Source of the DNA: Utricularia gibba
Taxonomy: Eukaryota; Streptophyta; Magnoliopsida; Lamiales; Lentibulariaceae
Length of the DNA stretch: 64,000 nucleotides
Direction: 5' to 3'
NCBI GenBank assembly: GCA_002189035.1
Contig: NEEC01000016.1
Location: forward strand, 1,116,001-1,180,000
Below the pieces are notes generated by a model. The model made no database searches. It was not told where the DNA came from and saw only the letters and a program-made list of their open reading frames with translations. The translations under genes were made by a program, and so were the position numbers. This document shows positions 1 through 64,000 of this stretch, piece by piece (the first letter of the stretch is position 1; every line of letters begins with the position of its first letter).

Positions 1-1114
1 AGAGGTGCGCAGACTTCTTGGTGCAGGTTCATCCATGTCCTTGGCTTCGATTGCCCGAGCAGCGGCGGAAGACCGTGGAGGAGCCTCAGGAGGTCCAAAA
101 ATATCACTGCCACAGAGCTCTTTAGATTTTGCATCCGAGTGATATTTATGAGTTCTGCTATCAGAATCACTCTCTTGAGTTCCACTCAGTTCCCGCTGCT
201 TCGCCACCTCGGCAATTGAGGTTGCTTTCCTAGGAGAGATTCTTTCCTCGCTGCCGAATGAAATCTGACTAATCCCATTTGCGACTTGCTGACAATAAAT
301 CAGTGAAGATGAGCTTGCTGATCAGTTTGTCACCCAAATACTCTCACCAGCATACTTGGAATTCATTTACAACGAAGTGCGAAGATACCTGCACGATACG
401 CACAGAAGTTCGGTTTTCAGAATTCCCAGGTTTGGTTGATTCGTCTCCACCATCAGCTGAAAATATCCTGCTCCCTGTCATCTCCTTCATCTTATACCCT
501 GAACAGGGTTTCCTGAAGGAGGAAACAGATCATTAAACCGTCTAATGATTATTGTCATTATGAGTGCACAGACGAGTGATGTCAGCGATTAGCAACCAAA
601 TCCACGTCGTTGAAAACAAAAAGCGAGCCGGCAATTAACGCTAGGGCTCTTCAATTTGGGGGATAAAGTAATCGCAGTTATGAATTTGTGGCTCAACCAC
701 CAGCATTGTAGTCATTGAGAGCTTCCTTGAGTTCCAAAAAGCAATGCAGCACGATGAAAACATCAACCAGAAAGCAGATCTACACGTGAAAAAGAGCAAG
801 CCAAGCACGAAAATCGAATTCCACTGTTTACCTCTTATTAAGGCTCTCGGCTTCCTCATCCGTGATCTGTCCTCCGAAGAGTACCTTATCAATTCCATTG
901 GACGGCTACAGCCAAACCGAAAAGAATGAGAGTGAAAGAAAAGCAGCAGTACAACGCTGGACGAGCGCCGAAAGCGTACCTGAGATGAACGGACGGCGAG
1001 ACGAGAAACATCTTCCACGGAGGAGGAGTCTCCAGCAACCGGCGGATCCTCAGACCACGTGAGTAGATCTGACGTACAAGCGTGCGACCTCCGAATAGCC
1101 GTAGACCCCTCCAT
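1..1114 (-). CDS. DUF4057 / HN1-like (Jupiter-type) protein, 5' part; runs off left edge
   Basis: Partial gene; the C-terminal part lies beyond position 1. Exons on the minus strand are 980-1114, 832-905, 389-512 and <1-288. Donors are GT, acceptors AG, and the phases (0, 2, 0) join exactly. Exon 1 begins MEGSTAIRRSHACTSDLLTW, matching the plant DUF4057 signature (MERS-P-RKPHTSTADLLTWSE). Exons 2 and 3 give SNGIDKVLFGGQITDEEAES and KPCSGYKMKEMTGSRIF, and exon 4 has SDIFGPPEAPPRS. DUF4057 proteins resemble animal HN1/Jupiter microtubule-associated proteins; their plant role is poorly known, so no function is assigned. The start is the ATG at 1112-1114, immediately before the family signature. 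No break is seen in the visible part. Confidence 0.88.
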
Positions 1115-3056
1115 TGTAACCTCCGCCCGCAGCTCCCTCCAAGGTGTTTCAGTTCCCCGTTTCAAAATGCTCCCTTTGTCTTTGTCGCAGTATCTTTTAA
1201 AATTACCTTGTGACCCCCCAGAATACCATAATTCTACTTTGACCTACCAAAAAATGAAATACTCGAATTTTTTCATTAACATGCTATTTTACAATTTTCA
1301 GAAGGTTTTTCCACTTGTTTTTACAAATTTCAGTTCAAATCCTATTTGGTTTTACTTTTTGAATATTAATTTTTTATAATAAAACTGTTTTTAAGTAATT
1401 TTTTAGAAACAGAAGTTATTCCACACTAAAATAATAATTATTAATACCTTCCAATTTTTTTAAAATAAAAAAAATGATTCTACTTTTTTTTAATCATAAA
1501 TTTCTCGTACTTGACAACAAAACTATTTTTAAAACGTTTTTCTATAAACCTACACTGTTCCAAATATACACTAAAATAATAATTATTAAAACCTCCACCC
1601 AAATCATAACCCTAATTAATATTTTGTTTAGTTATGCTTATAGAAATTCAGAGACATTCTTCTAATAAAACATAAGCTATATCCCTCTAATTTTTTTTAA
1701 TCATAAATTGCTCGTATTTGACAACAAAATTATTTTTAAAACATTTTTCTATAAGCACAAACGGTTCTAAATTTACTCTAAAATAATAATTATTAAAACC
1801 CCCACCCAAATCGTATCCCTAATTAATATTTGTTTGGTTTTATTTCTAAACATTTAGAGAATTTCTTCTAGAAAAACCATTTCAAAAATGTTTTTTAATA
1901 AGCAAAAGGTGTCCTAAAATAATGATTATTAATCCCCCCCCCAAATCATAACCCTAATTAATAAGCATGGCCTGGGCTGGCCTCTAATCCTGTTGTGGTT
2001 AACCTAAGTTGCACCTTGTAGGTACAGCCACCACTTTAGGTTTGCCAACCCTCTCTATACCTAGTTACTCTCCTCCATTTTTCGTTTTAAAAAAAATCAT
2101 ATTAATTTGAATAATGCTTCTCCATTTGAGCCCTATGCTCCTCTATAGTTCATGCTCATTTTGCACCCTTGTAATCTTGATAACATGTTTTCGACATACG
2201 AAAATACGATTCGAGGGCGCTCTATAGATTGGGTTTGTTATAAGGGTGATTCAGAGGGATTGGAGCTAAGATTTGCTTTAAAGTCATTGTTAACTTGTAA
2301 TTTATTTGGAGATCAAGATTCCTTGTGGTCTCTTGTGCTAGGTGTTTAATTTGTTTGAAATTTGTGAAGGATATCACCCCTTTGTCAAGATCCCTAGCCC
2401 CCCCCAATCACCACTGGTTCCTTTGTCATAAAGTAATGCACTATCTGCACTTATCACCTAACTAATGCACTCAAATGGGCACTGAACCTGCTCCCAACTA
2501 TTCCATCCATGTTACTGGCTTTAACAAGTGCTGTTGTTGCAGTTTGAGGGGGAGGTGATCTAGGGTTTGATCTGTTGGATAATTATAATTGATGTGAGAT
2601 TGAAAAGGACTTCTGCAAGTTGAGAAGCTAGATTTTTAGGGTTTTGGGAGCTGCATGTTGCTGTCATAAGTTAGCCAGAAGCAGGAGGAGTGAAATAAAG
2701 AAGCAACCAGACAGACACAAAGAGTGGGGCTTGTTTTCCTCAAAACCTAGATCTGAAAGTGGGAACTTGATGAGAAAGACCTTTTGATGCTCATACTGGG
2801 AGCGCAGCAGAATAACAGGAGTTATACAATGTATTATATGATGGGAAAAGGGGGATGATTCCTCTGAAATTTGCAATACACAGAACTCAAAGATCCAAAG
2901 ATGATGTGTTCTCATCTTTTGGAAAGCTGAGTTTTTTAGCATGATGAAGATCTGATAAATAATTCCCTTGTCAAGATTCAGCTCTCTTTTGTGTTTTTTT
3001 CAATTGCTTTAATCATATCCCTCATCATACTTTCACAACTACAATCATTTCATTGC
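1115..3056. other. AT-rich spacer without a supported gene
   Basis: Between two diverging minus-strand genes I see no supportable coding region. The first half holds an AT-rich tandem repeat (annotated separately). About 2150-2400 and 2660-2940 contain only short unsupported open frames. The right part is probably the 3' UTR of the VQ gene. Confidence 0.6.
1421..1952. repeat. AT-rich tandem repeat, period about 207 bp, roughly 2.5 units
   Basis: The string taatcataaa recurs at 1491 and 1698, and attattaaaacc ends at 1593 and 1800. Both pairs are 207 bp apart. A third, internally deleted partial unit ends near 1952 with the same ccaaatc..accctaattaat block, and another partial copy starts at about 1421. 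The units are diverged but clearly homologous. No coding potential is seen. Confidence 0.75.
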
Positions 3057-3955
3057 TCATCTCCACTGCGATGAGCATATCCATGATGCACCGTAGGCTG
3101 CTGCACTTTCACGGCCATTTGCTGCAGCGTTCTCCGGGGGTTTTCCGCCGGGATAGTTCGACGTCGATGTTCCCACTAATCCTCTGCCACTGGTATCTCT
3201 CAAGCTTAGACCGTATCCCCCATTAAAGGCGGTATCCTTATCGCCTCCGTTCTGAAGTTGTAGTTGATCGGTGAAGATGAGATTGTGGGGTTCTTCTGAG
3301 AACCCCATCTTGGGTTGTTGAGTGAAAACCAAATCTGATTTTGTGCCGAGAATTGGAGAGACGGAAAAGGGGAATCTTGGGTTTGATTGGCTGTTCAAGT
3401 TGGATGTGTAAAAGGAAGATGGATCCGTGGAGGGAGAAACGAAGCTGTTTCTCGCCGGCGGCGGAGGGTGGAATTGCATTTTTTCGGCAAAAGGGAATCG
3501 AAGGTATTGCGGCGGCGGTGTCGGAGAAGTCGTGTCAGATGATCTGAGACTACTACCGAACAGATCGAGCCTTCTTCGAGTGAAAGGGGAGTTGGTGAAG
3601 GATAGAGACGGTATACCTGTGAATTCCTGAACCATTGCTCGGAAATTAGTGGTATCCGTCGTCAACACGGTCGTCGGCGCTCGCCTGGAAGCACGTGATC
3701 TCTTTTTCGAGTTACGCACCGCCGTAGACGCCGCGGGTTCCTCCCCAAGGATGAGAGGTGGCGGTGCCCCGGAAACCGGGGAGGAGGGGGGCCGGCTGTA
3801 ACGATCATGCCGGGATTCCTGCTCTGATTGATATACTCATCGAACAGCTGCTGGTCCGAGACGCGGGCATCGTTTATGAAGGCCACCGCAGCACGTGAGT
3901 CGTACTCGTCGTCTCCGCCGCTGGACGACTGCAAACTCCCACTACCAGAATCCAT
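3057..3955 (-). CDS. VQ-motif protein (reading frame broken once in a G/C run)
   Basis: VQ proteins are plant transcriptional cofactors, mostly partners of WRKY factors and MAP kinase substrates. The start ATG at 3953-3955 gives MDSGSGSLQSSSGGDDEYDS, the usual N-terminus of one VQ subgroup. The core reads RASRRAPTTVLTTDTTNF followed by the VQ motif FRAMVQEFTG, at about residues 105-114 of an expected protein near 299 aa. The C-terminus ends at the stop at 3057. There is a single exon, as usual for plant VQ genes. The N-terminal frame and the VQ frame are offset by one base. The switch point is in or near a six-G run at 3786-3791 (C6 in the coding sense), and one extra base there would join them. 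Sequencing error is the likeliest cause; a true null allele is possible. Confidence 0.85.
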
Positions 3956-4536
3956 TCCTCTAACCCAGAAACACAAAAAACACGCAAAAAGCTTCTCCCT
4001 TTTCACCGAAATTCAGATCCCAGATACAAAAGACCAAGCAAGGTGGAGTAAAAGCAGAGTTAGAGCAGAAAACAACATACTAGGTAGGGTTGAGGGAAGA
4101 AGACGAAGAAGCAGAGGGCTCATCCACCAATTATTTTCATATGTAAAGACACGACGATCGTATCATGATATCATTTCAAATTATTTAATTATTTTTGTAA
4201 ATTCATTTTCTCCCCCTCGATTATTATATAATTTTTTTTACATCCCGAAACAGTATATTACCCTTTTGCCCTTCACGTGGACTGAAATTAATATGATTAA
4301 ATATAGACAGAGAAGACATTTGATAAGATGTCGGTAGGAACATTTTTTAAAATCATTTTATAATTTTGGAAATAATGGTTTCCTGGGCACCACACAATAT
4401 ATTATAATATTTTATTATATTAAAGTACTATTTTCTTCACTTTTATTATAAAATATTACTCGTCAGGATTATCCGGAATTTCGTCGTACAAAAAGGTAGA
4501 GAAAAGTCTTCATGAACCGGACCGGAAACGGCCCGG

Positions 4537-4552
4537 GCCCCTAGCTAGGGGC
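4537..4552. repeat. Perfect 16-bp GC-rich palindrome
   Basis: GCCCCTAGCTAGGGGC reads identically on both strands. It lies within a short GC-rich island, about 28 bp upstream of ctataaatg, in otherwise AT-rich spacer. It could be part of a stray core promoter, but no gene follows. Confidence 0.6.
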
Positions 4553-4974
4553 TCGCGTCCACCCAGTCTACGCCCCAAGCTATAAATGCAATCGGATCGA
4601 CTCCGGCCACATACCACACACTTCGGATGTGGGAGTGGTAAATTTTCGTTTTTAACCGCGGTTAAATTTCATTTACGCGGGTCAGATTAGAAATGGGAAA
4701 ATTGGTCTTAATTAACAGTGATTTAATTCTTAATGTTTCGTAATCATTTCCAATTAGTTAATAATATTTGAAAATTGAGTTAAAACAATCTCTATTATTT
4801 ATATTAATGATACAATTGATCAATTATAATTAGTATATTAAAAATTGGGGATCAATGATCATCAAATATATTTGATTTTTAAATACTGAAAATCAATTAT
4901 AATTAGTATGTAAATAGTGAAATAAAAAAATAATTGAATTAAAAAAATTATAAAGTAAATATGTTAAATATTGT

Positions 4975-5480
4975 TATGGGTGAAATTGGTATCCGATGAG
5001 AGCCCGATTTTAGGTGTTAGGCGCGGTCAGGAATGCCACACTTAGTCACCTTCTTCACGGTTGGTACGATTAAAATAAGAGTGAGCAAGGATTTTTTACG
5101 TGGAAACCGCCGGAGAGTGGGAAAAACCACAGAGCTACCGGAACTCGCCGGAAAATAGTTTCACTAGATAGAGGTCGCGAAAAGTAGAATACAACTTGAA
5201 GAAATCTTTTGAGTCCAACCCATTTCTTGTCATAATTCCGTCTATTTATAGGAGAGCTTACTCTGACCGAATTCTGGTGTCTGCAAATATCGGTTGCTTT
5301 CTGCTCCTGTTATACGATCTCGCTTTTCAGATATCGGCCGCCTGTTATGCCATAATTCGACCGCTTTTCAAACTATGTCATATGGCCATACCTATCAGAT
5401 TTCTGACAGACGTCGATCTGTCGTCTGGCGTTATTACTTCGGGATCTCTTTTGGCAGCCTTTTAGGAACCGATTACCCTT
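4975..5480. mobile_element. Possible LTR fragment of a retrotransposon (no protein genes)
   Basis: This block is more GC-rich than its flanks. It contains ttttttacgtggaaaccgcc followed by gagagtgggaaaaaccac, and ctatttatagg at about 5243. Phrases of this kind, such as 'tttacgtggttc', are common in plant Copia LTRs. I see no matching second LTR, primer-binding site or gag/pol reading frame, so this is a weak call based on composition and style. Confidence 0.3.
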
Positions 5481-6180
5481 GGCCGATTTTTACTTTGTCA
5501 AATATATCAAAATATAGAAACTAAATATATAGGATAGGCTAAAATTTTAGAATTAATAGTGACGATTTAAAAAAAATAAAAGGTTAGTTTGTATACCTCC
5601 TACGCCCTTGGACGAAGTAGGAGAAGTTGCGATTTTTTTTGGGATTTAATTAAATTGATAAAATAAAATCTATAAAAATATTCAAACCAAGTAGGCCCTA
5701 GGGAGTGGGTGGGGTGGACCCCTGCGCCACCCAGGGCCCACCGGAGAAGATATGGTTTTAGGTGTGCTGCCCTGACCGGCTGACCCCTCCCATGTTTTGA
5801 AAAAAACAAATTTTAAAATTATGATAATATTTGAATTAAATTAGATTAAAATACTCTTGAATTACTTTAGATCGCAAACCACTCATGAAATTGATTTACG
5901 ATTTTTTTGATCATTTAAAATACGAACCTTCATAATGAGCAATTGTACGTCTTATATTTTTATTTAGGGAGTGTTTGTATCATTATGTTTTAATTTTTTT
6001 AATAAAATAGAACTTAATTTGAAAAGTGAGATTTAGGAATATTTAATTATATAGTTTTAATTAATGATACATATAAATTAACTATATTTAGATAAATATG
6101 CATAATATAATTTAAATTAAAAACATGTTTGGTATATATATTTTGTAGATATATATTTAAAATTTTAAACATATTATTTC

Positions 6181-6620
6181 GAAACTATTTTGGAACTCAT
6201 CACATTGAGGCATTAAAACCTGACAGTTCAATGAACCATAGGTGCTGTAAAGATGGTTATATATTAGATTTCAAGAGAATACTTTAAGGACGTAATGATT
6301 AAAATATTACGATATCTTTTAAACCGTAATGATTTTTATTGTTCGTAATATATCGTTTTGAATCTTATTATGAACCTGTTGTGTTGAGGCATGACAGTGT
6401 GGTGGTCTTATTAAACATGGATGCTTAAAAGATCATCTTATGTTAATCTTAAGGAAAGGTCCTTATTAACGGGACTTCAAAATATTACAAAATCTTTCAA
6501 AGCATAATAATTCTCATCATCTACAGTATTTCATTTTGAAACTTATTTCAAACTCATAGCATTGAGTTATGAGAGACCAATGGTCTGATGAACCATGGGA
6601 AAATAATTTTGAAAAATATT
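6181..6620. repeat. Diverged tandem repeat, period about 179 bp, three units
   Basis: Related phrases begin at 6181 (gaaactattttggaactcat), 6360 (gaatcttattatgaacctgt) and 6538 (gaaacttatttcaaactcat). Each is followed by a version of 'attgaggcat..' and then a 'gaaccat(a/g)gg..'-like line. The spacings are 179 and 178 bp. The units are old and diverged; no function is assigned. Confidence 0.65.
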
Positions 6621-6980
6621 AGATAGGTTATAGTGTAATGCAAATATTTTACATATTGGAATCCAGCCCTAATGTAGGCCCATAGAGCAGTGGGTGAGTT
6701 TGATGCATGTTGAACTCTGGGGCTCAATATGGTAAGCCCAAAAAATAATGGGCCGATTCGCAGCATCTGGCGAGCCCAATATTTATATGACAAAGCGTTT
6801 TCCATGGGTCTTGTTTCCTGTGCTCAAATTCTGGTCAGACAAACAGCAGCAAGCCTTTCAGACAGTGGAACAACGGGAGGGGCAACACTGCGTCAAAAGG
6901 AAGAAGAGTAGCACGACAAGGATACAATAGTGCATGAAACGAGAGAAAGAGAACCGACATCTTTGTCGTCTTCAGTTCAT

Positions 6981-7821
6981 TCAAACATCTTCCTGGTACT
7001 TCTGGAGGACCTGGGGGCAGCTTGCTAAGGGCGTGTTCTTAAGGAATCCCATGGCATTGGCAAACCTGTGGTTCGATGTCATGCCGTTGTATCCGGTGAG
7101 GATGACGCGGGACCGATCGCGCCCTGCGTCCGGTGTGCTGCATTCGGGGTCGGAACTCCTCAGTAGCACGGCATCGCAGATGTCGTCGCCCCGGTCGCTC
7201 GTCACCGGGATCATGTAGTGTCCGGTGGAGTCAGTCACACCGTCTTGAATGAAGGTGATCTGTGAAGTGCGAATGTCTCTGCATTCGATTCTTACAGTCG
7301 CACCTGACAGAGTAGTAGCACTGTAAACATGTAGGAGCAAACAACAACAGCAACAACAAAGCCTCGTTCTTTGCAGCTTGAGCGTAACAAGAAGAACGAG
7401 GCTTTATCGTGCAAGAGGGTGGCATTGAACAAATCACAGCAGAACCGGTAACGCGATCTTGAAATCCAAGGAGCCACCCACAGTTATCTCAAAAGAACTA
7501 ATCCAATCAAGTGAACAGAACGGTGGCCCAGATTCCAAGATACACTGAATGAAGAAAGCGTTAAAACTTCCCAACAATTGTTCAAATCCAGGTTCAGATC
7601 CGTTGAAAATGTGCCAAAATACGGAAACCCACACACAATCCAATGAACAAGCAGCTTGCATACATACCAGTCATGTACTTGGTGACCTCCGTTTCAAAGC
7701 CGCAGCGACAAGTATCGCAGTAGACGGCGCCCTTCACTACAAACGGGTGGGTAACAGAGCTGGCGCTTGCAATTGCAGGGACGAAGCAAATCAGGAACAG
7801 CACGAAAGAAAGCTTCGCCAT
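6981..7821 (-). CDS. Pollen Ole e 1 / LAT52-type extracellular protein
   Basis: Two exons on the minus strand: 7668-7821 and 6981-7303, joined in phase 1 (donor G|GTATGT, acceptor CTGTCAG|GT), giving 158 aa. MAKLSFVLFLICFVPAIASA is a clear signal peptide. The mature protein begins near HPFVVKGAVYCDTCRCGFET, the Ole e 1 domain hallmark (G-VYCDTC--GFET). It continues with ATVRIECRD, GVTDSTGHYMIPV, DDICDAVLLRSSD and a terminal CPQVL. Conserved cysteines are present. Ole e 1-like proteins are secreted, often in pollen tubes and other tissues, and may affect hydration or wall growth; this copy's role is unknown. An earlier ttacag acceptor exists but would put the exon out of frame. Confidence 0.92.
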
Positions 7822-8035
7822 TTCCGCTGAGGAGAAGCAATCTGAGCAACCGCGCAACCGAAGGGAAAGGGAAAGAGACCACACTGGACCAGCTGGGCCG
7901 TCACATGGGCTGTTGCAAATGATTAGGTAGAAACCTCTTTTTCAACCGCCACTCAACGCTCTTTATTATATTCAAAATACTCGTTTTAATTAATGGATTT
8001 TCAATTTTTTTTTTTAGGAAAATTTGAACCTTCTC

Positions 8036-8347
8036 TTAAACAGCACGACACCATGGTAGCATTCTTCTTCGTTCCTCCGACCAGGCGCACCTTATCTTAA
8101 AACTTGGATCATCGATCGGTGCTCCTCCCACCTCCGCCCTGTCTCCGGCACCGACTTGTTGCCGGTGCTCAGCCCGCCCTTGCGTCCCATTTCCCAGTTT
8201 CTGCCTCCTGGTTTGCCCTCTACGGCTCCTTCCTTCAGCTAGATGTTCTTGGGCCTCCGAGCTTTTGCCGCCGGTACCGCCCGGCACCACTGTCTTCTCA
8301 TGCTTCTCCCTCGCGTCCAGCTCGCGCCTCTCCTGCTCCGAAGACAT
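8036..8347 (-). pseudogene. Em-like group 1 LEA protein, frame-disrupted and intronless
   Basis: Starting at the ATG 8345-8347 the reading gives MSSEQERRELDAREKHEKTV, then VPGGTGGKSSEAQEHLAEGR, SRRGQTRRQKLG, and later GAPIDDPSFK. These are the N-terminus and C-terminus of Em-type group 1 LEA proteins. The hallmark segment EMGRKGGLSTGNKS is present but in another frame. Two single-base losses, in GGG runs at about 8193-8195 and 8137-8139 (plus-strand CCC), would account for both frame switches. The usual stop after the final K is missing, and the reading runs to 8036. I see no intron, although Em genes I know usually have one. No ACGTGG-type ABA element was noticed just upstream. It may be a retrocopy relic, or a gene with sequence errors. 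Confidence 0.7.
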
Positions 8348-8997
8348 CGTGTGTCTTGTCAGGTAAGGGAATGCGAATGTGTCTCCAAACATCCGGCTCC
8401 TGTGCACTGCTTTATAGCACAAAAAACCCACAGGAGTTGGAGATGCGTGGGGTACTATGTGCAAAAGGACAGCAAAAGTGCTTAGAGGCACCATTCCAGA
8501 CATTGCCTGATCAAAATCTCGGCCATCTTCATATTTATTGCATTCTTATGTTGCAAAACATGGAAAAGTCATTCATTAGTTTCCACATAATTTCGATTGC
8601 CACTAGAAATATTTGGGCCATCTCGTGTCTAGGGTGTATCTGTGGTCAAGAACGCCCTTTTGTTTCTTCAATCATTCCATGGGCACATCCCTGGGGCTAC
8701 AACTTGCATGCACAGTGGAAAGGCATAACAACAGACAGTGAAAAAACTCAGAGTAGGCATCACAAATGATTCAACACAGAGGAAGAAGGTAACTGGAGGT
8801 ACAGAGGAATGAATACACACCCAGTTTTGGGGACAATGCTCTAGTCGAACTTGCTTCTGTAGACAATACAATGGTACTATACACAAAAACAGCACATAAA
8901 TTAAGTAATTAAATGGAGACGAGATGAACAAAAACCTGTAAATTCTTTAGTTTTCATGTAGGATGGAAGCTGGCGGTGTTCTCTTATGGACATGTCG
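8348..8997. other. Spacer between Em remnant and CSI1 3' end
   Basis: No gene is supported. A 221-codon plus-strand open stretch covering 8104-8769 is mostly antisense to the Em remnant and has no family resemblance. The right part presumably includes the CSI1 3' UTR. Confidence 0.5.
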
Positions 8998-11900
8998 CTA
9001 CTTGTTTGACCACTGGATTTCGATTTCGAGGTTTCTTGAAGGCCCACTTTTGCTTTCAGGCAGCAGAGGGTACTCTCCGGCAACTGCCCCGACCATCACC
9101 ACACGGTCAATTTGGATTGTCACCTTCCCGAATGAGCTCTGGTTTGTCAAATCGATCAATGGGTGAGAAGTGAGAATGAGCACAAAGAGGAAACTTGTCT
9201 GGTTTGGCATATATTGTATGTGTACCTTTCCCATTTTGCTCTTGTTCTTGCATGAAATGTGAAGCTTCTGGCCTTTAGGTGGGCTTTCGAAGGACCAGGC
9301 GAAGCTCTCGTCCCACTCCGGGTTGGGGCCAGTGGACACGACCTGTTAAGCAGAAACATGTTCAGGCATTTCTTTTTTAACACGTGACCATGACGATGTA
9401 ACTGTAATCAACCTTTGTTTGTCTAGGGGGCGTGTTTCCAAGTGTAAGCTTGCAGTAAACACTGGGATTTCCAACAGACTGCCTCATGTTGTTTCCTCGC
9501 TTGATTATGACAACAAGAGTCCCTGGTAAGCATTGTAGCAAGAATTCAGCTTTCTCCTGGAAGCGTGGAGGTGCGGATTGTATCAAGTACTGTAAAGTTG
9601 GAATAGCATCAGCAGCAGCAATGGATTGGGCCCGAGAAACTTCAGCAGGACAAGCCGTCCATGCTTGCCTGAGAAGGAATAGAGCATCCAGCGCAGCTTC
9701 TTGGGTTGCTTCCGTACCCGTCTTGAGAGAAGTCACTAGATGAGGAATGCTTAAAATTGCAGGTTCGGATGCCCTGAGGCGGGGGAAGTTGCCATATAGC
9801 GCATTCAGAGCCTTCAGATACTCTTCGTTTACAGTGCCAGTAGCCCACAAGTCCTTCTCGATTGCAGCTGCAAGAGAACAAGATTCACCAACGCATTTAT
9901 AATCCACAACGTGATGCATAAATCATCCATTTCAATTAACCGGACATTCAAGCAGGAAAATGAAACCTTATTGGGGAGTTACCTGTGATTGCTCTCACAG
10001 TTTCGCTGGAAGCATATTCCTGAATAGTACTGCTCGAGAAAAGGAGCTTGATAAACATTGCTGCCTGGATTGATGTTTCAGGTTCACTAGAACTAATCAG
10101 GTCCAGTATAACCTGCACCCCACCTCCTTCTGCAACCGCCCTTTTATTTGACCGGCTGTACATCACCAGGTTCTGAAGAGCACATATAGCAACTACTTTC
10201 ATTTCCTCAGTTGGTTGATCTTCGAGCAAATTTACTAGTGCTCGGCATGCTGAAACAGCATCAGCAGTTCGAGCAAGAGCCTCGTTTTGGAATAAGTCGC
10301 CCAGTGCAAGTGTTGCCAGCAGCCTTGCTTGCTGGCCTTGTGTTTGAGGATCCAGAAGATACTGGGAGAGTGGCAAAATAGCAGATTTTGTAGCCTTAGA
10401 TTCTCTGATCTTTACATTGTTAAGTAGCACCTCAAGCAATCTTGCAGCTGTTTCCTCGCACTGATGACTCCTGAGAAGATCAAGGAGGGCCTCAATAGCG
10501 CCACTTTCAGCCATTGCTTGGGCACTTGTAGAGTCATCACTCTCCAAAACTAGAAGCGCATTGAGTGCACCAACCACAGTACTCTCTGAACCTGATCTGA
10601 GCAACCTAACCAGTACTGCAATGGGCACTTCCAGATAAAATTCAGAGCTGAACTTCAGAATGCTAGATAGTACGGAAGCAGCCGGCTCCCACAAGGCATG
10701 AGGGGTTAGGGGATCAGCTTGAAGTATGACTTTCGACAATTCATTCACACCACCTTCTTTTGCAATATCATTTGGCCAAGTAACTTCTAGACAGACAAGA
10801 GCTCTCACAGCTCTCTGTTGCAAAGCACTAATTCCAGAGCTAAGCATCCGCACAAGTGGGCCAATTGCCTGCTGTGCAAGTGGATCTTTCCGAAGATGTT
10901 CCTCCAAAAGCAGGTGAGATAGAAGCTCAGCAGCCAACTGCTGAACTGCTGTTGACGGTGAGTCAAGTAAAGGCAAGAGGGGTTCCAAAGCTTGATGAGG
11001 TGTTAGGCTGTAATCTGCACGACATTGTGGATGCTCTAAAATATTCACAAGTACTTGCAATGAGCTGTGCTGTCCATCTGGACCAAACTCAGATCTTGCA
11101 AGCAAATGGAGGAGAGGCTCAACAACTTTTGCTGCTGATGGACCTTTAGCAATGGAAGCATTATTAGTGAGTATTCTAAGTAATTCAGCAAAAGCAGCAC
11201 ACAAGAAATCTGGAGCTTCTTCAAGGATCTCGAGGACAGACTCTATAACGCCAGCTTTCACCATTTCAATCTTGCATACAGGCCTATCTCTACCTAACTT
11301 AACAAGAGCTCTTGACACAGCTTCATGGAGCAAATAACTTCGACCATGAAGAAGGCCTACAAGTGGGATCACAGCACTATGAGCAGCAACAAGCTCGGTG
11401 AGCTGCTCATCATCTAAAAGTTTATCCAGTGCACGAACAACAGAAAGCTGTGCTGGACTGTTCTCTATGACTAGGAGAGAAACCAACGGCTCAACACACC
11501 TAGCAGCTGCCACGGTAGATCTTATTCTCGTGTTGCCAAAAAGCACACAGCATAACTCAGCTGCATCGCCCTTCAGCTCCAATGAATAATTTGAAGAAAG
11601 AATCCTGCATAAGACATCAATAACATTCATCTCAATATCAACCACTACAAGAGCCTTTGATGGGTTTTCATTAAGGAGCCTAATCAGTGCAGCAATGGCT
11701 GCATGTTGCTCTTTCTCTAGACCTGTATTTAGAATCTCAACCAAAGGCTGAGCAGCTTGTCTTGCTGATTCAGTATTCCTCACATGATCAGCAGAAAATA
11801 AATTTTCCAAGGCTTTTGCAGCACTATATCTCGCTGCTCTTCCACCTAATCGAAGAACTGCTATAAGTTGACTGACAGCCCCAAATGCTGAGTCATGTCT

Positions 11901-14900
11901 CCTGATCTCAGCTGTGCTAAACAGTATGCCAAGTAAATCAGTAGCAGCTTCTTCATAGGCATCTTGAGGGCCAAGAGAGAGATACTTCGTCAGACCTTCC
12001 AAGGCCCCTGATTCCACCATAACAAGTTGATTTGAAGGGCAATCCGTAGCTATTTGTATTAGTAGTCCCAAAGCAAGAAATGGGGCTCCAGGACGATCAG
12101 GAATGGGCTTAAGCAAATCAACCAAAGCTGGTATAGCTTTCCTGGAAGTAGCACCAAGTCTGATGTCATCAACCCGAAACATCCGTTCAAGAGCAACTTG
12201 ATCAGGATAACGAATCAAACCAAATTCATCAGCTAACTCCAGAAGGTCTTGTATGTCTTCATCAGCGCAGCCAAGCATGGAAATGAGTCCCACTGCAGCT
12301 CCTGAATTTGCAACAGAGAGAAGTGTGCCCCTGCTACCATTACAGACAAGACTTGCCACAGCTTGGGCAGCAAAATATCTGTTTGCACCGTCATCTGATT
12401 TCAGCAAACTTGTCAATACAGGGATCGCTTTGATTGTTGCATTTCCTCTTATAATATCCCGACTCTGAAACAAAACTGCTAACAGTAAAGTACATATCCA
12501 CACGCTCCTCTCCTCCTTATAATCAGCCTGCAGACAGATTTTAGAGAAAAAAATGTGATCAGGAATATGACATGGTGCTAGTTAATCAGGGTTTAAATGG
12601 GCATCACATGTCAACATAAGTGATGATCGAACTTCATAGCAGTTCATTCAAAAATAAATAAAACTATGATTAGCTGTGGCGCTTTGAAGTTACCAGGGAG
12701 TACTGCATCGATGATAGAGAAATTTTTTCAGTAAGAACTTCGATTCCCCCAGCCTCCATAATCTCAACTTTACTTCTATCATCAAGAAATGCTAAGCAAG
12801 AAAGGAGCCACACTGTGATGTCGGCCCCACGAATGAAAGATGTGCATCTTTCCCTGTTTTGGCTTGCATCCTCCTCACTCATTCTGCAAATGCTTACAGC
12901 ATCCATCCTCGCATGTTCCCCAACCTCCAAAGTTCCGGTCAAAGGTAAAATCCCAACAAGTGAATGAAGGAGTGAGACACACAAATTGGATTGATTCAAA
13001 TCTTCAACCACCCTATGGCGATTAACTTTTGCAGTGCAGACAAGAAGTGCTGCTCCACCAACTTTAATTGCCAAATCAGAGGATACAATTATCCTTCTTG
13101 TAATAGAAGAAATGCATTCAGAGGAAGAGGATATTGTTTCACCAAGAGTTGTGGGCTGAGCCTGGGATAGCCTGGATAGGATTTCTATAGCCTTGTCCTG
13201 CACGTCTGGCGATGCATCAGGAATACATGAAACGATTGGTGTAATACTGCTGGGGCATTCAGCAAGAACAGTCCAAGCAGGTTTTACATTCCCAATATCT
13301 TCACCTGGCCTCGACAGAATAGCAAGAGCATCTAATGCCTCTGATCCAGAGATAGACACGCTATCAGCAGTTTCCAAGAAAGAAACTGCAGCAAGCACAG
13401 TACCTGTACGGTTTACACAGTCAATTATATCAGAGTCAATTTTACGCGTACGTAGGAGCCTAGAAATCGATGCTGATGCATGTATCCGCCCATCCTTCGA
13501 CCCTTCACGCAGCACTCTTGTGGCAGGTAAGATAATTTTTTCTACTGTAGCCTTTTCAGAAGCTTCACTGTCTAAAAGGAGATTGGCCAAAGCACAGACT
13601 GCCTGTTCTGCCACCTTCAGTACCGAGGAGTTAGCTAGTAGTACCAACAACGGAAGAGCTTCTAGACCAAGAACTGCCACATCATGATTCTCCTTAACAG
13701 AGAGAAAGATGGCAGCAATACATCGCGATGCTTCAACTAAAATGTTCTCAGTGTCTGCATTCAAGAGGTTGATGACAGCAGCAAAAGTGTTGACAGCTAT
13801 GACAGTTTCACGCAAGTCCTTCCTCAAATGAAAAATCCCAGCAAGAGCAAGGGCAGACTTCGCTTGAGTTTCTTCATTGTTGGAGCTTAATATTTTAATC
13901 ATTGTTTCAATGGCATCATTTTCAGCACTCCCTTCTCGTAGTAAATCATTCAGAGGGGCCACACACAGGAGGCTCTTTAATGCATCCAATACATATACCT
14001 TCGACTCCGGTAAATCACTGATCAGTAATGCAGTAAGTTGGCTGATAGTAGCTGTATCTGATTTGTGAATCAGATGATGTAATGTCTTTGCAGCAATTTC
14101 CTTCCCATTCACACTTCCATTTTTTAACAGCCAGAGTAATGCTGGAACCGCATCAGCACTTTCAACACATGCACGTATATCCTCACTGTGATTACAGAGG
14201 TTTCCAAGGATTGTTGCCGAATCTTCTTTAGCTTTCACAGATCCAGTTTCCAGAATTTGAACTAGAGGGGGGATACCACCAGCAGCGGTGATAGCCCATT
14301 TACTATCATCATTTTCAAGAGATAGCAGGCAGAGTAGTGCAACAGCATTCTCTTGTTGTTGTTCAGATGAAAGACCAAGAAGGGATATTAGAAGTTGAAT
14401 TCCCTCACGACCTTGAAGGGCTTGCCACAAGGTACCTTCATCATTACAAAGAAAGAGAAGAGGTCTTATTAACTCTTCCTGAACATCATTTAGTGCCATT
14501 GTAATCAAGCCAACAAGCAGTCTCTTTGCATCAGAATACGCCAGCTTGCTTGCAAGTACATCATTTCCATACAAACTGGCAAGAGCTTCAATTGTCCTTT
14601 CCTGAACCAAAAATGTTGCCTGAGGTTTGAACTGCTGAATAAGTGTTTTTTCCACCTCTAGAGGATCAGATGCTCGAGCAGATTCTGCCTTGCTATCATA
14701 TATCATCAAAGCAGATGCTAGTGCTCCTAGCGTATCAGCGATTTGAGCAGGAGAGGTGCAAGATCCAAGACTTTTACCAAGACTGGATATAACATAAGAC
14801 AAACCTCCTGATATATTTGCAAGTGCACACATTGCATTCTCTTGAAGAGCTTGGGCAAATTCGCCCTGCATAAATTCTTTAGACGGAGCTATTGTTGCAT

Positions 14901-16512
14901 TTATCAGAATAGGAATACCATTAGCGCTAGTAATCTCACGCTTGGCTTCTTTGCACTGTGCTGAAAGAGACTTGAGAGCAGCTGCAGCCTCTGCTCTAAC
15001 AGAAGCTTCATTTCCAGGACCAAGAAGCTTAAGGAGCAGTTTAGTTGCCTCGGCAGACAAAATACTAGAACAAACAGATGAGTCCTCCGTGATCATGCAA
15101 GCCAGTAGAAAACATACATTTGCTTGAGTACTCGCTTGACCTGCCGTAAGCAATTTGATTAGTATATCAACCCCCCAGCTTGGAGAGTTGCAGGCCAAAA
15201 GCCTTCTGTGCTGCTACACAGATTCCTCAAAGTTCCTGTAAGTAAGTCATCAATCACATTTCCCGACTCAAGTCCCTTCTTCAGCTGTTTCCAGAGTACG
15301 GGGACAACACCTTCTGTTGAGAAGATTTTTGATCCAACATGATCCTTATTTCCACCACGGGATACAGCATATATGGTTTTTGCAGCCGCCATCTGGCCTT
15401 CAATTGAGCTAGACTTGAGAAGACCAAGTAGAGGAGGGATGCAACCACCAAGTAAAACTTTAACCCGCAATTCATTTTCTTGGCATAAAGAGCCCAAAAC
15501 ATTAGCAGCTTGCATCTTGATCCCAAGTGATCCAGACCGAAGAAGTGATACGAGAACAGGAACTGCTTGAGAATGTGACCCTACAGCTCCAAATACATTT
15601 TCCCTTGAAATGATTAGATCATGTAGCTGCTTCAAGGACCTTTCCTTTTCTTGTATTGAAGTTGAACTCAGTCGCAATCGCTCAACACATTGTGCAACAC
15701 TTGCTAATGTGCCATCTGGATCCTCCATGCTAGCCCTATCTCTGCTTGTGAAAATGCATTACAGAATGTTATCCGAGAATTACACACTCCTGAGGCAACA
15801 CTATGGCAAACAAAAGAAAGGGATAGGCGATTTTCTCCTCATAAACTAGAGACTACAATCAGCATATTTCAATTTATTCGATCAGAAAAGCAACAACATG
15901 ATCAAGATAAAACCAAGATATGATGGAGCATTGAGTCAAACTTGATTAGTTATATCTGCCCCAAATACAAAATGAAAGTAGACAAAAGAAAAATCGACAA
16001 ATTTGCTACCTTGTAGAGTGTTTTACTGTGAGAACGGGGGTTTGAGGTTCTGGTTCACGAGATTTAGCCTCCCCATTTCTCTCCTACAAAAATATGAGTG
16101 GTGTTAAAAATAATAACGCTTCATTTATCCAGCATATGATAGAGATAGTGCCCCTGCAGAAAGCAGATTGAGAGTCGCCAAGGGTATAGACTAATGCGAT
16201 GCCGAGTTTGCTTCAAAGCCAGACAATAAGCTGAATCTTCTGATCTAATCAATTTACTAAGAATCCAATTGAAACAGTAATGTGGATCTTCCAAGATCTC
16301 CTTCTTAATTCAGAAGATAAGAGAAAACAGCTGATACCAAGAGGGCTTTTTGATAGAAAACTCAATCAGACATGAAAACAGATGCAATGATAAAAGCCTA
16401 CCAAATATGATGAAAAAAAAAGTCAACAGTTTGAAACTAATTATACCAAATCATTTGGTGAAACACCGTTGCCACTGGGAGCAGTAACTCTCCACGCTAC
16501 CGTAGTTGCCAT
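8998..16512 (-). CDS. CSI1: CELLULOSE SYNTHASE INTERACTIVE protein (armadillo repeats plus C2 domain); one frame break
   Basis: CSI proteins link plasma-membrane cellulose synthase complexes to cortical microtubules and guide cellulose deposition. The seven coding exons (minus) are 16447-16512, 16010-16083, 12694-15741, 9983-12527, 9413-9867, 9226-9342 and 8998-9138. All junctions fit in phase once a single base is restored, giving about 2148 aa, the usual CSI1 length. The N-terminus is [20 protein letters not shown] and exon 3 opens [20 protein letters not shown]. More than 20 armadillo-type helices follow (for example [20 protein letters not shown]). The C-terminal C2 domain runs from [13 protein letters not shown] through [12 protein letters not shown] to the end, EIEIQWSNK. 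Inside exon 3 the frame shifts by one base at the six-C run 15171-15176 (plus), between LQAGG and VDILIKLL, with no homology gap, so error is likely. The last intron (9139-9225, 87 bp) is stop-free. CSI1 versus CSI3 was not resolved by alignment. Confidence 0.95.
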
Positions 16513-17986
16513 GTCTTCGATTACTCCCTGGTTACCTTGAGACCTACGGTTTCTAGTTACAGGGAAGAGCTAACACGGCCAACCTGCGCAAACTAACTGA
16601 AGTAAACCGCTAGTCAAATAATTTAAGCTGCAAGCACAGTATCAGTCAGCAGAAAGTGATGAAATCTACGTACCAGTCTTCAAATGATTGACTCAGTAAC
16701 GGCGAATCCATCTAGAATTTCGCGTGCAATCAACGAAAAAGGGAACACGCACCCCGGAAAATAAACTCACGAAATCAGCAGATCAAACACACCCACGTGT
16801 AAATTCGCAAATCCAAAATGCAATCAATAGCCAAGTTCACTAGTTCACGTGTAGCAAGAACATTCCCACACATAGAGTAGATCCAGCATAAATCAAACTT
16901 ACCCTTGATGAGATTCATCAAAGACCATGAAGAGTCATTCTTTTCCCGCACCAATGTGGGTGATCCAATCAACGATGGGCAGTATGGCACCAAAGGCGTT
17001 GGTTGTGCTAGGATATGATAATGCCAACTTCCCCCTCTCTCTCTCTCTGCCCCCGGTGGTTTCAACAACAAGGCGTCGGTCCAGTGAGATGCAGATAGCG
17101 ATTTGGGAACTGACAATCGAAGAAGGTAAATCCTTCTTCTTTTCTTTTTCAATGTAGCTCCTGATAGAGAGAGAGAGAATTATGAATGTCGCTAACGTCT
17201 ACTGAGAACAGTGGAATGGGGCCACCGACAGATTCTGTCCGTGGCTTCCTCGGCTTTACGGCTTCCACTCCGGCTGGCTCACCTTAGCTTCCTTTTTATT
17301 TTGAGTCTATTTTGTTTTATTAATTTTTTAAATATTTAATTTTTAAGTAATCTAATTTAAATCAGAAATTCAGATTTTATGATTAACTTCAGAAATTATT
17401 GAATTTTTCGAATCTTTTTTTAAAAAATTAAATAAAAAAATTAATTAAAAATTATACTATTTAATTTTTATCTATTCTAAAAATATATTTATATGATAAT
17501 ATTAAATTATACAATAATTTAATATATTAAACTTTACAATATATATATATTAATTTATTAAAGTTTACAATATAAGTTTATGTTATACTACAAAAAAATT
17601 TATAGTCTCAAACTAATTATATTTATGTAATCTTAAAATTGAGTATATTCTACATAATTACAAATCCTTTAATTCACACAACCCGTCAAATCAATTGTAG
17701 TGGGGTTGGGATTTTGAATACCATAATTGTTTATTAATTTAAGCAGCTGACCAGCCGAGCCAGGGTTGACTGCTGGCGGCGCGCCAACTAGCTGTTTCTC
17801 TTTCTTAGCTGGCGATGAACGCCTCAAAATAAATAAAATAATAAAAAAATCAAACGCATGGTGTGTGTGTGTGTGTGTTTTGGGTTCTTGCAAAACCTAG
17901 CAGACTTTCTCCGCCTGCGTTTTTCTCAGCGTGTTGCAGATACTTCCTTGATTGGAGGGGTTGAGGTCATTCCGAAGACAGTGGAA
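16513..17986. other. Divergent intergenic region CSI1 / TSR3
   Basis: The left part up to about 17220 is plausibly CSI1 5' leader, with a (CT)n tract at 17035-17048. From about 17290 to 17680 it is very AT-rich with no gene. A (GT)9 microsatellite sits at 17861-17878, just upstream of the TSR3 leader. Short open frames here have no family support. Confidence 0.55.
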
Positions 17987-20076
17987 ATGGGTCACAATGG
18001 CAAGCAGAGGCGAAGGCGATTGACGCAGGATGGCAATCATCGGAATCACCCTCGGGAGCAATTGCATCATCGTCAGAGGCACGCTATTGCACTTGGATTA
18101 TTCTCAATCTCAGAAAACTTAAATTTATTCCCTTTTATCTTTTTGACGTCGTTTGTTGCTTTGTGTTCCACAATTTTCAGGGATGAAGAAGATGGCTCTT
18201 TGCCGAGTAATCCAGGTTTGTGATGTTCAACCGAGGTTTTGCGGCATGAATTGTGTAGAAGTGTCATGAGGCTTCTTTTGTTTGCAGCTGAGGAAGTGGT
18301 GGAGCAAAAGGTTCCAGCGGTTAACCTTGCCATGTGGGTAAGTATTTCACGTTGCAATTATAGTGAGTGGTAGTGTTAATGTAGGATTTGTGAGAATTGA
18401 TGCAATACTTGTACTGAATCGAATGCTTTTGAGTGTGTATGTGGTAGGTTTGTTTTTACGTTTTATGTTTTCTATGTTAGTTGCAAGCCATTCGTATTCA
18501 GTCACTATTCTATTAATCTGATGTGTTTCATTGATTCGTATACAGGATTTTGGTCAATGTGATGCGAAGAGGTGCACAGGGAGAAAGCTTGCGAGATTTG
18601 GCTTTTTGAAAGAAAGTATTTTTTTTTGACCTTTTGTGTCATAAATGATTGAAAAGTGTCTTTCAATTTTCACTGGCTGTTTGATGATAGAATGATCTTA
18701 ATTCCATTTTCCAAATCTGTGTAGGAATTGCGCGTTGGGAGTGCATTTGGTGGAGTTGTTTTAAGGTATGTAGTACTGGAAGGCTAGTTACTTTCAGGGA
18801 GAAAAGTTACTTCTCTTTATTTTTTTGGCTTCATTGGTGGGACTTGTTGCCCCATCTGATGGTATATTGCTGTTTTCAGTCCAACTGGAACGCAGTGCGT
18901 CTCCAGGGAAGATCTAGAATTAGTTAAAAGAAGAGGTTTAGCTGTTGTTGACTGTTCATGGGCACGCCTGGAGGATGTGCCATTTTCCAAGCTTCGTTGT
19001 GCCGCTCCTCGACTCTGTATGATCTTCTGATCCAACTTAACCAGAATGATTTCTTCTTGATTATGAATCGCTTGTTCTATTAACTCTTTGCTGAAGAGTA
19101 GTGACTGTAGAATATGCCACTCATATAATATTCTACAATTGGTAGCGGCATCAGCTTGTACCCACATTTTATGAATCGGGTCACTTCCTGTACCTCAACT
19201 TTAAAATAAATCCATTCATGTTTTGCATTATAACCAGTCCACACAGAGATCTTACGATTTCCTGACTACTTGTTTCTGAAACCTTCTTTTTCTTTTTTAT
19301 GAGAGGAAACGCAGTACCATGGTTGGTAGCAGCAAATCCAGTAAACTATGGTCGGCCTTGTGAGCTCTCATGTGTTGAGGCGCTAGCTGCAGCTCTAATC
19401 ATATGGTACTAAAACTTCATCCTTCTTTCCCACCTTGATTTGGCTTCTATGACGCCCCCATGAACCATTCCCTGTTCTTTTTTCTTTCTATCCCGCACAC
19501 ACCTCAGTATAATGATTTAGTTGGCCCATCTAGAAGCTTTTTGTGATATAATTACTGTTAATCTCTTGAGCAGTGGAGAGGAAGAGACAGGGCATCTGTT
19601 GCTTAGCAAGTTCAAATGGGGCCACGCTTTCCTATCTCTTAACAGGTGGGGATATTTTCCACAAACCACCCCTACTCCTCTGCTTGACCTTCAAAGAACT
19701 CACTTGTGAATGAAGCAATGCAGGGAACTTCTTAAATCATACTCAGATTGCCAAAACGGCAACGAAGTGATCACCATCCAAAACAATTGGCTTTCACACG
19801 CGAACTCCGGAACTCCAAACGACTTTTCCAGCAAAGGAGGTATACACATATCTGTCAGTTTCTACTTGGGAAAAAATATCTTCATGCATTGGTTTGGTGA
19901 GAATCTCCCAAGAAGTTGTGTAATGAGATGAATGTGTTTCAGGAGAGCATTCCGAATCACACAAGGATGAAGACGAGTCTGGTGCAAGCTCTGAAGATGA
20001 CCTTCCTCCTCTTGAAAGAAACATGAATCACTTCTACCTGGAAGAAGAAGAGGAGAGCCTTGATGATGAGTGTTGA
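17987..20076 (+). CDS. TSR3: 18S rRNA aminocarboxypropyltransferase TSR3
   Basis: Tsr3 transfers the 3-amino-3-carboxypropyl group from SAM to a hypermodified pseudouridine of 18S rRNA, late in small-subunit maturation in the cytoplasm. Exons: 17987-18078, 18181-18215, 18288-18337, 18546-18615, 18725-18765, 18880-19016, 19315-19405, 19574-19645, 19724-19839 and 19943-20076, giving about 278 aa. Conserved stretches are [55 protein letters not shown] and [15 protein letters not shown], with an acidic C-terminal tail. Two oddities: intron 1 appears to use a GC donor (AG|GCACGC) and is otherwise stop-free, and exon 4 ends in phase 1 whereas exon 5 needs phase 0. One surplus base, or an unusual donor near 18612-18616, must be assumed. 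All other junctions are clean. Confidence 0.9.
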
Positions 20077-20427
20077 TGAGGGCTCTCTCATATTTGTGAT
20101 CTTTTTCGCTGCAACTGCAAAATAATAATAAAAAATTTTCCATTGAAATGGTGAATTGAGCGCATCATTTTCTAATTTTCATCAACTATTGTTTTAAAAT
20201 TCGAATTTCATTTGAATTTATGATTTTTTAAATTAGATTTTAATATTTTTTTTTATAAAAATTTACAAACTTAAATAATTATTTTTATTTTTATAATAAA
20301 TTAAAATTTATTATAAAAAACATTTTCAAAATTATTTAGAAAATAAAAAAATGAGTTGAATTTAATTCTAAAATATTTGATGGTGATCCTTTTTTTTAAT
20401 TCAAATAGTTTTTAAAAAAATAGGCAG
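20077..20427. other. Short AT-rich spacer TSR3 / eL30
   Basis: TSR3 3' end followed by T/A-rich sequence. No gene or repeat is recognised. Confidence 0.5.
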
Positions 20428-20565
20428 TGGGCCCCCTAAACTAGGGGCCTTAAAGTGTGGCCCAAATCCTACAGGCCGAGATTGCACCGTGCCCAAGCCC
20501 ATCTCTGGTGGACGAGGTCCGTACAGCGTCGCTGTGGTATATTAAGCAATTTGGTTCTAGGGTTT
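20428..20565 (+). promoter_or_regulatory. eL30 promoter: site II elements and telo-box
   Basis: TGGGCC at 20428-20433, GGCCCA at 20459-20464 and AGCCCA at 20496-20501 match plant site II (TGGGCY) elements. TAGGGTTT at 20558-20565 is a telo-box. This combination is typical of plant ribosomal-protein and cell-growth promoters and lies 60-200 bp upstream of the eL30 ATG. Confidence 0.7.
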
Positions 20566-20626
20566 TGATTGTTACAAGCTTTTCCGGTCAGCGTTGAAAC
20601 CGTAGCTCTTCCTGCGGGCTGCAACA

Positions 20627-21617
<991 letters not shown>

Positions 21618-22284
21618 AAGAAATCTTCCCACCTTCCTGGTTTTGGCATCTCGTTTCAGCTCCATTAGCAGAGTCCTCAATCTGAAAAGTTTTGTTTTTC
21701 AACATTGTACATGAGATTGAAGCATGGGCGGGCTTTTTCTTTTGTGGTGATTCCCTGATAGAGAGCTTGATCATCGTAAACTTCTTGAACGATTCTTCCC
21801 ATATTGAAGTTTTAGAACGAAAGTCACTCGGGAATTGCGAGTGCCTTGTTGAATGAAACATAAACTCTTGAATCAACCTCCTAGAATGCCTGATGAGATT
21901 CCCGGGTTCCTATGGACAATAAATCTTCAGCTAGGCTTCCTTAACAAATCGACGTTGGATTTAGTGTCTGCAAAGTTCTCCAAAACCCGATGCTTGTTCC
22001 GGGTGGGGAACAAGAATTTAAGACACGAATCAGCCATGGATTAGGAACGTGCATATGGATTCTTCTCCTAGTCTCTAAGCCCGATTGGGTTGACATTCCA
22101 GCAGCCGTTCTGCTCCACTACGACGGCTCAACAACACGATAAGCCCTTTCAAGGGCCGCACATGGTTGGATTCTTCACGAAATTTTGTGCAAAACAAAAT
22201 TGGATGAGAGAGAGCATGGAGTTGCTAATTGCAAGCTAAGCATGAAAAACGCAAAAAGCTTGGATCCTTGAGGGATCGGGGTTT
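21618..22284. other. eL30 3' region and spacer
   Basis: The first part is presumably the eL30 3' UTR. The rest, to the tRNA, shows no supportable gene. Two T5 runs (minus sense) at 22245-22257 serve the tRNA. Confidence 0.5.
22245..22257 (-). terminator. RNA polymerase III T-run terminator of tRNA-Trp
   Basis: On the minus strand two T5 runs (22253-22257 and 22245-22249) begin about 28 nt downstream of the tRNA 3' end. They fit a pol III terminator with a backup. Confidence 0.6.
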
Positions 22285-22356
22285 TGAACCCGACGTGAAT
22301 CGAACACGCAACCTTCTGATCTGGAGTCAGACGCGCTACCATTGCGCCACGGATCC
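22285..22356 (-). tRNA. tRNA-Trp (anticodon CCA)
   Basis: A 72-nt intronless tRNA. The acceptor stem GGATCCG pairs with CGGGTTC (one G-U), with discriminator A. D-arm GCGCAATGGTAGCGC, anticodon loop CTCCAGA with anticodon CCA, and T-arm GTGTTCGATTCAC are all present. The A box (TGGCGCAATGG) and B box (GTTCGATTC) match pol III promoters. CCA is not encoded, as expected for a nuclear gene. Confidence 0.97.
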
Positions 22357-22525
22357 TTGGGTGTTAAATAACAAAGATCAATAAATCATAATAACATCTA
22401 CACAAGCACAGCACTCAATCCTAGGGCGGCCCGGCATATCCAGCATTCCCGATAAAAACTCAAAAACTTGTAATTGAAAGCAGATTCGATCTTTATTTGG
22501 GTTTCGGATTCCGCAGCAGGGTTTC

Positions 22526-22963
22526 TCAAGGATTGTAAAAATGGCCCCCGCATCTACATCTCCATCCGAGTGGCTTGTAATTGGAGTACCTGTTGTCGGC
22601 GGAGTTGTAGAAGTAAGCAGCGGGCAACTCATCCGCCGCGGCCGAGGTGGAGGATTCCGGCTGGACGCCGCTGTGACTGGGTAGAGTTGGTACTTGAGCC
22701 GCCATGCATGGGTGACACTGATTGCACTTGTTGTGGCAGCTGGGGGGCCTCGATCCTAGCCTCATTCTCTCCGTCACCACGAAGCCCTGCAAAGAATTGT
22801 CAGGTGGTCAGTTTTAAAATCCCAAAATGCATGGGTGATAGAAGGAATTAGTGTGGAAATTTCGTACTCTGTAGATATCTGTGGAACTGAAACAATGAAC
22901 TGAAGAGTAGAGGAGGAAGAAGAGAATTGAAATCAGGGGGGAGATGTTGGAGGAGGAAACCAT
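22526..22963 (-). CDS. EPIDERMAL PATTERNING FACTOR-like secreted peptide
   Basis: EPFL peptides are secreted cysteine-rich ligands of ERECTA-family receptor kinases that control stomatal spacing, stem growth or organ shape. Two exons on the minus strand: 22868-22963 and 22526-22786, phase 0, 118 aa. Exon 1 encodes a signal peptide (MVSSSNISPLISILFFLLYS). Exon 2 encodes the mature domain: LGSRPPSCHNKCNQCHPCMA, QVPTLPS, a variable loop, then YSNYKPLGWRCRCGGHFYNP at the very C-terminus. Six cysteines are present in the C-x3-C-x2-C-x2-C ... C-x-C pattern. The HNKCN-CHPC core and the NYKP ending resemble the EPFL4/5/6 group, but the subgroup was not tested. The ATG at 22961-22963 is the only start giving a signal peptide. 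Confidence 0.93.
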
Positions 22964-25900
22964 TATTCATTAATGAAATCATGGGGATGGTTCCATCTCT
23001 TTCACAGAATCAAAGGGTGAAGAGTGAAGGATGGTGAAGGGATGGAAAAGAGCAGACTTTTCTCAGGGTACAGGAAAAAAGAAAGCAGCTGTGGTCGGAG
23101 AACATTGCGTTGTAACTCCTAAGTAGAGAATGTACCTCCGAGAACAAAGAAAAATTTGTGTGTTTTGAGTTGGGGATGATGAACAGTAGTTGACAACAGC
23201 ATCACAGAAAAAGGAACACGAGAATAGGAAGAGAAGGCATCATACGAACAGGGGGACCCCCATTGTTCAATCTGGTTTCTTTAACATCATTCATTAGCCC
23301 ATTGGCAGCTGTTCGGAAAGTGAAAGCTCTTTTCTCCAGTGAAATTGATGCCTTTTTCCCCCTCCGTTTCCAAGGAAAAGTTCACATCCACAACCCTTTT
23401 CACTTTGCTCATTCCCATGCCTCATCAACTTCCTCCTCCGTTTAATCATCATTCCCATCTCCAAGTTCCCTGCTGCTTACCACTGGTGTTCCAGCTTCTA
23501 CTTCTCAAGATCCTCTGCTTCTGTGTGTCAGCATTAGTTTTATATGAAGTGTTAGACATGTGCCCACCAAGGGTAGAATGTAGGCTTGCTCATGTATGCA
23601 TGGTTCGAAACTTTCTGATTGGATGAACATGGAATCACCAAGATGATGTATTTTAAAGCAAGGTACCAGTAGTTGGGATGCTCCCACACTACACTAGCCA
23701 CTAGGCAATAGAATGCTGGTGAAGGGAGCAGTAGAGTGGGAGGAGAGAAATAAATGAGCCTCTGAAGGAAGCAGTGATGGCTTGTGAGCCAGCCATCCAC
23801 CAACCAACTTGGCTTTCAGTTTTGACTGAGAGGTAAAAGGAAACGGTGAAAATCTTGCTTGCTCGTTGAATATGGGCAGAAGCAAGCTTTCTGCAGTAGA
23901 AGGGTAAAAAGAAGAAAATGGTTCTGTTCACAGAGGAGAACACAGAGACACAACGCAAGCTCTTGGGAAAAAGATATAACTCGTATTCTTCCCCTTCTGT
24001 CCCACATGGCCGATGCATAATGCACTTCATGAAACCACCTTCCGCCCTCATACCATATTCAACTTATGTTTCTTTCATATAAATATTTTTCATTATATTT
24101 TTAAGTTTTTTTTTTCAATAATTTTAAATATATATTTATAAAATAAAATGTATTAAATATAATTTCAACTTTAAACACATGGAAAATATTAAATAATTTA
24201 AATATATCATTCATTAAATTAAATGGGTGTAGTTGGGAGTGTCATTCTAAAATACAGTAAATATGAAGAGTTTTACTGTCAAATTTTAAAATTGCATTGT
24301 AAGATTTTCAATTTGATATTTGCTACTTCATGTTTATCAAAACTAACCAATTTTAATTCACGAACGCAATATAATCATTATTATTTTGAATCATACAACA
24401 TGCGAATACAATGTATAACTCTAGTAGAGTTATCTTTTGATTTATCGAATTGCAAATGCGAATTCAAAAAATCTTATCAATTCATTTTTTAAAAGTTTCG
24501 AAAACTTTTTAAATCTTCATTAAACAATTTTAATAACTTAATGTGTTTATTTTATAATTTTGAAACTTGAAGATTAACTTATTTATACTCAACACTAGAG
24601 CTGTTTTTATTACAATTTTGTGTAACCTAAATTTTCCAATCTTTACTAAATAAATGGGTCCCAATGCCGCTGGATTGAAGTACCAATACCATGACTAGAT
24701 ATATTTAAAAAAAGAAAAAAAGAAAAAAAGCAATGGGCGTGGTTGTACGGCAATCGAGACTAGAGGGGCTCGCGTGATCAGGGACCGTTCGTCAAATGGC
24801 GCGGATGTATCGGAAAATAGGCTTCCACCCTACCCTAGCATGGTCCTCCTTGTTGCGGTCCATGCGTTTTGCCACAACCAATTATCAACCTTCTCCCATT
24901 GTTATTATTATTAAAAATAAATAACAGTGATATACCGAGTTTCTCAAAAAAAAAAAAAAAACCCAATCCTAAGTGTTCTAAATTTCAGAGTTTTTTCGAA
25001 ATGAAATATTTTTGAAATTTTCTTAATATTTGATCATTTTTCTAAACTTTGCCTGAAATTTAGATTTCTAGAATAAATTCATTTTTTTTTCAAAATCAGA
25101 TCTTATATTTATATTCTCTATTTTATATATTCAAACTTTACAATTTCACGTTCATTATTTTCAAGTAAAATATTTCATACAAGATTAGAAATATTCATCA
25201 ATTTAAATATGTCTCCAACTCCATTCGTAACCAACATGATATATTGTCATGAGACTCTTGATCTCGTCTTATATTATGTTAATTTGATATTATTATATAC
25301 ATTATTAACTCTGACTAATTTGCAATTATAGTTTTGCCATGACATCCCACATTATGACAAATATATGACACAAGTTGATAAATTTTCATTTTGGTCACTG
25401 AGTCAAATAGGGGTAATTTTGAAAAATGAACATTCCCCATTTAATAGACATGAGAAACAGTTTTCTTCAGTATAAATATTTTGTCTTTATATGTATGAAA
25501 AAACTATTGATAGTTATTTTTCAAAATGAACCACCTCATAGTTGCATTGATTAATAAAAAAAAGTGTGTAATAATTGTTTGGTTTTCATGATTGCATAAG
25601 AGTAATCAAAATTGGTAGTTATTGAAATAAGGGGTGTGTTTAGTTCCAAATGAAAACAAATTTGAGATTTCATTTAATTGATATTTCTAAACAGAATATG
25701 ATTTGATTTGGAGAATATAATGTTTAATGATATAAGCTACGTTTGGAAAACCACTTCATAATTGATTTTAATAGAATTGAAAATGATGATAAAATGAAAA
25801 TTAATATATATTGGAATGTATTTTTTAAAAATAATTATTTCATAATTGATTAATGTTTGAAGCATAAAAAAAGAAGAAATGATTTTTATAAATAAATAAT

Positions 25901-28088
25901 ATTTTTATTCATACTTATTAATAATAATATTTTACATAAGTTAAATTCTTACTGTAATCTTTAAAATTAATGATTATTATATTGCTAATTAAAAATTTAT
26001 AAATTTACAAATTTGATCATTCTTTTTTTTTTATCTCACACATATTATATTAAAATTAACCAAAAAAATTTTTCACACCGGTTTATTATCTTATTAAATA
26101 ACTCATATTTAACCGCGACAGCCACTCTTAACCGAAACCAGTGCTTTTGACCGCCCGACTATCCCTTTTGCCAGTCACTTGTAATGGTAACTTTTTTTTT
26201 TACTATGGTTGGTTCACTTTATGGTAAAAAAATTATCATAACAGTTTTAACTGCAGCAACCACCCAACCCATTACATGTGGTACCAAATATGGTTTTTTT
26301 TTAATATTATATATCTTTTTTGTCTTATTATTATTTGATTAAATTTAGTAAATGCCTTAGAAAAGCAACGTGCAACGGCGCCGTTTTAGATAGAAGAAGC
26401 AAGTCAAATAGAATCCAGAGCTGTCCCATCAAATGGGCTTTAAATCAGTAAGGCCCATGGAGCAAAGTGCAAGGTTTTGGATGGCGGCCCATTAATTATT
26501 GGGCCTCAGTGATCACATTGGATTTGTGCTTTATGTGGGGTTATTATGGGAATTTATTTTTTTATGATTTAAAAATACATTAATTGATAAAAATAAAAAG
26601 TAGCTACTACATATATGGAAACTTTTGGGGATTTCTGGTGGCATGAACGTGATCTGTTTTGGGAAAGCATCTGAAAAGAGGTATCTTTTAATAAGTTCGG
26701 TTGAGCGAAGCATTTGCGCCTTGTGGAAGGGCGGGTGAAATTTCATGTTAAAGGCATAAACTTGGATAAGATACAGTAAATCCGTTTTGAGACAAGTGAA
26801 ATTTCATGTTAGGACATAAGAGAGGAGTTGGGTTGTTTTTTTTTTTTTCAAAGGCAAGAGATTTAAGACAGGAGTTAGGTGTGGGTGCTTGGGACCGTGT
26901 GTAATGTTAGTTGGCATGATTTGTAGGGGACTGAGTTTCAGAAAACTGCTTGTCTTCAGTGGAAAAATCATTGCTTTGTATATGGTACAGGTGATAAGCG
27001 GATTATTTTTACATGCATGTGATTATGGGGATTTTTTAGTTTTTTAATGGAGGAAGAACATGGGAGATGTCTGAGTAGTCAGACTTTTACCATCAAGGCT
27101 GGTGATAGAGAAGTGAAGATAGAGAAAGGAGAAGAATCTTGATATCTGGGTGAAATCAGCGGCGAATCCAGACAAAGAGGTATACGAAATTGGTTGAGTC
27201 TTTATTCAATCCTCGGTTGTTTTTCCCCCAGCTTTTTTACCTTCCATTCACCCCCCGCCCCTCCTCTCTCTCCCCCGCTCTCTCTCTCTCTGTCTCCCTC
27301 TCTCCTTGACGATGCAGCTGTAGAAAGAGATCCACGATGGTATTCTGAAATCTGTTGCTTCTGCGCCTTTCACTTCGGGCGGAAAGGCGGTGTCTTTTTT
27401 CAGATCCAAGGGACCTGAATTGGTCGAGGTGTTTCTCTTCTGCAACAACACCCTCCCCCCTCCCCCGTTTTATGCTTCATCATTTCTTCTCCTGTTTCCC
27501 ATTACCCCGCCCCCGAGAAGAACCCCAGCTTTTAAAGATCAGTTTTTCCGTGTCTTGAGTCTCATTTTGTTCTTAAATGAAGTGGGTTAGGCTATGTAAA
27601 CATAATAATTTTAAGAGGGGTTAGGTGGATGGTTCTGTTCTGATATTATTGCCTTGACTCCTGAGTGTCAAGGTGGAGGAGATCATCAGGATTTTCATTT
27701 TTGTTCGCCTTTCTTTCACCAGGATTGGCTTATAGCTGTCTCTGTTGTTTCCTGGTTATGGCTAATCTGAACTTTTCTGAGAAACTCTTGGTTCTGCAAT
27801 GGTGGGTGGGCCAATCCATCTCATTCACCGCTATTTTACCCTCTTGCTTATTCAGTCCTCAGATTTACCCCAGAATTTATACTGTTTCCTGATATTTCTT
27901 CACTTGTTTCTCCAGGATATGCAATTCACCAGGCCATGTCTTCATGTAGTTTTTCAGCTAGTTGTGTAATGATCTGTTATTGTACCCGAACCAGAATTCG
28001 GTTAACTCTCTGCGCATTTGGAGATGTTGAAATAGTATAGTAATTGAACGTGTTTCTTTCACTTTACAGGGGAGGAATCTCAAGATAA
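22964..28088. other. Five-kb gene-poor region
   Basis: The left kilobase is EPFL leader and promoter. About 24060-26300 is extremely AT-rich. Around 25630-26300 there are phrases such as gggtgtgtttagttcc, tacgtttggaaaacca and, in reverse sense, accaaatatgg, which resemble termini of decayed MITEs, but no clean inverted repeat pair or target duplication was confirmed. From about 27190 it becomes the FBW2 5' leader, with a CT/CCT-rich tract at 27261-27306 and probably a leader intron ending at the cacttta-cag near 28070. No other gene is supported. Confidence 0.5.
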
Positions 28089-29402
28089 ATGGAGAGTGAA
28101 TCTGGGGATTTTCGTAAATGGGATGAGTTGCTTCCTGATGCATTAGGACTAATATTTAAACATCTTTCTCTCCATGAGGTTCTTACAATTGTTCCAACCG
28201 TGTGCAAGTCATGGGGTAGAGCAGTGAATGGCCCGTACTGCTGGCAAGAAATCGACATAGAAGAATGGAGCAAGAATTGCGAGCCTGAACTTGTTGATAG
28301 AATGCTTCGCTTGTTGGTGAAAAGAAGCTGTGGTTCAATAAGAAAACTTGCAGTTTCTGGGATTTCTAGCGAGCAGAGCATCATGTTCATAGCAAACCAG
28401 TGAGTAAATGTTACCAACATTAGCTCTTAGTCTTGCTTGATATTCCACTCCCTCTAGTTCATGATCCTTTTGATGGATTGATTCAAATGAATTGTTTGCT
28501 CCTGAATTCCTGGTTTATGATTCAGTTATCAGATGGATGTTGCTTATCTTGTTCTCATGCCTTTTTGTGTATTCTTCCCTGCTAGTGCTCAATCTCTACA
28601 AACATTGCGATTCATGGCCATTGAACCCTCTGTTTCACTTGATGGGAATCGCAATGTTTGTGAAAGATGGTTGCCATTTATCTTGTTCTCATGCCTTTTG
28701 TGTACTCTTCCCTGCTAGTGCTCAATCTCTACAAACATTGCGACTCCCACGAAGTGAAATAGACGATTCAATGGTGATGAAAGCTGTTTCCAGGCTGTCA
28801 AGCATAACTCATCTAGATCTGAGCTACTGCATCAACATCGGAGCTGAAGGGCTCGAGATGATCGGAAAGCACTGCAAGTCTCTCACAAGTTTGAGGCGTG
28901 TAATGCACCCTTTGGAGGTGATGGATAAGCTTTCTCAGGACGATGAGGCTCTGGCCATCGCCAAAACAATGCCTCTTCTAAAGCACCTCGAGATCGCCTA
29001 TTTGCTTGTGGAAACGCTGAGCATCCTCCAGATTCTCAACAACTGCAAGAAGCTGGAGCTGCTGGATGTCCGAGGATGCTGGAGTGTGAATCTGGATGAC
29101 AAGCTTTTGAACCAGTTCCCCAAGGTGAAGGTTGTTGGCCCCTGGTGGTTGATTGCTATGACATCATGAGTGGCTGGGACAACTGCTCCGACTACTCCGG
29201 CTCCTCCGGTTATCTGGCTTGGGACTTTGTTGCCGGCGATTTCGACGACGAATACGAAGACGAAGACGAAGACTACTACGATTACGACCCAGAGATGATG
29301 GACGAGTTCTGGGAAGACCAGCAGGCTGTTGAGGAAGTTGAAATGTGGTTTTATGATGATTTCAATGCTGATCCTGGACACGATTGGCCTCAGTCACCTT
29401 GA
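28089..29402 (+). CDS. FBW2: F-box protein FBW2 (frame break near the C-terminus)
   Basis: FBW2 is an SCF E3 ligase F-box subunit; the Arabidopsis protein promotes ARGONAUTE1 degradation. Two exons: 28089-28399 and 28719-29402, phase 2, about 331 aa after repair (Arabidopsis near 317). The N-terminal F-box reads KWDELLPDALGLIFKHLSLH and VPTVCKSWGRAVNGPYCWQE. Leucine-rich repeats follow (THLDLSYCINIGAEGLEMIG, KLELLDVRGCWSVNLDDKLL). The tail is acidic (DDEYEDEDEDYYDYDPEMMD) and ends GHDWPQSP, like the Arabidopsis tail. The frame slips one base at the four-C run 29139-29142, between KVKVVGP and VVDCYDIMSGWDN; a fifth C restores it. The 3' splice site of intron 1 is duplicated 133 bp upstream (28585), and its use would bring in a stop. 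Confidence 0.9.
28544..28743 (+). repeat. Duplicated intron 3' end with inverted repeat in FBW2
   Basis: Segments 28544-28610 and 28678-28743 are near-identical copies of the polypyrimidine tract, the AG acceptor and the first 24 bases of exon 2. Between them, 28598-28613 (ACAAACATTGCGATTC) is perfectly complementary to 28646-28661, giving a 16-bp stem with a 32-nt loop. Confidence 0.9.
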
Positions 29403-29731
29403 GTCTTCTCCTTGCACACCATCCTCCTCCTCCATGTTGTATTATGATATCTACCAGTTGAATAAGACAGACATTTTGGAGAATCCTGCTGCGTTGTCTC
29501 CAACCTCTTGTTGAGTGATGAGAATGGCCTCCGTGAAGCATAGATGTAGGAGAAACTTGGATAATTCAAAAATGGCGGAAAATTTTACAGTAACCAGCTT
29601 TGAATCTTCGAAAGGCTCTTCCTTTTCTACAAAAACGTTCTTCTTCCAGAAGTTGCACAAAAGAATGAAACTTTCTATCTCCGTCTTCTCAACTTCAGAG
29701 TCTGCTGCTGCATCCATGGACGAACATGGGG

Positions 29732-30797
29732 TTACTTCGTTAACCGCTTTCTCATATCTCCCCACAGTTTACTGTTTTTCCCAGTAGCAAGAATGAGATC
29801 TAGCTGATTTATTTTGATGCTCCTGCACAGCGAAATAATAACAACTTGAAATCAGAGCAGAAAGAAATCCATCAGGGAAGTTGGCGCAGAGCACAACTAG
29901 GAATCCTTCTGGGAAAGTTAAAACATTGTAAACCATGGGGGTATGGCTTGAAGCTGAAGAACCAATCTGCCTACGTGGGCGAGAAGAACCTTTTGAATTT
30001 CAACAAGATACCCTCCAAAGGTATCATCTTGGGAGCTAATGCATGAGTAGCATCCGAAGCTTTCTGCAGTCTGAACAAGAAAAGAAGTCATCTTTGTTTT
30101 CTGAAAAACTCCCCTTGATCATCACAACATTTGCTTCCAAAATCAAATAATGCATTTGTTTTCTTTCTACCAAGGGCATACACAGCTTTGCGTTTCCAGG
30201 AACAGGGAATGAAACTGGAGATTACCTCGAGGGTTGCTTGTTTGAGAGTCATCCTCGATTGCTGAAACCGAATCCCAATCTTTTTCAAGGCGCGTCAATC
30301 AGGCATGAATAACAGCCGTGCAGTGCAGCTACACAGTTCCTGATCACTACAGAAAATTAGTCCCATGCACACTATTTTGTCATGCAAATCCAGCACCGCA
30401 AATTCTCCTCCAGTGCCGCATCCTGATAAGCACACCGCCATCAGCCCAAAGACCAGAATCACACCCTGGCAAGCTGAAACATTGCTCCCAAGAATCCGAA
30501 TTTTCCCTCCGCAACGGAAACAACATTTCGCAGCGACGCAAACACAAACCGCCGAAGAAACGGCTAAACTGAGGAACCCAAACCCAGAAAGAAAAACATC
30601 AAAGCTTTCCTTTCTACTTTCTACGCGCTTACCGGAGGCCTCCAATTGTTCATCGGGGTATGCAGCGGCTCCCCCAGCACCTAAAAGGCCATGTCCAGAC
30701 AATGTGTCATTGGTTCCACATTCTGACAGAAGAGAATTGTGGGAATAGTTTCTAAAGGAAAGGGACACTCAGTATCGATGTCGATTGCAACCGCCAT
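29732..30797 (-). CDS. Small unrecognised protein, four exons (model uncertain)
   Basis: I do not recognise this family. Four exons on the minus strand fit together: 30633-30797, 30226-30261, 30012-30063 and 29732-29822, about 114 aa. Internal stretches are RNYSHNSLLSECGTNDTLSG, HGLLGAGGAAAYPDEQLEAS, AIEDDSQTSNPR and a C-terminus SIKINQLDLILATGKNSKLW then GDMRKRLTK. It begins MAVAIDIDTECP. Exon 1 is one base short of the required phase; a lost base near 30752-30764 (the GGAAAGGG stretch) would join the start to the rest and also gives exactly the phase that exon 2 needs. No signal peptide or membrane segment is seen. Its 3' end overlaps the presumed FBW2 3' region tail to tail. It could be partly non-coding. 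Confidence 0.5.
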
Positions 30798-31179
30798 TGG
30801 TACGTCTCAGTGACCTCAGGCTCTGCCACTGCAAACTGATGTTCTACGCGCGGTCGTCGAGATCCTCCCGCCGGATATTTTTAATGGGTCGGACAAGATG
30901 ACCTTAAACATAGGCCGGATAATGGGTCAGGCCCAATATTGCCCAATTAATAATGAAAAATTATTAAATAAAATATTGGTGGGTGACAGTTGTGATTGAC
31001 AGGACAAGCATTACACGGGGATTATTACAGGGTTTGAATGAACTTCGAATTCGAAGAAGAAATAAAAACTCGTTGAGAACTTTTTGACTGTCTAAACGTA
31101 GGGGTCTGGATTTTGGTCATCTGCTGCTACTGTTTCTTCCTAGCGATTGTTTGCTGATTCGAACGGAATTTAGTGAAGA

Positions 31180-32253
31180 ATGGGGAGCGGCGGAGGATAT
31201 GGCGATGCAACCCAGAAAATAGACTACGTTTTCAAGGTGGTGTTGATTGGGGATTCCGCCGTCGGGAAGTCTCAGATTCTTTCGCGTTTCGCTAGAAATG
31301 AGTTTACCCTGGATTCCAAGGCTACTATCGGCGTCGAGTTCCAAACTCGAACTATGGTTATCCAGCACAAGACTGTTAAAGCCCAGATCTGGGATACTGC
31401 TGGCCAAGAAAGGTATTAACTTTGCTGCTCTTGTGCATTTGTCCGTCTCGGTGTTGATTTGGGGATCCATAGTTCCTGTTTTTGCTTGGGTTTCTACTGC
31501 GAATATTGCGTTCAGATTCTTTTTTGGCTTCAATCACATGTGATCCGGCATAGATTTACTTTTTGTCTGGTTGCTGCCTCATCCTTGTTGCTTGATCAAT
31601 GACGCGTGACCCCTTTCTTTGATTCCTCTCTTTCTTGTGAAGTCTTTTATGTCGTCTGCGCCTCATAGCCTCAAGAGATACTGATTAACAGTATTCATGC
31701 TCTAGATTTGATGATGATGCCTCTGTATTTCTTTGGCATTCACCCTGCATTGGATGCCCTCTTGTTCCTTTAGGATTTGTTGCTCATCTCTCAGCGCGTT
31801 GCAATGATGAACAGATACCGAGCTGTGACGAGCGCCTACTACAGAGGTGCGGTTGGTGCAATGCTGGTTTACGACATTACCAAACGCCAAACCTTCGACC
31901 ACATCCCCAGATGGCTTGAAGAACTGCGTGCTCACGCAGACAAAAACATTGTGATAATCCTGATTGGGAACAAGACCGACTTAGAGGATCAAAGAGCTGT
32001 TTCTATTGAAGACGCAAAGGAGTTTGCTCAAGCGCAAGGCTTGTTCTTCCTAGAGACTTCAGCGCTGCAAGCAACAAACGTGGAAGAAGCTTTCTTAACC
32101 GTTTTGACCGAGATTTTCAACATCATGAACAAGAAAACGCTTGCCGCTGGTGAAGATCAGACTGGAAATCCTGCTTCTTTGTCCGGGAAGACGATCCTTG
32201 TGCCCGGTCCTGGACAGGTAATCCCAGCAAAGAAGGCGTGCTGTACTTCGTGA
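31180..32253 (+). CDS. RABA4: Rab GTPase, RABA4 type (Rab11-like)
   Basis: RABA GTPases (Rab11 class) act in trans-Golgi and recycling-endosome traffic to the plasma membrane; RABA4 members support polarised growth. Two exons: 31180-31412 and 31815-32253, phase 2, 223 aa. Motifs: P-loop GDSAVGKS (residues 24-31), effector region [17 protein letters not shown] (72-78), NKTD (130-133) and ETSA (158-161). The C-terminus KKACCTS carries a double-cysteine geranylgeranylation signal. The start [20 protein letters not shown] and the tail [11 protein letters not shown] match the RABA4 subgroup. The intron position within the switch II codon for R78 is typical of RABA genes. Intact. Confidence 0.95.
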
Positions 32254-32610
32254 TGGCATATGAATCTCTGCTTGTTCCATGTTGCCAAGTGTTTTTCGCG
32301 TGGCTGGTTACTGATGCGGTTCGTCTATTCACCTCTACGAGTGCAGAACAGGACATAACCATCATTTTGTGTTCATGTTTATTCTTCATTTCTGCGTTGG
32401 TCTTATTTTCCACGTTGAGAAATTCAGCAAATCCAAACTCAACACAACTAATGAAAGTCGAATGGCAACAACATACTTAATCAAAACGTTGTTGTACCAC
32501 AAATGAAAGATGTCTGTAGAACAGTGAGTTCAAAAGTAGGAACAATCAACAGACATGAAGAGAAGACATAAGAACAAGGGCATCGAAAACCATTTAACAG
32601 TAGTAGAAAC

Positions 32611-33988
<1,378 letters not shown>

Positions 33989-34301
33989 CTTCAATGTCAC
34001 GCAGAGGCGCCGGTAGGCTCCGAAGGAAAGGCAGCGACAGCGGTCTCAGCGATCTCCAATGAAACTAGGGTTTCCGATATATATTGCCCCGTGCTGAATC
34101 ACATGGGCTTAGAGCAGGCCTTTTACGCTCGTAGGTGGGCTTACGTTATTTTCAAAAGCCCAATAGAAAATTCCACAAAGCCCAGTCATCACGTCGTAAT
34201 CATATATAAACCACAACCCCAACGACACTTCTCTTCCACTGTTGGTCGTGGAATTGTGCATCCTCTCTCTAGAATTTGAAATCCCTAGTTCCCAAATCGA
34301 A
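33989..34301. promoter_or_regulatory. Compact bidirectional promoter of eS6 (minus) and 14-3-3 (plus)
   Basis: Only 313 bp separate the two start codons. A telo-box (TAGGGTTT, 34066-34073, AAACCCTA in the eS6 sense) lies on the eS6 side. Four site II TGGGCT/AGCCCA motifs sit at 34104-34109, 34136-34141, 34157-34162 and 34179-34184. A TATATAAA at 34203-34210 lies about 90 bp before the 14-3-3 ATG. Confidence 0.75.
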
Positions 34302-35539
34302 ATGGCGTCCCCAAGAGAGGAGAACGTGTACATGGCGAAGCTGGCGGAGCAGGCCGAGCGCTACGAAGAGATGGTTGAGTTTATGGAGAAGGTCGTCGGA
34401 GCAGTCGACGGCGAAGAACTCACTGTCGAAGAGCGGAATCTCCTTTCCGTCGCCTACAAGAACGTAATCGGAGCCAGACGCGCCTCCTGGAGGATAATCT
34501 CCTCCATCGAACAAAAGGAGGAGAGCCGCGGCAATGAGGGCCACGTTACAGCCATTAAAGGTTACAGATCCAAGATCGAGGCAGAGCTTTCTAGCATTTG
34601 TGATGGCATTCTCAAACTTTTGGACTCCAAACTCATTGGATCCGCGTCTAACGGTGATTCTAAGGTGTTTTATTTGAAGATGAAGGGGGATTATCATCGC
34701 TACCTGGCGGAATTTAAGACAGGAGCCGAGCGAAAGGAAGCTGCTGAGAATACACTCACGGCTTACAAATCTGCTCAGGTTGATTTACGATTTCTCCTCC
34801 ATTTTCAAAAAATATAATAATTGTTTCCAGCTCTCTCTGGTTCTCGTGCAATTATTAATTGGCTCCTGGCAACTTAAGTACCTATAGTTACTAGAACTGG
34901 TAGATAGATTCCCCCTTTTAAAAAAAGCATCATTGAGATTCCATATATTGTGGATGCTACCCAGAAGCTGCATTTAATTTTCTTCCTTGCCGCATATTTA
35001 GGGAAGAAAGAATCTTTAATCGTGTTGTTTGCAGGATCTTGCTAATGCTGAGTTGGCGCCCACGCACCCCATTCGTCTTGGACTGGCTCTCAACTTCTCG
35101 GTGTTCTACTACGAGATTTTGAACTCCCCTGACCGGGCGTGTAACCTTGCAAAACAGGTGGCTTTCAGCAAACCCTCTTTTGTGTTTTGTGAGTCAGCGA
35201 TTAGATCGGGAAACGCTAATTTACTCTGTTGTGGGATGTTGGGGTGATGGTTTTTTATGCATTTGAAATGACATAAATGTGTTGCCTCCTGCAAGGCGTT
35301 CGACGAGGCAATTGCTGAGCTTGACACTTTGGGAGAAGAATCCTACAAGGACAGCACTCTAATCATGCAGCTTCTCCGTGACAATCTTACTCTGTGGACA
35401 TCAGACATGCAGGTAAGCTGTATTTTGCTAATAGTCTGCATAATGCACGTAACTTCCAAGAAATGCATCTTGATCCTTCTCTTTTCAGGATGATTCTGTG
35501 GATGAGATCAAGGAAGCGTCGAAGCTGGACAAAGAGTAG
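34302..35539 (+). CDS. 14-3-3 protein, non-epsilon group
   Basis: 14-3-3 dimers bind phosphoserine/phosphothreonine motifs on client proteins and regulate metabolism, H+-ATPase and signalling. Four exons: 34302-34778, 35035-35157, 35296-35412 and 35489-35539, all phase 0, 255 aa. The start [20 protein letters not shown] is preferred over an in-frame upstream ATG at 34242, which has no homology. Signatures: [58 protein letters not shown] and [20 protein letters not shown], with a variable tail [16 protein letters not shown]. Basic groove residues (K in YKNV, RR in GARRAS, R in HRYL) are present. Sequence style matches the plant psi/omega/nu cluster. Intact. Confidence 0.96.
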
Positions 35540-36423
35540 TGGACTTACTGCAAGGGAGCTGTTGTGGGGGGCGTCATGCTCAGAATTCGTTGCAGTTTCT
35601 TTAAGTTGGTGTTTCATTTCCTTAGGAAAAAACAGTCGGTACCACTCGTTGGTGCGCTTCGTTTGCGTACTCCCTTCTCCTAAGAAAGCAGTAATCTGGA
35701 TGTCCGTATTCTGCACTTCAATTACGTTGCGTCGCCATTTCGTTGAAACGCCGCTTCCATCTTGGGCTGTTTCATAATTACAAAGCAAACTACTTTCTGA
35801 AATTTTACTGGGCTGTCGCTGGGCTGTCCTTCAATGGACTCTTTCTGTTCCGCTTTATTCTACATGAGGACATAGCGTAGGCTCTCAACCCGTCGGCGGT
35901 CAAAACATGGGTTGAGAGCACCCTAATCTCTTGGTCGCTGGAAAAGCAGTTTTGCCGAGATTGCCCACTTGGTGTTGTTCTTCCTTCCGGCGTCTGCCAC
36001 CCTCTTCTTCATCCTTGCATCTTCCCATTTGGTGATTTGGGTGTCGTAAAACTAGTTAGAAAACTGAAAAGGGAACTGGTGTCGGTTTGTTTGGGTGCTC
36101 ATGGTTGCGATTGTTTTCAGAAATTTCTGGGCAGAGAGCTGATTCATGTGGTTATGGGGTTCGCCTTCGGAATTTGCTCTTTGATTCCTGCTCTCTTCAA
36201 ACATCAAGGGCGTTTAATCATAATCTGAAAAGTGTCTATGAAAATGATGGGGAGTTCTTGTAAACAATGAGAAGAAGCATAAGATGCTTATGCTCTGGTT
36301 GTCGCACACCATATATTTAACCACAGTAACAAGAGATCCTAGAAACAAACAAAGCGGACGGAGCTCAACTGCACTACAGGCTACATTAACAGGCTGCTTA
36401 ACGTAGAAGAATAAGATCGGATT
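35540..36423. other. Tail-to-tail spacer 14-3-3 / H3.3
   Basis: Contains the 3' UTRs of both genes. Short open frames on either strand (for example 36037-36228) have no recognisable family. Confidence 0.5.
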
Positions 36424-37103
<680 letters not shown>

Positions 37104-37421
37104 TCATAAACATCAAATTCTATCATGATTCGTGGTTTTTTCCAGGTGCAGATGAATGATAGAAGCAATACATAATCAACAGATTGCCAGATCTTGGCAA
37201 CGAAAAAAACCTAATCACGTAACAATCAAAACACGATAATTACCCAAGTAACAAAATTGATGATACACTAAAATTCATGTGAAACAAGACACTCAAAATC
37301 AGAAGAGAATCGAAGGAAGGGAGGCGAATCGCACGAAGACTCACCTGTAAGGATCGCAAACTCCGAATCTCTCTGTCTTCTTCGCGGAATCAAATATTCT
37401 AGTTTTTTGACCGACGGTTTA

Positions 37422-37429
37422 TATTTATA
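37422..37429 (-). promoter_or_regulatory. TATA box of H3.3 gene
   Basis: TATAAATA on the minus strand, about 80 bp upstream of the leader-intron donor at 37344. The spacing fits a short non-coding first exon. Confidence 0.6.
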
Positions 37430-37699
37430 GAGAAGAAGGAAGACCCAATAAGACGCCGGCCGCTATATAAATAATAGTTTTTTAATCTGTGTTTCCGTGT
37501 CCGAATCGACGGTGGAGGATGATGCAATATGTGTTTTCTCGATTCCGATGTACGGCCCCGATGAGAAAGACATGGATCGAGATGGAGCTACCTTCCAGCT
37601 TACAAAATCCATCTTCTAGAAGAAGAAGAAGAAACTCCAATGCTTCCCTGCATCAGACAGCATGACGTACGGCTTCCCCTTCTCTGCATGAACCAGGAA

Positions 37700-38256
37700 T
37701 TCATTTACCCGAAAGGTAACTAACTCCATTTTCTTCAACGAGCTCTTTCAATCTGTCAATCAGCCACCTTGCCCGATTCGACCATCAAATATCTGGCATC
37801 AATTCTAAGTTCCCAGAACGGAATCTCACGTTGTTAGTGGACCCACTGAAGTATTTCCGATAACCAATAGCCTGGTAGAATCCATCCGCCTCGAGAAGAA
37901 ACCTCCGGTCGCTCGTCCTCATGTACTGATTGAAATGCCTCTGCTATAACGCAGAAGCAATTTCCCATCCCTAGAGCGCAGAGTCCTCCATCTTTGCCCG
38001 ATTCTCCTGCCGATGCTTCCAGAACTGCATCAACTTTGGCTGTAAGGATGCAGCGGAGCGTCACGCAGACGCGCGAACTTCCGCCGGTATCGACAGCGAA
38101 GTGATCCAGGAGCTTCAACTGACACGACCCTTCACCACACCTCCAACAAACCCCACCCTGGTGAAAAGAAAGACGGCAACGGAGGAGAAAACAGAAACTC
38201 GGAACATTTTCAACTTCGCTCACCACGTCCATGCCCATGAAACGTGACACGTACAA
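37700..38256 (-). other. Coding-like but frame-broken stretch, unrecognised
   Basis: An open frame at 37834-38256 (140 codons; possible start MGMDVVSEVENVPSFC) is cysteine-rich and GC-rich compared with its flanks. Shifting by one base in mid-frame gives RTSDRRFLLEADGFYQAIGY then RKYFSGSTNNVRFRSGNLEL. A further frame lower down gives RARWLIDRLKELVEENGVSY. Successive frames each look protein-like, which suggests a real gene with several indels or a recent pseudogene. I do not recognise the family, and the whole could be chance. Confidence 0.35.
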
Positions 38257-38628
38257 GTGATCCCGTAGAATTTGTCCGTATATGATACATGATCAAAATT
38301 TATTTATTTATTAATTATTTTTATTAGACACTTCAGCATTGACAAACACAATATTTATTTATCAGAATATCCGGATCGGACATAGTTTCAAATATAAATA
38401 CTACAAATTCACCAAAATCATTATATATTCTTAATTTAACAAAGACAAAATACTACAATTTCAGATTTCCGATTTTTTTATTGAATAAAATATTCTCAAA
38501 TTTTTATTTTTTTAAAATTTAAAATACAACATTTTTCTGAAATTCGTCCGATGTAGCACCCCAAGCGAATGCAACAAGTCCCACCGACTAACCGCAAATG
38601 GAAACTTGGTCCAGAAATAGACACTGGT

Positions 38629-40606
38629 TTAAATTCGCAACCATTTCTTGACACGTCTAGTGGCTGTTTCCGCCTGCAATGACGAACCAAATTTGGACAA
38701 CCCATCAAATATGGTGTCTTTTTTTTTTTTTATCGTACTGGTTTGTTGTGCAATTACCTCTTTGTCCCAGTCGCATCTCATCGTCATCCAGATCAGCACC
38801 AGGGTCTGGAGTCCGGTTCCGCCCAAGATCATGCCAGCCCACACTCCCTGGTTGGGTAACTCAGGTAAAAAAAGGTGGATCCTTTTACCCCAAGCAGTGA
38901 AGACAGTAAAAAAGAGAAATTTTACCGCGACTCCTAAGTTTAAAGCCCATCTCAAGACCAGCCCGAGCGGGAGGCCTACCATGTAGTACGAGAAGATGTT
39001 GACATACGCCACCCGTGCTTGCCACCCAGATCCCACTGCCACGCCTGTGGAAAAGGGAAATACAGGGATTGGTGCGTTCTGATCTGGATTTTACAGTTCT
39101 GAATTTGTGGGATTACCTGAGAGAACGGGCTGGATACTGTTTAGAAGAATGGCGACGGCCAAGAGGGCGGACATGGAGGCGACGGCGTCGAGCACCGGTT
39201 TACTGGTGGAGAAGAGAAGAGCAAGCTGGTGATGGAAAACCAGGACAATCGTCATGGCGATCAGGCCGGTGATCGTGGAGGTTACGGTGGATACGATGGT
39301 CGCAAATCGAGCCGCTTTCCCGTTTCCGGCGCCGAGTTCGTTCGCCACCCGGACTCTGAGTTGAACGGCAGGAAATGAGAGAATGCCCTTGTTGGATGGC
39401 TAGAGTAAAAACAGGGTTCCATACCCGGATCCGACGAAGAAGGAGAGGGGGATACTCATTTCCCAGGCGTTTATCGCCATGCTGCCACAACATACTGGAT
39501 GTTACCATTGATATGCTGGAAATGCACTTATTCTGTTGTTAAAAATATTAACTTTGGTTACCACACAGATAAAGCATCGACGGCTATGGCGGCATCTTTC
39601 ATGTTTCCGGTCATTAGCACGAGGATTCTGTAGTACCAATTCTCCAGGCTACAGAGATGAATGTTGAGTTAGAAGGGGAGAATATCAATGAGAGTGAGTG
39701 AAGAAGTAGCATACGGACCACATCATAACTCCTGAGGAAGCTGAAAGCTTTAAAAACTCCCACAGGCCGGAAAATGCCTCCATCGAAAACCCGGTCCAGG
39801 TCTCAGTGCACCCGCCGGAAACAGTGTAAACAAACATTCCGCTGATGAAAACCCACCACGAAACATTAAGTATCGCGGTGGCACCAACGACCCCCCACCC
39901 GAAGACACTGACGACCAGCCACGTCCCTATTACGTGAAACACAAGCCCGGCGAACGCCGACCACGCATAGATGGCGTTCTTCAGCTGGCACTGAAGAAAG
40001 CGTTGCAACGGAAACAGGAATCCGAAGCTGAAATGCATTGGGATCATCCAGAGGGCTAACTTTCCGGCAAGCTCCGCTACCTCAGCAGGCTGTCCCAACG
40101 CTCTAAGTAACTCACCGGCGAAGATGTACAGCGGCAGAAGGAGGATTCCGATTCCGAATAGAACGATCCACGATCGCTGCATGTAGATTCCGAGCATGTG
40201 ATATTGCTTTGCCCCATAAGCTTGCCCACATAGCGTCTCTAATGCACTCGCCATCCCCAACTAGCAAAAAAAAAAAGGTGTTAAACCTAATATCTCTTTG
40301 TAAGCATGAATCTTATGCATATCCAAAAGAAGGGGTGATTACTAGGAGACCGAAGTCGAAGCCGGAGATGACGGAGATGAGCATCGACATGGCGGCGAGC
40401 TCCGTGTCGCCAATATGGCCGACGAATGCCTGAGTGAAAACATTGTAAGTGAAGGTGGAGATTCTGCTTATGATCGCAGGGCCCACGATTCTCCAAAGTA
40501 GCTTGGATTCCATGAAAAGCCTTGTCCCCAATCCTTCCTCTTCCTTATTACTAGTTTCCTCATTCTGCAAGTCGAGCAATGGAGTAGTAGCAGCTTCCTC
40601 CCCCAT
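38629..40606 (-). CDS. MATE efflux transporter (DETOXIFICATION family)
   Basis: MATE proteins export organic cations, flavonoids, alkaloids or citrate in exchange for H+, usually at plasma membrane or tonoplast. Eight exons on the minus strand: 40343-40606, 39719-40260, 39562-39648, 39425-39481, 39117-39355, 38926-39044, 38758-38847 and 38629-38673, all in phase, 480 aa. Signatures: GMASALETLCGQAYGAKQYH, MLGIYMQRSWIVL, PLQRFLQCQLKNA, LENWYYRILVLMTGNMKDAA, RVANELGAGNGKAARFA, GVAVGSGWQA and MRCDWDKE. About twelve hydrophobic segments are expected. Intron 6 (38848-38925, 78 bp) is a multiple of three without a stop, so retention would insert 26 residues in a loop. The substrate cannot be told from sequence. 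Intact. Confidence 0.95.
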
Positions 40607-42885
40607 GATGTTTCAGAGACTATAGCTTGTGGACCATTTTATACTGAGCCTAAGTGCACGGAGCATGGCACTCGTTTTTTTCATGGAGCCAACCTTTCAG
40701 AAAGAACCCTGGTCAAAACACGAGAGTATGCATTCCACCAGAACATCTTTTTTCCTTTTAAGCGGGGCGCACCCTAACAACGATCAACGCAATATCTCAA
40801 ACTATGGATTCCTTTTGGAGCTTCTGTTAATAGAAGAAGAGTTGCAGGGGTGAACCGCACACAAGAAGACCATTTAACACCACAGTGTGATGGAATCTTG
40901 ATAATCAAATTCATAAATATACAAAAAATGTGTATCACATTATATTAAAAAAACTCAAATCGATAATTCGATTGAAATGCTTAATAATCTGTTAGATTTA
41001 ATTTTTTATAATATGATATATGTTTCTTATATAATTGTGTTTCACGTGAATTTGTTTAATCCATTAGATAGTTAATTTCAATTTATGGTTTCCTGGTCCT
41101 TGGGGTCTTCTGGTGACATGATTTCCAAAAAATAGTTTTAGAATTCAGTTTGAAAACTAAAATGCCTTCTTGGTCACTCGTGGGAAATTTGTGGTTGTCC
41201 TCGCGAGCCACGCAGCCCACCGTGTCCATTTTTAGTGCTCATGCCCTTACCACGTTCATATGCATGATCGTTTTAAATACTTTATGACTATTAAAAAAAC
41301 ATTCTAAAAATATTTTTATTATAAAGTATAAAATGACTTGTCAAAAGGTATAATATTACATGAAAAGGTATATCAATTCTTTAAAAGCATAAAAAATCAA
41401 CAAAACCTAATACCACAAACGGCGTCGTACTGGATATTCGGTACGTGCGAATGTCCTAACTCTAACCATGGGGTTATTTCGTGTTGCGAGCCGGGGTTCC
41501 ACCTAATTAATCCTTGGCCGTTGGATCACATCTCAACGGTGGATCATTGAATCTTGGATGCTCGACGGCTCGGGGAACGTGACAAAAGTTGTTATAACAA
41601 CTGTACCTTCTTACCCAACATTGAAAGGAGAGTGTGAGAGCTGTCCGTGAGAGGGACGGAGGAGCAAACTCTTGCGAGTGGGCCGCTTGTTGGGCTTTCA
41701 CCAATACGGGCCTACATGAATGAAGTGGAGCCCATTAGACCCACGGTAGACACCCCTCCTGGCCCAGGAACACCCACCAACCATCCCTTTCGGTATTATT
41801 TTATTTTATTTTCTATTTCTTATTTTATTCTTGCAACGACACCCACATCATTTGCTACAAATGGATTTTTGTGTCTATTTGCATGCAATATTTTTTTCTA
41901 GTTTTTTATATTATAAATGAATATAACCCAAGTGAGGGAATTATATTCCTGAAAAAAATAATTACTTTAAATATTATTTTTTTATTTTAGTATATATTTA
42001 ATAAAAAAGTAGCTAATAAATTTTGTATAGAGAAATTATAAGAGCAACATTTCACATTTGTCAAAATCTTACAATATAGATCGAAGCAATGTTCAAAATT
42101 TTTTAAAATTGAGTTAGTTCACGGGACTATGAACCGATCATATTTTGAAACTCACCAAAATTTAGTACTACGGTTTGTCATATTCACGTTTGAAATTTGA
42201 TGAATCGAATGATATTCTTGTTAGTATTATATTGTATTTGCATCTCGTATGATTCAAAATGATAATAGGCACGTTTAATGCATCTTTATAATGACGTTAG
42301 AGTTAAAATTGATTAATTTTGATAATATTAAAGGTTAAATATATATTTTCATAAATTAGTAATTTATTACCTACCAAACTCCAACCATTTTGTAAATATG
42401 CGAAAGCTCAGGGGACCAAGGGGGGAATAAGTAGATTTAATTTTCCAAAATAAAATAATGATAGGATTTCTAAAAATTCTGCCCACTAGTATTGTCTTTA
42501 CATATAAAGTAAACCTGTGTAAGAAATGCAGTTGGGCGGGGGCGAGTCCAGTCTGGCACTTGCTGGCTGGAATCTATTTCCTGGTCCCACCAGCTCAATA
42601 CGCGTACTAATACATTTATTTATTTATTTATTTTATGCGGGTTTTTTTTTTCTAAAAATGAAGTAATTTTATCTTGTAATATCATGTGATATGAAGGAAT
42701 GATCCTGTTGCATAAATGGGATGGGATGAAATTAAATAAAAGGATAATATAAAATGAGGTTCTACAAATAAAAATCAAATACACAACAAATGGACAGGGG
42801 TACGGCGAAGTAGAAACGGTCGAATCTCATCCGTCCAAACGAAAGGAGCCAAGGTGTGCACATCCACCGTCCACGTGGGGGGCTC
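40607..42885. other. AT-rich spacer MATE / AGP
   Basis: No gene is supported. The first 200 bp are MATE leader. About 41880-42500 is strongly AT-rich. A short TTTA microsatellite lies near 42615-42633. Possible open frames are short and have no family resemblance. Confidence 0.5.
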
Positions 42886-43308
42886 CTACATCAACGCCGC
42901 GGCTACCACCGCCACCGCCAGGGCGGCACCGCCAACGCTACCCCGTACGAGGAAGCCACCGGATGGAGTCTGATCAGCGGGGGCGCCAGGAGCGCCTGCA
43001 GGGCTGGATGTGCTGGGGGCAGGTGACGTCGTCGGGACTCCCGACGACGGCGCCGGAGCAGGGCCCGGGGTGGCGACGGGAGCCGGAGACGGAGACGGAG
43101 ACAGCACCGGAGAAGGAGAAGGAGACGGAGACGTCGGTGCAGGCGCTGGAGGCAAGACAGGCGCCGGCGTAGGCGCGGCGGTGGGCGACACCGTAGGCGT
43201 GGCTGCCGGAGAAACCGTCGGCGCTGCGGAGGGTGCCTGTGCCGCACAGGAAGCGGCGAAGACGACCAGGAAAAGAGCTACGTGAAAGGCCATTGGAGAA
43301 GACGCCAT
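42886..43308 (-). CDS. Classical arabinogalactan protein (GPI-anchored)
   Basis: AGPs are hyperglycosylated cell-surface proteoglycans. A single exon, 140 aa, from the ATG 43306-43308, chosen because it starts a signal peptide (MASSPMAFHVALFLVVFAAS, cleavage near CAAQAP). The mature part is rich in Pro, Ala, Ser and Thr with AP, SP, TP and PA dipeptides (TPAPVLPPAPAPTSPSPSPS), the substrate for hydroxylation and arabinogalactan addition. The C-terminus is a hydrophobic tail (GGAALAVAVVAAALM), a GPI attachment signal. A TATAAAAA at 43397-43404 on the minus strand lies about 90 bp upstream. Long open frames on the other strands here are shadows of the repetitive GC-rich sequence. Confidence 0.93.
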   Translation of the reverse strand: MASSPMAFHVALFLVVFAASCAAQAPSAAPTVSPAATPTVSPTAAPTPAPVLPPAPAPTSPSPSPSPVLSPSPSPAPVATPGPAPAPSSGVPTTSPAPSTSSPAGAPGAPADQTPSGGFLVRGSVGGAALAVAVVAAALM

Positions 43309-43396
43309 TTTTGGAGCTGGAAGAAGAGATTCGGCGCAAGGAAAGCCGAGACCTTTTTTGTTGAAGACGATGAGTGAATTATGAAGCGGGGGCACC

Positions 43397-43404
43397 TTTT
43401 TATA
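43397..43404 (-). promoter_or_regulatory. TATA box of AGP gene
   Basis: TATAAAAA on the minus strand, about 90 bp upstream of the AGP start codon. Confidence 0.6.
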
Positions 43405-45392
43405 TCAAACACCGTAAAGAAGAAAACAGTGGGTTCTGATCTGGTGCCTGGGGCCCACCATATGCTCCTTGCCTTCCCTTATTCCATTTCGATTACACCT
43501 ATTTTTTCCCCTTAATTTCCGGATTATATTTGAATATTTAAATTATTTATCAAATATATTATAATATTTAAAATTTTTATTTTGTCTAATAAATCTATTT
43601 ACAGAAAAAACCTAAAAATTATTTGATTAAAAAATCACAAATAAATAATTAATTCGAAAACCTAAAACGATATTCCATATTGATTATGATTTATAAAAAG
43701 GTAAGAGATTTGATTAAATAATGATATACTACTAATGTTGTATCAAGCCAAGTATATAACATAAAACCATGAAAATTGAATACGAACAATATCATATATG
43801 GCGAATATTGGCTATTACATTTGACATCATAGTGTCAACTAAGGGACAAACATATGTATTGAAATATATATATATATGCAAATATAGTAAAAAAAAAGTG
43901 TCTAATCAAAATTGCAGCAATGGCATGTGTGAAGTGGTGAGCAATAGGGGGTTGATGACAACCCGAACGTGGGCCCGTTCGATATGATGACACAAGGGGC
44001 ATTGCCTAGTCAATAACGAGAAAATTATAGTTTCCATTTTTTAATCATTTTTTTGAAATGATTAATATCAAGTATTAGGGACAAACATTAATATTGCATC
44101 GTTTGTTGCACATTATTGGAGTCTTGGTCTTAATGCATAGGGTATGACGTCCTTATCCTTGTCACAGCTGTCGATGTGTTCATTTTTGACATGGTCATTG
44201 ACATTTGGCACCCCTTACTTGAGCTGGTCACCAATTTTATTAATTAATTATTTGGTAAGTTGATTGATTGGTTTTTTGGGTGTACAGAACACACCATGCG
44301 TCCAACGTGGCACAATGCTGGATCTTGGGCCGGGGAGAAGCCCAATCCTAGATTCTCTTACAAGTTACAAACTGTCTTTCCTCCCAACAGTTATTACAAG
44401 TTGCATTCTCAATTATTTGGAATCCAAGGGCAAATATTGAGCCAAAAATATTACATATAGAACGACTATTTTTTCCACATGGTTACTGATGTGTGGCCAC
44501 TTTTGTAATATAACAACAATGGTTGTGGTTTGAGAGGGGCTCATTTAGAAAAATTCACTCTTTCAGACACTAGACAAAAAATTTATATGTAAATTGATCA
44601 TTTTTTTTCATATATTTTTTGATTTATGGCCAATTTTCTAATTCATCTATTGGGAGGTGATCGAAAGTCAAAAAGTTTATAAAAATTATTTTATATGTTG
44701 TAGTTTAGTTATTCAGAATCGAAAAATACTGAATGGTGCAATATTAATTATTTGAATTATTTGAAAATATGTAATTTATAAACTATCAATAGATACCAAT
44801 ATATTTTATGATTCAAATCGTTAAAAATGTATGATTTATCTCTCCAATATTTTGAACAATGGTATGAAATAGATATTATTGAAATTTTATGTTCAAACTA
44901 GTTTTTTCTAGTTTTTTTTATCAAAAAATAAAAAAATATTTATTGATAAAAGAATATTACAAAATAAAAGTATGTTTGATAGCATAATTTAATTAATGAT
45001 ATATTTAAATTCTTTATGATGATAATTAAAAATATATAGTATTTAATATATGTATTTTTTAAAAAAAAAAAAAGAGTTATTTGTGCAATTTTCAAATTAT
45101 TTATATTTTAGAGAATAAAAATACTACAGTGCTGATTTGTTTTGCTTTCCAATTGTGTAGTCGGGAAAGGAAATTCAAGCGTGTAGGGTTCAGCATCAAG
45201 ATGGGAAGCATTAGTCTGTGGACACTCGTCTTCATCGACGCCTTTGCATTACGCAGCGTTTGCATGCAGCTGAACCACGCGCCGCCACGTGCTGAAGGCT
45301 AAGATCTTTCACCTCCCCAACTAAAAACCTCTTCGTCTATAAGTATCCATTCATGTACTGAATTGTAATGCACTCTGATTGTTGTAAAGGAA
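43405..45392. other. AT-rich divergent spacer AGP / GRP
   Basis: No gene is supported. There is a (TA)n tract near 43866. The right end holds a TATAAGTA at 45338-45345, about 50 bp before the GRP start. Confidence 0.5.
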
Positions 45393-46208
45393 ATGGAGGC
45401 GAAAATACTACTGTTTCTCGTTTGGTTGGCTCTCGTAGCTTCCACGGTTACCGCCGTGGAAGCTCCCGCAAACGAGAAGAAGCAGGCAGCTGCCCAACGT
45501 GGAAAACCCGGTTTGTTGAATTTCATTCAATTTTGTTTTTTATTTTAACGCTTATATTGAGTGTTTGTGGATTGAAGAAACTGAGATGAAGCATGATGCC
45601 GGCGGCTGTGGTGGTTACGATGGCGGAAAAGGCGACGGCCATGGTGGTTGCGGTGTTGAAGGGAAAGGTGGTGGTTACGACGGCGGCAAAGGCTACGGTT
45701 ATGGTTACGGTGGCGGCGGCGGCGGCGGCGGAGGTGGTGGTGGTTACGATGGCGGGAAAGGGCGTTGTGGAGGAAAAGGCGACAGTTGTGGTGGTGGCGG
45801 TGATGAAGGGAAAGGTGGTGGTTACGACGGCGGCAAAGGCTACGGTTACGGTTACGGTAGCGGTGGCGGCGGCGGAGGTGGCGGTGGTTGGGGCGGATGG
45901 GGTGGGGGTGGAGGTGGAGGCGGAGGCGGTGGAGGAGGGAAAGGAGGTGGTTGCGGTGGGAAATGGCCTTGCTCTCAGAAGAAGGAACTGATCAAAGACG
46001 AAGCAGCGAATCCAGGTCTCCAACTTTTTATTTTTCTCTTGCTTTTATTTGTATTCTTCATGCAGTACTTTTCGAGCGGAATTCAGGCATCAATATACTA
46101 CAAATGCACCATTGAGAAATAGGGCTGAATGCAGGAGGAAATGAGGTCAGGGTTGATGCTTCTCCGGGCAGTAGCAACGGCCGTGGTCACGGCGGCCGGG
46201 AATGGTGA
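45393..46208 (+). CDS. Secreted glycine-rich protein
   Basis: Three exons: 45393-45510, 45578-46015 and 46135-46208 (or 46123-46208), phases 1 and 1, about 209 aa. MEAKILLFLVWLALVASTVT is a signal peptide. The body is built of repeats such as GGYDGGKGYGYGYGGGGGGG, with a few cysteines (GRCGGKGDSC, GGCGGKWPC) and a charged linker KKELIKDEAANP. The C-terminus reads GGNEVRVDASPGSSNGRGHG. Glycine-rich proteins of this type are structural or signalling wall proteins; the partner is unknown. Two in-frame acceptors for exon 3 (46122 and 46134) would differ by four residues. The gene lies next to another secreted GRP on the same strand. Confidence 0.82.
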
Positions 46209-47060
46209 GCTTGCTCATGCCAAGGGCAGTGAACCCGCAGTCAAGAACTGAACCAGCACCAAGCACCCGGAAATACCAATTTATAATATTAATATTGAAA
46301 TTCCAATTATAATACTATACATTAATCTACAAATTATGCCGTCTTTTATTTTCTAATCATAAATACAATGCTTTAAAAGTCTAAAGAAATTGCAATAGGC
46401 ATCTCCAAAATCATTACTTTCGCCAAAGTAGGTGGAAATATTTTAGGTAAATCCCATGTCAAATATAGATGTGGTAGAGTAACAATGCATATATGTAACT
46501 TTCTTAATTTATATGAGGTTTTTTTTTCAAAAAGATAAAACATCAAAATGTAAAAATTAGGTGTGCAAAGCGAATAATATTTTGTAAGAGAAAAATAAAT
46601 CATTACATTTGATATTAGAGTCAAACCCAAAATAGTAACCCATTTGATATAGCAAATTTTAGCTAGGTGTGAGTTTTCAAGGGAGGACATAATGATATAG
46701 CTTATAAAAGATGATATTATCTTAGGCAAATCTTACCTCGGTTATGAATTAGTTAGAAATACGATTTATATAAAAAGAACTTCTCTAATCTTCTTTTCCA
46801 TACAACCGAAAAACTTAAACCCCAAACGGAGAATATGGTGTTAGTATAGGTTAGTTCGTTAAATTTAAAGGACTATATTCTCAACCGAATAGGCATTCAC
46901 ACGATCAGGTTAAGGTGGCAGGGGGGAAGAAGACAAGAAAAGCCCACTCCCATGACCTGAGCAACCGTGTCCACTTGTGCCGCGACTCGTTTTTATAATG
47001 CGGTGTCCGAAGTGTCTATTTTCATAGCTATACGCGCAACAAGCAGGAGAAGAAGAAGAG
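46209..47060. other. Spacer between the two GRP genes, with a decayed LTR-type relic
   Basis: AT-rich sequence without genes. The block at about 46600-46810 resembles one at 55430-55640 (see the mobile-element entries). Confidence 0.5.
46600..46810 (+). mobile_element. Decayed LTR/TRIM-type relic, copy 1
   Basis: tttgatattagagtcaaacc at about 46609 resembles the initiator-tRNA-Met primer-binding phrase TGGTATCAGAGCCAA of plant retroelements. It is followed by ggttatgaattagttagaaa and ttctctaatcttcttttcca, which recur in diverged form at 55560-55640. There are no reading frames. Confidence 0.45.
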
Positions 47061-47432
47061 ATGAGGCTAGTGGTTGCATTTGCTTTCTTGGCATTTTTCC
47101 TTGCTCCGGTTCTCCGTGTTACAGGTCGCGGTATCCAACTCGCCGGCGACGACTCTGAACATGGCGGCGCATCCGTTGGGAGTTCCCTTTGCGGCGATAA
47201 AGGGAAGGATGAATCTTGCGGTGGAGAGGAATCCCACCAGAAGGGCTACTTCGTCGGGTACAGTCACAAAGGGGTGAGCGGCGGAGGAGACGTTTGCAAG
47301 TGGGGATGCTGCACGGAGGCCTTCGGGTACAGCCACCTCGGCGGCGGTTACTACGGCTGCACTTGCTGCGCCACCGCCGCCGAGGCCGATGCATACAAGA
47401 AAACTCAGGCCAAAGAAGCTATCAAGACCTAA
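47061..47432 (+). CDS. Secreted Gly/Cys-rich protein, GRP3-like C-terminus
   Basis: A single exon, 123 aa. The signal peptide MRLVVAFAFLAFFLAPVLRV starts at the first ATG. The mature part is rich in Gly, Ser, His and Tyr (KGYFVGYSHKGVSGGGD). It then carries VCKWGCC, a short Gly/Tyr stretch and YYGCTCC. The CxxGCC...GCxCC spacing resembles the cysteine-rich end of Arabidopsis GRP3-class proteins, some of which bind wall-associated kinases extracellularly. Similarity is by motif only, and the call is cautious. It sits 0.85 kb downstream of the larger GRP. Confidence 0.78.
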   Translation: MRLVVAFAFLAFFLAPVLRVTGRGIQLAGDDSEHGGASVGSSLCGDKGKDESCGGEESHQKGYFVGYSHKGVSGGGDVCKWGCCTEAFGYSHLGGGYYGCTCCATAAEADAYKKTQAKEAIKT

Positions 47433-48223
47433 ATGTTCTCCCACCAGTCCATGCATGAGTCGTGCCTGTTGCCATTGTCTTGTGAATGAATAAAATTTCG
47501 TTGTGTTGGATTTAAAAAAAAATTATACAAGAAAAAATTGTCACAAAAATAAATATAAATTCGATTTGATGGGCCCTTAGGCCCAATATAGGCATGTGGT
47601 GGGCTTGGGCGTAGCCCACGCGTTACACACCCTCCTGCTCTTTGGTTCGTGTTTTTTTTTTAATTGTATTTACCTCTCTGATCTGATTCGTTGAACAATT
47701 CATCACGAAGCCGGAGCTTTGGTTTGGGCGGCTCCAAAATTGGGTCGCCACGGCGGACCCCGATGTATCCTTTTTTTCTTTCTTGGATGGCTGATACCTC
47801 GCTTCCGAAGCGGCAGGTTGGTACCTAGTGCACATTGAAAAAAAGCGGTGTTGAATTGTTGTTCCGTGCATTGTGTGATGTTTGATGTAAATCACTTATG
47901 TTGTTCTCAAATTTTCCACTCAAAGGCCCTGTCACTAGAAGGTTCACAGGCAGGTTGCGTGGTTTTCTTCTTGTTGGAATTTGAAAGGCTTCTCTGCGAT
48001 TTAGCTCCGATCAATCCCCAGTCCTTCATGATACCGTTTTGCTGATTGGTCTGGTTTTATAAAGATTGGATTGCCTTTTTGAAATGCAGTCATTTGAAAC
48101 CAGTTTTTATCTCCATTTGAACTTACAAGGTGATCCTTTTCGTTGACTGTAGATTGGACGGTCCATCAGCTGATGATATGGTCATTCGGGTTTCACTGTT
48201 GCGGATTATTTAATTTTCGAGCA
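47433..48223. other. Spacer and PIG-M 5' leader
   Basis: A polyadenylation-type aataaa lies near 47488 after the GRP3-like gene. From about 47650 the sequence is probably the PIG-M leader, perhaps with an intron. No other gene is seen. Confidence 0.5.
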
Positions 48224-49889
48224 ATGCTGGAAATGAATTTTCAGCATCTGTTAGTGTTTTCAGCTGTCTTTCGAGTAGCTTTGATTTTTTATGGAGATTG
48301 GCAGGATTCTCGTATGGAGGTGAAATACACTGATGTCGATTACTTTGTGTTTTCTGATGCTTCAAGTTTGATGTTATCTGGTAAATCACCATACGATAGA
48401 GCAACTTATCGGTACTCACCGGTAATAGCTTTTATTCTGATTCCGAATTCATTATTTCACAAGTCGTGGGGAAAGGTTCTTTTTTCAGCGGCAGGTAAAG
48501 ACAATGGCTACTCCCCTTAAAATTTACAGCTTCTAGAACAAAGCTGCGTTTGTGATGCTATGCTGTGACATAGAATGATTATACCTGAAATTTACTCGGC
48601 AGATCTGCTCGTTGGGTTGCTCATCCACAGAATTCTAATGTTAAGAGGAGTCCCTGAGAAGCTAGGGAGTTGGTCTGCAGCTGTCTGGCTATTCAACCCG
48701 TTCACTTTCACCATCGGAACTCGTGGAAACTGTGAACCTGTTGTCTGCTCTATTATTCTTTGGATATTATTATGCCTGATGAATGGTAGAGTTTCTGCAC
48801 ATCCTTTGCTTATAAGATGCCTAGCTATATTCTGAGTTTACATTTTCTGGCTGACTTGCTGTTTGAGCATGCTTTACTTTGGAAGTAAAACTAGTTTGTA
48901 GCCTGCTCACATGCTTTTCCTGCCTTAGAGCTTAAGAATAAATCTTCCTCTTTCATTTAACTGCAGATAATTTATTACAGGCTGCGATTTGGTATGGACT
49001 TGTTGTTCACCTGAGAATATATCCAATAATCTATGCTCTTCCCATCATTTTACTCCTCGATCCAGTGTATTTTCAAAGTGGGAAGAAGCCTTTGCTGTCC
49101 AACTGGAGTTCTAGGGGATCCAAATCGATCCCAGGGAAACCAAGCAGCCCAAAGATCTCCGCCGCATCCTACATTTGGATCTTGTTCAAAAACTTGTTCA
49201 CTTGGAGAAGAGTGATGTTTGCAGTCGTTTCAGGATCCACTTTCCTCATCTTGACAGGGGTGTGCTTCGCTTTATATGGATGGGATTTCCTGCACGAAGC
49301 ACTTCTCTACCATGTTACCCGTACGGACCCCCGCCACAACTTCTCCATATATTTCTACCATATATACCTTCACTATGAGCATGAACTGTCAATCCCAGAA
49401 AAGCTCATCGCTTTTCTGCCTCAGCTCATCGTCCAGCTCGTCGTGATACTCCAGTTTGCCCGCGACTTGCCTCTCTGCCTCTTCCTCCAGACACTTGCAT
49501 TTGTTGCATTCAACAAGGTCAGTGACTTTACATTCACATGCCTTAATGATGTCTTCATTGCACCCCACATTGGCCGATGCTCGCAGGTCATAACAGCGCA
49601 GTATTTCGTGTGGTTCTTCTGCCTGCTCCCTCTGATCCTCCCGTGGAGCAAGATGAAGCTGAAATGGAGGGGATTCGCCTGCGCCGTCGCGTGGATCGGA
49701 GCCCAGATGCACTGGCTGCTGTGGGGCTACCTGCTGGAGTTCCGGGGCAAGAACGTCTTCTTCCAGCTCTGGGTTGCCAGCCTACTCTTCTTGGCGGCGA
49801 ACACCTTCGTTATCAGCAGCGTCATCCGCTACCACTCCCGGTGCCCTCTGTTCGAACCAACTTCAACTGCCCGGACAAAATATGACTAA
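48224..49889 (+). CDS. PIGM: GPI mannosyltransferase 1 (PIG-M / PEANUT1)
   Basis: PIG-M adds the first mannose to the GPI-anchor precursor in the ER lumen, using dolichol-phosphate mannose. Exons: 48224-48494, 48603-48785, 48967-49517 and 49587-49889, giving 435 aa in phase; an in-frame second ATG at 48233 is also possible. The luminal DxD motif appears as [10 protein letters not shown] (D37-V-D39). Other signatures are [51 protein letters not shown] and [20 protein letters not shown]. Multiple hydrophobic spans fit the GT50 polytopic fold. Intron 3 (49518-49586, 69 bp) has no stop and length 3n. The product would act upstream of GPI-anchored proteins such as the AGP nearby, though that proximity is probably chance. 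Intact. Confidence 0.95.
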
Positions 49890-50613
49890 GTTGACTTGCG
49901 TTGTTCGAAGGTTTCCCCTTTTTTGAATTCTAGATGTCTTTAGTGAAGTGAATTCAATTAGTTTAACCGTAAGTCTTTGTTTTTTTAATTAATTTAGATT
50001 TTCATGAGTTTAGATTATTTGATTTTAGACGAGTTCAAATATATAATTATAAAAATATTCATATCCTCTTTAGATATACATACCAAATTGATATAATTAT
50101 ATTTAAATATCGAATAACATAATTTTATTAAATACATTATAAATCAACCTTAATACTTTTTAACAATATGATTTTATTAAATTCATTATAAACCAATTTT
50201 AATACTTTCTTATCAAATAAGGCATAAATCCTAAAACCATCCCCAAATTGAAGTCAATATTTATTTTGGGTTTGGTAATAAATTTTATGGGATTTTTTTA
50301 TAATGACTTGCATTAATTGAAATAATTATTTTAAAAATATTATTTAAATAAGTTGAAATCATTTTTTTAATTTAATAAATTAAATAGTTTAAAAAAATGG
50401 GATCCCTATTTTGAGAAAAGGGTCTACTGATTTTACTAGAAACCCCCATTTCACATCGCCCTTGAGGGCTGGGTTCATTCCAATGTTTCAACCGCCTCTC
50501 CTCTCTCTCTATCTATCTCTCTTTTCTCTGGCTTTACCCTCATCGATGTGGTTCCTCGTTAGTTCTTGATTCATGGGCACCTTCCCTACAAAAGAAAAAA
50601 CGAAAATGAAACG
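49890..50613. other. AT-rich spacer before the MADS array
   Basis: PIG-M 3' region, then strongly AT-rich sequence, then a CT-rich tract at about 50498-50525. No gene is seen. Confidence 0.5.
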
Positions 50614-50725
50614 ATGGGAAGAGATGAGGAGGCTTGACAACCTGAGTGCACGCCAGGTAATGTCTTTTCAAACAGAAGACAAGGCTTGACCTCAGCAAGA
50701 AGGGTAAGGAGCTCTCAGTTCCTGG
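50614..50725 (+). pseudogene. Degenerate SVP-type MADS-box exon 1 fragment (P1)
   Basis: From ggcttgacaacctgagtgca the reading [10 protein letters not shown] aligns with the MADS N-helix of the intact copies ([12 protein letters not shown]). An internal deletion, a frame change and a TGA then break it. 'aagaagggtaaggagctctc' again matches the KKAKELS codons. No usable MADS domain remains. Confidence 0.8.
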
Positions 50726-51284
50726 CGAATCTGGAAGCTCTCTCATTTCTCTACGTTCAGGTTCTCTGCTCCTTGCTTCTTTGTTGTTTCAACGGGAAAC
50801 CCATCTTAGATCTAATCTGATTCTCCAAGCAATGAAAACTTCATTTCTCCATCTGAGTTCTGCTTTTGAAAAGGAGGAGGGGGGTTTTCTTTTTGACACA
50901 AACAACGCTTACGACCGTACAGCCATTCCTCTGGGGAGTGTGCCTCCCCCGCTCCCGCTGTGTAAAGTGGTCTCCTTAGCCTGCTACATATCCAGACTAT
51001 GCTTCGCGCAGTGGCAACCATTGATGCGTCCGTACATCCCTTACGTGTGCTCTCAACGGTGGCAATGGACAGACTTCCTCACTCCGGTCCGGTCCGGGCC
51101 GTTTCGGTCTGGTTAAAAGGAAAAACTGATTAACAAAAAAAACCTATTTTAAAATCAGGTATTGTTTATTTTAAACTGAAGTTAGTTAGGATTCTTTTTT
51201 TCTTCCTGTCTGAAAAACGGCTTCCGCTTTTAGCAACCTCCTTCTTGTTTCATTTCAATCAGTGCAGTCTTTTTTCAAGCATTT

Positions 51285-51438
51285 TTGACAACACAGGAAA
51301 TTTCAGCGCTCGGCAGGCAGCTTTTTCAAAGAGAAGAAAAGGGCTTATCTGGGAAGCTAAGGAGGTCTCGGTCGTGCGGTACCCAGAAACTGCTCTCGTA
51401 AGCGCACGGGGAATGCTCTTACATTTCTCCAGCTCCAG
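51285..51438 (+). pseudogene. Degenerate SVP-type MADS-box exon 1 fragment (P2)
   Basis: An open frame reading [20 protein letters not shown], then EVSVV and HFSSSR, ends at an AG|GT donor, collinear with exon 1 of the intact MADS genes. The ATG and first MADS residues are replaced. The conserved [18 protein letters not shown] segment is scrambled (RYPETALVSARGMLL). No downstream exons were recognised. A relic. Confidence 0.8.
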
Positions 51439-52860
51439 GTTCTATCCTTTTCTTTAATCTGAGCTCGGTTTGCTGTTTTTTTATGCAAATGTTGACTTCA
51501 CATCACTGTGATAAAAGGGTTTTGTGGCAAGAATCTTGGACCATCATATGAAGATGTTATTTTCTCCTCACCCCTTTTGGGAAGAAATTTTAGGGATCTG
51601 AGAGTGTAGCAAATGTTCATCTGTTCCGTATAGTCGCTTCCTAGAACTAATCAGTAATTGATATTTCTGGGATTGGAGGTTTAATCAATCAAATGATTTC
51701 GTTGCTTATGCAATGGCTGCCTAATTAATCCCACCATGTTCCTTGATTACACTTGAATGCAAGCATCCACGAATTGCTGTTTACAGTAGCTTGTAACTCG
51801 TTGATGGCATTACTAAAGACTAGAAGATAAGCTACGTTGTAATGATATGATTAGAGCATAATGATGAAAAGTGGTGTCTTAATCTTAGTTTGTTTTTATC
51901 GAATCAGGCAGTACTTCGAGTAAGCTAAACTCGAGCATCTTGGATTCCTTTTTCAGAAGTCCATGCTGAAAAACTCGACCGGGCAATTACTTAGAAGGAC
52001 ATTTTGTGCTACAGCCCTTCATATCTGATAGAAAAGGATCCCATGATCCTGAACCGATCTTACCTGGGATCGCAAATCCCATGTTTGTCTATGAAGAGAG
52101 GATATGTTTTTTGTCTGAAGGATGAATGGTATGATCCTCAGAGGTATAACATGCAGTCCAAGCGCCCCAAGAAGATGGGGTCTGCTAGAAAATCCTGATT
52201 AAAGTTAGCATTATCCCAGCTTCACGTACACTGGTTGTACTCATACCCAACTTGAGCTTGAGTTAGTAGCAGCAGCATCACCATGTGCCCAAGAACGAGG
52301 AGTGGCGGCTGTTTGAAACCAGTGGACTGCCCACATCAAGTGCAGAAGTGGTGGTAGGGATGATGCATCAATGTGGTATACCTACTATCAATGAAAAAAA
52401 CAACACTCTTATTACAGTTTACAAATGTGCATGTGGTTTGTCCTGATAAACCATAGAAACATAGTGGCCGAATTCAAGGACCCTGATAGCTGTTAAATTG
52501 TAGAATGCAGAATGCCTGCACAATAAACAACAGCCTATTTTCTAAAGCTTGTTCTTCATCATTACTGTTTTGAATGACCAAAATGGTTTCTTAATCAATG
52601 AGATGCATGTCGGTGCACGGGAAATCGGGATAAAATTGGTCCAAATCGGGTAAAGCGTTGGTTAACTTGGTAACGAATGAATCGTTTTTAGATATCTGTG
52701 GAATCACACGGATGTGATCCATGGACGACAGCAGCCTGGACCACTGACAAAGCCTCTTTCTTTTCGTCTATTCTTCTCATTTTAGTTCATTTCAGCGAAA
52801 CCCCAGGTCAAATATTCGAACCCTTCTCTTCCTGTGGCTGAATTCTCTCAGTCCGTAAAA
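51439..52860. other. Spacer within MADS array
   Basis: No gene or clear MADS exon is recognised. The last 120 bp are the leader of the first intact MADS copy. Confidence 0.5.
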
Positions 52861-54408
52861 ATGGTGAAGGAGAGGATCAAGATCAAGAGAATTGAAAACC
52901 TGAGCGCCCGGCAGGTGACTTTTTCTAAGAGAAGAAAAGGGCTTATCAAGAAAGCCAAGGAGCTGTCTGTTCTCTGCGATGCCGAAGTTGCCCTCATAAT
53001 CTTCTCCTCCACTGGGAAGCTCTTTGAGTTCTCCAGCTCCAGGTGAGTCCAGTTTCTTTTAGTGTGTGCGTGCGGGTTGCTTCTTACTTGGATAAATCGG
53101 GGGAACACCAGATCCGTAACAGAAAATAGGGGTTCACGATCTGGAGATTCCTCTTTCTTACATGACCTTGTTTTTCTTTCAAAGATTGTTTCTGGGGATA
53201 TTTGAATCTAGTTGATGTTCATTAGTTCTACGCAGTCATTTCGGTTGTAGCAAGAAATTGGCATCTGTAGAGGATTTATGGTATTTTCTGCGAATAACGA
53301 ACCTAAGTTTCCAGTCTCAAAACATCTTAGAAACTAGAAGGAAATAGAAATACAAGGGAAGTCGAATGCAAGACAGAAGTTCTGCAAACACTACAGTAAT
53401 TAAGCTAAGATGGTTGTTGATTGGGATGTGGTAAAAATCTGACAATTGTGAAGTTCAACTTCCCTGTTAGATTGATTACTTGCTGTCGGCTACCTCTATG
53501 CATTGCTTTGTTATTACCATTAAGTCAAGCTAAACTCATGTTTGTCTTTTTTTGATGGCTGTGAAGCATGGATAGTATACTTGAAAGGTTTAATCTGGTG
53601 TCCAAGAGTCATGAGACGCAGGCACAGCAGCCCTCACTTGATCTTCAGGTACTAGCGAGATTTAGTAGTATGCACTGCCCTTGAACTGCGAATGATATCG
53701 TGGTTATGGCAGCTTCTGGTGAATGGTGATTTCCCCACATTAAGCAAAGAAGTGGCTGAGAAAACCCGTTTACTGAGGTAGTGTGTTTTCACTTGATTTC
53801 TTGAGAAAACTTGGTTATATCGATACCTGAACGGAATTTGAAGGCGAATGCGAGGCGAAGATCTCCAGGGACTGAGTCTCCAAGAGCTGCAATCTTTGCA
53901 GAAGTCACTAGCAATAGGATTGGATCGTGTCATGGCCAAGAAGGTAGTTGCAATGCATCCATGAAAGAAAAACCCTTGAGAGAATCAAGGCTGCCCTTTT
54001 GATTCTCATGGTCTTAACTTTTTCACAGAATGAGAAGATCGCTAAACAAACAATTGAATTGCGAGAGAAGGTACATTCCTCATGCTTCACTGGCGCATTT
54101 CTCATTCTTTGTCCAACACTGGTACCCGAATGTGCAGATATTGCAGCTCTCAAAGGAGAATGCCCTTCTCAGACAAGAGGTATATGTTGCAAGTTGCAAC
54201 AACGTGTGTTCCTCCAAGACAGAGCAGTAACCCACCTTCAAGCAACAAGTATTCTTCTTACCTCCACAACTCTCTTATTCAGGTGGAGGATGTGTCAAGC
54301 AGCAGCCAGAAGATGTGCACCGCAAGCTCAGAAACTATACTCTACGACGACGTCCCATCATCATCGTTTTCTAAGAGCTCGTCGGACACTTCTCTCACAC
54401 TGGGGTGA
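52861..54408 (+). CDS. SVP/StMADS11-clade MADS-box factor, copy A
   Basis: Type II (MIKC) MADS transcription factor; SVP/AGL24/JOINTLESS relatives control flowering time, dormancy and inflorescence identity. Seven exons: 52861-53042, 53567-53648, 53713-53777, 53844-53943, 54029-54070, 54138-54179 and 54283-54408. Exon sizes of 182, 82, 65, 100, 42 and 42 are typical of MIKC genes; 212 aa. The MADS domain begins [20 protein letters not shown] and contains [20 protein letters not shown]. The K domain reads [36 protein letters not shown] and [14 protein letters not shown]. The C-terminal motif is [10 protein letters not shown], the SVP-clade signature. The stop follows directly, but GG|GTGAGT could be a donor to an exon at 54552-54603 that would give a different ending. 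Start: the second in-frame ATG, at the MADS domain. Confidence 0.92.
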
Positions 54409-56391
54409 GTGGTCTTCTTCATTCCTGCAATTGCAGCTAGTCACCTTTTCCAGGAGCAGAACTTCTTCCGCAGCAACTCCTACTTTGTGAATCGTACCAG
54501 TTCCTCTTTGTACTCAACTTCACCAGGTGTTGCGCTTGTGTTTCGTTGCAGTGCCGCCTGCATCGTAGATGAAACCAGCCGAGGTACCGGTGCTTCATGG
54601 TGATGCGTGTGCATGCCACAGTTTGGAATCATTTCCACAGCATTTCCCTTGTTTGTGTTATGTTCAAACCTAATTCTAATTCATAAAAAAATCATCTTTG
54701 GGATAGTCTTTTAAACATGTGAATGCTTCTATAAAAAAATTTAATAAATATTTTTATTATTAAATATGATTGGTTTATATTATAAAAATATGATTTTTGT
54801 TAAGAAAGACTGTACATCTGAAGCGTTTTTTTATTTGTAGACTTATAATTTCTAGTTTATTAAAAATATGTTTTAAAATATTTTTTGAGAAGTAAACATA
54901 TTGTCCATCATTCAATACCCATAGTTTACTTGTATAATATTATTTCGTTTTAGATATATAATTTTTAAAGGTAATCTATTTATATAACCACATTCTGTCT
55001 TCGTCTCCTAATATATATGAGATAAAAAAAAAAGTATTATGGGAGAGAGGAGGGAGAGCTCAATTTTTTTAATATATTTTCCACATAAATTTTCAAAAAA
55101 TGAGAATTTAAAATAAATTTATGTTTTATAAATGTAAAAAGGGATTACATAATAATAAATATGCTACGTTGTAAAATGATAAATCAATTTGTAATAATAT
55201 AGAAATAACAATAAAAATTTAAAACTCTAATTTCTTGAAATTCTAAAAAAAATTTACAGAAATGAATTTAAATAAATAAAAATAAGATCATTGAATAAAA
55301 AATTATTAGAATGAGAACTAAAGTAAACTTCCATATTCTTGTATGAAAAATTTTATTCAAAAAAAAAGAATGTAAAATCGTGAGAGTTGAGTACCGTACT
55401 TGAAGAGGTTAATATACTTCAAGGAGATGATGTCTATTTGATATTAAAGTCAAACCGGAATCCTTAATTGATGGTGGGATAAGGTTCAATGAGGATACTA
55501 AATTTTCAAGGTAAGTGAAATAGACCTAGTTCAAGGAATAATATAAGTATATTAGATGAATTCTATATCAGTTATGAATGAGATAGAAAAACATTTTTTT
55601 TATAAAGTCATTCTCTAATTTTATATGATATATTTTCTCTGAAAAATAAAATAAAATCATAAAATTTGAATACTCAAAACAAATAATATTATACAATAAT
55701 AGTATGGGTCATAAAAGATCAAATGAGCAAAATCTTTGATTGACATTCATGTGTTATTTTTTAGAATAATAATTTCATATTTTTTTAAAAAATGAACAAT
55801 AATGTTTTTTCAGAATTATTAATTTTTTATTTAAAAATAAAATGTGGTAGCATTAATCAGTTCCAAGGGCTAGAGAGTGGGGCGGGCATCTTTTAATAAA
55901 TGTTGGTTCACTTTCTCTCCTCTGTCAGAGTCCATGGTTTTTGTTTCCTGCCAAAAAAACCAGAAGAGTCCATGGTTTTGGTTTTTTTTTTTTTTTTTCT
56001 TGTTCTCTCTTTCCGACGGCTCCTATTTTTAGAAGTCGACGTGCTACCCACCGGCTGTCACGTGAAGACCCGACCGGCTTCCCTTTCCTCAGCGTTCTGG
56101 AATAATTTGTTCGGAGTGGAAAATGGCAAAAAAAATCAGATGAACCCTTTGCAGGTTTTATGTGGAATGGAATGAAAAATGCTGAGGAGGAAACTCTCGC
56201 TCAAAATGTTTTTTTTTGCGATAGACAAGTAATGCACTACTCGGAATTCTCAACAGAAGCTCCACAAATCTAGGAGCAGAGGGAGAAGGAATCTTGAAAG
56301 AGTAGCCATCTGTTGGAGGATGTGGAGAAGTTTGTCGTCTCATTTTCCAACTAACATCATAGATTACAGACATTCAGTTCATTTTCCAGGA
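54409..56391. other. AT-rich spacer within MADS array
   Basis: 54409-54610 may hold an alternative last exon of copy A. 54680-55860 is AT-rich and contains a retroelement relic. 55900-56180 has no clear gene. Confidence 0.5.
55430..55640 (+). mobile_element. Decayed LTR/TRIM-type relic, copy 2
   Basis: tttgatattaaagtcaaacc, then cagttatgaatgagatagaa and cattctctaattttatatga, in the same order as in the 46600-46810 relic. It is diverged and has no coding capacity. Confidence 0.45.
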
Positions 56392-57164
56392 GAAGAAAAG
56401 GGCTCATCAAGAAGGCTAAGGAGCATTCAGTTCTCTGCGATGCCGGAGTTCGCCTGATAGTCTTCTCCTACGCTGGGAAGCTCCGTGAGTTCTCAGGTTC
56501 GTACATTTTTTTCTTGTTTGAAGTGGTTGTTTCTTTCTGAAAAGGGCGTTTTCCAGACATTGGGGCATCAGATCTCTTGGAGAAAAGGATACTTGTGACG
56601 TTGTTGGCCATGATCTGGAAACATTTCTTTGCGTTGCCATATTCATTGTTTCCGTACCACCTAGAAACTAAGTACTGAATGGAAAAAAAAAAGAGAGAGA
56701 AAGAAAGAAAGTATGTCCAAGAATAGCTACCAGGTTTTTTTTTTTTTTTTTTGTTTGAAACAAAATCGTATTCGATTCGCATTTTCATTATCCATTTGAG
56801 AGCAAAATGTGCTTCAGTCAAGGAAGGGTTCATACTTCAAAATGTGCAAAATGTGCATTGCACATTTCTAGAATGAAAAGCATAAACTCTATCTTATGTT
56901 ATGAATGATAGCTTCTGCTTCCTACGATCCTCGCAAACTGTTGTGTTGATAGTAGATGCTTGCTGCATCTTTTGTTGCAACATTCAAGGCATATTTCACA
57001 CTTCTTGCCGTTTGTTATGATCTGAATCCCGTTTTTCCAACGCATACCATGATGCTTCAGTTATGATACACTACAATCATGAAGAATGGAGGATCTACTT
57101 CGGAGGTAGAGCTTGAAGTCTGAATCCTGAGAAGATGGGACGGCAGCCATGGCTTGATCTTGAG
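56392..57164 (+). pseudogene. Degenerate SVP-type MADS gene (P3): exon 1 part and exon 2 relic
   Basis: 56392-56500 reads [20 protein letters not shown] then [17 protein letters not shown]. This is most of a MADS domain, but the first 20 or so residues are missing, substitutions are visible, and the donor is lost. At about 57110-57164 a stretch (aatcctgagaagatgggacg then gcagccatggcttgatcttg) matches exon 2 of copy C, ending at an AG|GTAAGA donor. In-frame stops are present. No K-domain exons were recognised after it. Confidence 0.8.
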
Positions 57165-58393
57165 GTAAGAAGTATGCTGCTTCAGTCATATCCTGCTTCT
57201 TGATGAGGCAGCAACTAAGCTACATGTCTCAAGCTAGTTTTTCACTCTGATGAACTACATGAGAAGGTAAGGAGATGGCTAGGCCTAGGGTTACCCTGCT
57301 GATCACAACTGTGCTTATGCTCATGCATTTCTGTATGCTCGTTTCTTCGAGCTGTCTGTGCTTGATGTCTCGTTCCGGATCCTCAGCTTCCTGGAACAGC
57401 ATGATCTACTAAGATGCGAGGCTGGTGTTGGTGAAGCTTCATGCTACATCTTCCACATTCTTCTCTAGATGTTGGATGTATCAAATGGTAGCTTAAAAAG
57501 GACTACCAGAAGCTGCTAACTAGGTGAAGTTCGATCATCTGAATCTCAGTACATGTTGTAATATTTAATTACAATGGTTTAATTATTAGAAGAGAAAATT
57601 ACGAGGAAATTAATAAATCAAAGACTTGGGTTAGTCTTTGATGGTTGTAATCGAATTTATAATCTTTCATAAGATTTGACTCGATTGAATTATCAAGTCT
57701 ATGATTTATTGATTCTTTTTTTCTTGTTCTTATTCCTTTCAATCTACACGATGGATGGACGCCATCAAGATTCCAAAAGATCATCACACAGCCACTGTCT
57801 CATTCTTCATTTGGAAGGAGTTTCCACTAATGAAGCTAATGTTGTCCTTGGTTGAAGGCACCAAAGGAGCTTCAATATGTCATCCTTAATGTTTGGAAAA
57901 CACACATTCTTGAAATCCTAGCACTTGGAACTTCAATATTTGACATGATCTGATTTTGTTAAAATCGAGTAAATTATATTTTCAAGTAATTTATCGAATA
58001 TTTTAAAAGTTTTTTTTTTTTCTAGAATGAGAAACTTGAACCCTAAATTATGAGGATAGTCATATGGAAACACATCAAAATTTTAAAATTTTCTAAAATA
58101 TATATGTATTTTTTAATTGTAATGAATAAAAAATAAAAAAAGGAGGGGTGGGTGTGGTCCCGCATGTGCACAAAACACTGTCCACTCCATTTGGAGCTCT
58201 CGCTTCTCTGTCTTCCTTTCTACGTGTGTGTTTGCAACTGGATTTATCAAGTCCTATTTTTAGAAACACCTTTTACTTTACAAGAAACCCCACTTCATAG
58301 TTTCGCCTTCTTGCTTCCTGCTGCAGTCATCTCAACCCAGTCTCATCCAAATCCAACGCCACACCCGCCACCGACCGAGACTCAGCTCAAGGT
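57165..58393. other. Spacer within MADS array
   Basis: No recognisable MADS K-domain exons or other genes. The right end is the copy B leader, CT/C-rich from about 58180. Confidence 0.45.
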
Positions 58394-60240
58394 ATGGCTC
58401 GGGAGAAGATCAAGATCAAGAGAATCGACAACCTGAGCGCCCGGCAAGTCACTTTTTCCAAGAGAAGAAAAGGGCTCATCAAGAAGGCTAACGAGCTTGC
58501 TGTTCTCTGCGATGCTGAAGTTGGTCTCATAATCTTCTCCTCCACTGGGAAGCTCTTCGAGTATTCCAGCTCCAGGTACCCTTTTGTATGTGATTTTTAT
58601 CTCTGTGTTAACATTAGATCTTCTGGGGGAGTGTTTGAATCAATCCCAGTGGCATGATCTGAAAGTATTTCTTGTTCTTTGCCTTCCTGCCAAGTTCCAG
58701 TTCGGGATCTGGTACTGAGTCAACGTTTAATGCGTCCGTACACCCCTTTGTAGGTGTTTTCGAACTAGAAGCCATAAAGTTTAACAAGCAGGCATATGTT
58801 TATGTTGCAGAGACCTTTTTCCCATGAACCCAAGTTCCTACATGCATCAAAAAAAGATTTTTTTAAGGGGGGGATTGTGTTCTTTATACAAATATGTTTT
58901 TTCTTTGTGCTGCTTCTTTCATATGGCATCACCAAAGAAAACAATTTTATGATGCAACTTCTGCTATTTGAGCATGCAACCCTTGCTTTGGAATACTTCA
59001 TTGGCTTTAAGAGCTGATGGTGTGGAGAGCCAGGGTTCTAAATACAATTTGAAAATGGTTTTGTCTACCCAATGTAAAACGATCTGCTTCATTTTATAAG
59101 AAATTCTTGTGTGTTCTAATGAAATGATATGTGTTATAGTTCAAGGTGGATCATTTTGCCTTGTATTGAACTTGATTTCTTCCTTGGGGTATATGAGGAA
59201 CTCTATCAATTCCCTTCATCTGCATTAACCATAAAATTTCATGTGTTTTCATCTTGATCATTACTCAAAATCCTAGCAAGTTTCTCTGCATCGAAATCCC
59301 TTTATTGCGTTTTACCAAGAGGAATGCATAGTGAAGCATCATTTTCCCCTACCCTCCATGAAATCCAAGCTGATACACTCTTTCGTTTCGATGCCATAAA
59401 GCATGGACGATATTCTTGAAAGATATCGTTTGCATTGCAAGAATGCTAGCAATCTGGTGCAGCCCTCACTTGATCTTGAGGTACTTGTATATACTCGGTT
59501 CTTGATTTTCGTTTAGTTGCTTCACTAACGAGCTGCGCGGACTTTGCAGCTTGTGGTTGGCAGTGACTTACCAACACTAAGCAAAGAAGTGATAGAGAGA
59601 ACTCGCCAACTCAGGTGCTCTACTCCTTATATTTGTTATCTCAAGCTCTTCTGATACTCATTTACTGATGAAGGCGCATGAGAGGGGAGGATCTACAGGG
59701 ACTGAGTATTGACGAATTGCAATCTATGGAGAAGTCCCTCGGGGCAGGACTGAACCGTGTTTCTGCGAAGAAGGTAGGCGCTAAAGCTCGTACCCTTTGC
59801 AAAATATCATACATTGAGTCATCATCTTGGAATTTCTTGATAGAATGAGAAGATCAAGAAACGGGCTGACGAACTGCAACAGAAGGTTAGCTTCATCATC
59901 TTCTTGCTTCTTGGTACATGGCCTTCCATGGCAGACACAGTCTAGTACTCATATATTGACATGCATGTCGACGTTCAGATAATGCAGTTAGCAGACGAGA
60001 ATGAGCTACTGGCACGAGAGGTAGGTGATGATGAAGCATTCATTCCTTCATGGGCTACCTACTCCTCAAATAAAATCTGCTGCTCAGGTGGAGTATCTAT
60101 CTAATAGAAGCCACCCAGACGGCCCTCCGAGCTCGGAAACTACAGGCTTCGACGATGTACCGTCGTCGGAATCCACCACCTCCATCACAGATCCTATTCT
60201 ATCCAAGAGCTCATCGGATGCATCACTCACACTAGGGTAA
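58394..60240 (+). CDS. SVP/StMADS11-clade MADS-box factor, copy B
   Basis: Same architecture as copy A: exons 58394-58575, 59402-59480, 59550-59614, 59674-59773, 59844-59885, 59979-60020 and 60088-60240; 220 aa. The MADS domain is [20 protein letters not shown], then [20 protein letters not shown] and [10 protein letters not shown] and K regions: [53 protein letters not shown] and [15 protein letters not shown]-terminal [10 protein letters not shown] then TAA. GG|GTAAAC at that point could also splice onward. Intron 1 (826 bp) is the longest of the three copies. Like copies A and C, it has RKGLIKKA and AEV where canonical SVP/AGL24 have RRGLFKKA and ADV. All seven exons are intact, so it is probably functional; target genes are unknown. 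Confidence 0.93.
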
Positions 60241-62116
60241 ACCCCTTTTGTTTTTTCACTGATTTTTCATTTTTCACTACAGACGAGCACAATTCGAGCA
60301 GTGACTGAGTGAAAACTTAACAACATTCAAGGCTGGGTTGCAACGTCCCCGAGCCCGATCGAACTACTTCTTCCAAGGGTTCACTTCTGAGCGAAACGCT
60401 GTCCTGAAAGGGAGTTCTGGTTCTCGGTGGAAGATGCGAGTTACAGAGACCACAAGGTCGCCGGGGTACCTTCAGAGGTGCTTTGTTTCTACGTAGAAGC
60501 TGTTCCTGCTATACTTTGCGCCCTCTTGATTTTTTTTGTGGGATTATTAGAAATTTATGTTTTAAAATCAACCATTCGATTTAATAATTTTTTTTATAAA
60601 TGTAAAAATATTATGGAGTATAAAAATGTAAAATTTAAATAATTACTTTTATTTTGTATAAATCATGAATAAACAGGATAATGAATTGAATTGGAATTGT
60701 CCCATTTAATTATTAAGCGCACAAGTTTTACTGGTGTATATTTATTTTTGTTTTTGAAATTAACAACTTTTTATAATTTTCATATAGGTATAATTTAATT
60801 TAGGTGTTTCAAAATAAAAACATACTACATCTTGGAAACTTATGCACAATTTTATCTTGTTTATAAGAAAATTATCAACATTGTGATTTATTATGTTATT
60901 GATGATGCATTGATAAAATATTTGTTTTTAAAGGTATTAGTTTGTATGATAAATAAGTTAATAACTCTTAAATCAATATTACGAACGAAAATTTAAAAAT
61001 ATAGTAAAATGTGTAATTAAACTTAAAATTGTATCATTATTAGATATTAAAACAACACAACTAATGTCAATGAAAATAAAAAGAACTGTAAATGTCATAT
61101 CGTATATTGCAGTATTGACGATTTGAAATGAAATAAATGAAAAACATTTCAAACAAGTTAATTTTTAAACAAAATTAATATAAAGAGTATAGTTTATGAG
61201 CTATAATAGATATTAAAGAAATCAATATTTTTATAATTAAGTTGATATGAATAAAGAACTAATTTATTGAATGTTCTTTTGAATAGCTGCACTTTTTGAC
61301 GTATTTTTAGTAATTTCCTTATTGGGAGCATTGCTATTTTAATATAGAGGATGACAAAATGGAAGTCACGTGATTCGTTGGATTAATCGAATCAGGACAT
61401 TAAATGACACGTGGCATTAAGCCAGTGGTGCTTACGTTAAAGCTTCCAAATTTGAAAACTATGCTGTTGGTTAAATCTGGACACATTTTTCCAAATCTGC
61501 CCTTTGACGTAATTAGGAAGATAGGTTTTGGTTATGAGCTGGACAATTAAGGCTCTAAAACACTTCTTAATTCTGCTTTTTTACTTTTAAAATTTGTAAA
61601 ATGAATTTAAAAGAATAATGGCTGCTTTTCCCAAACTGCCCTGTCCTTTATTCTTTCCCATCTGGTGTTTGGCTTTATCGTTGTTTGTCTCAAGGGTACT
61701 TTAGTACATACACATTACTGATATAAATACAGTGGCATTCCAGGAAAATTGAAGCTCACTGTTCCTCGCATTCAAACGTCCTTGTCTGTCATCTTGGTCA
61801 GACAAATTTTTCTTCCAAAAATGCCCTCGAGAAATGGAAAAATAAACGGCATGTGGGAAACAATCTGAAATATATATTATATAGATGTATGTCAGAATCT
61901 TTCGCTGGGAGGGCCTTTTGGTCATAAATGTATTTCTCTCACTACCAGCGAGAATGAATTGGGACAGCAATACTGGTTATATTCGGAATCCTCTCTCTTG
62001 GTGTTCGGAAGCCGGCTCCTGTTTTTAGGGATTTTCTTTTATGTGGTCATTTCTGAGCAGTCTTATCTTTTTCAAGGAGATCTTGACCTGTGATCTGAGC
62101 TCTGGGATGCCCAAAA
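60241..62116. other. Spacer between MADS copies B and C, with copy C promoter
   Basis: AT-rich with no gene; 60241-60640 may contain an alternative 3' exon of copy B. TATAAATA at 61722-61729 is a candidate TATA box for copy C, although a distant one (about 390 bp from the ATG). Confidence 0.5.
61722..61729 (+). promoter_or_regulatory. Candidate TATA box upstream of MADS copy C
   Basis: TATAAATA in gatataaatacag, the clearest TATA in the 400 bp before copy C. It would imply a leader of about 350 nt. Confidence 0.35.
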
Positions 62117-63784
62117 ATGGCACGAGAAAAGATCAAGATAAAGAGAATCGACAACTTGAGCGCTCGGCAAGTGACTTTTTCCAAGAGAAGAAAAGGGCTC
62201 ATCAAGAAGGCTAAAGAGCTCTCAGTTCTCTGCGATGCCGAAGTTGGTCTCATAATCTTCTCCTCCACTGGGAAGCTCTTCGAATTCTCCAGCTCCAGGT
62301 ACCCTTTTTCTCTTGCTTCTTCATTTGAAGTCTTTCAAGTGTGTGTTTCTTTTTTTCATCAGATCTTAGGGAGAAAAAGAGGGTTTTGGGGGTCTACACT
62401 TATTTTTCCACCATACAAGTATGTGTTGGGATCTGAGAATTTGTAACATGGTGTCAACGTGCATACACCCACTTTTGAAGAAGCGCAGAGCAATTTGGTT
62501 TGGCTCAATTTGCACCAACGCTGTAGCAGAAACTTGTTCTCTCTCTTTTGGGCGTTCCTTTTTCAGGATCAGTAGATTTAGACCATATTCTCTTCAAATA
62601 GCCATTTTTTTAATAAACTAGGGTAGTGTGTGAATGATACGATGTGTGTGCATTGTGCTTAGAACCTTAAACTCACTTGTAATAAATGACGCCAAGCTTA
62701 GTTTAATTCGATTGTAGTCTGTGTAAACTTATTACCTAAACTGGTTATTTTATCAAGTATTGTTTAACTTAATCAACTTGTGTTGTGAAGTTCAACTCTC
62801 ATACACATGTGAATAGGGCAAACCAAATTCTGTCACTTGCGTTGTACATAACAAGCCTTTTCTGTACATTGAGGAGAAGCTAACTTTGGCTCTTTTTTTG
62901 ATGGTGAGAAGCATGGATGCCATGCTTCAGAGGTACAGTCTGCAGTGCATTCATAATCCTGATAAGCTGGGGCAGCCATCGCTTGATCTTGAGGTACTAC
63001 CATGAAGTGTTATTGTTCATAACCTGACCTTTTGTATGTTTTTTCTGCGTCACAACGTTGGTTGCATTGCAGCTCGTAGTGAACAACAAGTTCCCCACGT
63101 TAAGCAAGGAAGTGATGGAGAAGAACCGGCAACTGAGGTAGGCTTCATGGACTTGTCGTATAACCCCCAGCTTCTTTGATCGTGATAAGGGAAATGTGAT
63201 GCCAAAAACAGGCAAATGAGAGGGGAGGATCTCGTGGGTCTGAGCATTGGCGAATTGGAGGCTATGGAGAAATCTCTGGAAACCGGATTGAACCGTGTCA
63301 CTGCGTTGAAGGTAGGCACAATGCAAGCACCTAGGGAAGCATCAGAGAACGAAAACTAATACTCTTATCGTACTGTTTTGCAGAATGAAAGGTTCATGAA
63401 GGAGACCAATGAACTACAGGACAAGGTCATGACTCTTAACCTCGAGTATTGCTCGGTTTCGAAAGAATGACGCCTTTCTCGACGAATATGCAGGTGATGC
63501 GCCTAACCAAAGCGAACGAGCTACTGAGAAAAGAGGTTCAAACTACACAGCTTTTAGTGCATCGCAAGGTAGGTTGGAGGATCGAAATCAGTTCAGTTAG
63601 TTACCTCTTCTTACATGTTCAGGTGACCAACATTGATTATACAAGACACAAGATGAGCGCAAGTTCAGAAGCCATGCCCTACGATGAGATACCCTTATCG
63701 GAATCCCAAGGGAACTCGGCGCGACATCCACAGGATTCCAAGAGCTCATCGGACACCTCTCTTACTCTGGGGTCACTCTTTTAG
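62117..63784 (+). CDS. SVP/StMADS11-clade MADS-box factor, copy C
   Basis: Exons 62117-62298, 62912-62993, 63073-63137, 63212-63311, 63384-63425, 63494-63535 and 63623-63784; 224 aa. All splice borders are GT-AG with conserved phases. MADS domain [20 protein letters not shown], then [20 protein letters not shown] and [85 protein letters not shown] and [14 protein letters not shown]. The C-terminus [16 protein letters not shown] ... [13 protein letters not shown] reads three residues past the LTLG motif, unlike copies A and B. Its MADS exon is closest to copy B. Partners are presumably other MIKC factors; no regulatory target can be read from the sequence. Confidence 0.93.
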
Positions 63785-64000
63785 ACGCTTTTTCTCCTTG
63801 GTAGTGCAAATGTACGCAGCTCGAGTCAAGTGATGATATTTATCAGATGCTCTTTGCTGCAGACTCTCCTGCAATGTGGCGGAATCCAAGAGAGCTCACT
63901 GCGGCGGCGCGCTTTGAAATCATTGTCGTTATGGTTGTAGTTTGGTCCGCGCTACGACTTTCGTTCCAGTGTGTGATGGTTCGTTGCAGAAATGGAGGCC
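63785..64000. other. 3' region of MADS copy C
   Basis: Probably 3' UTR. The last bases (atggttcgttgcagaaatgg) have a possible acceptor, but no further MADS exon can be judged before the window ends. Confidence 0.4.

Follow-up and report, generated by a model that had tools for sequence, protein, structure and literature searches.

A tandem array of SVP-type MADS-box genes in Utricularia gibba, probably one of two homeologous arrays partitioned by birth and death

In Arabidopsis, MAF2-5 form a tandem cluster of flowering-repressor MADS-box genes in the FLC clade that evolves by birth and death. In Rosaceae, tandem expansion in the SVP clade is tied to bud dormancy. Within the SVP2 (AGL24) clade, the DAM genes form a group of the Amygdaloideae; they are syntenic with AtAGL24 and carry a DAM-specific 15-residue motif after the K-box, given as a logo figure (PMC9533583). 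For the bladderwort Utricularia gibba, a species-specific SVP expansion with five members, orthogroup ORTHOMCL11149, was described in 2015 (PMC4350169), in agreement with the lineage specificity that the initial annotation of our locus had proposed. This orthogroup almost certainly includes the genes analyzed here; in the part of that description available to us, tandem arrays, relics, homeology and promoters are not described. We add two homeologous tandem arrays, their relics, a conserved pairing between them, an eighth exon, the loss of the LxLxL motif in one gene and a promoter CArG box. Our partial coverage of the literature turned up no paper describing the homeologous arrays, relics, pairing, exon 8 or CArG box. 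The carnivorous herb examined here, with its small genome, expanded these genes separately; its two homeologous arrays, with datable gains and losses, let us ask whether tandem SVP growth serves dormancy, flowering time or neither. Given that this genome is otherwise heavily stripped, it is informative in itself that old, constrained tandem copies have been retained.

The window is the whole stretch of DNA that was analyzed, 64,000 nucleotides (C402:1116001-1180000) of a 100.09 Mb assembly of 516 contigs. Between 50.6 and 63.9 kb it contains six SVP-type MIKC MADS-box units arranged head to tail on the plus strand: the intact genes A, B and C and the relics P1, P2 and P3 (Table 1). The initial annotation had read the locus in the same way, and gene models, tblastn and blastn confirm it. 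Its extent for the array, 50614-63784, was correct in location and too short at the right end; C runs to 63917 because an eighth exon had been missed. The exon sizes it gave are exact for exons 1-6, which measure 182, 82 (79 in B), 65, 100, 42 and 42 nt. We rejected exon 7 as the last exon: its frame hits a stop or leaves homology just past a GT donor within the 'SLTLG' codons, and a homologous exon follows in each intact gene. The same split between exons 7 and 8 is present in S1, S3 and S4 of a second array (see below) and in a singleton gene on contig C413.

All three intact genes encode SRF-TF and K-box domains (Pfam). Once spliced, the C-terminus reads SLTLGL in B and C and SLTLGA in A, which has thus lost the LxLxL motif. 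The motif SDTSLxLGL, split by the last intron, is found in B, C, S1, S3, S4 and the C413 gene; the exceptions to the C-terminal LxLxL motif are A (LTLGA) and S5, which is without it. P1 is the weakest relic (tblastn E 0.03, blastn 2e-10), and K-box exons were not found for P2 or P3. Extending the search to the right of C gave zero SVP matches in the next 10 kb, so a further unit there was rejected and the array ends with C.

Table 1. Positions of array features in the window, of the second array on contig C505, and of the segments shared by their flanks. Plain numbers are window positions.
Feature	Position	Strand	Details
Relic P1	~50622-50721	+	Decayed MADS exon; blastn identity 71-73% across 100 nt with A, B, C, S1, S3
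Relic P2	51299-51436	+	MADS exon without start, 6-nt deletion; tblastn 6e-10
Gene A	52861-54603	+	Intact SVP-type MIKC, 228 aa; splice-consistent model, Pfam
Exons of A	52861-53042, 53567-53648, 53713-53777, 53844-53943, 54029-54070, 54138-54179, 54283-54404, 54552-54603	+
CArG box upstream of P3	56023-56032	+	CTATTTTTAG; element and flank same in S2, S4
Relic P3	56379-56501; 57075-57169	+	MADS exon without start; broken exon 2 ('...QPWLDLE'); tblastn 1e-13
CArG box of B	58254-58263	+	CTATTTTTAG, 140 bp before ATG
Gene B	58394-60407	+	Intact SVP-type MIKC, 244 aa; splice-consistent model, Pfam
Exons of B	58394-58575, 59402-59480, 59550-59614, 59674-59773, 59844-59885, 59979-60020, 60088-60236, 60332-60407	+
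CArG-box variant of C	62019-62028	+	CTGTTTTTAG, one mismatch, 98 bp before ATG
Gene C	62117-63917	+	Intact SVP-type MIKC, 238 aa; splice-consistent model, Pfam
Exons of C	62117-62298, 62912-62993, 63073-63137, 63212-63311, 63384-63425, 63494-63535, 63623-63771, 63863-63917	+
Relic Q1	C505		First unit of second array
S1	C505:603659		Intact
S2	C505:607073		Truncated
S3	C505:608672		Intact
S4	C505:611888		Intact
Relic Q2	C505		Between S4 and S5
S5	C505:616874		C-terminally truncated
Collinear flank	36.4-38.1 kb		C505 572.4-576.7 kb
Collinear flank	65.2-66.8 kb		C505 624.5-626.1 kb
Collinear flank	69.6-72.5 kb		C505 638.1-640.8 kb

Among solved structures, the best match of C is the K domain of Arabidopsis SVP (7xgs, 2e-24), followed by SEP3 (2e-8) and AG (2e-4). 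In a tree of 25 proteins, the array genes form one group against other MIKC proteins (94/98) together with four other genes of this genome (C413:752092, C1:7955920, C1:4644199 and C409:1105099) and with AtSVP, AtAGL24 and JOINTLESS; the AtSVP sequence used agrees with PDB 7xgs across the K domain. The combination of MADS and K-box domains, tree placement, SVP as the closest K domain and the C-terminal motif makes the array genes members of the SVP/AGL24 (StMADS11) clade. The initial annotation had assigned them there, and the phylogeny does not split the copies among clades. The array as a single group has a support of only 77/78, and subclade tests do not separate SVP1, SVP2 and SVP3 (p-AU 0.21 for a grouping with AGL24, and above 0.2 for SVP+JOINTLESS and all other groupings).

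Other MADS-box clusters were encountered in the genome. One at C2:1.18 Mb was considered as a third SVP array and rejected, as its four tandem MIKC genes (C2:1183943-1196432) are FLC-like; this cluster means that tandem expansion has affected both repressor clades, SVP and FLC, in the genome. Two small tandem groups with weak MADS matches and long single-exon frames (C1:2063449-2074918 and C411:224272-228383) are probably type I genes. Elsewhere in the assembly, mitochondrial cox1 (C515:183547-185854) is split by an intron with an open endonuclease-like reading frame and contains LLLLCCSALVEVG, with two contiguous cysteines, a change known from Utricularia and from some Genlisea (PMC3141634).

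A genome search with C returned five more close MADS exons on contig C505, where we modeled a second homologous array at 601.6-618.3 kb. Together, the two arrays hold at least six intact genes and one that is C-terminally truncated (S5). Part of the second array is recent: a tandem duplication of ~5 kb copied [S1 S2] to [S3 S4] (C505:603001-614000; 88-89% DNA identity over 3.4 kb; S1/S3 dS 0.11), and the truncation of S2 in exon 3 lies at the junction of this duplication. On both sides, the arrays are flanked by segments that are collinear and on the same strand, after exclusion of apparent matches at window 45.2-45.5 kb (a glycine-rich repeat) and 17.5 kb, and the two blocks are therefore homeologous.

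The CDS tree places A with S1/S3 (99/99) and B with S5 (97/96). Support for joining C to S4 is weak (48/75), so a full one-to-one order is not proven; this weakness is in line with a history in which S4 is P3's partner and C has lost its own. Intron-1 matches, which are independent of the CDS tree, pair A with S1, B with S5, P3 with S2 and P2 with Q1. The upstream region, exon 2 and intron 1 of P3 find their best matches in S2/S4, and the intron-1 remnant of P2 matches Q1. P3 thus probably corresponds to S2/S4 and P2 to Q1, although these matches are short and less certain than A with S1/S3 and B with S5. From the pairing in both the CDS tree and intron 1, the order P2-A-P3-B versus Q1-S1-S2(-S3-S4)-S5 is largely conserved. 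Because members pair across arrays, the tandem cluster is older than the block duplication.

Pairwise, A, B and C show dS of 0.86-1.20 and dN/dS of 0.19-0.24. The cross-array pairs give dS 1.03 and dN/dS 0.10 for A-S1, and dS 0.84 and dN/dS 0.17 for B-S5. The copies are old, and purifying selection has kept them for most of their history. Assembly duplication of A, B and C, a concern raised in the initial annotation, is rejected at this age and constraint. In the flanking homeologous segments dS is mostly 0.35-0.9, with one at 1.5. The values for the array pairs (0.84-1.03) lie somewhat above most of these, which counts against the reading we prefer below; all are Nei-Gojobori estimates near saturation and some flanks are short, so dates cannot be read from them.

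The exact CArG box CTATTTTTAG is found at a distance of 79-142 bp upstream of the start codon in B, S1, S2, S3 and S4, and is absent upstream of A and S5. Its background frequency is two per 128 kb. Within 500 bp upstream of the 27 other MADS loci in the genome the exact element does not occur (0/27), and a one-mismatch form occurs in 4. That an exact 10-mer is kept across lineages at dS ~1 suggests constraint, while shared descent could account for part of the conservation. Auto- or cross-regulation by MADS proteins through this box would be a natural reading. A lone CTATTTTTAG element with an array-promoter-like flank lies beyond S5, at C505 ~618750, and is perhaps a promoter remnant of a lost partner of C. 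A stretch of intron 1 (TGCGTCCGTACA...) is also conserved in B (window ~58730-58774), S5 and relic P1 (~51015-51042; 86% identity to B's intron 1 across 28 nt), and is a possible regulatory element.

The neighbors of the array in the window include a CSI1-like armadillo (ARM) protein (9-15.7 kb) and a RAB11/RABA GTPase (31.8 kb). On Arabidopsis chromosome 2, CSI1 (AT2G22125) and RABA4E (At2g22390) lie near SVP (AT2G22540). The resemblance suggests that the array is the SVP-side locus; as CSI1-like and RABA proteins both belong to large families, this microsynteny is suggestive only. An O-FucT gene (C413:755853-757330) is located ~2 kb behind the single-copy SVP-like gene at C413:752092, and AtAGL24 (At4g24540) presumably also adjoins an O-fucosyltransferase gene. 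This arrangement suggests that the AGL24-like locus of the genome is on C413 and not in the window.

We favor the interpretation, with a probability of roughly 0.7, that the window holds one of two homeologous SVP-type floral-repressor arrays that birth and death has partitioned in U. gibba. Tandem duplication would have turned an ancestral SVP locus into a row of at least four genes, and the chromosome block would then have been duplicated, most likely in a bladderwort whole-genome duplication. Separate decay and regrowth of the two arrays would have followed: on the window side P3 and P2 would have died and C survived, and on the C505 side the [S1 S2] pair would have been duplicated again to [S3 S4]. 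Tandem birth and death had been proposed in the initial annotation and is supported here. From homology, we infer that the copies are expressed and that their products dimerize via the MADS and K domains. The dimers would bind CArG boxes in the promoters of floral integrators, their targets, and in their own promoters; the resulting repression would delay flowering in vegetative shoots. A flowering-time role for the array genes is plausible on these grounds. What counts against this interpretation is the low to null expression in flowers given for the SVP orthogroup of U. gibba in the available part of the 2015 report (PMC4350169). The weak pairing of C with S4 and the lack of both the LxLxL motif and the CArG box in A and S5 also weigh against it.

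Such expression would be expected if the arrays were decaying clusters near loss, whose intact copies were largely redundant or unexpressed and had left the SVP/JOINTLESS function to the singletons on C413 and C1. Five relics and the truncated S2 and S5 across the two arrays, and the presence of intact singletons in the genome, point the same way. However, dN/dS of 0.10-0.24 at dS ~1 indicates selection on A, B, C, S1 and S4 for most of their history, and we regard imminent loss as improbable. Even less probable is a scenario in which each homeologous block began with one SVP gene and built up its tandem array independently. Tandem growth within a lineage is real, as S1-S4 illustrate, but monophyly is rejected for either array by the AU test (p 1e-4 and 8e-5), and gene conversion would need to mimic, in introns as well as exons, the cross-array pairing of A with S1/S3 and B with S5. 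An independent origin of the two arrays is thus rejected by the CDS tree and AU test.

The initial annotation had drawn a parallel to the Prunus DAM genes. If the window were a DAM-type locus, equivalent to Prunus DAM by function or descent, it would control dormancy such as turion formation or growth arrest. The broad clade is the same, and tandem expansion with diverged copies is seen in Prunus as well (PMC9533583). The parallel is supported as an analogy of tandem birth and death, but not beyond: DAM genes are defined as an Amygdaloideae (Rosaceae) group within SVP2/AGL24, and the host here is a bladderwort of the Lentibulariaceae; the O-FucT neighbor is at C413, and the CSI1-like and RAB11/RABA neighbors in the window resemble those of AtSVP. 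Since the array looks SVP-side, DAM would be a parallel and not a relative. We consider a DAM-type locus the least probable of these readings, and a dormancy role of the array is unsupported. Returning to the homeologous repressor arrays that we favor, it is tempting to go further and envision a self-regulated SVP system, in which the copies are wired to SVP-type proteins via the proximal CArG box and the subgenomes keep different members (C versus S4). With the tandem FLC-like cluster, this would give a rootless aquatic plant an unusually large repressor set to tune flowering against vegetative growth. We offer this extension as a speculation of rather low probability.

The window cluster is a real and fairly ordinary lineage-specific expansion. 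It resembles Arabidopsis SVP (At2g22540) in domain layout, K-domain sequence and similar neighbors (CSI1 and a RABA GTPase), and the C-terminal SDTSL(R/T)LGL motif of Arabidopsis SVP is also found in most array copies. It differs in that SVP is single-copy in Arabidopsis, in that the array K domain is only moderately similar, and in the long stem branch of the array in the tree. Like MAF2-5, it is a tandem MADS-box cluster undergoing birth and death, probably of flowering repressors; unlike them, it belongs to the SVP clade and not to the FLC clade. With the DAM loci of Prunus and Maleae, which in Maleae were multiplied further by whole-genome duplication (PMC9533583), it shares a tandem array of SVP-like MIKC genes. 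In contrast to these loci, the U. gibba array is in another plant lineage, and probably in another SVP subclade and at another syntenic locus.
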